Source of the DNA: Chondrosia reniformis
Lineage: Eukaryota > Porifera > Demospongiae > Chondrillida > Chondrillidae
Direction of reading: 5' to 3'
Length of the DNA stretch: 64,000 nt
Assembly: GCA_947172415.1 (NCBI GenBank)
Contig: OX359201.1
Span: forward strand, 6,622,501-6,686,500
In this document: positions 1 through 64,000 of the stretch, piece after piece
Layout: every line of letters begins with the position of its first letter
Position numbering within the stretch: position 1 is the stretch's first letter
Program-made: the position numbers and the translations under genes
Notes under the pieces: generated by a model
What the model was told of the DNA's origin: nothing
Databases searched by the model: none
What the model saw: only the letters and a program-made list of their open reading frames with translations

Positions 1-42
1 ATGCCATATGTAATTTTAATTCCTTACAATCCGTCCCCATAG

Positions 43-522
43 CAACATCTTGAAGTAAATGCAGGAGAGGCCAGACATGCAATCAACAGAGGTCGGAAAC
101 AATTGGATTTTCAAAGCAAAGCTCAAGGCTATATACTTGTAAGTCCTACTGCTCAATACAGTGATAGTCCATAGATAACTACATGCACTATTCATATATA
201 GGGACCCATAGCAATATCAGACTTGACCACACGGGAGAGGCTTGATCGTCCCATTGTTCGTGTATATCAGCGCCATCCAGGAACTGATCTGCCCGAGGCA
301 GCTCACTTGGTCACTGGACAAGACTACTTGGAGGAGTCTATGGCCAACACTAGGAGAAACCTGGGCTTGCTCAATCTAGCAGACGAATGTCTAACTACAG
401 ATATCAGGGACAAGAAGCTGGCAGCTGATATTGATGCCACTATAGTGAGGCTTCGCAGACGCAAGGCTGACCACAAATGGGTTTTGAACGGAGTGTCTTC
501 ATCTTTATACAGCAACAAGTAG
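43..522 (+). CDS. Tektin-like protein, C-terminal part (5' end outside window)
   Basis: Two exons are visible, 43-138 and 202-522, joined in phase by a short GT-AG intron; the stop is at 520-522 and AATAAA follows at 533-538. The visible part is a charged, probably coiled-coil segment. The stretch [16 protein letters not shown] resembles the conserved tektin passage that precedes the RPNVELCRD signature, and the following HPGTDLPEA sits where that signature would be but is degenerate. Tektins form filaments attached to axonemal doublet microtubules. The degenerate signature suggests a divergent tektin-like protein (CCDC105/TEKTL1 type) rather than tektin 1-5. Family call moderate, subtype uncertain. 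Confidence 0.6.
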
Positions 523-532
523 AGATTGCCCT

Positions 533-538
533 AATAAA
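533..538 (+). terminator. Polyadenylation signal of the tektin-like gene
   Basis: AATAAA begins 11 bases after the TAG stop codon. This is the canonical animal polyadenylation hexamer, and its closeness to the stop implies a very short 3' UTR. Confidence 0.6.
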
Positions 539-948
539 GAGCCTCAAAGGTTATTAGGACATAAATTGTGATATATTAAATAACATGAGATAAGTGAATT
601 TGTAAATGAGCAGTGTATATTTATACACAAAAGGAATTAATGATTACAATAGCTATCTTTGAAGTCCAAGTTGTAATTTATATTTGATTACACTTGCCTT
701 ATATAGACTTTGTATTATGATTTTAGGTGTATATATTCACAAATTAAATCATTTATATTTAGAGTACTGTCGAACTTTAAACTGAAGAAAGTTGATGAAA
801 TACAATTTTACAATAATATAGGATGAGCTACTGATAATAGTTTTGCTATCAAAAATAATAAAAAAAGTTTTACAAATCATACAACACACATGGCTAAGCT
901 GTCACAAAATGTAGCAATTTTTAAAAAATAAATAATGTTATGTTACTG
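539..948. other. AT-rich intergenic spacer
   Basis: AT-rich sequence between the tektin-like gene and the convergent sFRP-like gene A. It must contain the 3' UTR of gene A on the minus strand. I see no coding exon, RNA gene or repeat array. Confidence 0.6.
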
Positions 949-1916
949 TCAGTGAATGCACTTTGAAAGAGCTTCAGAAAGGCCAATGCCACGATTCCAC
1001 TTCCTCACAATAGAAGTCTCATCCAAATGGTACACAGTCTTGTCTCTAACTGACTGCATCTTCAAGCCCACAAGATAGCTTCTGTTATTCCTCATTTTGA
1101 GACACTCGCATCCCTCTCTGTCATCTGTCACAATCCACAACTCCTTTCCTCTATTTAGTCCACTTTGCTTAAAATTATCAACTACAGTAACCCTGTAGAA
1201 TATTCTCTTGAAATCTCCATCAATATTAGTAACTTTTTCATGGACTTTCACTCTTGCAACTAAAATTAACAAAATATCAGTTAAATTCATAGCTACTACA
1301 TGTGGACTGTATGTAATAGATGTAGATAATAGGAACAGATATTGCATGGGTGATGGTATATTCATTGCCACTTACATATTTCCTTTTTAGGGTCACAGAA
1401 AGCCTCAACAGCTTCCTTGTGATCTGTATCTTTGCAGATCTTGCATTCGGGAACAGAGGGCTTAGACTCTGTTTCTGGATAGGTAGAACAAATTCCGTCG
1501 TCTGAAAGCTTTTCACAGTTCAAGTCTTCTGGCCATTCTCCTCCAATGGCTTTTAGATAGACACTACACTTTGCTCGAACTTTCAAACACTCGGACTTGC
1601 ATGGTTTAACTTCTGTGACCATTCCTTCAATTGCATCCGGGCCGTCATAACAGAATGGCAGGTAAGTTAAGCAGACAAACGGTTTTAGCTCGACGGCGCA
1701 TTGTGCACTGAGGAGCAAGTCGTAATCCTCCAGCGTAGCTCTCAAATCTTCCTGCTCTGTGATACTTTTGGTGGTCCTTGTGTAATTCGAGCTTATGTCT
1801 TGACAGAAATCGGATGTCATAGTGTAGCAGCTGCCTCCGACCACACTTCTCTTGCCCGACGGCCTACTGCTGACTACGACAATCAAAAAGAATAAGTTGC
1901 ATACAATGCGAAACAT
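949..1916 (-). CDS. Secreted frizzled-related-like protein A (CRD + NTR)
   Basis: Exon 1 is 1916-1376 and exon 2 is 1259-949, about 283 aa; the intron is phase 1 and falls at the CRD/NTR boundary. The N-terminus is a hydrophobic signal peptide (MFRIVCNLFFLIVVVSS). Exon 1 has the cysteine pattern of a frizzled CRD (FVCLTYLPFC, VKPCKSECLKVRAKC, WPEDLNC). Exon 2 resembles a netrin-like (NTR) domain with a C-x-C-L motif (EGCECLKM) and YLVGLKM. CRD plus NTR is the architecture of secreted Wnt-binding sFRPs. It is the first of three tandem minus-strand genes with the same exon plan. Confident on family; orthology to a particular vertebrate sFRP is not claimed. Confidence 0.85.
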
Positions 1917-2003
1917 TTCTGCTGATAATATGATGACTTTTAATTCCCTCGATTCTGAAGTTTTTGCAAATTGTTTGACTGCAAAGTGCTCTACCAGCGT
2001 ATC

Positions 2004-2010
2004 TTTTATA
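2004..2010 (-). promoter_or_regulatory. TATA box candidate of sFRP-like gene A
   Basis: TATAAAA on the minus strand, about 90 bases upstream of the ATG of gene A. Spacing fits a TATA-driven start with a 5' UTR of about 60 bases. Inferred from sequence only. Confidence 0.45.
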
Positions 2011-2972
2011 CACTTCGTTCACGCGAAATAACATATTTGTGGTTTCTGTGTTTGATTGTTTTATGGCTTCAGAAAAAAGAGATAATTCCAGTATCCTGAT
2101 CTATAAAGTCAGACTGATTAAAATTCTGATGCAATTGTAAGGAATTTCTCTGGATAGCTGTCATCAGCAGCTGTGATTGGATTATGTCACAACTATACAT
2201 GCCAATCATTCACATCCTACACCAGATCTCATACTCCAGCTTTCGATCATACTTTTCCCATCATTCTAGAGTGTCTAGATCATATCCATTCAGGTAGATC
2301 CAAGCATTATGGTCAGCATGCAGATAAATGAAATGCCCACTTTGAATATGTATGTACTATTGGATCCCTTAGAGTTGCAAAATTACCTTTTTTATGGCAA
2401 ACATGTACATGGTTCGTCTCAAGTGCACGGGGCCAATTGCAACCTTAATATCAGGACACTTCATTCATTCTGGAGGGTGTTTTATGGGATTCAACTGCAT
2501 ATCATTATAGTCTTTGAAATCTTATACACTGCATATATATACACATATGCCTTTCTATATACATGAAATGCGCCACTCGAGACTCACTGCTCATGTTACA
2601 ATTTGTGTATAACTATATGCATCATTGTAGCTCATACAATAAACTGTAAATAGTAGACCTGTCATGCCATATTATAGTTGAGTTCAAATAACTGATCCAT
2701 CGAACATGCAGTACTGAGATAAAAATGCTAAAATCAAATATAATTGTCCCTTACAGACAGAAAAATATAATTATGTATATATGTATATATGTACACAATT
2801 GAATTGAATATATTGATCAGGCCTATATATAGATATAATAATCTTTATGGTCAAAGGCCAGGTATATACAAAGTATATATCGGAGGTAATGAAAAAATCT
2901 ATATATTAATGTATATTGTACTGTTATGTATAAATGGTCGAAAGTAAAGTTAATTCCTTAAATGAGAAGTAT
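2011..2972. other. Intergenic, no gene seen
   Basis: AT-rich spacer between sFRP-like genes A and B. An 85-residue open frame at 2309-2566 shows no recognisable domain or splice context. The part near 2750-2930 is very AT-rich (TATATA runs) and lies just beyond the stop of gene B. Confidence 0.55.
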
Positions 2973-3943
2973 TTAGTCAGTGCCAGGTCCCAGAATGCGT
3001 TCCACTTTTCCAGGTTTAAATGTATTCCACTTCTTAATAGGAGCATTCCTGGGCAAGATATAGATGGACTTGACACCAAATGGATCAGTTTTAAACTCTC
3101 CTCCAACAAGATATTCCACTCCTCTTTTCATAACGACACAGCGGGGACAGTTGGTGGGATAGTCTGTAACTATCCGGATGGGGGTGGGGTTGTCGGCCGC
3201 CCCTCCCCTCATCCTACTTGGCTTGTAACGAGTAATCAAATGAGCATCATAGTACACCACGCAGGAATCAAAATGCGTCTCAGTTATCCTCACATGGGCA
3301 TCTGTATATAGTATGACAGAGACACATCCAATAAAACTTGTAAAATTATATACACACAGCAGGAAGTTTGAAAATATATTGATTCTATTATTATATACAC
3401 CTATGCACATATAGGGTAATCCACTTTAACATATTAATACTTACACATTGGCATGTCCTTGGCTAAAAGAGATTTTAAAGCTTGGGACTTGACTCTTATC
3501 TGACAGGAAGGACAGGCCACTTGAGTTGAAGGAGGAGAGTAGCAGGTACTACTGTTAGGATAGACATTACAATTCAATTCATCAGGCCACTTTAGCCCCG
3601 CAGCTTCAAGGGCACAGGAACACTTCTCATACACCTCCTCGCAGAAAGATCTGCACGGTTTAACAGTGTATTCATTTTGGCAAAATGGAAAAGTAGTCAT
3701 ACAGAGAAATTGCTTTAGAAATGGATGACAATTAATAAAAGGTTGTCCGTCATGGTCAAAGTAGTCGTTAACGTAGGAATTAGCTTCCATCGCATTAGCA
3801 TGCTTGAGGATATTGGGAAATGTCGTACTATTCCACGCAGTACAAATATCGGACTCGAACGATCTACATCTAGTCGTCGGATCGCCGAGCTGCGCGCTCG
3901 CCATTAAAAATGACGCAAGGATTGCGGCGGGTATCAGCATCAT
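2973..3943 (-). CDS. Secreted frizzled-related-like protein B (CRD + NTR)
   Basis: Exon 1 is 3943-3445 and exon 2 is 3301-2973, about 275 aa, with a phase-1 intron at the same place as in gene A. It starts with a signal peptide (MMLIPAAILASFLMASA). The CRD shows FLCMTTFPFC, VKPCRSFCEEVYEKC and WPDELNC, very close to frizzled CRDs. Exon 2 opens with a YAHVRI-like NTR start and has EYLVGGEF and SIYILPRNAPIKKW, shared almost verbatim with gene C. Genes B and C are therefore closer to each other than to A. Predicted secreted Wnt-binding protein. A TATATATA lies about 106 bases upstream. Confidence 0.87.
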
Positions 3944-4048
3944 AAATCCTCTTTAACAACAAAAAGAATTAATAACTCAGCTTCCGTCTTACAGAGCGTT
4001 ACTCAGACTTACTCGCTATTCACTGTCTTCTGAGCGGCACTTTTTTCA

Positions 4049-4056
4049 TATATATA
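4049..4056 (-). promoter_or_regulatory. TATA box candidate of sFRP-like gene B
   Basis: TATATATA on the minus strand about 106 bases upstream of the ATG of gene B, a similar distance to the candidate of gene A. Inference from position and sequence. Confidence 0.35.
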
Positions 4057-4522
4057 GAGGTCATCATGAATCACGTCACTTCATCGGCAGCTAATAATTA
4101 CATGTTAACATTTTGACATTAGACACTCTGTCTCTCCAACTAAGTTGGCACGGCAATGAAATGTATTCGCTCCATTGGTTAGACACATTCTACACAATAA
4201 AGTGTCGACTTCTCCCCCAAAATTACACCATGCATACTATGCCATACCAGTCAAACCTATATACACTCTGAAAGATTGAAGAAGACTGGGGAGTCCCTCA
4301 GGTGGTGAGTCACTGATGACTATGATATATATGGGACATTTTAATAACCACTTATATATTCTTAAATCACAACGTAATGCAAAATTTAATTATTTACATG
4401 TATAAGATCACAATTGCACATTAACCAATTAAGAGAAGCTGAGCTACTCAACTTATTGTATTAAAGTTTATGCATGCAAATATACTGTCCTTTCTTCAGT
4501 GTGTTTTTGGAATTTAAGATAT
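4057..4522. other. Intergenic, no gene seen
   Basis: Spacer between sFRP-like genes B and C, moderately AT-rich. I see no exon, RNA gene or tandem repeat. Confidence 0.55.
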
Positions 4523-5793
4523 TCAATGAACATTGACCAAGCAGCTCTTTACTTTGTCGGTCCATTTTTTAGTATTATACCATCTCTTGATAGGAGCATT
4601 CAGTGGGAGAATATATATCTGAGTTTGACCAAAGCTGTCACTTGCATAATAGCCTCCAATGAAATATTCCTGTCGGGGTTTTAGAAGTCCAACGATTCCT
4701 GGGTTACATAATGGATGTTCATCTGACACTATTTTCACAGTCTGGTTGCCATGGCCACCTCCTTGCAAGGGGTTGGGCTTGTAGCGATGAAGGACAAGAG
4801 CATCAAAGTACACCCTACATCCTTCGCTGTGAACAGCAACTATGCGAACACGTGCATCTATATAATGAATGCATATTATATAATGAGCACATGCACCATA
4901 CCCATATTAAATTTACTATTACTATAGACACACTTATATATTTGGGATGTATAGACATTTAACATACACATTTCCATATCTCCAGCACACATTGAATTTG
5001 TGGCTGCACTCTTGATTCTGTACTGAGGAGAGGTACAATAACGTTTCTCCTTGTATTTATATTTTGTTTCCGTTGTCATTTCTATGAAACATCCAATATG
5101 TTCCAGTTGTTCATAGGACACAGTTTTACGGAGAGTATATGCGGATTCTCTATATATGTAGTCATCATTTCTCTTCCATTCCCCTGTCATTTCAACTATA
5201 TCGACTGTAGTGCAACAATTGAAGGTTCCTTGAGCTGGAAAAGATACTTCTGATTCTGAATACTTTTGCTTAAGACTGCTCGCATTTACGATTTCATAGG
5301 TTGGACTCCTAGTGCTGCCAACCGCCTTAAACTTTCTATCACAACATTCGTCCTTGTGTACAGATTCAGGTTGATAACATTTGGATGTATCGGCTTCATA
5401 TTTGCTGCAGTTGAGATCTCTAGGCCAGGACAAACCTCCCGCTTCTAAAACGCATTGGCAACTATCACGTACCTCCTCGCAAAATGACCTACAGGGAACG
5501 ATTGGCTCCGAGGTGATGGGGTTGCAGGGTGTATAGTAACTCATGCAGATAAATTGAGAAATGTCCGCGTGACAGCTGCTCTTGAGAAACAGTCGAAGGC
5601 TCTTTAGTGAAGCCTCGGCCTCTTCTGATCTCTCTTGACCTGCACAATTAGGCCAGGAAGTGTTGAGAGTCCAGTTTGGGCAAACTTGCGATTCAGTGAG
5701 TACGCATCGTCTATCAACATTCACCTGGGACGTGTCCAAACTGTTCACACTGCAAAAGACAACGGCGAGGACGATTACGGATTTACCTAACAT
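4523..5793 (-). CDS. Secreted frizzled-related-like protein C with an extra middle region
   Basis: Exon 1 is 5793-4968 and exon 2 is 4857-4523, about 386 aa; the intron is phase 1, as in A and B. It has a signal peptide (MLGKSVIVLAVVFCSVNS) and a frizzled CRD (FICMSYYTPC, VPCRSFCEEVRDSC, WPRDLNC). Unlike A and B it carries about 100 extra residues between CRD and NTR, with several cysteines (DECC, FNCC, IGCF, KRYC) and many charged and aromatic residues. I do not recognise this insert. Exon 2 has the NTR features EYFIGGYY and QIYILPLNAPIKRW. Predicted secreted Wnt-binding protein. Confidence 0.85.
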
Positions 5794-6373
5794 TTTGCGG
5801 ATTTGTGGTCAAGAAATCGAAGACTTACTTTAAATACTGGTAGCTAAGAATCTGTGGTTTGTTCTTAATTACTGAAAACCCTTTGAATGTACATATGACT
5901 TCAATATAATTCGTAAAGCTGTTTATTAAATTAACCCTTTCCACTGTGTAGGCAATTAACTGCTGTTACTGAAGTCATGCAACCTTTCTCAAGTTTTCGT
6001 TTTAATTTGTTAGTTTATTTAACTACCTGCCTAACCCACTTCTACAATAGCACTACATTTAATTTTGAGCATACCTTCACATTCACCAAACAATTCCTAA
6101 GTAGCTATTATCCTAAAAGCTGTGCCAGTTGTTTAATTGGAATAAAAATACTTGCGCAAGTCGTCAGTATTGGCTTCGCTGTATCAAGGCAGTGGTGTGT
6201 TCAGACAGGGTTCTTCCTGTTTAACTTGAAATAATCAAACCATCCCCAGACGGACGACATCAATAGAAACACAATAAATAAAGGAAGTCTAAAATTCAAG
6301 GTTTAAACTTGATTATCTTATTAAATATTGCAAAATCAATAAATTTCATTACATAATTATGAAACGTTCTATC
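5794..6373. other. Intergenic, no gene seen
   Basis: Spacer between sFRP-like gene C and the 3' end of ZSWIM7. An open frame at 5977-6234 lacks any family signature and I treat it as chance. Near 5829-5837 the minus strand has TATTTAAAG, a weak TATA-like element for gene C. Confidence 0.5.
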
Positions 6374-6817
6374 TCATGGAAGAACAGATTGGTTAAGAGA
6401 TAAAGTTACTGATTTTACTAGTAATTCTTTGATTTCTTCATCAGAAACATTTACAATCTCACACCTTTTTAAAGCATCAGATATAATGACCGCAAGTAGG
6501 TGCTTGCACATCAAAGCATCTCCCCTCACCAATACACTATATTGGTATGAAGGACAGTTACAAAATTTGCCATATTTTAAACAAAAGTATCTAGATCCAG
6601 TGCTTCCCCTACAAATATATAATTCTCTCCTTGAAGGAGAAACCAGTTTCTTCACAGACCCCTTGTCAATTAGGTCCAATGCGTGGAGAGAATTTTGACC
6701 AAAAAGAAAATGTAGAGCTAGCAGTTCGCTATCTTTCATTTCTTCTTCTTTGTTTCGCTGACGTATCGGTAGTAAAACCCGTTCCAGCAAGTCGATTAAC
6801 AACTGTTCCGCTGCCAT
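6374..6817 (-). CDS. ZSWIM7: SWIM zinc finger protein ZSWIM7 (SWS1 orthologue)
   Basis: A single exon encoding 147 aa. The SWIM zinc-finger pattern C-x-C...C-x-H is present as CNCPSY and CKHLLAV, and YFCLKYGKFCNCPSY through SVLVRGDALMCKHLLA matches ZSWIM7 closely. The human protein has a similar length. ZSWIM7/Sws1 partners SWSAP1 to promote RAD51 loading in homologous recombination in the nucleus. The ATG at 6817 is only about 12 bases from the in-frame ATG of VPS13 on the other strand, so the two genes must share a promoter or overlap at their 5' ends. Confidence 0.9.
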   Translation of the reverse strand: MAAEQLLIDLLERVLLPIRQRNKEEEMKDSELLALHFLFGQNSLHALDLIDKGSVKKLVSPSRRELYICRGSTGSRYFCLKYGKFCNCPSYQYSVLVRGDALMCKHLLAVIISDALKRCEIVNVSDEEIKELLVKSVTLSLNQSVLP

Positions 6818-6829
6818 TTTGTACCGAAA
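6818..6829. promoter_or_regulatory. ZSWIM7 / VPS13 divergent start region
   Basis: Only 12 bases separate the start codons of the two divergent genes (6817 on minus, 6830 on plus; 21 if VPS13 starts at the second in-frame ATG at 6839). Transcription start sites must lie within or beyond the neighbouring coding exon, so either the mature 5' ends overlap or the 5' UTRs are almost absent. Confidence 0.6.
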
Positions 6830-9800
6830 ATGTCCGTCATGGAGACGTTAATAGTTTCTCTGATAAATAGGACGGCCGGTTCCTTTATCAAGAATATAGA
6901 CTCGTCACAGCTCTCTGCTTCGCTGTGGAGTGGTACGTCTTCCAGTGCACTACCATAAATTTAAAGGCTTCTCTTGACATACAGACTCAGTCGCATATAC
7001 ATGTATACATAACGGGATGTTTTACTACCGACTGTTAGTAGAAATGGACTGCACATGAACATAATTCGTAATTACTTGTATTAGTACAATGTAAAATATT
7101 AATATCTATCTCGCCAATATTCTGTACTTTTCTTTTACCGAAAATTTTTCGACACATCATATTTCTCGATTAGTAGAAAAATGTGTAGTCACTGCAAACT
7201 AGCTCAACTGAAAAAGTTTATGTTTATGAGTAATTGGCTTAGAATATGTTTGTAATCGTATCTTCGATGTTTTTTTCAATGCACTTCTCATCGGCCCTTC
7301 TTGTAGGAAGTGTAACCCTGGCGAGACTGGATCTTAAGGAAAACGCTTTTGTAAGTTTCTAGTGTCATTTTAGTGTTAGTTACAATTGTGATCTGTTGCT
7401 TTGGCAACTAAAGGTCACATTTACCCAATCATTATATAATATAGGATGTTGTGGATTATCTGGAATACTACTGTGTATTGCCTTTATTTGGTTAAGTGCT
7501 CAAGTGTTTATGCAAGTATTACATCAGTACAGTGGTCTGGGGTATTCTTTTATGATGCACAACAACCTATTACATCTTTTATTAAAAAGAACTTGAGAAA
7601 AGTGATCGCAGGGATAGAGTTATATAATACCTGTGGAAATGATGTATACCACACTGAATTGTTTTATTAATACTGTTAGTGTATATTCCATTTTATAGGA
7701 TAAGTTTAATCTTCCTGTGAGAATACGTGACGGATTTGCCGGTCAGTTGGAGGTTATATTGAAATATTGTATTAGTTATCTCAACCATCATTTAATATTA
7801 CTACAACTGTAATTTCACATGATAATTGATCACTCAGCAGTAATAATTAATGCACTTCATCGGAATTTTATATAGTGGGAAATGGTCTAAAAGGAAGCCA
7901 ATCCCTAGTACTCTGGTGTGATATCATGTTTAGCTAAGTTTTATTTTTTGTAGAGAATGTCAAGTTTGTTATTCCTATCACAAACCTGTATGGAGGCAAA
8001 TGGGAGATCACAGTAGGGAAGCTGTATCTATCTGCCGGACCCATTGCAAGTGAGGCTCTCTAGTCACTTCTTAAATAAAGTCATGTTCTTATTCTTTAGT
8101 TGAATCTACTATTGCACATTTGGAACATCAAATATCATTTTTAAACTCAGTTCAGTTCAGTGTTGTAAGATGAGGTGTAACAATGAGTGGTTATTAAATG
8201 TGTAGTCAGTGAGATAGTGACTCTCTCACAGCCAGCTATTAGTCTGCTCTGTTCACCAACACTCTGCACACAGTTTGTTTTACCAATGATGTATGAAAAC
8301 CTAAGTAGTGTTTACACTGTAACATCTCTTATGCACTGTGGTCAATGTGGGTGGAAAGAAGACAAGTGCTCAGTGTCATTTGATCTGGGGGTATTCTCTG
8401 CTTAGAATATGTCAAATTACTTTTGTTACATAAGTTCAATTTCTTTGTTTTGTTATATTTATGTTCTCATGCTTGCACCTAGTACTGGAATGCACTCATC
8501 TGTTCAGACGATACCACTCACCATAATTGTTGGCCCACAAAGGATTCCTTTATGCTTGCTGTCCTGATCTAGATTGATGTAACTATAGCTATTGTACTTG
8601 ACTTGTATATATTGTTAATGTGAAACACTCTTGAAGCATTCTATTCTCTCTTTATTCATGTTACCTTTGATCCTCTCCATTGATGTGATTCTGTCTTATA
8701 TATCCCAGAATGTTGTTAGAAGGGTAGAAGTGCTTGAAGGTCAAGGACACACTTGATAGTCTTTCCAAGCACTTCGCAACCACAAGTGCTTTCAATTGTA
8801 CAAACTATTCATAAAGGAACCAAGTGGGTGAAAAGTGTCCAATAGCAAAGCATTGTTTTTGAGAAGAGAGGAGGAGAAGGAAGAGAGGGAGGAGAAGGAG
8901 AGGGAGAGGGAGGAGAGGAGGGAGGAGGGAGGAGAGGGAGGAGAAGGAGGAGAGGGAGGAGAGAGAGGAGGAGGGGAAAATAGAATGGTCTGGACTACAA
9001 GACATAACAGTTATGCCACTCTGTCCCGCATCCTTCACTTCCTCTTACATCATACTCCTATAATACATAATACTGCAGGCCCTAGGCATCGACTGGTACA
9101 GCAGTGTGTCTTGTTATTGAGCTACAACATTTAATTGAAAGTCATTCTCTGTGTGGAATGTAGGTTGGGTAGGTTCCCATGGTAATTTTGTGGCACTGTA
9201 TTGTTAGTGAGTAGGAATGGACTCAGGAATACTTGTTGGACTTCCTAGCCTGACCAATACTGCCCTGGGCCTTCCTCCTCTTGCTCTCTGCTGCCCTGGA
9301 CCTTCCTCCTCTTGCTCTCTGCTGCCCTGGACCTTCCTCCTCTTGCTCTCTGCTGCCCTGGGCCTTCCTCCTCTTGCTCTCTGCTGCCCTGGGCCTTTCT
9401 CCTCTTGCTCTCTGCTGCCCTGGGCCTTCCTCCTCTTGCTCTCTGCTGCCCTGGGCCTTCCTCCTCTTGCTCTCTGCTGCCCTGGACCTTCCTCCTCTTG
9501 CTCTCCGCTGCCCTGGACCTTCCTCCTCTTGCTCTCTGCTGCCCTGGACCTTCCTCCTCTTGCTCTCTGCTGCCCTGGACCTTCCTCCTCTTGCTCTCTG
9601 CTGCCCTGGGCCTTCCTCCTCTTGCTCTCTGCTGCCCTGGACCTTCCTCCTCTTGCTCTCTGCTGCCCTGGACCTTCCTCCTCTTGCTCTCTGCTGCCCT
9701 GGGCCTTCCTCCTCTTGCTCTCTGCTGCCCTGGACCTTCCTCCTCTTGCTCTCTGCTGCCCTGGGCCTTCCTCCTCTTGCTCTCTGCTGCCCTGGACCTT

Positions 9801-12800
9801 CCTCCTCTTGCTCTCTGCTGCCCTGACCTTCCTCCTCTTGCTCTCTGCTGCCCTGGACCTTCCTCCTCTTGCTCTCTGCTGCCCTGGACCTTCCTCCTCT
9901 TGCTCTCTGCTGCCCTGGACCTTCCTCCTCTTGCTCTCTGCTGCCCTGGGCCTTACTCCTCTTGCTCTCTGCTGCCCTGGGCCTTACTCCTCTTGCTCTC
10001 TGCTGCCCTGGACCTTCCTCCTCTTGCTCTCTGCTGGCCTCAATGAACTGACAACCAGGTGTGCTAATAGGCAGTTGTAAAAGTATCCAATGATGTTAAA
10101 TGTTACCATAGAAACCAGATACCTAGTATGGGAATGAAATGCTATACATCAGTGAACTACTTTCAGTAAACACGTGTGCTTCACTTTTAGTTCTCCTTTC
10201 TTACATGAAGAGTTGAAACTTTTGCAAAGTTATTAAGGCCATCCCTCCACTAACATCCTTTAATTAAATGTAAACTTTACCTTAAAGTATGTCAACAGAA
10301 ATATTACTTCCCTGGGGGCGTGGTATCCAATTAATTTTGTTTGCTCTCGAAACCAAACATTTTACATGTATTTGTATGATATTGTCCATGTTAAGAGTCT
10401 CTATCCCTACTTATCAATTCCTCTTTTGATAGTAGTAAGGAATTCATTTGAATGAAATAAAGGATTCCTTTTGTGGGGGCCTGTGAAGTGTGTGTTGGAG
10501 CCCTAGAGGTGCCCTCTGTGTATCCTTTCAAATAGATTGCTTGTGTTTGGGTGACATTCCTGCCATTCTCAGCCTTTCCGTCTGATACTATGTGCATTAT
10601 GATATCTCTGTTATCTGAAATTCTCTACAAGAATTGTATTCTCTGTCTTCCATAATAAGGTTTTGTGTATGATCCAGTGAAAGCTGAATTTGAAGCATTT
10701 GAACAAAAACAAAAACTCTTACAGAAAATTGAAGAAGAAAAGCTTAAGACAGCCGCTGCCAAAGGTAGACTTATTTCAACCGTCTTCTATCTGCACATAC
10801 TGACTGATGAATGAAAAGGAAAGATATTCTTAAGTTTCTTGCAGAAATGTGAGAAAGGTTTAAGTTACAAGAAAAATTATACCATTATGCAGTTGTAATG
10901 GTTCCTAGTAACTAGGAATCTTTGCTTTGTGTTGTCGGCCCTCTGTCTATTCCTTTTGATGTACTATTACACCTCTCCCTCTGCAGATGGAGAAGGCACA
11001 GAGAGCAAGGGTTATCTCAGTGGGGCTTTGGAGCTCATTTTGGCACACTTTATCAAGATGGTTGAGGTGTGTTCCACAATAGTCACATACCTCATTAGCT
11101 AAAGTATCAATTTTAATAATTAGCTATAATGTAATTAAGCTGGAGTTTGTCTGCAGCTGGTACATTATGCAGCCCCCAAGCCTTAGAACTTTGGGTGATC
11201 TCTGTTTTGGACTTTCCACTGCCAAGATTGCTCTCTCTTGGAAATTGATCCTTCATCACTGACCTCAACTGACTCTCTTCTTCTTGCGCAATTCTTTGTT
11301 ACCAGCCTAGGCTTACTACATTTATGTGATAATTAAAAGGTTCAATGATTGTGCAATTCCGTTGAACTGTTGTGTTTATTTGTACAGATTAGAGTGGAAA
11401 ATGTACACATTCGATATGAAGATAAAGTGAGTCTATCTCTTGCCTGACACTTGCATCACTCTTTGAATTGTATAGTTACACAGTCTCTTTTATGACCTTA
11501 TATGTGGTGTATATCTACACTTCTATGAATCCCACATCATTCCCATAAACCATACAAACTATAAAAGTTTCTCAGAACCAACTCTGACATAATAATTAAC
11601 AACTTATTAATACCACATTTAGTCAGTATTATTTTATATTGTTGCTAAGCAATACTGAGGTATTTTGTATATAAACAGCTGCTCTCCCTCACCCTCCCAC
11701 AGGTGTCACATCCTGGCCACCCCTTCTCCTGTGGTCTCATTATGGAGAAGCTATTTATAGAGGTATCACAGTAGCTGATATAATATAATATGTAGTACAT
11801 ATATATAGCTAGCTAAGTGAGTGCTGTAATATATATTTTATTGAGCTATTAAAAGGTTAATGACCATATATTAACTGAGCCTCTTTCATAAGTGCTATAT
11901 ACAATATATATTTACAGTGTAAGTATCCATAGTATACATACAGTATAATATCAGTATAATAAACAGTATAATATATATGCCTACAGTATAATATACGTAT
12001 ATATGCATACAGTATAATATAAATGCCTACAGTATAATATACAGTATATGTGTATGTAACTATAGTTTATTATGGGATGTACGTAGAGTTTTAGATGTAC
12101 ATGCAAGGAATTTGTCTAATATAATTATTATCTTTTAAATTGAATAAGGATTTCTTCTAACTAGTTATCTTTTGATGGTTCATCTTACAACATTTTTAAC
12201 GTCTAAAGAATCCATAGCTACAATTCTTTGTTGGATGTTATTAACTGGTGGTTTCCACAATATTTCAAGTATTGAAAGACGAAACTGTCACTAAGATAAG
12301 GTTACCATGCTTCTTGCCACCTACAGTGCCACTATTGTGTTTGGCCTTTTCAAAGATGTGGGAGATAAGATTGCACCCTTGTAAAGTATCTTACGTCTGT
12401 TCCACTTCTTTGTGGTACCTCATATCTCTGAACTATTGTTTATAATTCTTCGTATCCAATTTTTCTGATACCAGAAGTGATTGCTGCTACAAGATGACTC
12501 CATTGCGTTGTAGGGTAGTGGACTCACGTTCCACTTGATGTGGTGTGAGCCCTAGTAAGAGCCATGTCCCAACAAAGGGATATGATGAGAAAGGACCCAT
12601 TAGGAATAGTAATCCAATAGCTCAGATGGGTAATTAGTTGTTCTTTGAAGGCTGTTTATTCAGACTCTCAGACTGTAGTATTACCAGTTGTGCTGATTGG
12701 GAATAGAGCTCAGTCTAGTGTCAGCAGGTCAGGTCTCCAGCCTTGCACACTATTAATGGGCATACAGTAACTTGCAAGTGTATGCAACAAGTGACCAATT

Positions 12801-15800
12801 ATGATTGTTGTGTCACATTTTGCAAAATTCAGATGCCATGCACTGACCTGTGATATGGTCTGATGGCTACATGTGTACTTACATCCGCTCAGTATCCTGA
12901 CATACATCAGATTTGGACGTTTAATTGGGACTTGCAGAATATCTTAGAGCAATGGTTTGGTTACCATAGTTACATAATCCATTATAATCTCAGACTTTCA
13001 AGTTGTTGACATCAACAAGCTTTGTGTACCAGTGATAAATGTGGAGTGTGAATACACTCACTACTTCACACACCTTGCTGTTTTTTGGATTTGTTACATT
13101 TATAACTTGCTCTGTGTCCCATTTGGGGCTTGTACATAGACGTTTGCAGTGAACTCTTAATGCTAAAGTGCATACACTGCACATTTTAATAAAAATCTTA
13201 GGAACCAATTCATTTTGTATGAAGAAAAAATAGAATAGAACTTTGGCTAATTGCATAATAATTGTATGATTTCCCTTGTTCCTGAGGCTATGCAATAAGA
13301 GGAGTCTGTTGTACGTATGTATATCAAATGTGAAAGTGTGTCTCTTTTGACAAGATTATTAGTATAAACACATACCAAAATAGTCTTTTTTCTTTAGACC
13401 ATTAGCTCATGGAAATTAATACCTAACATTGGGTGTGGATACAACAGACAGAGCGACCCATTGGCCAATCAAATTTAATGGTCAGGTAGATTTGAGATTA
13501 GGTTTCCATAAAGTCAAATAAGGTAGGGCCACCTCTAATAAGGTAGGATCACCTCTGATAAGGTAGGACCACCTCTGATAAGGTAGGGCCACCTCTGATA
13601 AGGTAGGGCCACCTCTGATAAGGTAGGGCCACCTCTGATAAGGTAGGGCCACCTCTGATAAGGTAGGACCACCTCTGATAAGGTAGGGCCACCTCTGATA
13701 AGGTAGGGCCACCTCTGATGAGATGTGCAGCATTACCTGTTCTACTTGGGATGCCACCAAATTCCACTGGTGTTCATTAAATGGAAGACAGTTGGTGCCT
13801 CCTTGTTAGATAAGAGCTGCACGTGCATACTATAGCTGTGACCACACTTGATCACAGAATGTGTGTATTTAGTGCTCAGCGCTCTTGAGGCGTAGGAGTA
13901 CTAGAACACTTTAATCACACTAGCCCAACAGCTAACAATCAAGTGTTTTCCTTAATGTTTGAGGTCCTAAGATTCCTCACTCCTTTGTGGCAGTGCCCTT
14001 GTCAATCATGAATCTCATTAAACAAGAAATTCCTAGCAAAGCCCCCCTCTGTCAGCTAATTATGTAGCATGTGGTGTGTGGTAGGGTTGCATTCTTTATC
14101 TCGAACTTGTGCCATCTTCTAATAAACATTGCACTGAGTAACTATTTTGTAGTTTACTAGTAGTGATCTGCTAGCCCTATCTAGCAACTCACATTGACAC
14201 ACCCTCACATACATTAACTCACTCTCTCCCATTCACTCATGTTAGAGCTGCAATGAAGAATGGAAAGTTGGCAGTGTCTCTTCAGGAAGTCAGGCATACA
14301 AGGTACGGTAGTGTTAATAGTCACCGTATTAGTGACTGTACTAGTATGTCTTCTGAAAATGATACATATCACATATACCAACTTGGGCAGTGAGCTTGTG
14401 TCATGGACTAAGTGAGAGTGAACTGATAGGTGTTATTAATGCATGAAAAATCTAAGATACCAATTTCCTTCATGCTATATGCCTATTCTGTAAAAGAGCC
14501 TATAGGGGAACTAAACCTGAAGAGAGCTTTCGTATGTACGTATGACACACAAAATAGGTCATTACTTCATACTAGCATTGTGGCTGATCAAGGTCCTGTA
14601 CAGAGATACCATACGCGTACCTTCATTCCACACTTCTCTGTGATTTTGATTCTATGTAGTTATCTCTATTGAATGTTTGGCTTCTATCATTCACCAGTTT
14701 CACACAGCCAAGTTATTTAATTATTCACCTGACTTATTTGGATGAAGCAATTACTCAAATTTTGTCTTTACAGTTAGGAGACACTGTTTTTCAATCCTTA
14801 GTCATCACGTTGAAATGGATACATTATTATGTTTCATAACCTTAAATGGAGAAATCTAGTATTACAACCTAATTCTTTGTGTTAAATTGCTGAAATATGT
14901 CCATGGCAGCTGCCACTCCTTCCTCGAGCATGATTGGAGTTTTGTATACCTCTGATGGCTATGAATGTGAAAGTGAATCCTTAATAAGTCAGGGTGGATT
15001 TTTGTTATTGATCCTTTCAGTATGCCCTTTCCCTGGTGTTCTTGAGTATAGCTTCTAGATATGGTCTCTGTTTAGAATATTTTAGGTAATCTTTTCATTT
15101 TTATAAAGTGACCAGGACCCTTGTCAACAACATGGTTCTTTAGTATATATTCTGTATGCATTCCATCTTTTGACAGGTAGTGTATTCTTGGATCCTTACC
15201 AGCCAAGAACAGTATGCACAAATAGTACCATTATACTACTATATGCATTGTGCAACAATTTTATGTAACTTGCAAAGGCCCTTTAGACAGTACTTGACAG
15301 ATATCACAGATTTTGTGATATTCACCAATTTTTGTATCAAGGTAGACCATGATTGCATAATAACTATGCAACATTGCATAACATCTTCCATGTAGTTGGG
15401 AGACCTGTCTAACCTGTCAGTGTACTGGAATGTGGACAGTGAAGGGACTAAGCCCAAGGGTCAGGAAGAGGTGAGAAATATGCAGACACAATATGTTATA
15501 ACAAAACTTTCAAAATTAATATTCATACCAATGTGTAGTAATATGTATATAATATTCATACCAATGTGTAGTAATATGTATATAATATACATACCTGTGT
15601 GTAATAATATGTATATAATATACATACCTGTGTGTATATACAAGTTGGTTAATGTGAATGCAAATACCTGCATGTATCTACTGAGTAGCTCTAAACTATC
15701 TGTCCTCTGGTCCAGTCCTGTGTACTGGGTGTGGTTGGAGGGGGCAGGCATATGTTGAACCAGTAAACTAAATATTAGTGTGAAGGTTTGCAATACTTTG

Positions 15801-18800
15801 GATTCTTCCGCCCACTTGCCATTCTGTGAGTGCCATACCTCAGATGCCTGGAGGGGTTAACAATTCTGTTTGTGTTTGTTCTTTTCTCTGTCCACGTCAT
15901 CAGACCAAAGTCTCGGGTTTATCAGTTGACCATCTCCTTCACCACCGCCTTTGAGACTGTCCTGATAAAGTGTGTGATCATCGGGGTGTGTCCTAATTGA
16001 TGATCCATGCTGGCCTCTGAAGTGGGAAGTGGAGTGGATTTACATTTAGCTGTCATAGTCTTGGATGGAGCTAATGTAGACAACATTCATAAAGTTTAAT
16101 TGTATTATTTTATTTATTCAGCTGACAATGCTGAAGCTGTAAGTGATAATCAGGGAATGTTTCTAGATGAGGTTGACATTTTTAAGTATTCATGCTCTAA
16201 TGCTTGCCTTGACCTTCTGCACCTCAAGTCACAAAATGATATAAAATACAATCCAATGTCACATTTAATGTAACATCTCTAAAGTACAACATTGCCTTAT
16301 ATGGTAATACTATTTAACACTATGATTATCCTAACTTCCTTATAAAGGCATACGCAATAATGCATATTACAAAGAGAAACAGAGATGGGCTTTAAAATGT
16401 TATCAGAAGACTCAGACATGATCTTGGCATATTCCCAAATTCCAAGGAATGTGATTATCAAATTAAAGGAAAGCCTAGTTCTTAATGTGACCGGGGTGTG
16501 TGCTCTTCACATCACTTGATATGATTGACTAATATTGTCATCACACCAGTATGGTCATGTTTTGGTGAATATTAATATATTATTACACAAGTAATTGCTT
16601 TTGGAATCTGTTGTTTCAGAAACTTTAGCATAGATACAGTTTAATAGTGCCTGAAATAAATTACAGGGTTCTACCATATTTATCAATTAATTAATTAGTT
16701 TTGTAATGCATGATTGGTTCAAGGTTTATTTTGTCACTCTCCAATCATATTATATTATTTTTAATGAAGTCTGTAGGTGCAATAAATCTACCCTGCACCA
16801 GGAAAGTAGAGTAGGTAGCCCTTGATTTCATTACCTGAGTTTACAGTTCAATGGTTCTAGTGTTCCTGGGCGCCTGACTGGTAGGATATGAAGTGTTAAT
16901 TGTCCCTGGGGCCATGCCAGAGGTTGAAGGGCTGTTGAAATGCACTAGAGTGTTCTGCACTTGGTGATGCTGTGAGATGCTTGTTTGAGTGTCTGGAATG
17001 GTACATGTGAAGTTATATCCTTTAGGAAGCAGAAATTGTAACAATTATCTCCTTTTCTATGTTAGTCTTTGAGCTCATCTTTCAAGAGGCCACAAGCCCC
17101 CAAAGATATGCGTAGTGGTACGTTCACTTACAACTGTTATCATGTACTTCATTTTATTATACAAAGCAGTTCAAATTACTTTTCTACTAATTTGCTGATA
17201 TCTTCCATCCATGTAATCCATTATGGAGAGTCCCTCATCAGGACTGGACTAGTGTGATGAAATCATTGCTTCAGTTGTCAGACACTTACTGGAGGAATGA
17301 TTGCTTAAGAATGGGATGTGATTTCATCAGACTAGGACTGGACTGCCTCCACAAAAGAAATTTGCAGCTCTGGCTAACTTATTATGTTATGCATGCCTTA
17401 ACAAATTGAGACTCCATAATATAATTAAAAAGACTGTCATTATAGACGTAACAACATTTACACCCTACATCCATTCTACAGTAAATGACCTATAGGAAAC
17501 TAAACCTAGTGAGAGCTTTGGATGAGGATACAAGAGTCTTCTCTTTATTCTTCTACTCCACATGTTCATTTACTAATATAATTTTGTACGTAAGAGATAA
17601 ACCTGCCTACCTGCCTGATACCTGCCTACCTGCCTACCTGCCTGATACCTGCCTACCTGCCTACCTGCCTGATGTAGATTAACTCTTTATAGAGTGCTGT
17701 CTGATTGTGCATTGTTTTGCAGTGTTTGGTCCTGTCTGTGCCAAAGCTAAAGTTATGCTGAACACCCAAGGGAACGACTTGTCAATGCCTAAAGCTGATA
17801 TGCTACTTGAAGTTAATGAAGTTCCCATCAATCTTAGCAAATTGCAGGTAGTGACAACCTTAGATTCCTGTGTCGTTTCTTTACCTTGTCCATCACATGC
17901 TCCCTCTCCTCTACCCTGAAACCTATCCTCTGCTCCCTTTCCTCTGCCCCCTCTCCTCTTCCCCCTCTCCTCTGCTCCCTATCCTCTGCTCCCTCTACTC
18001 TGCTACCTATCCTCTGCTACCTATCCTCTGCTACCTATCCTCTGCTACCTATCCTCTGCTACCTATCCTCTGCTACCTCTACTCTGCTACCTATCCTCTG
18101 CTACCTATCCTCTGCTACCTATCCTCTGCTATCTATCCTCTGCTACCTATCCTCTGCTACCTATCCTCTGCTACCTATCCTCTGCCCCCTCTACTCTGCT
18201 ACCTCTCCTCTCTCTCCTATTTTCCCAGTATGATGGCATCTTGAGTTTGATTGACTCATTTGATAGAATGACCGTTCAAAAGAAGTTTTGGGAATTTCGT
18301 CCACCAAAGGACATCACAGAACTGAAAGGAAGAGAAAAGCTTCAGTGGTTAGTTAAGTAGTATATGCCATATATGGAGATAAGCACCGCTACTATGAGGA
18401 ATGGTTCCCTAGGTTTATATATGCAGCACGAAGCGTGCATCACCTGATACACAAGAGAAGAGTAGTATGGACCTGGGAGAACATGAAGGCTGTCAGGTAG
18501 GTGAGGGGTGTGTCCCTATGTAGGTGGGTGAGGGGTGTGTCCCTATGTAGGTAGGTGTGGGGTGTGTCCCTATGTAGGTAGGTGTGGGGTGTGTCCCTAT
18601 GTAGGTAGGTGAGGGGGCGTGTCCCTATGTAGGTAGGTGAGGGGTGTGTCCCTATGTAGGTAGGTGGGGTCTGCCCGCATAGTTCTATACTCAACATTAT
18701 CATATGTATTCCGCTTGATGTAGGAAAGACTACAAGACCTATTGCTCAAAGTATGAGGAAAAGCTCTTGGCAAAGAAGCCGTCTACTGAATTGACTAAAC

Positions 18801-21800
18801 AGTTAAAGGTCTTGCACCCAATCTGTATACTGTAGGATGGTTTGACATGTTTGGTTTGCATTTTAATTTCAGGAATTGGAAGCCAGAATGAGTGTGTTTA
18901 ATATTGTTACAGCACGGGCTCAAGCAGAGGTCAAGGTCTGTTCACCTGTGTTAAAGGGAGGCTTGCCCCTTCTCTCAAACACCATTGTAAGGAAGGCATC
19001 AGGTATCATGTACACATGTTGATTTTGTAGGCCAGTCATTCCCAGACAGTTAGTCAGGGATCATGGATAACCTCCTGGTTTGGCTGGGGCACGCCCCCAG
19101 CTAAGGACTCTGATCAGAAGGACACACCCAAGGACCTCTCAAGTGAGTTTCCTCTGAGAAAATGGAGACCAGTTGGTTATGACAACGTATTTTCTTATAG
19201 AGGAAGAAATAAAAGAAGAAAAGGAAAAGCTCTATAAAGCTATTGGTTACTCGGAGGCTTCATCCAAGAGCTCATTTCCTGTTGATGTATGTATTTGGAT
19301 ATCTGTTCACTTGTACAGTAGATATTATAATAGTTTCTATAGTGTATATTGAATGCACTTCAGTATGTAGCCTATGTGTTTCGCCTGATACTGAGGAAGG
19401 CAGAAGTGAATCTTTCAGATAGCACTAGAGAGCTTGCTAAGGTCGTTATATCTAAACCAGAGATCAGTATTGGAACTAGACCTTCAGCAAAGAGTATCAA
19501 GTTAGTAGACATGACATATAAGGTTGCTATGGTAGCTCAAACTGGTTGCTATGGTTACCTCATATATATGTCATCCCTTCCTCTCTCTGTGTATACCTTA
19601 GAGTTGATGTAATGGTAAATGGACTTGCAGTAAGTGGGTGTCACCAAGGTGATGCCACACCTGTTTCCATGGTAACATTTGAGTCTGACAGTTCAAAGCG
19701 GGAGCTTCTCCACCTGGTCTTTGAGAGCAATGCTACAGTTAGAGGAAGTAATGTTGATCAGCTCATCTCTGCAAGGCTGCAGCCAATCAGAGTGGTGTAT
19801 GATGCGGTAAGATGCAGAGGACTGAGGTAGCCATATTGTATGATACTCTGCAACATAGGTAGTCAGCATTTGAAGTGTAATACCACATAATGCACCTTTT
19901 ATATATATATATAGTTGTAGTATATATATAATAGTTTGCACTAAGATGAGTATCTATGTATAGTTGATAATGTTTGCTATTAAAAAAGAGTTGAAATCCT
20001 AAAAACTGCTGTTCCAATGAATACATTGTGAATCTTTTCCTTCTTTCTGATTCAGGATACAATTGACGGTGTTATTGCAATGTTTAAAGTTCCCAGTAAT
20101 GTGGAATTACAGAGGTAATGAGTTACGTTCAAGGTCATATGACACTATACAGTTGCTTTTGAAGTGACAGTTCCTCAGCTTGTACCATTGGATTATGTAA
20201 TACAAGCAGTGGCCAGGATTAATGTGACTTTCAGAGCCACAGAGTCTGCGGTCTAGTGTCACCTCTTTCTTCTGTTATGCAAAGAATTGGAGGCACTCAT
20301 CAATATATTTAAGTTCATCACTCCCACAGCCAAGCTATATCATTAGCCACTTTACTATATTTGCACTAGGTTATCTGCTCTTGCGCAATCAAAGCTGTCT
20401 GATTTCCAGAACATCACTAGGGCTGGTTTAGAGCATGCAATCTCAGTTAGGAAGGTACGCAATCATATTGCAACCTCTAACTGGATCCTCTGTCATGTGA
20501 TCTCTTCATGTTGCCAAGATACTGGACGTGGATATTAACCTCTCGGCTCCCTATTTTGTAATACCATATGGAGGCCGATATACCAGGTGGGTGTGGCCAA
20601 AGGGTGCTCATAGGCATGTACTATTGGCAGTTGTGTAACACTATAGTGAGCTAGAGTTTCTTTGATGTATGTTCTAGTACGTCTGATGTACTGGTGGTTG
20701 ACCTTGGTAATCTTCGGGTTACAAGTGATTGGAATAAACAACTGAAATCAGACACAGACATAAAAGTAAAAATGTGCACAATTTTTATTACCATGGCAAC
20801 TGGTAGGGTGCACGTACTGATTGGCCTGTCTGCCCCTCAGTCTGCAGATCCGACTACATTGGAGGATTCATTTTACGACAAGTTTACTTTAACTCTAAGT
20901 GATACACAAGTGCTTGTTGCTGGAGAAGGTTGGTAGATTAATAGGGTTTTACTCATGAATCCTAATGATAGCCAGAATACATGTTTGTGTAATCAGGTGA
21001 GAAGTGGACTGACGTAAGGAGGTCTCCAGTTCACAGCCAGTTGCACCTGTTGAACCCAACACAACTGACCTTGACTGTGAAGAAGAGCCTCGTCTTCAAC
21101 GACCCTCACAGACCAAAGTAAGGAAATACAGTTATTGCTTCAGTAGTGATCTGGGGTCATTTGGACTTTATGGTGCATATTATTTGTCTAGAAGTCACTT
21201 AATGTAATGTATTCAATAGTTCATGGTTTATATGTAATATTATTATAGTATTTATGTATTACATTTGTGTAGCATTGTTTTGAATTGCAATCTTCCTGAT
21301 ATAACACTCCATCTTTCTGATGACAAGCTAGTTAGGGTTGCCAAGGTGATTATTCATACATGTCCTTGAATTCAGTTTCCATGACAACCAAATCCTTTTC
21401 CTCTCCAGCTGCTTAGGAGCATTCCTCTTCCCTCGCCCACTGCCACTTTGGCCTCTGAAATAGGTCCCATTTCAGTGAGTTTACATGACATGAATACTCA
21501 GTTTATTGGTTACCATGGAAACCAGAGATGAATGTATCCTTACTGCAGGGAGATGACTATTTGAAGGATTTGACTGTTGTCTCTGGTTCTGAAGTTTCCG
21601 AGAGCATTCTAGTGACTGCAGCTACTGCTCTGGGTCGAGCAAAGGTTGAAACAAGTAGTAAGTGTCACTCATTATCAGTTGGTCAATGGGAGTGTCCAAT
21701 ATATTGTTAATTCCTTTTTACAGTAGACAGCTCAGATGAATATGAGACAGCAAGTGAGTGCTCTTCCATATATGGACCTTACAGTCAAGGTGATATATAC

Positions 21801-24800
21801 ATTATGCTGCATTGTTTCTAAATTAAATCATTATGGTTTTCTTATCTAAAGGTGAAGGTGAAGATGTAGTTTGGGATGATAAAGAAACAATTGCTGTTTC
21901 AACTCAATCTTCAGTGCCCAAAACAGACGATCCAGCAGCCATAGCAAGCATTATTCAAATTCAAGTTAAACTGGTCATTCAAAAGGTATTTCTTACAGAA
22001 TCCATTTGGTATTCATCTATACACACATCTGTGGTGTCACAGAACTGATCTGCCTAAAAGTGACAAACAGTTAACTATTTTGAATTACTAACTTCCTTTC
22101 ATGTTTAAGACAAAGAGATGTTTAATTTGAAAATGTACATTTGTGACATTCCGGACAGTTTATCTCTTTTATAAACTGATTGGGTTTCCTTTTGTAAATG
22201 ATCACAGTTTAGTCTGTTGCTGGCTGTGCATTCTTCTGGAGCAGGTGTTCCACGGCTCACAGCCAACGTGGCCACTCTGCAAGCTCAAGTCATCAAGCGG
22301 AAGTATGATTTAGAAGTGTCCGCTTCACTAGGAGAGACCTATATAGTAGATCACTACATTCAAGGTGACCTAACCTTTTGTATATTTCTTTTTCCTAACT
22401 AATTGTAATGCATCCGTTCCTACAGTGGGGACATTTTGATCTAAATTTATATGTATTTAACAGCCCTAGTTACTATTGAATTTATATGAAATATACTACG
22501 TACTGTTCATCGTTATACATGTCTTGTGTTTTAGATATTGAGCAAAACCATATACTGAAAGCTCACGATAGTGAACTAATGAAAATAATGTTTGTTCAAG
22601 TTGAGAGGGAACATCCTGACTTTGAAACCAAATTCAATAAGATACTAAGATCTGTTGACGCTAAAATATCCAAAATTGATTTGAAAATTGACCAGAATTC
22701 TGTTGCTAATCTCATAAATCTATTGAGTCAGTTAGGGAAGGATATTAGGTGAGTTTCAATTTCTATTTTGTATTAAATTTGGAATGGGACTATGCAACTG
22801 CTCACAGTTCACAACCTGGAGCCTCTACTTCCGTACCAGCAACACCACTTGACCCCAAGCCCGTAGCAGCTGTTTTGTCTGGTGGGTCCTTATTGTAACC
22901 TCTTTAGTAAGGCTATAGTCTGTTTTGAGATGTGTCATCATTTAGATGGAAATGATCTTGTGACGGAGCAGGGTGAGACTAGCTTGAAGGTGATAGGATC
23001 ATTTGGTGGCCTGGGGATTTCCCTTTGGACTGATACTCATTGCATTGCTGAAGCCCAAACTACAGGTTTGAGTGGAGTGTTCTCTCTCCTTTCAATGCCC
23101 CAGCGAGTATTGTCCTCTCCATGTACATAGGACTTAGTATCACAGTTGATGTCTCAACAGACAAGGTGTTTGTAGTAACCAGGTCAGTTAGTGGCTTTGT
23201 GCTTGTACCTCTTAATGGTGGCACTGGCACCCCGGCCATCTACGTAGGTTACTATTTTGAACTTTTTTAAATAGAATTGAGGACCTTCATCTTGCAGACC
23301 CTCAGTCCAATTCTCCTTATAAGGAAATTGTGAAAAAGGAAAATGTTAAGAAGGATTTTATTGAAGCAAAGGTACACATTTTGATGTATATTGGTTAAGA
23401 TTTGTGCAACACTCAATGTACCTACTGTTAAAGAAGACCTACTGTATGGGTTGAAACATCCTAATTATTTGATTAATAATAAGTGTTGCTGATGCTCAAA
23501 TCTTTACCAATTCATTATGAACGCAACAAATACCCCTTATTACTTCATATGATATGTGTATGTATATAATATGTACAGCACACAATTAACTTGTACTTAA
23601 TCTTCTCTTAGGTGACTGTATGGAAGTTTGCTAATGATGAGTCCAAATATAGCAAAGTGGCGCATCCAGATATCGCTGTGCATCTTATTGTCAGGAAGAT
23701 AAGATTTTGCCTCTGTTTCAAATTCATGCACTCCCTCCAAGTAAGGCCGCACTTGGTCAGGCTCCACCCACTGCTATTTGCAACCCCGCCCTCTAACCTT
23801 TAAACCTTGTACAGCTCTTTATGATGAACGTGATACAAGACAGAAGTATGATCGACTCAGCAAAGCACAGAGCTACTGCTGCAGCTACTAACACTGTTTG
23901 TGACCCACATCAGTACAGCATGCAGTATAATATTATTATTCCAGTTACTACTGTTGTAATATAAATATGTATGTTGTTTGTGACCCACATCAGTACAGCA
24001 TGCAGTATAATATTATTATTCCAGTTACTACTGTTGTAATATAAATATGTATGTTGTTTGTGACCCACATCAGTACAGCATGCAGTATAATATTATTATT
24101 CCAGTTACTACTGTTGTAATATAAATATGTATGTTGTTTGTGGCCCACATCAGTACAGCATGCAGTATAATAATATTATTCCAGTTACTACTGTTGTGAT
24201 ATAAATGTGTGTGTTGTTGCTCAGGCCAAGGCCCTGCAGGAGGTGGCCCAGGGGGACCAGCCAAACAGCACCGCCCAGAGGATCCAGCTGGATGTCACGC
24301 TAGCAGCTCCTCACATTATAGTCCCTCTACAAGATGGCTCCTCAGGTAACAGCCTGTCATGTAGGCTTGGTGTGGTGTGTCAGTGTGTGTGTGTGTGTGT
24401 GATCCCTGCATTAGCTGCTTTCTTTGGAGATTTGGGAAAGGTCAAGTTAAAGAACAAATTTATTGGAATTGCTGATGAGAAGGGTGACATAGTGATGACC
24501 GATTCTTTGGTGCCAGCTGTTGTTGATCAAATGCATATAAAGGTTACCTCTTTAAGTTTCCACAGGTAAGATTTGAGAGAGTTATTTCTATTATTATTAC
24601 AAATGAGCTACTGTATACATTTAATACTATCAAATGGCATTTTATGTTTAAAGTTTGTTTTCTATTAACCTGAAAACAAAACCTCAATTAAAAAATTGGT
24701 CAATTTAAAATTTCCTTAATCATTGTAGAAAGCCTGTGGATGAGCATTCAGAGGACATTCTGCCACCAGTGGGGCTGGATTGTGAAATTAGACGTAACTT

Positions 24801-27800
24801 AAGCAGCTGGTGCTCCAGTGTGCCCGACCTGGAAATGACCATGGCTCTAGATCAAGTGGACGTGAATGTTAGTCCTGAAGATGTGCAAGCGTTGAAGGAT
24901 GTCAGTGACAGTGCTGCCAAAGAGTTTGGGAAGCACCCTGAAGCACTGCCAGCAGAGGAAAGCAAGGCTGGATGTGATAAAGATGAACAAGTTGTTACTT
25001 CTACTGAAGACCAGCAAGAACGGAGCAGCATTTTAAAGTTTAATGCCTCTCTAAAGTCTCTTAGACTTTTCCTGTATTCTGGGCCAATACAAGTCGTTCA
25101 AGTGGAGTTGATAGGTACCATGTGATGAGCATGTGACATGCATGTGATTATAAGACTTTGATCCCTAGAACTCGAATCAAAAGTTACAGTTAACAGAGAA
25201 TGTCTCCAAGTGGCAGCGAGGTACATACATAATGTGACGATTGCCCTGACTGTACGAGGAGATCATGTTGTGTGTAATTCATAGTTTACATGATGTACAA
25301 GTCGTGGACATGACTGCAACAGGCTATCCTATCATCCTCTGCTTTGAGAACGAGGAAACTCCCTCTATGAAGAACATTGAGGCCGAAGTCATCCTGTACC
25401 AGAACTCTGATTCCCCTCTGCACCAGAAAGACATCACAAAACATGATATTTCTATAAAATGTCATATGACTTACCTAAACGTGGTCTTTGTCAATATCTT
25501 TATCAAGAGACTTCAAGTGAGTTGAAGTGGAGAACGTAGTGCAATGTGAAAGTTACCTATTACCTACCTACCTATATAAAATAGGCCTTCATAGAGAAGT
25601 TGTCTAAACCCTTCAAACAGGAAGCCGAGCAGATAACAACACAGGCTGCCAGCAAAGTTGTACGTCTTTAAACTGTTTATTATGTTGTTTATTTGTTTAT
25701 TTATCTGTTTGTGTGTTTTGAAGATGGAGACTGTTGAGAGGAGCATTCAACAAAGTAAACGTATCAAGTTGGACGTAGTGGTGGAGTCATCCCTTGTTCA
25801 GCTACCAATTACCTCAATTGCCAACCAACTGTTTCTTGTGGATTTGAGGAAGTTGACAATTGAGAATACATTTCATCTCCACGACACACACTCTTCAGAA
25901 GGAGAACTTCCGCCTATTTTTGAGAAGATGAATATATCACTGATAGAGACTTGCATTCATAGGTACCCCTTCTGGTCCTGGTTATGTAATGTGCCCCTCC
26001 CTCTTCTGGTCCTGGTTATGTAATGTGCCCCTCCCCCTTCTGGTCCTGGTTATGTAATGTGCCCCTCCCCCTTCTGGTCCTGGTTATGTAATGTGCCCCT
26101 CCCCCTTCTGGTCCTGGTTATGTAATGTGCCCCTCCCCCTTCTGGTCCTGGTTATGTAATGTGCCCCTCCCCCTTCTGGTGCTGGTTATGTAATGTGCCC
26201 CTCCCCCTTCTGGTCCTGGTTATGTAATGTGCCCCTCCCCCTTCTGGTCCTGGTTATGTAATGTGCCCCTCCCCCTTCTGGTCCTGGTTATGTAATGTGC
26301 CCCTCCCTCTTCTGGTCCTGGTTATGTAATGTGCCCCTCCCTCTTCTGGTCCTGGTTATGTAATGTGCCCCTCCCCCTTCTGGTCCTGGTTATGTAATGT
26401 GCCCCTCCCCCTTCTGGTCCTGGTTATGTGTGTGCCCCTCCCCCTTCTGGTCCTGGTTATGTAATGTGTCCCTCCCCCTTCTGGTCCTGGTTATGTAATG
26501 TGCCCCTCCCTCTTCTGGTGCTGGTTATGTGTGTGCCCCTCCCCCTTCTGGTCCTGGTTATGTAATGTGCCCCTCCCCCTTCTGGTCCTGGTTATGTGTG
26601 TGCCCCTCCCCCTTCTGGTCCTGGTTATGTAATGTGCCCCTCCCCCTTCTGGTCCTGGTTATGTAATGTGCCCCTCCCCCTTCTGGTCCTGGTTATGTGT
26701 GTGCTTGTTTGTAATAACTGCAGACAAATATGTTTGGATGACATTACAGCAAAAAGATTACTTTTGAGACCTGTCACTATGGAGGCAACTATCATCAGAA
26801 ACCTGTCGCCATGGTATCAAAGATCAGGTCTAGCCAGTATAGTGGATGTGTCCTTATCAGTAGAGGATGCCACAGTGAGTTTCACAGGTAGATCTATTAG
26901 CTCTACATGACCAAGAGATTCTGTGTGTAGCTTGGAATTGGAGATGATGACATTGTGAAAGTGATGGAGTTTCTCCATGGCAACCTTGCTGAGTCTCTAC
27001 CAATCAGACAAAGCAGGGAACCTACTATAGCTACCATTGAGGAAGAAGAGGAGGACGTTTGGGACACACACCCTGAGATCACCCCACCCCCTGAGGGTGC
27101 CACGCCCCCCAAGGGTACCACACCTCCTGAAGGTACCACACCAGCCTCTTCAGTTATACAAGCATCCTCAACATCAAGAGGTATGGCTTAGTGACTACAA
27201 ACATTTATTTATATGAAGTTTATGTTTGTATTCTCAAAACAGTGATTGATTCACCTGATAAACTAAACATAAAGTTCAAAGCCACTTTGTCCAGTGTGGG
27301 ACTTGTTCTTCACAGATCAGGAAGAGACATGGTATGTGGACATTCACCGGTATGTAGGCAGGTCTGCTTATCTGGTCTGTGTCTGCCTCAGGACGTTTCT
27401 GATGAGGAGACTTGGGAGCTTCAGTCAGAGAGAGAGCTTGTGTCCCTTCATCTAAAGGATATAAATACTTCCCTCTCTCTGCTGGCATCAGGTGACATGC
27501 ATGTGATAGCGTTACTAGGCAACTGTATCATGTCAGACCGGAGACCAGATGCTACAGCTTTAACACAACAGATGGTGAGCAAGATTGAAGAAGTTACAAC
27601 TCCACTATTGAAACTGGACTACCATCTGCAGTATCCAGAAGCTACCAGGAAAGTAAACCAGGGTAAGGTGCTCCTCCCTCAGTGACTGTCTTTGTCCCTC
27701 CAAATCGCTTATCAACTGATACATATTATTATTATTATTATATGCTCATGTCTACTGTTCTGTAGTTTCTGCCACACTCGACAGTCTGAGTATCCTGTTT

Positions 27801-30800
27801 AACATTGAGTTTCTGTTTAGTTTGAAAGACTTTACTAACGAAATATTGTCTTCCAAAGCCTACATGGCAGAACACTCAAAGGCCATTGTAGCATCTCCTG
27901 TGACGGATGCATCGGTGGCAGAGAAGGAGCTGGTAGCTTTCACAAGTGAGATGGAGACCATTGTCACTTTTGTGGTGAAGAGTCCCACAATAGCTCTGTT
28001 GGCTGATAATGGACAGGAGGCATTGAACCTTGAAGTGGGGCTCTGAGGTGGATGTGTGAAGGTAGTATTCTTGATCTTGTTCTGTTGCTGTAGGGAGATG
28101 TGACTGGTCAACTGAAGCTGAAGAGTGGGGGGGAATCCCCCCAGCCCACTGTGCATCTTAGCACTAGTGCAACTCTGTCCCTCGCCAGCACAACTCTGCC
28201 AATCAGAAAAGGGCATAGTAATACAAACATTTTGACTGACAGCCATTTTGTATTCAGTATTGCAGCTCCGAGTACCTCTGGAAAGGACATGCTCCTACTA
28301 CTGGAAAATGACTATGGTTTTGACTTTACCTTCTCCCCTGCTGATGTCAGACTGCTGATTTCCATTGTCAACTCCATCCCTAGCACCACAGTGAGTGATC
28401 CACATCACATGCAAGTCACATGACCACACCTGGTTGGTCCCCTTGTACAGGTGACAAGCACATCTGATACGTTTGATGCTCCAAAAGACATATTCCATCT
28501 AAAGGAGATGAACAGAGATGTTTGGTACCTTCAAGGTAAGGCTACCTATTCCTGTATGGTAGGGTAAGGCTACCTATTCCTGTAGGGTAGCGTTTGAGAG
28601 AGTTCTCCTCCTTAACCCATAGATCCTAAAGAGGAGCAGAAAGACCTTCAAGAGGAGTTTATAGCTAAGGCCAGTAGGACACTGAAACAAGAAGAGGTGG
28701 GTAAACACTACACCTCATGTCGCACAATGTGTTGTGTTAACGTGCTCTACCTCAAGCAGGTGGTTGTCAATGTCAAGAGGGTTACCATGACACTCCTGGA
28801 GGAAGATAAAGATGGCAGCCTCAGGAAGGGCTTTCAAGCAGTTAGTACTAATCTGGATGCCACAGTGACCAACTGGAGCTCTGACATCAGTGGGTCAGCC
28901 AACATGACGTTACAAGCTGCCTTCTTCAACAAGCGTTTTGACGTTTGGGAGTACATTATTGAACCACTTGAGAAAGAAGACAGATCGTGGTTCTTCTGGA
29001 GCTTGGAGGCAAGGGTGAGTGGATCATTTTAGTTTAGTAAAGTGATTTTGGTGCCTGAGGTCTGTTGTGTCTGGTTGCAGATCAATCCATCCTCAAGGAT
29101 GGGGGCCCTCAGAGGAAGCTCAGTATGTCCTCACATGCTTGTGGACCTTCTCTCCAAAGATCCTCTGCAGCTAACACTGACTAGAACATCAATTGGAAGA
29201 TTAATCAATCTCATAAATGTTAGCATCAAATCCTAAACATCACTTTAACACATCATCTGTTCTGTGTAGATGGGAATTAACACATTTATGTGTGTGTCTG
29301 TGTGTGTGTGTGTGCGTGTGTGCGTGTGTGTGTGTGTGCGTGTGCACGTGCGTGTGTGTGTGTGTATGTGTGCGTGTGTGTGTGTGTGCATGTGTGTTTA
29401 ATATTCTCGTGTAGGTAGTCCCTATGATGATGCCTTACTTTTACTAAATGTAGGATTATCTGAAGCCGACCGCTTCTTTGTTACAGGAGAGAACTATTCC
29501 AAAGGCTGTTACTAAGCAGCCATCATACCTTATAAGGAATGAGGTTCTTGTTCATTAATTAGCAATATGTTGCCACCTACCCCCTCCCTCCTTCTCTCCT
29601 CTACCTCCCTCCCTCTCTCCTCTACCTCTCTCCTTCTCTCCTCTACCTCCCTCCCTCTCTCCTCTACCTCCCTCCTTCTCTCCTCTACCTCCCTCTCTCC
29701 TCTACCTCTCTCCCTCTCTCCTCTACCTCTCTCCCTCTCTCCCTCCTTTACTCTACTCTCCCTCTCCCCTCTCCCTCCTTCACTCTACTCTCCCTCTCTA
29801 CTCTCCCTCCCTCCCCCTCTTGTCTCCCTCTCTCCCTCACTCCTTCTTCTCTCCTCTCCCTCCCTCTCCACCTTTAGCTTGGTGTAGGGTATGTAGTTAG
29901 TATCCAGACAACCAGTGAGTTGGGAACTATGGAGAACCAGACAACCGTCAGTCTGCAACACAAGGAAGAGGAGACCCTCTTCAAGTTGACCACTCCCTCA
30001 ATCGAGGATGACCTTTCAAAGGGGCTCTTGGACCAGCAGCCACACCGCTCCATTCTAACAGTCAAAGTGTCCACCTTTGCTCCAGTCAATGTGGTTCTTT
30101 GTGGATATAACACACTCTATTACCCCTTGACACCAGAGAAGGTTGGCCAACTGGTACCACCCAACTGGGGTGGGGTGGGGTGTAGTCTATCCTCTTGACT
30201 TCCTTATTTGGTAGGAGCGCTCCAAGCAACCCTATGGATTTGTGGTAGAGGTACAAAGTCAGTCTGAATTTGTTGCCTTGGTAACTATTCGGTCACCTGT
30301 CCAGGTAATTCTTCAGATAGCCACTTAGCATAGTTAGTATTGTATAGCAAACATGCATAAGAACTAATATAAATATCATACACAACACAGGTAGAAAACC
30401 ATTTAGATATCCCCTGCAAGGTAGCAATCTCAGGATCCACTAAACTGACAAAAGAAGTTAAGAACAGATCAGTAACTCTGAAGCAGCACGGAAAGACCTC
30501 TCTTCCTCTGAGGCTAGCACACGAAGGGACTGTCTTCATACAGCCCTTGACTGAAGGGTGAGATAGTCACATGATTTCTGTGTGACTAAGACATTGATTT
30601 CAGTTTCCATTTGTGTATTTGAAATTGCTTCCTAAACATGTATACAGATCTGATATGGCATACTCTGAACATGGTGTTAGGTGGAAAGAGAAACAGAATA
30701 AGCTTGTTCTGAGGTCTCAGAGTGAAGACAAAAAGATGGCATACTTCATTAGAGTAAGATCCATCCATCCACCTACCACCCATCCATCCACCTACCACCC

Positions 30801-33800
30801 ATCCATCCACCTACCACCCATCCATCCACCTACCACCCATCCATCCACCTACCACCCATCCACCTACCACCCATCCATCCACCTACCACCCATCCATCCA
30901 CCTACCACCCATCCATCCACCTACCACCCATCCACCCACCTACCACCCATCCATCCACCTACCACCCATCCACCCACTTACCACCCATCCATCCACCTAC
31001 CACCCATCCATCCACCTACCACCCATCCACCCACTTACCACCCATCCATCCACCTACCACCCATCCATCCACCTACCACCCATCCATCCACCTACCACCC
31101 ATCCATCCACCTACCACCCATCCATCCACCTACCACCCATCCACCCACTTACCACCCATCCATCCACCTACCACCCATCCATCCACCTACCACCCATCCA
31201 TCCACCTACCACCCATCCATCCACCTACCACCCATCCATCCACCTACCACCCATCCATCCACCTACCACCCATCCACCCACTTACCACCCATCCATCCAC
31301 CTACCACCCATCCATCCACCTACCACCCATCCATCCACCTACCACCCATCCATCCACCTACCACCCATCCATCCACCTACCACCCATCCATCCACCTACC
31401 ACCCATCCACCCACTTACCCACCCCCACCAATCTATCCACCCACTCACATAATTATCTTTTCAGGTCAATACTTTTGAGGAGAAGTATAGTCAAATGACA
31501 AATGTGTCAAACATGTCAGAAAGAGCTCACCATATTCTCTCATTACATCATCCAATTGTTATTCAGAACTACCTCCCCCTCAAAGTAGAGATTAACTCAA
31601 AAGTATGTCACATTATTGTATAATAATCTAAAAGTTGCATCAAATTAGATTATCTCATGTCTTGGTCTCTGTGTGTGATGGTGACTCCTGTGTGTGATGG
31701 TGACTCCTGTGTGTGATGGTGACTCCTGTGTGTGATGGTGACTCCTGTGTGTGGTGGTGACTCCTGTGTGTGATGGTGACTCCTGTGTGTGATTGTGACT
31801 CCTGTGTGTGATGGTGACTCCTGTGTGTCATGGTGACTCCTGTGTGTGATTGTGACTCCTGTGTGTGATGGTGACTCCTGTGTGTGATGGTGACTCCTGT
31901 GTGTGATGGTGACTCCTGTGTGTGATGGTGACTCCTGTGTGTGATGGTGACTCCTGTGTGTGATGGTGACTCCTGTGTGTGATGGTGACTCCTGTGTGTG
32001 CAGGATATAGGGACAGTAGCAGTAAATCCAGGAGAGTCTATCAACATCTCATCAGCTGTTCTTGTAGAAGAAGATACTCTTTTCGGTTCAAAAGCTACTT
32101 TGAAATTCACTGTGCTGGTCCAGTATAGCGGTGTCCAGTGGTACGGAACTGCAGAAGTTGATGACAGGGAAGACACAACTGACTATTTTGTCATAGGAAA
32201 TAAAGAGAAAGGAATTGAAAAGGTGCACTCATTCTAATATCTACAAAGCCACATTCCTCAATCCTCAATCTTCATTGGCAATCCTCTAGAGGCTCTTATT
32301 TCTCATGTATATTACTCTAGGGCTCTTATTTCTCATGTATATTACTCTAGGGCTCTTATTTCTCATGTATATTACTCTAGGGCTCTTATTTCTCATGTAT
32401 ATTACTCTAGGGCTCTTATTTCTCATGTATATTACTGTAGGGTGCTTATTTTTCTAAATTACATCATTCAAGGACTCATATTTCAGTGATATTTCCTTTG
32501 CTGTAGACTTTGGCCTTCTTTAAGATGGACAAAGGTTCCTGTAAGCTAACTCTATATGCTCCCTACTGGGTTGTCAACAAGACCAGTTTCACATTGGACT
32601 ATGCCATCAAAGGGAGCAAGGTAAGAACTGCCATCCTTTCATGTATGATGCTGCTGCATGTGACTGTTCCTATGTCTACTCTTTAGTTTTTCTCTGGTAA
32701 GCATGATGAAGAAATAGTGACACACCCACCAGATCTGAAAACTGCACTGCTGAAGCTTATTGGAGATCCTAGCAAAGGGAACCAGATGAGGGTCAGGCTG
32801 AGTAACCCAGAGCAACCATCTGATTGGACAAACACGTTCTCCATGGATACCATTGGGTTTGCAAGTGTTCTGATAATCAAGCACAATAAGAAGATGCATC
32901 ATGTGAGGGAATCTACCTCTCTGTCCTAACTCCTATCATTGAGGCTTTGGTTGTGTTTAGCACACTTGTTCAAAATGAGCCACAATGACCTGTTCCCACT
33001 TCCATTTTTACAGTTTGGTGTCAAGATCCACCTCTCCCAACATGCTCTCAGCAAGATTGTTGTAATATCACCTTTCTTTTTATTGGAAAACAAGACTGGA
33101 GTAAGATCACCACTCTGCTCTCCTCCATACCTCTAGCACCTCTCCACTCTCCTCTATACCTCTAGCACCTCTCTGCTCTCCTCATACCTCTAGCACCTCT
33201 CCGTTCTCCTCTATACCTCTAGCACCTCTCTGCTCTCCTCTATACCTCTAGCACCTCTCTGCTCTCCTCTATACCTCTAGCACCTCTCTGCTCCTCCTCT
33301 TCCACTTGTGACTTCTCGTACATCAAAACATTTCATTCTTGTGTTTCCCTTGTTTTCTTGTAGCATCAGTTGAGGTGCTATGAACCGGCAGTTGATCTGA
33401 AGTCCTTGAACCCTCTGCCATTGCAACATAACACTTTTATTGAATTCCATCCTGCCATTCAGTCTACGACGATGCAGGTTTCCCTTGACAACCACAAAGA
33501 GGTTACAGAGCCTTTTAACTTTACACAGCCAGGATCAATTCTTCTTAAGACCAGTGGAGAGGTAAAGTACTTGTCACACAGTGGAGCATTTCTGAACAAG
33601 ACCTTCTAATTCCCCATGTTTGACCTATCCTCTGTAGACCCCAGCCATTGTAGCTAATATCAAGGCCACTGACAACTGCACCTTGGTGGAATTCTCCCCA
33701 TACTACCCTGGCTCCGCCCCTTTTCTAATTGTCAACGAATTTGATAGTCTTATCATTGAGGTTCAGCAATCCAAGGAGAGCAAGTTGGTTACCATAATTA

Positions 33801-36800
33801 CCACAATCATAGGGAGGATTACGTTTGTGTTCTCCATTTGTAGGTCTGCCCAGGATAATAGCAAGACCCACTATATCCTCCCTGGACACACCCTCTTGTA
33901 CTCATGGGATAATCCCCTTGAGAAGAGAGAACTGAAATGTAGAGTTCATAGCAGCAAATCAAAGAAGTCCTTTATTGTGAAAGAAGAGGTAGTTAACTTT
34001 AGTAGATACTACAGTACATACAGTTTAGCAGAGTTCAAACTCAACCCTTCCATAATTGCTAAATTGTATATACTATATGTATTTATGTACCTATGTGTTG
34101 TGTATACAGAATAATGCAGGGAAATTCAAACTGCCCAAAGCTTACAAGAAATGGCTAAAGATGAAACAGATAGCTGACACAATGGCACTCAGTGGAGGGT
34201 CACGTGCAGCCAGACCAACTTATGCTCCACTTAGCAGTTCTGAGGTCAATAATCATCTATCTCCCTGCTACACCTATGTACGACCTATGTACTGCCTATG
34301 TACTGCCTATGTACTGCCTATATACTGACCTATGTACGACCTATGTACTGCCTATGTACTGCCTGTGTACTGCCTGTGTACTGCCTATGTACTGCCTATG
34401 TACTGCCTATATACTGACCTATGTACTGCCTATGTACTGCCTATGTACTGCCTATATACTGACCTATGTACTGCCTATGTACTGCCTATGTACTGCCTAT
34501 ATACTGACCTATGTACTGCCTGTGTACTGCCTGTGTACTGCCTATGTACTGGCCTATGTACTGCCTATGTACTGCCTATGTACTGACCTATGTACTGCCT
34601 ATGTACTGCCTATGTACTGACCTATGTACTGCCTATGTACTGCCTATGTACTGCCTGTGTACTGACCTATGTACTGCCTGTGTACTGCCTGTGTACTGCC
34701 TATGTACTGACCTATGTACTGCCTATGCACATCAAGTTTATTATATAACCTAAATGTAATTATTATTTACACAAAATTTGTAGACCTTTATCCACAGTAG
34801 CAGCCTCAGTGAAGCATCCAGTGATTCAGAAGTGAGTTTACTAGGATTTACTAACAAATCCAAAGTTAAGTGTGTGTGTGCATCTCATTAGTTTAGCACT
34901 GAGGAGGTTGATGGTGAGAGTGCAGTGGAACCATGGCTCCAGTATCTCAAGGAGGAGAACAGCAGTGAGGAGGAGGAGAAGGATAGTGATGCTGAAGAGG
35001 GAGAGGAGCAGACGGATGGACCTGCTGCAGCACTCAAAAGAACATTCGGAAGTATATATCGCAAACTGAGTGGAAGTGATGATGCCAAGAGAGCAATAGA
35101 AAAATCTAAAGGTCGTTGGGTGACCTTCATTGACAATATCCAAAGGGTTTTACTCTTCACACTGAACAAGACAATCATTAATAAATTGGCAAAGGGAGAG
35201 AAAGTGGAAAATCCAAAATTTGTATTTGAAAGCTCCCTTAAGTTTGTTGGTGTATCGCTGGTGGACGATGTCAAGAGTCAAGTAGTGGCTTATTTAGCTC
35301 TAAGCCCGTACGTCAGTCAACTGTGTATCTCATCACTGCTGTCATTCTCCTTGTCATCATTATTTAGTGCCTCATAGATTGTATGGACACTGGTCCATAC
35401 AACACTATAGAGATAATGTCTGTCATTGTAATGTATATAAATGGTATATAAAAAGAGAAACACACAGTGCCAACATTCTTCACATACATCCAAGGAGTCT
35501 CTAGTTCCACATCTTCTCATGAGTTAATTTTGTGTAGTCCTTTTCATTCCCTCACTAGCTAGCACACATAGAGGTGTAACTGAAGTGCTGAGGACTGATG
35601 GATGATCTGTCTATTGTTGCTTTAGATGTCCTTTGATTTGGGAAATTGAAAAGGTGTGTGGTGTTTGGAAACCAGTTAGAAATGACACGTTTATTGAGCT
35701 GGAAGATGGTTATGGAAAGTACACTGCCTCACTGGGCCAAGAGGAGAAGGAGGGTAAGGACCTTAGCATACAGGTGCTCACCATCCAGCAGAAGAAGTGG
35801 ACTGTCCACTTCAGCAGAGATCCCATCGTGATGGTACTGGAGGACACGGAGCACAAACTGAGGAGAAGTGAATATCCAGGAGCCTTCTTCAAGTACATTC
35901 AGTTTCCCAACCAAATTGGAATTGAAGCACACATATTCTCTCTTCAGGTAAATAAAGTCCCTTTTGATGTACTTTGAGATTTTGTGTTTATGGTGGTTTC
36001 CCTTTTAGATTGACAATCAACTGCCGAGAGCAATATTTCCATCTGTGCTCTATCCCATTCCTCCTCCTCCAAGTGTAGCATCAAGTCTAGGTCAGTCTTT
36101 ATTACATTACCCCCACCCCCTACACACACTGCCCCACCCCTCCACACACTGCCACACCCTTCATACACTGCCCCACCCCTCCACACACTGCCACACCCTC
36201 CACACACTGCCACACCCTCCATACACTGCCCCACCCCTCCACACACTGCCCCACCCCTCCACACACTGCCCCCCCTCCACACACTGCCCCACCCCTCCAT
36301 ACACTGCCCCACCCCTCCACACACTGCCCCACCCCTCCACACACTGCCCCACCCCTCCATACACTGCCCCACCCCTCCACACACTGCCCCACCCCTCCAC
36401 ACACTGCCCCACCCCTCCACACACTGCCCCACCCCTCCACACACTGCCCCACCCCTCCACACACTGCCCCACCCCTCCACACACTGCCCCACCCCTCCAT
36501 ACACTGCCCCACCCCTCCACACACTGCCCCACCCCTCCACACACTGCCCCACCCCTCCACACACTGCCCCACCCCTCCACACACTGCCCCACCCCTCCAC
36601 ACACTGCCCCACCCTCCACACCTCTCACTTTGTAACTGTCAATAGAGACCAGACCCTTATTTGAAATGGCCATTACCATTGGCAGCAAAAAGGAAGCTTC
36701 AAACAGAGAATTCAAGTCAGCTGATTCTGGTTAACTGCAACCAAACAAGTGTAATGCTAGTACATTTTGCTTGTGTGCAGGGTTATTCAAGTGTTTCTGC

Positions 36801-39281
36801 AGAAGCTTGGCATTCAAGTGGAGCTGGGTTTTATATTGTCAATCTTGAGGCTCTTTTCTGATATGAAGCAGACTATGACAGAAGTAAGTGCAAGTATTTA
36901 ACAGTCTCCTAAAACGGGGAAAGTGTGGAAGTACAGATGCTTTATACACCTTCTGTTAGAGCAAACTTCTGAAGGAAGACCTTGACTTTACTGAACAACC
37001 TTTGGAAAAGATCTTATTGCCACAACTAACTGCCGCTCAGAGGGATTACTTTAACAAAATACATCTCTCCCCAGTGCATGTGAGTGTCATGTGACTCTCA
37101 TATGATTGATCACCTGATTGTCATGTGACTGTACTCTGGTAGGTTGTTCTCAGCCTAAGTCTGAAACAGACTATAAGTTCAAGAGAAATTGATGTCAGAG
37201 AATCTGATGGAGTGTTCTTTGATCCTCTGGCATTAATGAAATCCTTCCTGAGCACTTTGGGAGCATTTTTTGTAGACACCACTAACTCTGACATTAAGTA
37301 GGTATCTCTCATTAGTATATAGTCAGTTTACTGGCAGTGTTGCCAGTAACTTATCTTTGTGTATGATTTAGATTGAACTACTTTGATTTGGAGCAGCGAA
37401 TCATGACTGTCCCAGAGTTGAAGGATCTAGTTATGAGTCATTACAAACAGCAGATTCTGTATCAGGTGTACAAAGTGATTTTCAATCTGAACCTCATTGG
37501 CAATCCGGTGGGAGTAGTGGGTGGTATAGCTGGTGGCTTCAAGGACCTCTTCTACGAGCCATTTCAAGGTATCTTCATCAGCCCCGAAGGCTTCATTGAG
37601 GGGCTCGGAATAGGCCTGCACTCAGCTGTGAAAGGTGGCGTTGGTAAGCTGAATGCATGAATTTTCTTATAGAACAGCATTATGGAGCCAAGGAAATACA
37701 AATAGAATTGACTGTTTACTAAACTAGGAAAGCTCTTGATCTTTGTACACACTGAAATAGTAGTGTTTCAGGATGGATATGTACAATAGGTTGTACACTT
37801 TAGCTTTAGTGTAACTAGATTGTTTTACTGTAGTTGACATCTTCATGTGCTAATGTAAATTTCCTTTGCCCCAGGAGGAGGTATTGGCTTTGCAGCCAAT
37901 ATTACGGGGAAAGTTGGTGATGCGGCGGCCTACGTAGCTCTTACAGAGGAGGAACGCGAGCTGAGAAGAGTGGAAAACAGAGATGCCACTATTACCACTG
38001 GCATTCATGGCTTCTTCAAGGATCTGGGTGGGGCAGTGACAAACATAGTCATCCAACCTGTGAAAGGCGCTAAGAAGGAAGGAATTATTGGTTTCTTCAA
38101 GGGAGCAGGGAGGGGTGTTCTGGGAGTAGTCCTGAGACCAGTGGGGGGCCTACTGGACCTAACTGCCATAACTGCTGAGAGACTGAGAAAGTGAGTACAT
38201 TGCTTCATTTCCAACCACGAGTATCCTCTCTCCTGTTCAATGCACTCTCTGTAGAGTTACTCATATTGGGGACTATGAGGTGACACAGATACGCCTTCCT
38301 AGACACATTGGAATGGACCAGGTGAGCTGTTGACTTCTATAGGCTGTTAACTGTCATGTAAACCACAAGTATTTATTTGTAGATTGTAAGACCATACTCC
38401 TACTATGCTGCTGGGGGGAAAGGAATTTTGAATGTAAGTCTTCTCTCAAAATGCTTAATTCTTGAAATGAAAATTTCACAATATTTGACTATTTTATGTA
38501 ATTTAAGTTATCAGCATGTTTGGATTATGTAATAATCATACTTCCCAGGTCATGGAACACACATGAAGCCTATAATGTATATATATACGTATTGGAGCCA
38601 TATGAATTATTTATTTATTTATATTATATTATATTAGATTATATTAAATTAGATTACCTTAGTATATTGTAACTTGCACTGTATATATACTGGTGGAAGT
38701 GCTATGGTTTGATGATCTAATCACTCTGTGTTTCAGGAGTATGACCCCAATGACAATGAGTTGCTGTACGTTGACCACATTGAGATGAAGAAGGACTCGG
38801 AAATACAAATATTTATGATCACAAACAAGTATGGTGTTTTGATCAATCAAGTTAGACCTCTACATTCCATCTTGTGGCTTGAATAGGTACGCTGTGTTGT
38901 TGTGTCATACTGGAAAGATGGAGGCCCTACTGAAGAATGCCACTTGGAAGAGAGAAGTCTTGATTGAATATGTTTCTATGGATGGGAATGCAACGGTCAA
39001 GGACAAGACAGTGTGTGTTCAAACCACTACTAGTTCACTGCTAGGCAAGAAGCACACAAAAGAAGATATAGCCTTCCTCACGCCAGAGGATGCAAAAGTA
39101 AGTTACCTCGCACAAATGTGCATTATGTAGTCACTAAATTCAGTTCACCCAAAGAACTGATATATATAATTTATGAGCCATGCAGTGGCCTTAACTGTAT
39201 ATTATAGACTCTTAAACCTTTTCCTATTAGAAAGCAGTAACTGTATTGAACAAGTCATTCAAGACTTTCAATTTGATGTAA
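6830..39281 (+). CDS. VPS13: VPS13A/C-like bridge-type lipid transfer protein, complete gene
   Basis: About 85 exons, roughly 3,760 codons, comparable to human VPS13C. First exons: 6830-6932, 7307-7350, 7699-7741, 7954-8049, 10660-10764, 10987-11066, 11388-11426, 11703-11762, 14246-14302, 15396-15470, 17066-17117, 17723-17847. Last: 37372-37643, 37875-38190, 38255-38321, 38383-38433, 38737-38828, 38887-39097, 39231-39281. The N-terminus ([35 protein letters not shown]) is the chorein domain; the C-terminal region ([27 protein letters not shown]) is the ATG2-C-like amphipathic segment, followed by a PH-like end. VPS13 proteins channel lipids between organelles at contact sites. Phase is continuous at every junction I checked except 30557/30604, which is one base out. 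In-frame ATGs lie at 6830 and 6839. Confidence 0.93.
7351..7698 (+). other. VPS13 intron 2
   Basis: Short intron between the second and third chorein exons. Two overlapping open frames here (7396-7596, 7446-7670) lack family signatures and lie wholly inside the intron. Confidence 0.6.
8868..8976 (+). repeat. Purine-rich G/A tract
   Basis: About 110 bases of almost pure A/G (GGAGGA, GAGAGG motifs) on the plus strand. It produces spurious open frames on both strands. Low complexity, within VPS13 intron 4. Confidence 0.8.
9262..10036 (+). repeat. 31-bp minisatellite, about 25 copies
   Basis: Unit GCCCTGGACCTTCCTCCTCT + TGCTCTCTGCT, with variation mainly at GGACC/GGGCC and one shortened copy near 9820. 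Because 31 is not a multiple of three and the unit has no forward stop, all three forward frames stay open over hundreds of bases, giving false Leu/Ser/Pro/Cys-rich proteins. Confidence 0.95.
11763..14245 (+). other. VPS13 intron 8 (2.5 kb)
   Basis: The flanking exons join in phase (KLFIE to SCNEEWKVG), so no exon appears to be missing. It holds a degenerate AT-rich CAGTATAATA-type repeat (about 11930-12055), a diverged relative of the MITE at 47489 (about 12145-12300), an X-box-like palindrome at 12959 and a 20-bp minisatellite at 13521-13720. Confidence 0.6.
13521..13720 (+). repeat. 20-bp minisatellite, 10 copies
   Basis: Unit AGGTAGGGCCACCTCTGATA repeated ten times, nearly identical, in VPS13 intron 8. 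On the minus strand it reads as a Tyr/Gln/Arg/Trp/Pro repeat protein, which I treat as an artefact. Confidence 0.95.
14303..15395 (+). other. VPS13 intron 9
   Basis: About 1.1 kb between SGSQAYK and [14 protein letters not shown], which join in phase. I see no exon, RNA gene or tandem array. Confidence 0.55.
15471..17065 (+). other. VPS13 intron 10
   Basis: About 1.6 kb. It contains an imperfect repeat at about 15522-15630 (TTCATACC + AATGTGTAGTAATATGTATA type). The next exon, 17066-17117 ([17 protein letters not shown]), joins in phase. Nothing else recognised. Confidence 0.55.
17932..18215 (+). repeat. 14-bp pyrimidine-rich minisatellite in VPS13 intron 12
   Basis: Unit CTATCCTCTGCTAC with variants (CTCTCCTCTGCCCC). 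It fills most of the intron between exons 17723-17847 and 18229-18347. Confidence 0.85.
18497..18665 (+). repeat. 27-bp minisatellite starting at a splice donor (VPS13 intron 14)
   Basis: About six copies of GTAGGTAGGTGTGGGGTGTG + TCCCTAT. The first copy starts at the exact 5' splice site of exon 18413-18496, and every copy begins with a GTAGGT- or GTGGGT-type donor preceded by AG. See the finding on donor-anchored repeats. Confidence 0.9.
20766..20840 (+). other. In-frame, stop-free VPS13 intron
   Basis: 75 bases between 20678-20765 and 20841-20928. It begins GTAAAA, ends CAG, is a multiple of three and has no in-frame stop, so retention would insert 25 residues without breaking the frame. 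It also contains an X-box-like palindrome. I favour an intron because the flanking sequence joins as in other VPS13 proteins. Confidence 0.5.
21724..21753 (+). CDS. VPS13 30-nt microexon carrying most of a FFAT-like motif
   Basis: Bounded by TTACAG and GTGAGT and phase-consistent on both sides. It encodes (I)DSSDEYETA(S); the next exon (21852) continues [18 protein letters not shown] fits the phospho-FFAT pattern (acidic lead, E-aromatic-x-T-A-x-E) recognised by VAP proteins at the ER. It lies near residue 848 of the predicted protein, after the [16 protein letters not shown] segment. Human VPS13A has its EFFDA FFAT at the equivalent place (near 842, from memory). Confidence 0.7.
23896..24215 (+). 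repeat. 80-bp tandem repeat, four copies, filling VPS13 intron 39
   Basis: Copies start at 23896, 23976, 24056 and 24136, nearly identical. Each begins GTTTGTG(A/G)CCCACATCAG, and the first of these GTs is the splice donor of exon 23815-23895. The last copy runs into GTTGCTCAG, the acceptor of the next exon. Confidence 0.95.
25970..26700 (+). repeat. 35-bp minisatellite, about 21 copies, filling VPS13 intron 46
   Basis: Unit CTTCTGGTCCTGGTTATGTA + ATGTGCCCCTCCCCC, with shorter variants lacking AATG. The array starts within about ten bases of the donor of exon 25724-25962 and ends 23 bases before exon 26724. Confidence 0.95.
26931..27180 (+). CDS. VPS13 exon with a Pro/Thr/Glu coding repeat
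   Basis: Begins [19 protein letters not shown], typical VPS13 sequence. At about 27070-27145 it encodes a small in-frame repeat [19 protein letters not shown], likely a flexible linker. This is a coding counterpart of the intronic minisatellites around it. Confidence 0.8.
28536..28590 (+). repeat. Two-copy 28-bp duplication starting at a splice donor
   Basis: GTAAGGCTACCTATTCCTGT occurs at 28536 and again at 28564, followed by A(T/G)GGTAG. The first GT is the donor of VPS13 exon 28451-28535, so the donor has been duplicated once. It looks like an early stage of the donor-anchored arrays. Confidence 0.85.
29280..29395 (+). repeat. (GT)n-type microsatellite
   Basis: TG/CG dinucleotide tract in VPS13 intron 56, between exons 29081-29218 and 29454-29543. 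Confidence 0.85.
29575..29873 (+). repeat. Pyrimidine-only low-complexity block
   Basis: CTCTCCTCTACCTCCCTCC-type tract, almost purely C/T with occasional A, running up to the acceptor of VPS13 exon 29878-30141. It may act as an over-long polypyrimidine tract. Confidence 0.85.
30558..30603 (+). other. VPS13 46-bp intron with a phase conflict
   Basis: The exon 30391-30557 ends in phase 2, but 30604-30753 ([12 protein letters not shown]) is only open in phase 0. The splice sites GTGAGA and TTTCAG look good. Either a base is missing in this copy or assembly, or an unconventional site is used. It is the only inconsistent junction I found in the VPS13 model. Confidence 0.55.
30758..31436 (+). repeat. 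19-bp minisatellite, about 35 copies, in VPS13 intron 61
   Basis: Unit CATCCATCCACCTACCACC. The plus strand contains no G at all through the array. It begins five bases after the donor of exon 30604-30753. The unit has no stop in any forward frame and gives a false 279-residue His/Pro/Thr-rich frame. Confidence 0.95.
31670..32000 (+). repeat. 19-bp minisatellite, about 17 copies, in VPS13 intron 62
   Basis: Unit GATGGTGACTCCTGTGTGT. The last unit runs directly into GCAG, the splice acceptor of exon 32004-32222. On the minus strand it reads as a false HTQESPS repeat protein. Confidence 0.95.
32291..32440 (+). repeat. 30-bp repeat, five copies, in VPS13 intron 63
   Basis: Unit GGCTCTTATTTCTCATGTAT + ATTACTCTAG repeated exactly five times with almost no divergence, which suggests recent expansion. 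Confidence 0.95.
33107..33290 (+). repeat. 29-bp repeat, about six copies, in VPS13 intron 66
   Basis: Unit AGCACCTCTCTGCTCTCCTC + TATACCTCT, beginning a few bases after the donor of exon 33014-33100. Confidence 0.9.
34263..34727 (+). repeat. 11-bp minisatellite with higher-order structure in VPS13 intron 70
   Basis: Core CCTATGTACTG with variants CCTGTGTACTG, CCTATATACTGA and CCTATGTACGA arranged in longer recurring blocks. It fills most of the intron before exon 34784-34831. Confidence 0.92.
36117..36616 (+). repeat. 20-bp minisatellite, about 25 copies, in VPS13 intron 74
   Basis: Unit CCCCACCCCTCCACACACTG, with some 18-bp variants at the 5' end. It occupies nearly the whole intron between 36009-36090 and 36646-36715. 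Translations on both strands are artefacts. Confidence 0.95.
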
Positions 39282-39308
39282 CCAAAAATATAACATATAA
39301 CATTGTTA

Positions 39309-40326
39309 TTAAAAAACTTTAAGTACTTTAAAATGATTATGTAAGCTTCTTGGAATGTTATCAAAATGTAGAGTTTCACTGACATTAGCATCAAACTTCT
39401 TCAACAATTCTACAAAAATCCGTAATTCTTCTCTGATCCAAGGTCGGTGGGGATCTTCTACCTGCTGAGGTGTAACGTGAACATGTATTGATGCGGACAG
39501 CTTGGCTACCACACTTAGGATGCCTCCATGCGTCACCCAGGCCCCAGATAAACCAGAATGTCCCGAATCCAACCAGAATATTGCTGATATCCTTTCAATT
39601 AATTTCCTCTCATTTTCATTAATATTACTGCTCGGTTCTGGGCGTGGCTTTGTTTGAGTGGGCGTGGTACCGTCACTGCTATCCATAGGCTCCTCCCCCT
39701 TCAGGCTGGCCTCAATACCACCCAAGATGAAGCCAACCTCATACATTAGTTGATTCAGGACTACGCATCCCTTGCTGAACCCGACGAGGATCAGCGGAAC
39801 AGAAAGGAAATCGGGGTCCTCGAGGTCGTGTCTCTTCATATTTCCACTTGTTGATTTCGATTTAATTTTGTCGACCGCTCTGGTTAGGAGGGTGTACAAG
39901 TTCAGTACTGCAGTGTTTCCGCTGTCATACTCTGGTACTCCCGTCATAGTAGAGTGAACAAACTGCTCGTAACACCCGAATATGCCGCGAAGCATTCTAT
40001 AAGGCTTTACTATCCACACTGCAGCGTCGGGAAATCTTTTGTGCAAAATGCTCGCAGTACGTTCGTAAGACCATCTGCTGTATGTCTGGACTTGGCTGCG
40101 CTGGCACTCCATCACCGACGTTAACTCCTACGTGCGTACATAGGGATGAAGATAACACATACCTAGGTTGCGAATGGTTGCGTACCTGCGTATCTCCTGG
40201 GAAATACAAAACGTTTTTAGTCCATCTTGTATCTGGTTCAGAGAGTAGCAGAGCGCACTCCTTTCCGTGTACATCCTCTATTGATAATTCATGAACATAC
40301 GCACTGTCGAAATCTTTGGCAGCCAT
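39309..40326 (-). CDS. C2orf69: C2orf69 homologue (mitochondria-associated hydrolase-like protein)
   Basis: Exon 1 is 40326-40186 (ending FPGDTQ) and exon 2 is 40127-39309, 319 aa, in phase. Diagnostic segments are NVLYFPGD, LVGFSKGCVVLNQLMYE, FWLDSGHSG...AWVTHGG and HVHVTPQQVEDPHRPW, all close to vertebrate C2orf69. GFSKG resembles a serine-hydrolase nucleophile elbow (G-x-S-x-G). Loss of human C2orf69 causes a mitochondrial and auto-inflammatory disease; its substrate is unknown to me. Its stop is 27 bases from the VPS13 stop on the opposite strand, and its ATG is 21 bases downstream of the V-ATPase G stop on the same strand. Confidence 0.92.
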
Positions 40327-40347
40327 TTTTAATAATATTACAAAAGT

Positions 40348-41067
40348 CTAATTAGTGGAATTGTCAAATTTCAGGTTTTCGTGTACTTCTGCCTTTATAT
40401 CGAACACTTTATCAATCAGCATTTCGATGACTTTGTCTCTGTTTTTAGCAACATTGATCTTCAGGTTGTTCAATTTCTCTTCCGTATCCCTATCAATCAG
40501 AGCACAAAAGTCATCTCTTGAGCCGCTAGACTGAGCAAGAGAGAGAGGGAGAGAGACAGTTCAATAGAATGGAGACAATGATTCAAAATAGCGAACAAAA
40601 TATACATTTGAAAAAAATGGCGGCTTAGTGACATTACAGATTTGGAACCATGAAAGTAATTTTCAACCTATATACAAATCAAATCCGCGGAAAGACTTTA
40701 AAAATATAAAGGAGACACGAGTGGGTAGGGGTAGTTCTTAAGAGTCCTCTTTACGCTTAAATTTCTTTTGGCATTGGCTGTTAGCGATACAAAAGTGAAG
40801 TCAAACCTTCAACTGCTGTTCTTGAAAAAGGCCCTCTCGTTCCTTCTTATAAGTGTCCACGTCTCGTCTGGCTTCTTCTACTGCAGCCTTTAGACGCGCA
40901 TTCTTCTCTAAGAAATAGAAAGACTAGTGTTTCAATCACTTGCATTCAATTTAATGGTCATTCCCTGGTCACATTAGATGCTCCTTACTTTTTCTAGCGT
41001 CCTTAACCAACTTGTCTGCTTCTCTTTCAGCGTCCATTAGTTCACGAATTCCCTTACTTTGCATCAT
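40348..41067 (-). CDS. ATP6V1G: V-type proton ATPase subunit G
   Basis: Three exons, 41067-40989, 40907-40807 and 40530-40348, 120 aa, all in phase. The protein is a charged helix: IRELMDAEREADKLVKDARK, then EEARRDVDTYKKERE, then NRDKVIEMLIDKVFDIKAEVHENL. The start matches the IQQLLQAE...A conserved in V-ATPase G and the end matches NRDEVLDNLLAFVCDIRPEIHEN of human ATP6V1G1. Subunit G is part of the peripheral stalk of the V1 sector. It sits immediately upstream of C2orf69 (21 bp) and head-to-head with GTF3C5 (95 bp between ATGs). Confidence 0.92.
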
Positions 41068-41162
41068 CTTGCAAATAACTCTCTCTGTAGAGGATTTCTA
41101 AAGTAGTCTAGTCTACCACTAAATAATCACGTGCTATTGGAATCTGTTGTGCAATTAGAAAT
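41068..41162. promoter_or_regulatory. Divergent promoter of V-ATPase G and GTF3C5
   Basis: 95 bases between the two start codons, so both promoters must lie here or inside the first exons. I see no clear TATA box. Confidence 0.55.
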
Positions 41163-44100
41163 ATGGCCGACGATCCAGCGAAGCCTCAAGAAGAGCTCGA
41201 GGAGGAGGAGGCGGCAGATCTTAGCCATAAAGATGCTACTAACGATTACGAGCTACCAGACGCCTTGCCCTATGCTTGCTCCATCGAATATCCAGGTGTC
41301 TCGCCGTCCCTTTCCTTTGTATCTGCACACCTCTTGCTATTACCTGCATATAGATGCATGTCAGATGACGTATGCGAGTGATCACTTCATAAACTGTTAT
41401 ATACACCTGCAGGAAACGTGGAGAATGTTGAAAAAGCTATCGATCATTTGGGTGGTCCAGAAACTGTGTCACAAGTACTGTTGTACCACTGCTAGTCGTG
41501 TATGGAACCCATCATGTGATCCTCTTTAATAGGCACTTACCAGTAGACTGCAGAAGCCCCTGGCGCTAAGGTTCAGGCCAAATGACTCACATTGTCAACC
41601 GGTGTTGTCAAGGTTACGAGACTGCCATGGTTTGCTGCTTAAGTGCCGACCCAAGAGGTGTACAGAGAACAAAACTGATGATGAAGAATTGGTTGAAACA
41701 GAAATAGTAGCTGCAGTGTCTAGTGTTGTGGAATTTACAGGTAGAAAGGTTCATATCAATGATCTTTGACCTTTTGACCTCACTGCTGTCTCCCGCTGTA
41801 CTGCAGACCTGTGCGACTTCCAGCTGCTCCATCCTGGCCTGACCACAGAGACCTGTAGGAGAGAACACTATGAAATTAAAGGTGAAGAACATACTCAATG
41901 AAGAAATCTGCAATTGCCACAATGTGCAGCCAGTATATGCTTACAATTCTCTGTGTCATCCATTGAATATTTATTATTTATAATTCATTGTTTATATCCA
42001 TCAAACATTCATATTGCTCTTCCCAGGATTGCTATCTAAAGACCACTTGACAGCTAATGTTCCACTGTTCCTGCCACCAACCTCATTTTCAAAATATAAA
42101 CCAATGCAATATAGGTTAGCCGGTATTCACATAAGTTAGCCGGTATTCACATAAGTTAGCCGGTATTCACATAGGTTAGCCGGTATTCACATAGGTTAGC
42201 CGGTATTCACATAGGTTAGCCGGTATTCACATAGGCTAGCCAGTATTCACATAAGTTAGCCAGTATTCACATAAGTTAGCCAGTATTCACATAGGCTAGC
42301 CAGTATTCACATAGGCTAGCCAGTATTCACATAGGTTAGCCAGTATTCACATAAGTTAGCCAGTATTCACATAGGTTAGCCAGTATTCACATAGGTTAGC
42401 CGGTATTCACATAGGTTAGCCGGTATTCACATAGGTTAGCCGGTATTCACATAGGTTAGCCAGTATTCACATAGGTTAGCCAGTATTCACATAAGTTAGC
42501 CAGTATTTACATAGGCTAGCCAGTATTCACATAGGTTAGCCAGTATTCACATAGGCTAGCCGGTATTCACATAGGTTAGCCAGTATTCACATGAGTTAGC
42601 CGGTATTCACATAGGTTAGCCGGTATTCACATTGGTTAGCCGGTATTCACATAGGTTAGCCGGTATTCACATAGGCTAGCCAGTATTCACATAGGTTAGC
42701 CAGTATTCACATAGGTTAGTCGGTATTCACATAGGTTAGCCGGTATTCACATAGGCTAGCCAGTATTCACATAGGTTAGCCAGTATTCACATAGGTTAGT
42801 CGGTATTCACATAGGTAAACTGGTATTCACATAGGTAAACTGGTATTCACATAGGTTAGCCAGTATTCACATAGGTTAGTCGGTATTCACATAGGTAAAC
42901 TGGTATTCACATGGGGTATCTAGTAAATTTACTATTTCACTTACAGACTTGAAGAGGAGGATCCTTCATCAGAAACTTCTAAAAAGGGTTTTTCCCTATT
43001 CCATCCCCTTTCCATTCCACTGGACCATGCTGGACGTATCCCACAATAACTAAAGTGTTGTATAGTCTATGCCTGCAGCCATGTTGTTCCTTAATTAAGT
43101 GGTCTAGCTGTACCAGATTCCCATCCTAGCATAGCAGTTATCAAAAATGAGGAATTTATTAGTAAACTAAAAAAGGTAGCAAATTACTTACCAACTAAAT
43201 GCAGTACAGCTGCTTTATGTGACTTGTTCTTTAGCTGTTTGAGGAACAACCAATCTGGTCCAAATTTGCACTCTCGTATCATCTTAAACAACAAGTTAGA
43301 CAAAGGTGAGTTTTATGTTGTCACTTTGTCCTAAGGTTTGGAAGCAAGCAATGAAATGCACATCTGGCCTTCTCAGATGTGACTATGCAACTAGTTCTCT
43401 GTTAGCAAGTTGTGTTCACATCTCTAGCTGTAGCAGCTGTGTTCCAGAAGGTGGTGTGTACTTGTGGTGAGTTAACTTTTCTTGAACCACAGGCATCTTG
43501 CTTTGGTTTCGTACCACTTCCTGAGTGGTCCATGGAGGTTGCTGTACATTCGATTTGGTTATGATCCACGAAAGTCAGTAGAAGCAAAAATGTAAGCAAA
43601 AAATATTATTTTTGCAGTGTCATAGAGGGCATGAGTAAATATGAGGAGGAAGATGGAGGGAAGGAGAGATGATAATGGGTCAAGTTTGTCTGTAATCCCT
43701 TAGAGATATTTACTGTTCTATTTATGGATGTAGATACCAGGGAATAAATGTTCGATTCAGCACACACTCTCTTCAGGGAAGGTCAGAGGCATTGCTGAAG
43801 TTTGGGGACCACCAACCCGGAGCTGAACAAGAGACGGACCAGCCACTGCTTGAAGAGGATGACTCAAATACAAATAGTCTTGCTGTGATTGATGAAAGGC
43901 TGTATGTTTCTATAGCCTTGTTCATCTCCTGTAGGATCAACCATTAAGTTGAATCTCTCTTTATAGTCATGCATTTTATTCTGACCGCCCCCCTGTCAAA
44001 CGAAGAATTATGTATCAGCTCTGCTTCATAAGAGATGATGCTGTTCAGAAATTGGTCCATGCTAACGATGGTTTTGAACCCTCAGAGTTTAGTGTAAGTA

Positions 44101-44256
44101 CATATATAGCATTCCCATTATGAATGTAGCCTCCAAAATAACACAATATATTATAAACAGCCCACCACAGGATGGTACACTAATGAGGATTTCGAAAAAA
44201 TTAAGAAGAAGATGGTTGAAGTAACGAATACTTTCAAGCAACACCCACATCTGTAA
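41163..44256 (+). CDS. GTF3C5: General transcription factor 3C subunit 5 (TFIIIC63)
   Basis: Eleven exons, 443 aa, phase-consistent: 41163-41295, 41413-41474, 41533-41740, 41807-41881, 42027-42114, 42947-43035, 43108-43294, 43493-43591, 43734-43901, 43967-44093, 44161-44256. Family marks are SIEYPG near the start, LALRFRPNDSHCQPV, and FLSGPWRLLYIRFGYDPRK, which matches the ITGPWRSLWIRFGYDPRK region of human GTF3C5; the end has RIMYQLCFIRDD. TFIIIC binds the A and B boxes of tRNA genes to recruit RNA polymerase III. The intron after 42114 is almost entirely a 20-bp minisatellite that copies the splice donor. Confidence 0.92.
42112..42915 (+). repeat. 20-bp minisatellite, about 40 copies, copying the GTF3C5 splice donor
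   Basis: Unit ATAGGTTAGCCGGTATTCAC with G/A, T/C variants. Exon 42027-42114 ends in ATAG and the intron begins GTTAGC, so the exon/intron boundary itself is the repeat unit. Several of the last units read ATAGGTAAAC, a stronger donor than the first. Confidence 0.95.
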
Positions 44257-44341
44257 TTTAACCAATTTGGATTAATGATGTCATCAGTTATTTTATCCCC
44301 CTAAACGTTCGCATGAATATCATTTGTCGCGGAGACTAGAG

Positions 44342-47300
44342 ATGCGAAAGGTGTATCGTCTATCCTTCTTCTTTCTTGTTACTGTATCGGTCTGTTCCTT
44401 CGGAGCGAGTGTCGTATTAAGAGATCTTTGTAAACCATCTGAGGACATAATAAATTCCCTCAAAGTGAGTGATACCATCTTACGATTCGGAAGTAGTACC
44501 ACGTTCGTTTACGACTACCATTGACTATGATATACAGATTGTCTACGAATGGCCATGGATTAATGACATAGGCTCTATATTAACTTATTCACCAGTAGAC
44601 TGTCTTGTAATGTCTTGTTGTTTCAATGATTATCGAAAGATCTTTATATTATCTATAGAACAAGTCAAAGCTCTATGTGAATGTATTTTATCCCGGTCGT
44701 TCGGACCCCGCGGAAACAGCTGCGATTGCCGCACTAGTGGCTCGTAATGCCATTAACAGCAACCCTGCCATCTTGGAGGACTACGAATTGGACCTCTACT
44801 TCAGCGATACCCAGGTAGGCTGCGCTTATTTAGATTGTCTAATTTTATTGAGTGCATTGTTGTTAATTACGACTGAATACGTGCCAATAATACTCCAATT
44901 GAAACCGACCCAAGTATAAGTTGCCAGTTCCTATTTACCGGACTATCAGGTTTCCCTTATTTCTATGTACACTGACCCTGTAGTGTAGTCCATCACAGGC
45001 GACTTGGGAGCTAGTCAGAGCCACTTCTAGTCCTGAACACATCAACAGGACCTGGATCATGTTCATTGGAGGCTACTGCTCCAGTTCCACAGCACCGATT
45101 GCTGCCATCTCAAACTCAGTGTACAGCATCACTCAAGTAAGGGAATTATGAAACTCTTGTCAGCGTTATTTGTCATATCTATCTAGCTAGTAAGTGCAAT
45201 TAGCTTCTATAAACTTCTTATGCTCACCACACTGCCAAGATGTTCTTTGCAAGGAAATTGAAAGAGCAATCATTCATGATAAAGCTGCTTCAGATCATGT
45301 TACAAAACCATAGGATATTTGAGCCAATAGAGCTCATTCAATCTCTCATCTCCCGTTCAGCTGTCTCATTTTCCTTTCCCTCTCCCTCTTAGTAGTATGC
45401 AAGGTGTATAGTTCAAATATCAGGTAGTATTTCAACATGACTCCTCCATACCTGCTTATCTGCATTGTTTATGTATTGTCATCATCAAGTATGTGACTTT
45501 TAGTTAACTGCCTATATAACTACATTCCTAGCTTTTACTTGTTGTGATTATACTAACTAATTTTACCACAGACAATAGGATTACATAGCCACTGGTTGTG
45601 TTGAGACTCACATGGATGATTGCTTTCAATGATACTCTTCTTCTTAGATTTCAAATGGTGCAATATCAGCAGATCTAATACAGAAACCAAATGAAACAAC
45701 ATATAGTAAGTATGACAGACTTTTTGGGACACTTCCTATTGAAAGTGATTCCAATTATGCTCGGGAAGCTTGGATGGAGAAGAACGAGTGGTCAAAAGTA
45801 GCTATTCTATTTGAGGCAGAAAATATATTTCAACAAGTGAGTATATTAACATTATATACTTTCATTGATATACTACTAGTGTACTATTGGTCAATATAGG
45901 CAGCAGATAATTTGTCACAAAGGTTGTTAAACAAAACAGTGATACGTAGAAACTTTGCAGAAGATGTTAGCTCACCTATAGACCACTTAAAAGAGAGTGA
46001 AGTCCGAATTATTTTTGGGTGGTTCTATGAAGAGAATGCTGGCAAAGTTATTTGTGAAGTAAGCAGGAGGTTTTATGGCTCTTAAGAGGTAGTTGGAAAT
46101 ATGATTGTTCCTTATACCCCTTCAGGCAAAGAAAAAAGATCTTGTATCTAAAAAGTATGTGTGGATCCTACCTGCTTGGTTGCATAATGAATGGTGGGAC
46201 AAGAACTCTAATTATGGCGATTGTACTAAAGAAGAGATACATGATGCTTTGACAACAAACATGTTTGCAATCGGCCCCTATTTTAACGACTCTGAAAACG
46301 TTGTCGCCGATTCTGGCCAAGTTAGTTATAAATATACTATTAACAAGAAGCAAGCGTGCCGCCTCCATAGCTCAGTGGTTAGAGCACTGGTCTTGTAAAC
46401 CAGGGGTCGGGAGTTCGATCCTCCCTGGGGGCTTTTTCAATTTTTTCTTTCTTTCTGTTTTTAGACTGCTTCCGAATTTGAAGGAAAATATAACGAATGT
46501 CTCCAGATGCATGGGGGTAATCTCGCTACAAATAGCACACATCCATACAGGAAGTCAATGTATGATGCAGTTTTGGCTACAGCTCTAGCACTGGATGAAG
46601 TGGCAACATCCTTCAGTTCAAGTGGGAAGTCTTTGGCCGATATCTCTTATAATGATACTGATATGTACAACAATATAACAGAATCCGTACGCAACCTCAA
46701 TTTTAGTGGAATTTCGGGTCCTGTAAAGTTTGGAGAGAATGGCAGAAATAGTAGACCCATTGCCGTTTACCAGTATAAGCGCAACAGTATGGGAAAGATT
46801 GATCTCCTGAGCAATGTTATTGTCACTTTTGATGGCAATGAAACTACAAATGTCATGGAGCCTGATTGGCATGGAGGCCAGAGACCTCGTGACCGGCCAA
46901 ATGTGATGATGGTAAAACTGCCCCATCAACTGCTCATTGCCTTTCTGGTGCTGATTGCTGTTGCCATTGTGATAGTTGCTGCAGTACTGGTGTTCAATCT
47001 AGTGACATGCACTACCGAGTAAGTGTTGCTTAGCAACTGTGGGACATAACATGGTCCAATTGCTGTCACTACTTTTGTGTTTTGCTCTCTGATGATTTGA
47101 TCCTTACTGCATTTATTTAGGATTTTATCTCCCTCTGGACCACATATGAATACGGTGATTCTGATTGGCTGTTTAGTTGTATTACTAACTACCCTTGCTC
47201 TGGGCCATGAGAATTCAGATGCATATGGTGTTCCGGACAACATAGTTGCTGGTCTGTGTAATGTAAGTTCTCATGCATTGCATCCATTGCTATCTTTGTT

Positions 47301-48669
47301 GAAAACATTTTGATCTAAATTGGTTTAGTTTCGTCTTTGGTTTTGGACACTTGGGTTCTCAATCTCCTTTGGAGCTCTCTTCTCCAAACAGTACCAGATC
47401 TATCGTGTCTATACAAATGAGGAGCTTAAGAATAAGGTTTGCATCTCTATTCATAAAATAAGGATTCCTTCTAACCGCATCAGACTTATCTTTTGGATGG
47501 CGCGTCTTTCCACTCTCAAGCGTCTAAAATGTAGTTTTTTGGTTAATGTGCCATCCAAAAGATTTAAAGCCAAACTGCATTTTTTAGACACTCAAAGAGT
47601 TGAAAGATGTGTCATTCAAAAGATATCTCTATTCAAAAGTCATCAATTATGTTATATTTTATGTAATGCTGTTCCTTTGATGGGTAATTAATTGATTTCA
47701 GGACTTCAAGCACTGGAACTTTTTTCTAGTAATTGCTGGATTCCTATTTCTTGACATGGTGCTGTTAATTCCATGGACAGCGAATTCTCAGTGGAGGTTG
47801 ACTAATACAACACAACAGAATTATGATGATCGTGAAGACATCAATTATGAAATTAAGATGTGTTCCTGTGAGACGTGGGGTTACTGGATTGGAGCACTAT
47901 TTGTTTACAAAATGTTACTAATAGTGTTTGGATTTTTTCTTGCCTATGAGAGTCGCAATGTGAAATACGTTCACATAACCGACTCTTTGTATGTCAGTTT
48001 TGCAATGTTCACAGCTATGGGAATCCTGCTAGTGGGAGGCTTGGCGTCTCTGGTGTTGGTAATCATCAGCTGTCCAGAGTGTGTTACCGCCTCTTATGTC
48101 ATAACTGTCCTGACAATTATCATCGCAATACTGGCACCTCTCCTGATTCTGTTTATTCCACGAGTAAGTCAAATATTTGCATTTGTTTCAGTGAGACTTG
48201 CATAAACACGTTGATTTTGTTGCTAGTTTGTCAAGATGTACAAAGGAGAGACATCTTTACTATCGCAGCAAGAGGGTCCAGACGGAGACATTGCTGAACC
48301 AGCCAACAAGCCTGGTGGTTCCTACAGACCGTCCATCCAACCTAGCCTTGAGATGTACAGTACAAATGGCTATGAGGCTAATGTAAATAGTTCCTCTTCA
48401 AGTTGTACTTGTAGATTATTTAATCTATGTCTTCACTATAGCGACATTCATCCGTAGACAGTGGAAATGGGACCACGGATGACAATGAACATAGCCATGC
48501 CTACAATACAATTATGGGTAGGACTACAGTTGGCAATGGTGATGTACTGGAAGGTACCTTTACAGAAAGTTCAGTTGCAATGATGACATTTGAACCAGAG
48601 TTTGAACCTAATGTTGAAAATGGTGTGGCAATGGATAACAGTGAGGGAATAGGAATCCACGATGTCTGA
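44342..48669 (+). CDS. GABA-B-type (class C) G-protein-coupled receptor
   Basis: Twelve exons, 869 aa, in phase: 44342-44464, 44659-44814, 44999-45136, 45648-45836, 45900-46058, 46126-46320, 46465-47018, 47121-47262, 47329-47436, 47702-48163, 48227-48382, 48442-48669. It has a signal peptide (RLSFFFLVTVSVCSFG), then a Venus-flytrap domain typical of GABA-B receptors (KKYVWILPAWLHNEWW, YDAVLATALALDEV, NFSGISGPVKF). Seven hydrophobic helices follow from about residue 500 (LLIAFLVLIAVAIVIVAAVL first), and the tail is acidic. There is no cysteine-rich linker between flytrap and helices, as in GABA-B receptors. The ligand is not predictable here. It starts 85 bases after the GTF3C5 stop on the same strand. 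Confidence 0.9.
46361..46433 (+). tRNA. tRNA-Thr (anticodon TGT) inside a receptor intron
   Basis: 73 nt forming a full cloverleaf: acceptor stem GCCTCCA / TGGGGGC (one G-T pair), D arm GCTC...GAGC, anticodon stem CTGGT/ACCAG with loop CTTGTAA, T arm GGGAG TTCGATC CTCCC. The anticodon is TGT (Thr). A-box (TAGCTCAGTGG) and B-box (AGTTCGATCC) promoter elements are intact, and a T run follows. It lies between exons 46126-46320 and 46465-47018, on the same strand as the receptor. Confidence 0.96.
46434..46446 (+). terminator. Pol III terminator of the intronic tRNA
   Basis: A T4 run directly after the tRNA and a T6 run seven bases later. Both would stop RNA polymerase III and also serve as part of the polypyrimidine tract of the receptor exon starting at 46465. 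Confidence 0.7.
47487..47625. mobile_element. MITE-like inverted-repeat element in a receptor intron
   Basis: About 135 bp bounded by TA dinucleotides. The left arm TCTTTTGGATGGCGCGTCTT and the reverse complement of the right arm TCTTTTGAATGACACATCTT match over roughly 50 bp with mismatches. There is no coding capacity. TA flanks suggest a Tc1/mariner-type non-autonomous element. A diverged relative lies at about 12145-12300, and similarity extends into the upstream flank (AAGGATT(C/T)CTTCTAAC). Confidence 0.65.
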
Positions 48670-48743
48670 TCTCCTTTATCATGCCACACCCACCTGACCC
48701 ACCCCACTAATATATTTCAAGCCTTTGTATGTATTTTTGTAAT

Positions 48744-49765
48744 TCAAACAAACACATGCTCAAATATAACTAGTTTTTCACTCAATGTCATTTGATTGTG
48801 TAGTGTCTTGGAATGGTAAATGGAATGAGACCTGCATACATGTATATAAATTAGTATCAACACTACATAGAGATGGAGGCACACGGCATTCATACCCATT
48901 ATCTGGGCCTTTTTGATTGCTGCCACCATCTTCTTCTGTTGCCTTCTACACAAACCTAAGTAACCATGGTAACACCAAGTGATAGTAGCACCTCAGAAGC
49001 AGGACACATTGAAAATTGAAACAGTTTTACTAAAAGTGTCTCCAGACAGACTTTCACATCAAGGACTACTGGCAGTAAACAAGTGCAGATCTAGTCTGAC
49101 AGTGTACCCTACCTGTCTTCCTTGCCTCCAGTATCCTTCCGGTATGAGGACATATAAACTGTTGCAAAAGCTGTGTGCTCTAAGGAGATGTAGAAGAGCT
49201 TGATATATACCTTATCTGGCCCGACTGCACTTACTGTGTGAGAAATCTCTATGCGGTTAGCACAGATGGGACAGGGATTTGAACACAATCCTCCTTCTCC
49301 TTTATTTATCTTCCTCTACATTACATATAGACACTTGTCAAGCACGACAATATGAATAAAATTCCAATTAAATTAATTAAATTAATTGACACTCACTATG
49401 CATCTCAGCCTCGTCTTCTAAAGAAGGGAAATAAATAAGTGAACAAGAGATGACGGATGGGTAGCTAGTACTGCCTGACCTGTGGAGGTATGGCTCCTTT
49501 GTGGCGCCTCTTGTATCCTTCCCAGATCAGCTTAGGATGTTCTTTTTGAGGAGAAGGCGCTAAAGCACAAACAGAATTGAGTCAAGGCTGTACGATGCAA
49601 CAGTCAGTCCCTACCATCATCACTGCTACTCGTTTGAGTGGCTATACTCCTCTGACTGCTAATTAAAAATGTTCTGTTAAATAAAATTGACGAAAAGAGG
49701 CAAGTCGGACGCGATACAAACAGAGACTTTTGCAAAGTTGAAATTAGGTTTGCCCCGGCGGCCAT
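48744..49765 (-). CDS. MRPS18B: Mitochondrial ribosomal protein S18B
   Basis: Five exons: 49765-49615, 49559-49480, 49315-49235, 49179-49113, 48955-48744, 196 aa, in phase. The N-terminus (MAAGANLISTLQKSLF...) looks like a mitochondrial presequence. LIWEGYKRRHKGAIPPQ corresponds to the VWADYRRNHKGGVPPQ element of S18B, CSNPCPICANRIE to the CxxC motif, and LLQQFICPHTGRIL plus TGLCRRQQKKMVAAIKKA to the bS18 core. The last residues after KAQIMGMN do not resemble S18B and the true 3' end may be spliced differently. It converges on the receptor gene, with 74 bp between stops. Confidence 0.87.
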
Positions 49766-49936
49766 TTTGTTGGGCGATAACCAAGCAAACATGGCTCGCA
49801 AAGTGAAGGTGAAACCTTTCCTGTTGCTAATCATCTTTATCAGAGAAAATTTACATCACTTTCATAGTATATGTATGTGTATGTAGACAGTACGAGATGT
49901 TGGTTTTCAAGTTGTGCCACTGAATGGCTTCTGAGT

Positions 49937-50887
49937 ATGGGCTGTATCGGTACTAAAGTGTCCCCTTTACAAAACACGAATGGAAAGTGTAAAAACACTT
50001 CCCACGCCAATATCAGTTGCAGTATCAGCGGCGAGAATGGTGAGAGGTGAACTTTAATTAGAGATACTTTAATCATGCTGTCTGCTCCTCTCTGTTAGTA
50101 GCCACGAGTCCACCTACACCCGACCCGGTGGAGGAGACTGGCAGTGCGCATCCGCTCGATTTCCATGACACTCACCCCAGCTCCACAGCTGCTCCCTTGG
50201 AGCACTCTACAAGTACAAAGAATACGTCTATTCCCTTAGCGGACAATACCTTCAACAATCACTTCACAAGTCCAGCTCAGTCTCCCTTGCAGGTATGTAA
50301 GCAAAGTTTTACTCTCCATCTTTTATCAGTTAGCCTTTACATGTAGGTTGGCGAACAAAGTGACAACTTTTCTTCTGTTCCTCTTCATAATCTTCCATTT
50401 GCTCTGCTTCACAAGTCCAGAAAAGTCGTCCCAACAAACACTGCTTTACGAGGGTAAGACAAACAAACACTGCTTTACGAGGGTAAGACAAACAAACACT
50501 GCTTTACGAGGGTAAGACAAATAAACACTGCTTTACGAGGGTAAGACAAACAAACACTGCTTTACGAGGGTAAGATATAAGACTTTTTACAGTGTTGCCA
50601 AATGACTTATGAACAAGCCAACATTAACTGTTCCATGTACATGTACGTATATTAAAGCTTGCTATATCCATCTGAGCAGTAATGTTCATACCATATAAGG
50701 TAGTTTAGTTTCAATCCTTTGTGTCTAGCTTGGCATCAGAGTCTCAGATTTTGTTTTTTGAAAAGTTGGACCACAAGATTGAGAGTGTAAGTGCCATACT
50801 AAACTGGTACCTCCTCCCTGTAGTCATTTTCTTGTTTGTGTATAGGCACCAAGTTATGCAAGTACACCAGTTCCACAGGATTTATAG
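49937..50887 (+). CDS. C1orf21-like N-terminally lipidated small protein
   Basis: Five exons, 49937-50039, 50102-50292, 50347-50453, 50729-50786, 50846-50887, 166 aa, in phase. It starts MGCIGTKVSP, a likely N-myristoylation (Gly2) and palmitoylation (Cys3) signal. The C-terminal SESQILFFEKLDHKIES closely resembles SESQQEFFRMLDEKIEKG of human C1orf21. The middle is low-complexity Ser/Thr/Pro. Function unknown; predicted membrane-anchored at the cytosolic face. The third intron starts with a repeat that duplicates the splice donor. Confidence 0.75.
50433..50575 (+). repeat. 29-bp repeat, five copies, containing exon end and splice donor
   Basis: Unit ACAAACACTGCTTTACGAGG + GTAAGACAA. The first unit includes the last 20 coding bases of exon 50347-50453 and its donor GTAAGA; four further exact copies follow in the intron, so five identical 5' splice sites stand in a row. 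Confidence 0.95.
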
Positions 50888-51057
50888 AACACACTACAGA
50901 CTGACACTTCTTGTGAAACACACAAGTTTATAACCCTCAATTATAAAAATGTATTTTTGTACATTCAAACTGTATATAATATCCCCTAGCTATTGTCAAA
51001 TCAAATGGTTGTGGTTTGGGATCTAATTATAATCTCTCATCAAGCTGAGACGTAAAA

Positions 51058-52614
51058 ATGGACGCCTCCTTCCCTTTTGGAATGCAAGGCGAATCATCGC
51101 AGCCAGGATTCAAGTTTGACCTTTACGGGAGGTCCGTCCCTTCAATAGTACTAAATGAAGTATTTGATTAATTTATTCTTTATCAATTCAGATTTTTGCT
51201 TTCCTTTGCAGGAACCAATCCTTAGAGAAAGATGGCGTGCGTGTTCCCAAGGCTGTCAAGACTGGCACTACGATAGCCGGTGTTGTCTTCAAAGACGGAG
51301 TTGTTCTAGGAGCGGACACTCGGGCGACGGAAGACACTATTGTTGCTGACAAGAATTGTGCTAAAATTCACTACATTGCTCCAAATATTTAGTAAGAGTA
51401 GCCTTTTAAAATCTGCTCTTTTTAGTATACGGTGTTTTACGGCTGGGTATGTCATGTATAGTTGCTGCGGAGCAGGAACTGCAGCTGACACTGAAAATGT
51501 TACAGCAATGATTTCCTCAAAATTGAATCTGCACAGATTATACACAGGCAGACAGGTTGGTCACATGACATGCACGTGACCTGTAAGGCTAGTAACCTGT
51601 GGGGGTCTATGCCTATTCTGTACAGTCTCAAGTGTCCACTGCTTTGAGGATGTTAAAACAGTACCTGTTTAGGTACCAAGGTTATGTGAGTGCAGCACTA
51701 GTGCTGGGGGGCGTTGACAAGTATGGACCACGCCTCTTTACTGTTGCTCCCCATGGGAGTACGGATAGCCTTCCCTACGTTACTATGGGTGAGTTGGTGC
51801 ATCAATGTGCAGCCATCTGAAGTACCATTGCAAGTGATATTGGGGAACTTGTTTTGAATTTGTTAATTGTAATTCCTTCTAGCAGGTTTGATAAACAGTG
51901 TGGACTATATTTCACAATTGACTTTTTACTGTTATTGATACAACTTTTGCCTTTATTTAATGCAACTTGCTACCTCTCTGTGTAGGGTCTGGTTCACTGG
52001 CTGCCATGGCGGTGTTTGAAGATGGATATAGAGTGGACATGGAAGTGAGTCCACTACTGCAGAGCCATGTATAGAAGGTATTACTGTGTGTGTTTTATAC
52101 TTGTAGCGCGAGGAAGCAATGAGACTTGTTGCGAATGCCATTCGGGCCGGCATCTTCAATGATCTAGTAGGTATCCTTTGATCTCACAAATTATCTAGAA
52201 TACAATCTTATGCACTGTGTTCCAGGGCTCTGGTAGCCATGTTGATGTGTGTGTGATCACGGCAGACAAGGTGGATTACATTCGTCCTTATGATATTGCC
52301 AACAGGAAAGGAGAAAGGTATGATACAGCAGACTGACTTACTTGTGCCTACGTAATCCTTGCTGCTCCTGCAGAGCTGGACTGTACGAGTACAAGCCAGG
52401 GACAACTGGTGAGTGGCTCAAGGGATGTACTCAAAGGGCACCGCCCAGATTTGAATAACTGGTGATGTACTCATATGTAGCTTCAGTACAGGAAATTGTA
52501 CCTTATACTTGAATGTTATGCCATTCACCTTTAGCCACTTTGAGTGTTGAGGTCCGAAAGTTTGACATAATGGAGGAGCGGGTTGTGCCTACTGGAGAGG
52601 CGATGGAGACATGA
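51058..52614 (+). CDS. PSMB7: Proteasome subunit beta type-7 (beta-2, trypsin-like)
   Basis: Nine exons, 278 aa, in phase: 51058-51131, 51212-51391, 51462-51555, 51626-51788, 51986-52044, 52107-52166, 52226-52317, 52374-52408, 52535-52614. After a propeptide of about 40 residues comes [20 protein letters not shown], where the first Thr of TTIAG is the catalytic N-terminal threonine. Further marks are [32 protein letters not shown] and [11 protein letters not shown]. It forms part of the 20S core and cleaves after basic residues. It lies 170 bp after the C1orf21-like gene and 153 bp before the NEK gene, all on the same strand. Confidence 0.97.
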
Positions 52615-52767
52615 TTAGTTTATAACAACTATTTGCCTATGTGTAGTAATGTTATTCATTGACTTTAATGATATTCATTTGTTCGGTAATGAGATTCATT
52701 ACTCTTTGCTGGCTCAAGTTCCTACTTGCGAACTGAGGGGTGCTTACCTCAGTTCATTGAAAATAAA

Positions 52768-54354
52768 ATGAGTACTGTCCTGCCACCGCCTCCTCCTCCC
52801 GACAAAAAGGATTGCTACAACTCCTTGGCGTGTTTTAAAGATGTTATACTAATTGGAAAAGGCCAATTTAGTTGTGTCTATAGAGCACGATGTGTGTATG
52901 ACAATTCTATCGTGGCGCTAAAGAAGATACAGGTAAGGGATCTACAGTTCGTCGACATTCGTCATGTTTGTGCCACTTTTGACCATTTTCGCAGATATTT
53001 GAGATGGTGGACGCTAAAGCTAGGCAGGATTGTATGAACGAGATTGATCTTCTAAAAGTAGGTAGACGAGCGAGATTACTGTCGTAATAGCTGTATATTG
53101 TTTTCAATGTGTCTGCAGCAATTGGATCACCCGAATATCATCAAATATCTCGCGTCGTTCATAGAAAACAATGAAGTTCGTTACCAATCTCTCTCAGTAG
53201 TCTCCTCAGCTCACGTCATTCGTCCACTGTACAACTTGTTTCAGTTATTAATTTGCAAATGCTTTTCTCTTTTCAGCTAAACATTGTCCTGGAATTGGCA
53301 GATGCTGGAGATCTGGCTAGAATGATCCGAGTGAGTATATGGTCTCTCATTACACGCCCTCCAATCTGCACCCACCACTGCACCCCACCCACCACTGCAC
53401 CCCACCCACCACTGCACCCCACCCACCACTGCACCCCACCCACCACTGCACCCCACCCACCACTGCACCCCACCCACCACTCTATGCCAATCATATCTCT
53501 ACATTCAATTCCCCACAATATTTTGTAGCATTTTAAGAAGCAGAAGATTCTAATTCCAGAGAGAACAATTTGGAGATATTTTACACAAATTTGTAGCGCC
53601 CTTGAACACATGCATTCACGGAGAGTCATGCATAGAGGTAACACGATCCCCAGGGGGACCAGGTCCATCTCAAACACAATCTGGCACCTTACATCTCTTT
53701 GCAGATATCAAGCCAGCCAATGTGTTTATCACAGCTGATGGAGTAGTCAAGTTGGGAGACCTGGGTTTGGGCAGGTTCTTTAGCTCAAAGACAACTGCAG
53801 CACACACACTTGGTAACTCCTTATGCATACACACTGTGTTAGGGGCTTGCCGGGAAGTTCTTCATGTTCCCCCTATTTCTGCAGTGGGAACTCCGTACTA
53901 CATGTCCCCAGAGAGGATACATGAGGTGGGGTACAACTTCAAGTCCGACATATGGTCCCTGGGTTGTCTGCTGTATGAAGTAAGTTATTTCCATCCTTGG
54001 ACTGTAAGCCCTTTGCAGATGTCACTCCTTGTGTCCTTCCACTATTCAGTTGGCTGCTCTACAGTCTCCATTTTATGGTGACAAAATGAATCTCTACTCT
54101 CTCTGTAAAAAGATTGACAAATGTGACTATCCTCCCCTCCCAGCTGACATTTACACTGATCAGGTAATCATAGTGCCTTTTCCCTCACACGTTTGCTCAA
54201 CCAGCTTTGTGTTCTGTAGCTGCGATTCTTAATTGATCGTTGCATTAACCCCCAACCCGACACGCGCCCAGGTATATCAGAAGTACATCAAATTGCAAAG
54301 GAAATGAACCAAAAGTTCAATGCATCAAGATTACAACAACACCAACAAGACTAG
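52768..54354 (+). CDS. NEK7: NEK6/NEK7-like mitotic serine/threonine kinase
   Basis: Nine exons, 299 aa, in phase: 52768-52932, 52995-53057, 53119-53175, 53277-53330, 53529-53637, 53705-53812, 53885-53979, 54050-54163, 54220-54354. Kinase motifs are intact: glycine loop [12 protein letters not shown], Lys in [24 protein letters not shown] (DLG instead of DFG, as in NEK6/7) and [11 protein letters not shown]. Protein length, the short N-terminal extension and absence of a C-terminal tail match NEK6/7, which act downstream of NEK9 in spindle assembly. The intron at 53331-53528 is mostly an 18-bp repeat. Confidence 0.93.
53371..53480 (+). repeat. 18-bp minisatellite, about six copies, in the NEK intron
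   Basis: Unit CACCACTGCACCCCACCC between exons 53277-53330 and 53529-53637. Translations in both directions are artefacts. Confidence 0.92.
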
Positions 54355-54966
54355 CAATTCAAACCATCTTAATTATCTAATATTGTGTTCAAGGCCTTAA
54401 TTCACATACACATACTGTGTACATAAGAATTAGTTGTCAATGTCCATGTAGTATTATGTGAAAATAATGTGCATCAATCAAGTCATTATTTCAACCAATT
54501 ATAGATCAGACATCGACAACATACGATAGTTTGTATATTAGAATTTAATTGTCAGCATTCACATACATATACATATGAAACATTTCCATTATACTTACTA
54601 TATAATTTATAAAAATGATACCTTCTATATTATATTGCAAATCATGCTAACTAAAAAAACAGCCCCTTCATGTGGCTGTACACCTTTGCTATATAGAGCT
54701 TCCAAATTAGTGCTTCCATGTTCAGAGCTTTGAAATATTTTCCAGTTGTGTTAGTCACATTATTACTTATAACTTTTTGGAAAATTTATACACGCAAGTA
54801 TGCAATTCAACATGGCTGCAGGTTGATTTTCAGCTTTCAAATTGACCCCTCCCCGCTAGACAGGGGTAATTAGTGAATATATATTGACAGCATTTCACAA
54901 TAGCAATCATATTACTGCAAAGCCTAGGCCGTAGTTATAATGTTGCTCAATGAGAATGTGACCACA
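54355..54966. other. Convergent intergenic spacer
   Basis: AT-rich sequence holding the 3' ends of the NEK gene (plus) and the carboxypeptidase gene (minus). I see no gene, RNA or tandem repeat. Confidence 0.55.
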
Positions 54967-55959
54967 CTAGAAAGGTTCATCCTTCAAAAATCTTGAGACC
55001 ATGTCAAGTGCCTACATAGGAATAGCAAGCTTTTACACCTCTAATTTGTTACTATAACAACATATATGTCTCACATTCTGTGGCTGGTCCATTGGCACTA
55101 GATGACCAGCATTGTACACTTGAAGGAATGTTAGACCATCAGCACTGCGAGCTTTACCAGCCTACAAGAGATGGGGGGAGGAGGGAGGGAGGGAGGGAAG
55201 GAAATGGGAGGGAGGGAGATGGGAGGAGGAGAAATACACTTAGGAAGAACTCACCGGCTGTCCACCTACTGACCAAGTCTTTTCTGTAGCTTTGTTGAAG
55301 TCAGATTTGCCTGACCAGTTCAAAGTCAGGGTCCAGTTCCGGCCTCCAAAGTAGTTACAGATAAAGTCCTGATCTCCACTATACACATCAACTATGTATA
55401 TGTGGAAGTACATCATACTAGTAAATGATAGCCCAACCACAAGTGTTGCAACTGACAAAGTGCACACTATCAATGCAGTGTGATTACCTCTACGTTTGTG
55501 TCCTAGGATCACAGCAATAGACTTCTCAAAATTGTGTACAAAGTCTCCCACGAGCTGGTATGAGCAGTATGAGCAGCGATGGATCAAAAGACAACATTAC
55601 ATAGGAAACTGGACTCACCAGCGAATACACCTTTCTGTCACATTCAGTCCATTTGACACTGTTAGGGATTCCCAGCTCCTTTCGAATGTCCTCCCTCGCC
55701 AGAAAGCTGTCAATCTTGAGACACATAGCAATAGTACATCAACACACAGTAATATCTGAGAGGAGTGGCCAGTAGAGACAGACCTGCTTAGTTTCATAGC
55801 AGAGTGGCTCCACATCACAATTCTTTCGGATGTCATATGGATTGATACTACATGTGAACATCAGTAAGGTTACTATAGTAGAGGAGTAAATTGAAATGCT
55901 AACTTTCTCCCAAGATCCGTATCTGCAGTCTCTAAAACATAATCTACCAGCATCTGTAC

Positions 55960-55990
<31 letters not shown>

Positions 55991-57208
55991 ATAGACAGTA
56001 GACAGCAGACAGTAGACAGCAGACAATAGACAGACAGTAGACAGCAGACAATAGACAGACAGTAGACAGCAGACAATAGACAGACAGTAGACAGCAGACA
56101 GTAGACAGTAGACAGTAGACAGAGAATTGCTTACTGTACAGTCTTGGAATGCCTCCAGCCAAGCAGATTGCTCAATATCACCTTTACATCGAGCGTACAC
56201 AGAACCTGCTTGTTCAGCCTGGGCTTGATTTATCAGTTTGTTACTCAGAGCAAACTGCAGGTAAAAGTATTCTGTGAGAGAGGATACATTTGGAGGCGGT
56301 TGGCACTTACTGGTGCATACTGTCCGTACTGGATCAATGGATCCACCCAACCATTTCCCACAGCTGCAGGTGAAACAAACATCCAGTGACTATCGATCAC
56401 TTACTCTCCACTTCTCTGCAACTCACCCACTCCCTTGAGGTTCTTGGCATAGATGGAGTTACTACGGACAATTTCTGCTCCAATGGCTGGTACGTAGTGT
56501 CCAGCTGCATGTATACAGTGCACATGCGTACATGCACTCCCAGATTGGGTGCTGGTTATGCAGGATCTCATCATTGGGACTCACCATAACTTTCTCCAAT
56601 TATGTACAAATTAAGTTGCGAATATTTTGGATATTGCCCATAAAATTGTCTCAAAAACGTCCAAAAGTCAGCTGCTATCTGCGACTCGTTATGAGTGTAT
56701 CCCGCCTACACATTGGGTCATGGAATGAGCTAATGAAATGACGTCACACCCAATGACTGGACCAGACTGCTAACTCACCGGGTTAGTGGTGTAGGAGAAC
56801 CCGGTACCCGGGGGCTGGTCCACGTACATCAAGTTGGCGAACGAGTTCCACCCGTACGGGTTGTACTTTGGATCAGTGGCGCCTCCAGGGAGGAGAAAGG
56901 GACCATTTTCCATGAAAAGGCCAAGCATGCTAGAGCAACCGGGCCCTCCCGTCAACCAGATGATCAACGGGTCTGTTGAGGGATCTTTTCTACTTTCAAA
57001 CAACCAAAAGAAGTAGTAGTCTCCATGCGTCTTGTTCACCTGTACGACACAGCAAGTTGCTACGTAGTTGCAATCTTCCGGCCATCAAAGTGCTTAAACG
57101 ACTCACTTCGATGTATCCGTGCACCTGCGTCACGTTGTCTGGCCAAGGGTAGTTGGCAAAGGAGCAGCCGACTAGAGCAGCAGCGGTCAGTAGAAGCAGA
57201 AAGCCCAT
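54967..57208 (-). CDS. Serine carboxypeptidase (S10 family, plant SCPL-like)
   Basis: Thirteen exons, about 430 aa: 57208-57107, 57039-56779, 56705-56585, 56504-56427, 56363-56311, 56271-56135, 55953-55904, 55847-55784, 55714-55619, 55554-55488, 55391-55255, 55161-55075, 55011-54967. A signal peptide (MGFLLLLTAAALVGCSFA) leads into WLTGGPGCSSMLGLF (oxyanion region), GESYAGHYVPA (catalytic Ser), SGDQDFICNY (catalytic Asp) and NAGHLVPMDQP (catalytic His). The triad is complete, so an active secreted or lysosomal exopeptidase is likely. The 56311/56271 junction is one base out of phase in my model; the intron there would be only 39 bp. Confidence 0.9.
55175..55230 (+). repeat. GGGA-rich tract
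   Basis: Purine tract (GGGAGGGAGGG) in a carboxypeptidase intron between exons 55391-55255 and 55161-55075; it could form a G-quadruplex on the plus strand. Confidence 0.7.
55955..56121 (+). repeat. Minisatellite in the carboxypeptidase intron
   Basis: Units ACAGTAG and ACAGCAG/ACAATAG combine into longer repeats (AGACAGTAGACAGCAGACAA + TAGAC). It fills the intron between exons 56271-56135 and 55953-55904. Confidence 0.92.
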
Positions 57209-57363
57209 CTCAGCAAATCATATGAGAGCGTATCATGTGATTGGCCCCGTACACGATTTCGGGTCCGTACGCAGCTAGGGTTTAGATCGGGCTCAACCCA
57301 CTCATTTACTGCGGGTTGACCCCATTTTGTTACAGATAATCGATGTTTATATTAGTATTAAAA
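57209..57363. promoter_or_regulatory. Divergent promoter of the carboxypeptidase gene and SLC39A7
   Basis: 155 bases between the two start codons, so the region must hold promoters for both genes. No clear TATA box on either strand. Confidence 0.5.
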
Positions 57364-58566
57364 ATGGCGTCATACAAAGATCTTTGTCATCGGGGTATGT
57401 TAATGGCTGTAGTCTTAGTCCTGCTTGGTGCGGCAGTCGACGCTCACAGTCACCACCAGACACACACTCGGGAGAGCAGGGATGCCACGTCTGTGTGGAC
57501 ATATGCAATGCTATCGACAGCGTTAATTAGCGCTGCCCCATTCGCCATTCTCTTCTTTATTCCACTTCATAATGCTTACGAACATTCAGAGCTACTTAAA
57601 GTACTGTTAAGCTTTGCTGCAGGTGGTCTCTTGGGTGACGCTTTCTTGCATCTGATTCCCCACGCCCTCGCCCCACATCATGGGGCGCACGAGGAGCACG
57701 AGCACCACCACCAGAGCGGGGAGGGCCATTCCCACACAGCCGAGCTGGTGGTCGGAGTGTACGTATTAGCTGGAATTGTGGCATTCATGGTTGTAGAGAA
57801 GACGGTGCATATCTTGAAAGGAGATAGTGGACAGCATCACCACCTGCCCCAGCAGCCTAGCAACCAGGCGTCACGTGACTCAGACAGCTCCCCTCCTGAT
57901 GGCCTTAGGAAGAGGAATGTTGTAAAAGGGAAGAGCAGTAACGAGAAGGACAGCAAAAAGAATGAAGATAAATCTATCAATGGTGAGTATGTCCTACAAC
58001 GTGTGTGTATACAGATAATATAATAATTTGAATGTGGTCTATTGTTCATAAGTCAAGCCAGACCCTTCTACCATGTACTGGCAGCCATTTTATTCTTCTC
58101 CTTTTTAGAAGGCACAATTAAGGCATCAGGTTACTTGAATTTGGCTGCTGATTTTGCACACAACTTTACTGACGGACTAGCCATTGGTGCATCCTACCTG
58201 GTCAATCAATACGTTGGCATGGTAACCACCATGACCATCCTCCTGCATGAAATTCCTCATGAGATTGGTGACTTTGCCATTTTGATCCAATCAGGGTGCT
58301 CCAAACGCAAGGCAATGATGCTGCAGCTGGTGACTGCAGTGGGAGCGCTGCTGGGGACTATGTTTGGGTTGCTGGCTGAAGCAACTGGCTCCACTACTGC
58401 TACCGAATGGATCCTTCCGTTTACTGCCGGAGGCTTCATCTACATAGCCCTTGTATCTGTGCTCCCGGAGCTGCTGGAGGAGAGCTCAGTTTGGCAGACT
58501 GTGAAGGAGGTGGTGGCCCTTCTGGTAGGAATCGGAATGATGATCCTCATAGGATTCTTTGAATAG
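57364..58566 (+). CDS. SLC39A7: Zinc transporter ZIP7 (SLC39A7 / KE4)
   Basis: Two exons, 57364-57982 and 58109-58566, 358 aa, in phase. After a signal-like start it has His-rich segments ([29 protein letters not shown]) and the LIV-1 motifs [16 protein letters not shown] and [10 protein letters not shown], which hold the metal-binding residues in helices IV and V. About eight hydrophobic helices are visible. ZIP7 releases zinc from the ER/Golgi to the cytosol. It is shorter than human ZIP7 (469 aa), mainly in the His-rich N-terminus and loop. Confidence 0.94.
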
Positions 58567-58908
58567 ATTGTCTGTCGCTGGCATCTGCCCAACAGGTGTC
58601 TTTAGGTAGTTTTGTTTCATTAATATGTGTCTCATTTTAGACATTTCATATGACATTTGAAACAAAGTTTTGATTATTTTTTGTTAGAAACACTTATTAC
58701 ATTTTATGACAAAAATAAATTTGGAATTATTCAAATGCAGTTTCATGCTTAGCAGTTTAAATACAGGTGGTTCCTGAAATTACCTACAAATTATCTATTG
58801 ATTGAATGACTGTCTAAGAAGGAAGGTAAGAAAATGATCTGCAGTCACTGTGTATTAGTCACAGCAGATATTTTGTGCACTTACGTGAAGGGATTTCCTG
58901 TGACTTTT
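58567..58908. other. Convergent intergenic spacer
   Basis: Holds the 3' ends of SLC39A7 (plus) and the ArfGAP gene (minus). AATAAA is present near 58710 on plus. No ankyrin-coding sequence is visible here on the minus strand. Confidence 0.6.
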
Positions 58909-62799
<3,891 letters not shown>

Positions 62800-62981
62800 C
62801 TTTCGTTTCAGTCAGTGACAGAGAACAGATAGCTAGCTCACTTCAAAGAGCAGCTCGTATTATCGGCCATTTTGTTTATTATTGTGGTTTTAATTAATGA
62901 TATTCATGATAATAGAATAATAATTATGTCATTCCTAGTATGTGCGTATAAATGGTTAATTCCTGTGAAATGCCAGCAGTA

Positions 62982-64000
62982 TTAACTCTTTGCTGCTTCA
63001 TATATACCTTGTCCAAATAGTCCTCTTCTGGAGGCAGCATCTGATGCATGGTAGTGAAAGGCAGCTGTCTTTGAGTCAGGTGAACGGAATGTCTCAAGTT
63101 TTGCAGGTACCTATGTACAGGTATACAAGTTATGAAGACCACGTCATAGGATTGACACATTAGATTCAACCAACATTTCTAAATCTCTTCATTTTCCAAT
63201 ATGGTTCTGGTTCTACAGGTTCTGCATATTTACTGAGCATCGAAGCCTTTGTCTCTCGAATGTTTCCAAACATCTTCTTCTTTTCAGTGTCTGTTTGCCT
63301 GTATCTTCGCTCAGTTTCGCGTGCCTCTTGTAGCCACTTGGTCTGGTACTTGTGATTCAGCAGCTCAAATATTGGGGTTGAAGGCCTGTATAGCAAGTAC
63401 ACAAACATTTGTATCTTAAACAAGCTGTACAACCCAGAGCTTGTTGCAGACTGTATGAATTTTGAGAAGGTGCGTGCATTGACACACACACATGCTGTAG
63501 TTAGTGGATATGATGGAGTGATACCTTGTGGATATTCCAAAAGTAATATCCGGAGGAAAGCGGATTGACTTGCTTGACTTTGACTGCGCCGAGTCCAGAG
63601 GCTTGCGTCTGATGTCGTTAGTCGCTCTAAACTGCGATTGCTCATAGGCTGTCGTTAAACCTGATTCAACAGACGCTTTATTCAGTGCCACAAAGTCTCT
63701 CTCCAGTGTCTTCTGCTTTTGACTGCCCTTTAAAGGCACCGCATACCAGTTGCACAGAGCTGGGAGAAGGACAAGTAATTGGTTAGCAAAGAGCGGAGGA
63801 GATTGTGCTTTATGAAATACCTTCCGCTGCTCCACCATCCACGCCAACGTTTTTCATTCCATAAGTAAAATCAGGTCCAGGGAGCGTAAAGCACCTCCGC
63901 TTTGGTTTACCCAACTGCGACTGACGGAAAGAGAAATGTGTAAAAACGGAACCGATAACGCAATTGAATACAATCTCCCACCTGTATTAGCAATGGATTG
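62982..64000 (-). CDS. CFAP77: CFAP77 (C9orf171), 5' end outside window
   Basis: Exons visible on the minus strand: 64000-63982 (partial), 63920-63821, 63759-63525, 63385-63175 and 63110-62982, ending LFGQGIYEAAKS and stop. The second visible exon encodes KPKRRCFTLPGPDFTYGMKN and VGVDGGAAEG, the CFAP77 signature; later PSTPIFELLNHKYQTKWLQE and KMKRFRN match the family. CFAP77 is a microtubule inner protein of ciliary doublets (B-tubule). With the tektin-like gene at the other end of the window it is one of two axonemal genes here. Confidence 0.9.

Follow-up and report, generated by a model that had tools for sequence, protein, structure and literature searches.

A 20-bp minisatellite that spans the 5' splice site of GTF3C5 intron 5 in the sponge Chondrosia reniformis

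The stretch of DNA analysed here (the window) comprises 64,000 nucleotides of contig 13 of the Chondrosia reniformis genome (positions 6,622,501-6,686,500). Genome-wide searches covered 117,379,552 bases in 15 contigs. The published assembly, odChoReni1.1, is described as 117.37 Mb in 14 chromosomes plus the mitochondrial genome, with a longest scaffold of 10.41 Mb (PMC12181767). Unless stated otherwise, positions are counted from the first letter of the window.

The forward strand carries GTF3C5, which encodes the Tau95 subunit of TFIIIC. We built an in-frame model by hand: the coding span runs from 41163 to 44256 in 12 exons and specifies 421 amino acids plus a stop. Exons 1-6 lie at 41163-41295, 41413-41474, 41533-41740, 41807-41881, 42027-42114 and 42947-43035, exons 7-12 at 43117-43175, 43235-43305, 43493-43591, 43734-43901, 43967-44093 and 44170-44256. 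The predicted protein aligns with human GTF3C5 (PDB 8clk_E) with an E-value of 3.3e-36. It contains both the Tau95_N triple barrel (84.4 bits, Pfam cut-off 23.1) and the Tau95 HTH domain (85.2 bits, cut-off 23.7), and hence belongs to the GTF3C5/TFIIIC Tau95 family. A tRNA-Thr (TGT) gene lies at 46361-46433 on the forward strand, within an intron predicted for the gene that follows GTF3C5 downstream.

Exon 5 (42027-42114) ends in TATAG; the repeat unit described below opens with the last four of these bases. Our home-made gene finder skipped this exon. We nevertheless keep it, because it is supported by the reading frame and by homology: the first stretch aligned with human GTF3C5 (residues 28-195) includes exon 5 (about residues 160-189). 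The gene, the exon and its donor TAG|GTTAGC had all been named in an initial annotation of this DNA, and the 12-exon model together with the human alignment bears them out.

In this gene model the 11 introns measure 117, 58, 66, 145, 832, 81, 59, 187, 142, 65 and 76 nt. Only the fifth is long; the other ten range from 58 to 187 nt. Intron 5 (42115-42946, phase 2) consists almost entirely of a tandem array, which covers 798 of its 832 nt. The non-repeat tail (42913-42946) holds the acceptor TTTCACTTACAG, at 42946/42947 with a score of 6.28.

The array is a 20-bp minisatellite on the forward strand. TRF places it at 42111-42912, with a period of 20, 40.1 copies, 92% matches and the consensus ATAGGTTAGCCGGTATTCAC, in agreement with the roughly 40 tandem copies first noted at 42112-42915. 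It starts with the final four bases of exon 5 (ATAG). The minisatellite thus adjoins the exon directly; its first unit contains the putative authentic donor, of which later units carry in-register copies.

In the register of that donor, each of the 40 units carries AG|GT, AA|GT, AG|GC or a close variant. The commonest class, TAG|GTTAGC, is identical to the exon end and donor and accounts for 19 units, as expected from the earlier claim that the unit repeats this boundary, although the share of the exon in it is ATAG only. The remaining units read TAG|GCTAGC (7), TAA|GTTAGC (6), TAG|GTTAGT (3), TAG|GTAAAC (3), TGA|GTTAGC (1) and TTG|GTTAGC (1). AG|GT is found in 25 of the 40 units and GC at the donor position in 7, with GT kept in about 32. 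The variants are ordered along the array. GTTAGT is found in units 31, 35 and 39 and GTAAAC in units 36, 37 and 40, and units 28-31 are repeated as units 32-35, which reads as the trace of a four-unit duplication.

The 20-bp unit is confined to the GTF3C5 locus. Allowing up to two mismatches, an 18-base stretch of the unit has 38 matches in the genome, 36 at this locus and two single, scattered ones; a reversed-letter control gave one match. Local alignment of the unit with exon 5 and exon 6 does not score above shuffled sequence, and ATAG is all that it shares with an exon. When 39 units are subtracted, 52 nt of intron 5 are left.

To score splice sites we built donor and acceptor matrices from the 330 introns that were predicted in the window plus sampled stretches (264 kb). 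The donor that the gene model takes as the one used (GTTAGC, 42115-42120, forward strand) scores 5.84, the 41st percentile of these predicted introns. Downstream, we scored 40 in-register sites, namely 39 units and a degenerate 41st. By the donor matrix 21 of them match or exceed the real donor (18 equal, 3 better) and 19 are weaker. Hence, the first donor is not picked by score alone.

The three better sites are all GTTAGT (at 42715, 42795 and 42875), with a matrix score of 7.43. Of these we regard the last (42875-42880, forward strand) as the strongest competitor, because in addition to its high score it would leave an intron of 72 nt. Duplex energies with U1, calculated with a U1 5' end found in five of seven U1 loci, are -5.8 kcal/mol for the real donor, -7.0 for GTAAAC, -6.9 for GTTAGT, -2.5 for AA|GT and -4.3 for GC. 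GTTAGT therefore beats the real donor on both measures. The initial annotation had singled out GTAAAC instead, as a better U1 match to which late copies mutate. The duplex energy agrees, whereas by the matrix the three GTAAAC donors are slightly weaker than the real one (5.35 against 5.84), and the change affects only three of the 40 units.

Any downstream donor, if used, leads to a premature stop. For the first one, 20 nt downstream, the computed frame shift ends at a stop at 43132-43134. From the second on, the frame meets a TAG at 42137-42139 on the forward strand. This outcome was computed for the second to fifth, 38th and 39th downstream donors (k = 2-5, 38, 39) and extends to all donors from k = 2 on, because the codon lies upstream of each of them. 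The expectation that such a frame "soon meets TAG" consequently fits the second and later donors, but not the first. The coding part of the idea that the array is a potential source of nonproductive splicing stands. With several exon junctions following the premature stop, such transcripts are expected to decay.

The units contain the self-complementary GGYTAGCC, and we considered RNA structure as a means of masking downstream donors. We reject this candidate: arrays are not stabler than shuffled ones, and the first donor does not stand out as open. For the two commonest unit types, tandem arrays fold no more stably than arrays built from shuffled units (0.51 and 0.43 of 400 shuffles are as low or lower in energy); for the GC-type unit the fraction is 0.09 of 400. 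In a fold of the whole region the first donor has an openness of 0.14, the second least open of 41, with only k = 26 lower. In local folds it ranks as the 19th most open of 41.

Arrays within introns are common in this genome. Our sample consisted of the window and 20 sampled 10-kb stretches, 264 kb in total. We took arrays with a period of 10-100 and at least three copies (n = 59) and omitted 18 that belong to a 13-bp satellite family or its multiples, which leaves 41. The placement of these arrays is limited by a crude, home-made gene finder, except that GTF3C5 was placed by its hand-corrected model. Within predicted introns lie 36 of the 41 arrays, and 23 of these 36 occupy at least half of their intron. 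The 23 intron-filling arrays leave a median of 55 non-repeat bases, compared to a median of 93.5 bases in 286 array-free introns.

Among these 41 arrays in 264 kb of crudely predicted genes, intron-filling arrays show no bias toward donors. In the 23 introns the array lies nearer to the donor in 10 cases and nearer to the acceptor in 12; four arrays begin within 10 bases of the donor and five finish within 10 bases of the acceptor. Donor motifs scoring at least 5.8 are found on the sense strand in 8 of 36 units and on the antisense strand in 7. Because these counts are balanced, donor overlap is close to the level expected if arrays grew at random in short introns. Genome-wide, triple matches to AGGTRAG number 1905 (975 + 930), against 1686 (987 + 699) for the reversed-letter control; this is no clear excess of donor-like arrays, in a rough test that includes overlapping matches and to which long or repeated arrays contribute many times. 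A C-rich sense strand of intronic arrays is likewise unsupported (C>G in 18, G>C in 11, ties in 7; n = 36, p = 0.26).

Other repeats were seen alongside. Between 9260 and 60393 the window holds 21 minisatellite arrays with periods of 10-100 and three or more copies, all in predicted introns, many of which they fill. Five sampled stretches (L020, L029, L030, L031 and L035) consist in large part of the 13-bp satellite, in diverged form (TAGTTGTATGTAC). A 23-bp unit (AGGTGAGATGAAGAGGACTCTTA) is found in tandem at several places on contig 1 (for example, at contig positions 5825078, 8846414 and 9937389), as though a mobile element had spread it.

Two further arrays repeat an exon end with its donor. 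The first lies in the window, in a VPS13-like gene. By eye, this 27-bp array (18495-18666) starts with the last two bases of the exon, AG|GTAGGT, and it occupies most of the intron at 18497-18723. The gene finder set the donor six bases into the array rather than two. When joined, the flanks give matches to VPS13_N (E = 1.8e-14; 53 bits from a 90-amino acid piece, which is below the whole-protein cut-off of 80) and also to the structures of VPS13A and VPS13C.

The second is one of seven places hand-picked from the genome-wide list of donor-motif matches (L038). The gene is on the reverse strand and the array spans 389-713 in gene orientation, from the exon-end sequence through the intron, with 15.5 copies of a 21-bp unit that comprises 16 coding and 5 intron bases. 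Its flanks, once joined, match a sulfotransferase family, and the match runs across the junction (E = 4e-5; 24.3 bits against a cut-off of 22). Among the other six places, three are antisense to predicted genes (L037, L039 and L041) and three are ambiguous (L040, L042 and L043).

To explain the array, we propose that an intronic minisatellite was seeded across the 5' splice site, grew in length almost neutrally and leaves the first donor as the one mostly used. We consider this account probable. The ancestral intron would have been about 52 nt long and would have carried ATAG at its donor and, probably, a second ATAG some 20 nt downstream. Slippage or unequal exchange could then have duplicated a segment that by chance contained the 5' splice site. 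With the copy next to the exon preserved, further units, four-unit blocks included, would accumulate as nearly neutral intron length. The first donor would most likely be spliced, and occasional use of a downstream copy would yield transcripts with a premature stop that are degraded.

Several results argue for this account: a gene model backed by homology, a remainder of 52 nt next to introns of 58-187 nt, the block of units 28-31 repeated as 32-35, and the intronic position of 36 of 41 arrays. The same layout is described for the VNTR in intron 18 of human ABCA7, where the donor of the next unit is used, with retention of one unit, at about 2% (PMC5954066). Several points temper the account. 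Neither the matrix scores, with 21 downstream sites at least equal to the first, nor the folds single out the first donor, and the gene predictions used to place the arrays are crude. In a genome of short introns a nearer donor could win, such as the one at 42875 with its remaining 72 nt. Near-neutrality is not assured either, because the expression of ABCA7 fell with array length (PMC5954066).

The initial annotation went further and supposed that the donors compete in proportion to copy number, such that transcripts with premature stops lower or tune the output of GTF3C5. The 21 of 40 downstream sites that equal or exceed the real donor, and the premature stop to which use of any of them would lead, speak for such competition. 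In ABCA7, a longer VNTR goes along with more skipping of exon 19 and with lower expression (PMC5954066), and in the human IFI6 minisatellite two downstream repeat units are reported as splice donors (PMC4526556, citing Turri 1995). The IFI6 donors, and folds that do not favour the first donor, lend competition slightly more weight. However, use of the next-unit donor in ABCA7 is reported to be unaffected by VNTR size (PMC5954066). By analogy, the two human precedents would support donor leak in principle, and ABCA7 speaks against a leak that scales with length. We consider tuning by copy number unlikely. The observation behind it is correct, and as a reading of the sequence its splicing interpretation is possible.

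The AG|GT units could also double as acceptors and donors. The intron would then be removed stepwise, each step restoring the exon end and a fresh donor. An in-register TAG, forming AG|GT or AG|GC, is present in at least 29 of the 40 units, and most of these copies reach acceptor scores of 3.8-5.2 (20th-34th percentile of the predicted introns). Recursive splicing is known in introns longer than intron 5, compared to which intron 5 is short. AGGT sites are reported to work both ways in human cells and to be enriched in tandem-repeat introns (PMC10809524). In the introns described there, such as those of UBC, both splice sites lie inside the repeat and the intron length is a whole number of units. 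Intron 5 shows neither feature: its acceptor is outside the array, and 832 nt correspond to 41.6 units of 20 bp. Stepwise removal thus appears improbable to us.

The idea can be extended to the compact sponge genome as a whole. Duplication across 5' splice sites would then be a recurring form of intron growth, and the arrays would be tolerated because splicing to any AG|GT unit reinstates the exon end together with a new donor. If true, a gene would be buffered against the length of its own array. We give this extension only a slim chance. Taken by itself, the GTF3C5 array is plausibly a by-product of the frequent filling of introns by minisatellites in this genome.

A further model, that of Rogers, has introns arise by tandem duplication of an exon segment that contains AGGT, and fission-yeast genes with 24-bp AGGT repeats are reported to carry such introns (PMC4974935). 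Intron 5 resembles them in that a segment with AGGT or a close variant is repeated in tandem. In contrast to that model, the unit shares only four bases with its flanking exons, resembles neither exon 5 nor exon 6 above shuffles, and leaves the acceptor outside the repeat. Birth of the intron from exon sequence is not the best reading, and we hold it to be very unlikely.

Finally, tandem arrays can be mis-sized in assemblies. We hold a wrong copy number or a misplaced array to be most improbable here. The units differ in a structured order. The published assembly was made with about 70x of PacBio HiFi data and has a primary QV of 69.8; its 0.80 million reads total 10.31 Gb, which implies reads far longer than the 802-bp array (PMC12181767).

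Among the papers listed by searches on sponge intronic minisatellites and on GTF3C5 VNTRs, none treats this array in its title or abstract opening. Its design is already known in human genes, and the GTF3C5 array is a new instance. It extends the ABCA7/IFI6 type to a core transcription-factor gene of a sponge and to two further genes in the same genome. These three arrays are natural replicates for asking how the spliceosome chooses the first of some 40 near-identical donors.

The closest known system is the ABCA7 VNTR, with about 24 copies of a 25-bp unit in the reference, the first of which supplies the GT of the authentic donor (PMC5954066). In both cases the units adjoin the exon, the donor is in the first unit, and use of the next donor is out of frame. 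The sponge array differs in that it lies in another gene, consists of an unrelated unit and includes four exon bases in that unit. For ABCA7, length variation, isoforms and expression were measured, whereas the sponge array is known from the sequence of one haplotype. The IFI6 (6-16, G1P3) minisatellite shares with it repeat units that supply donors, or in the sponge candidate donors, at the end of an exon; in IFI6 downstream units are reported to be used (PMC4526556). With the dual-specific introns of UBC it has in common that its tandem units carry AGGT (PMC10809524).
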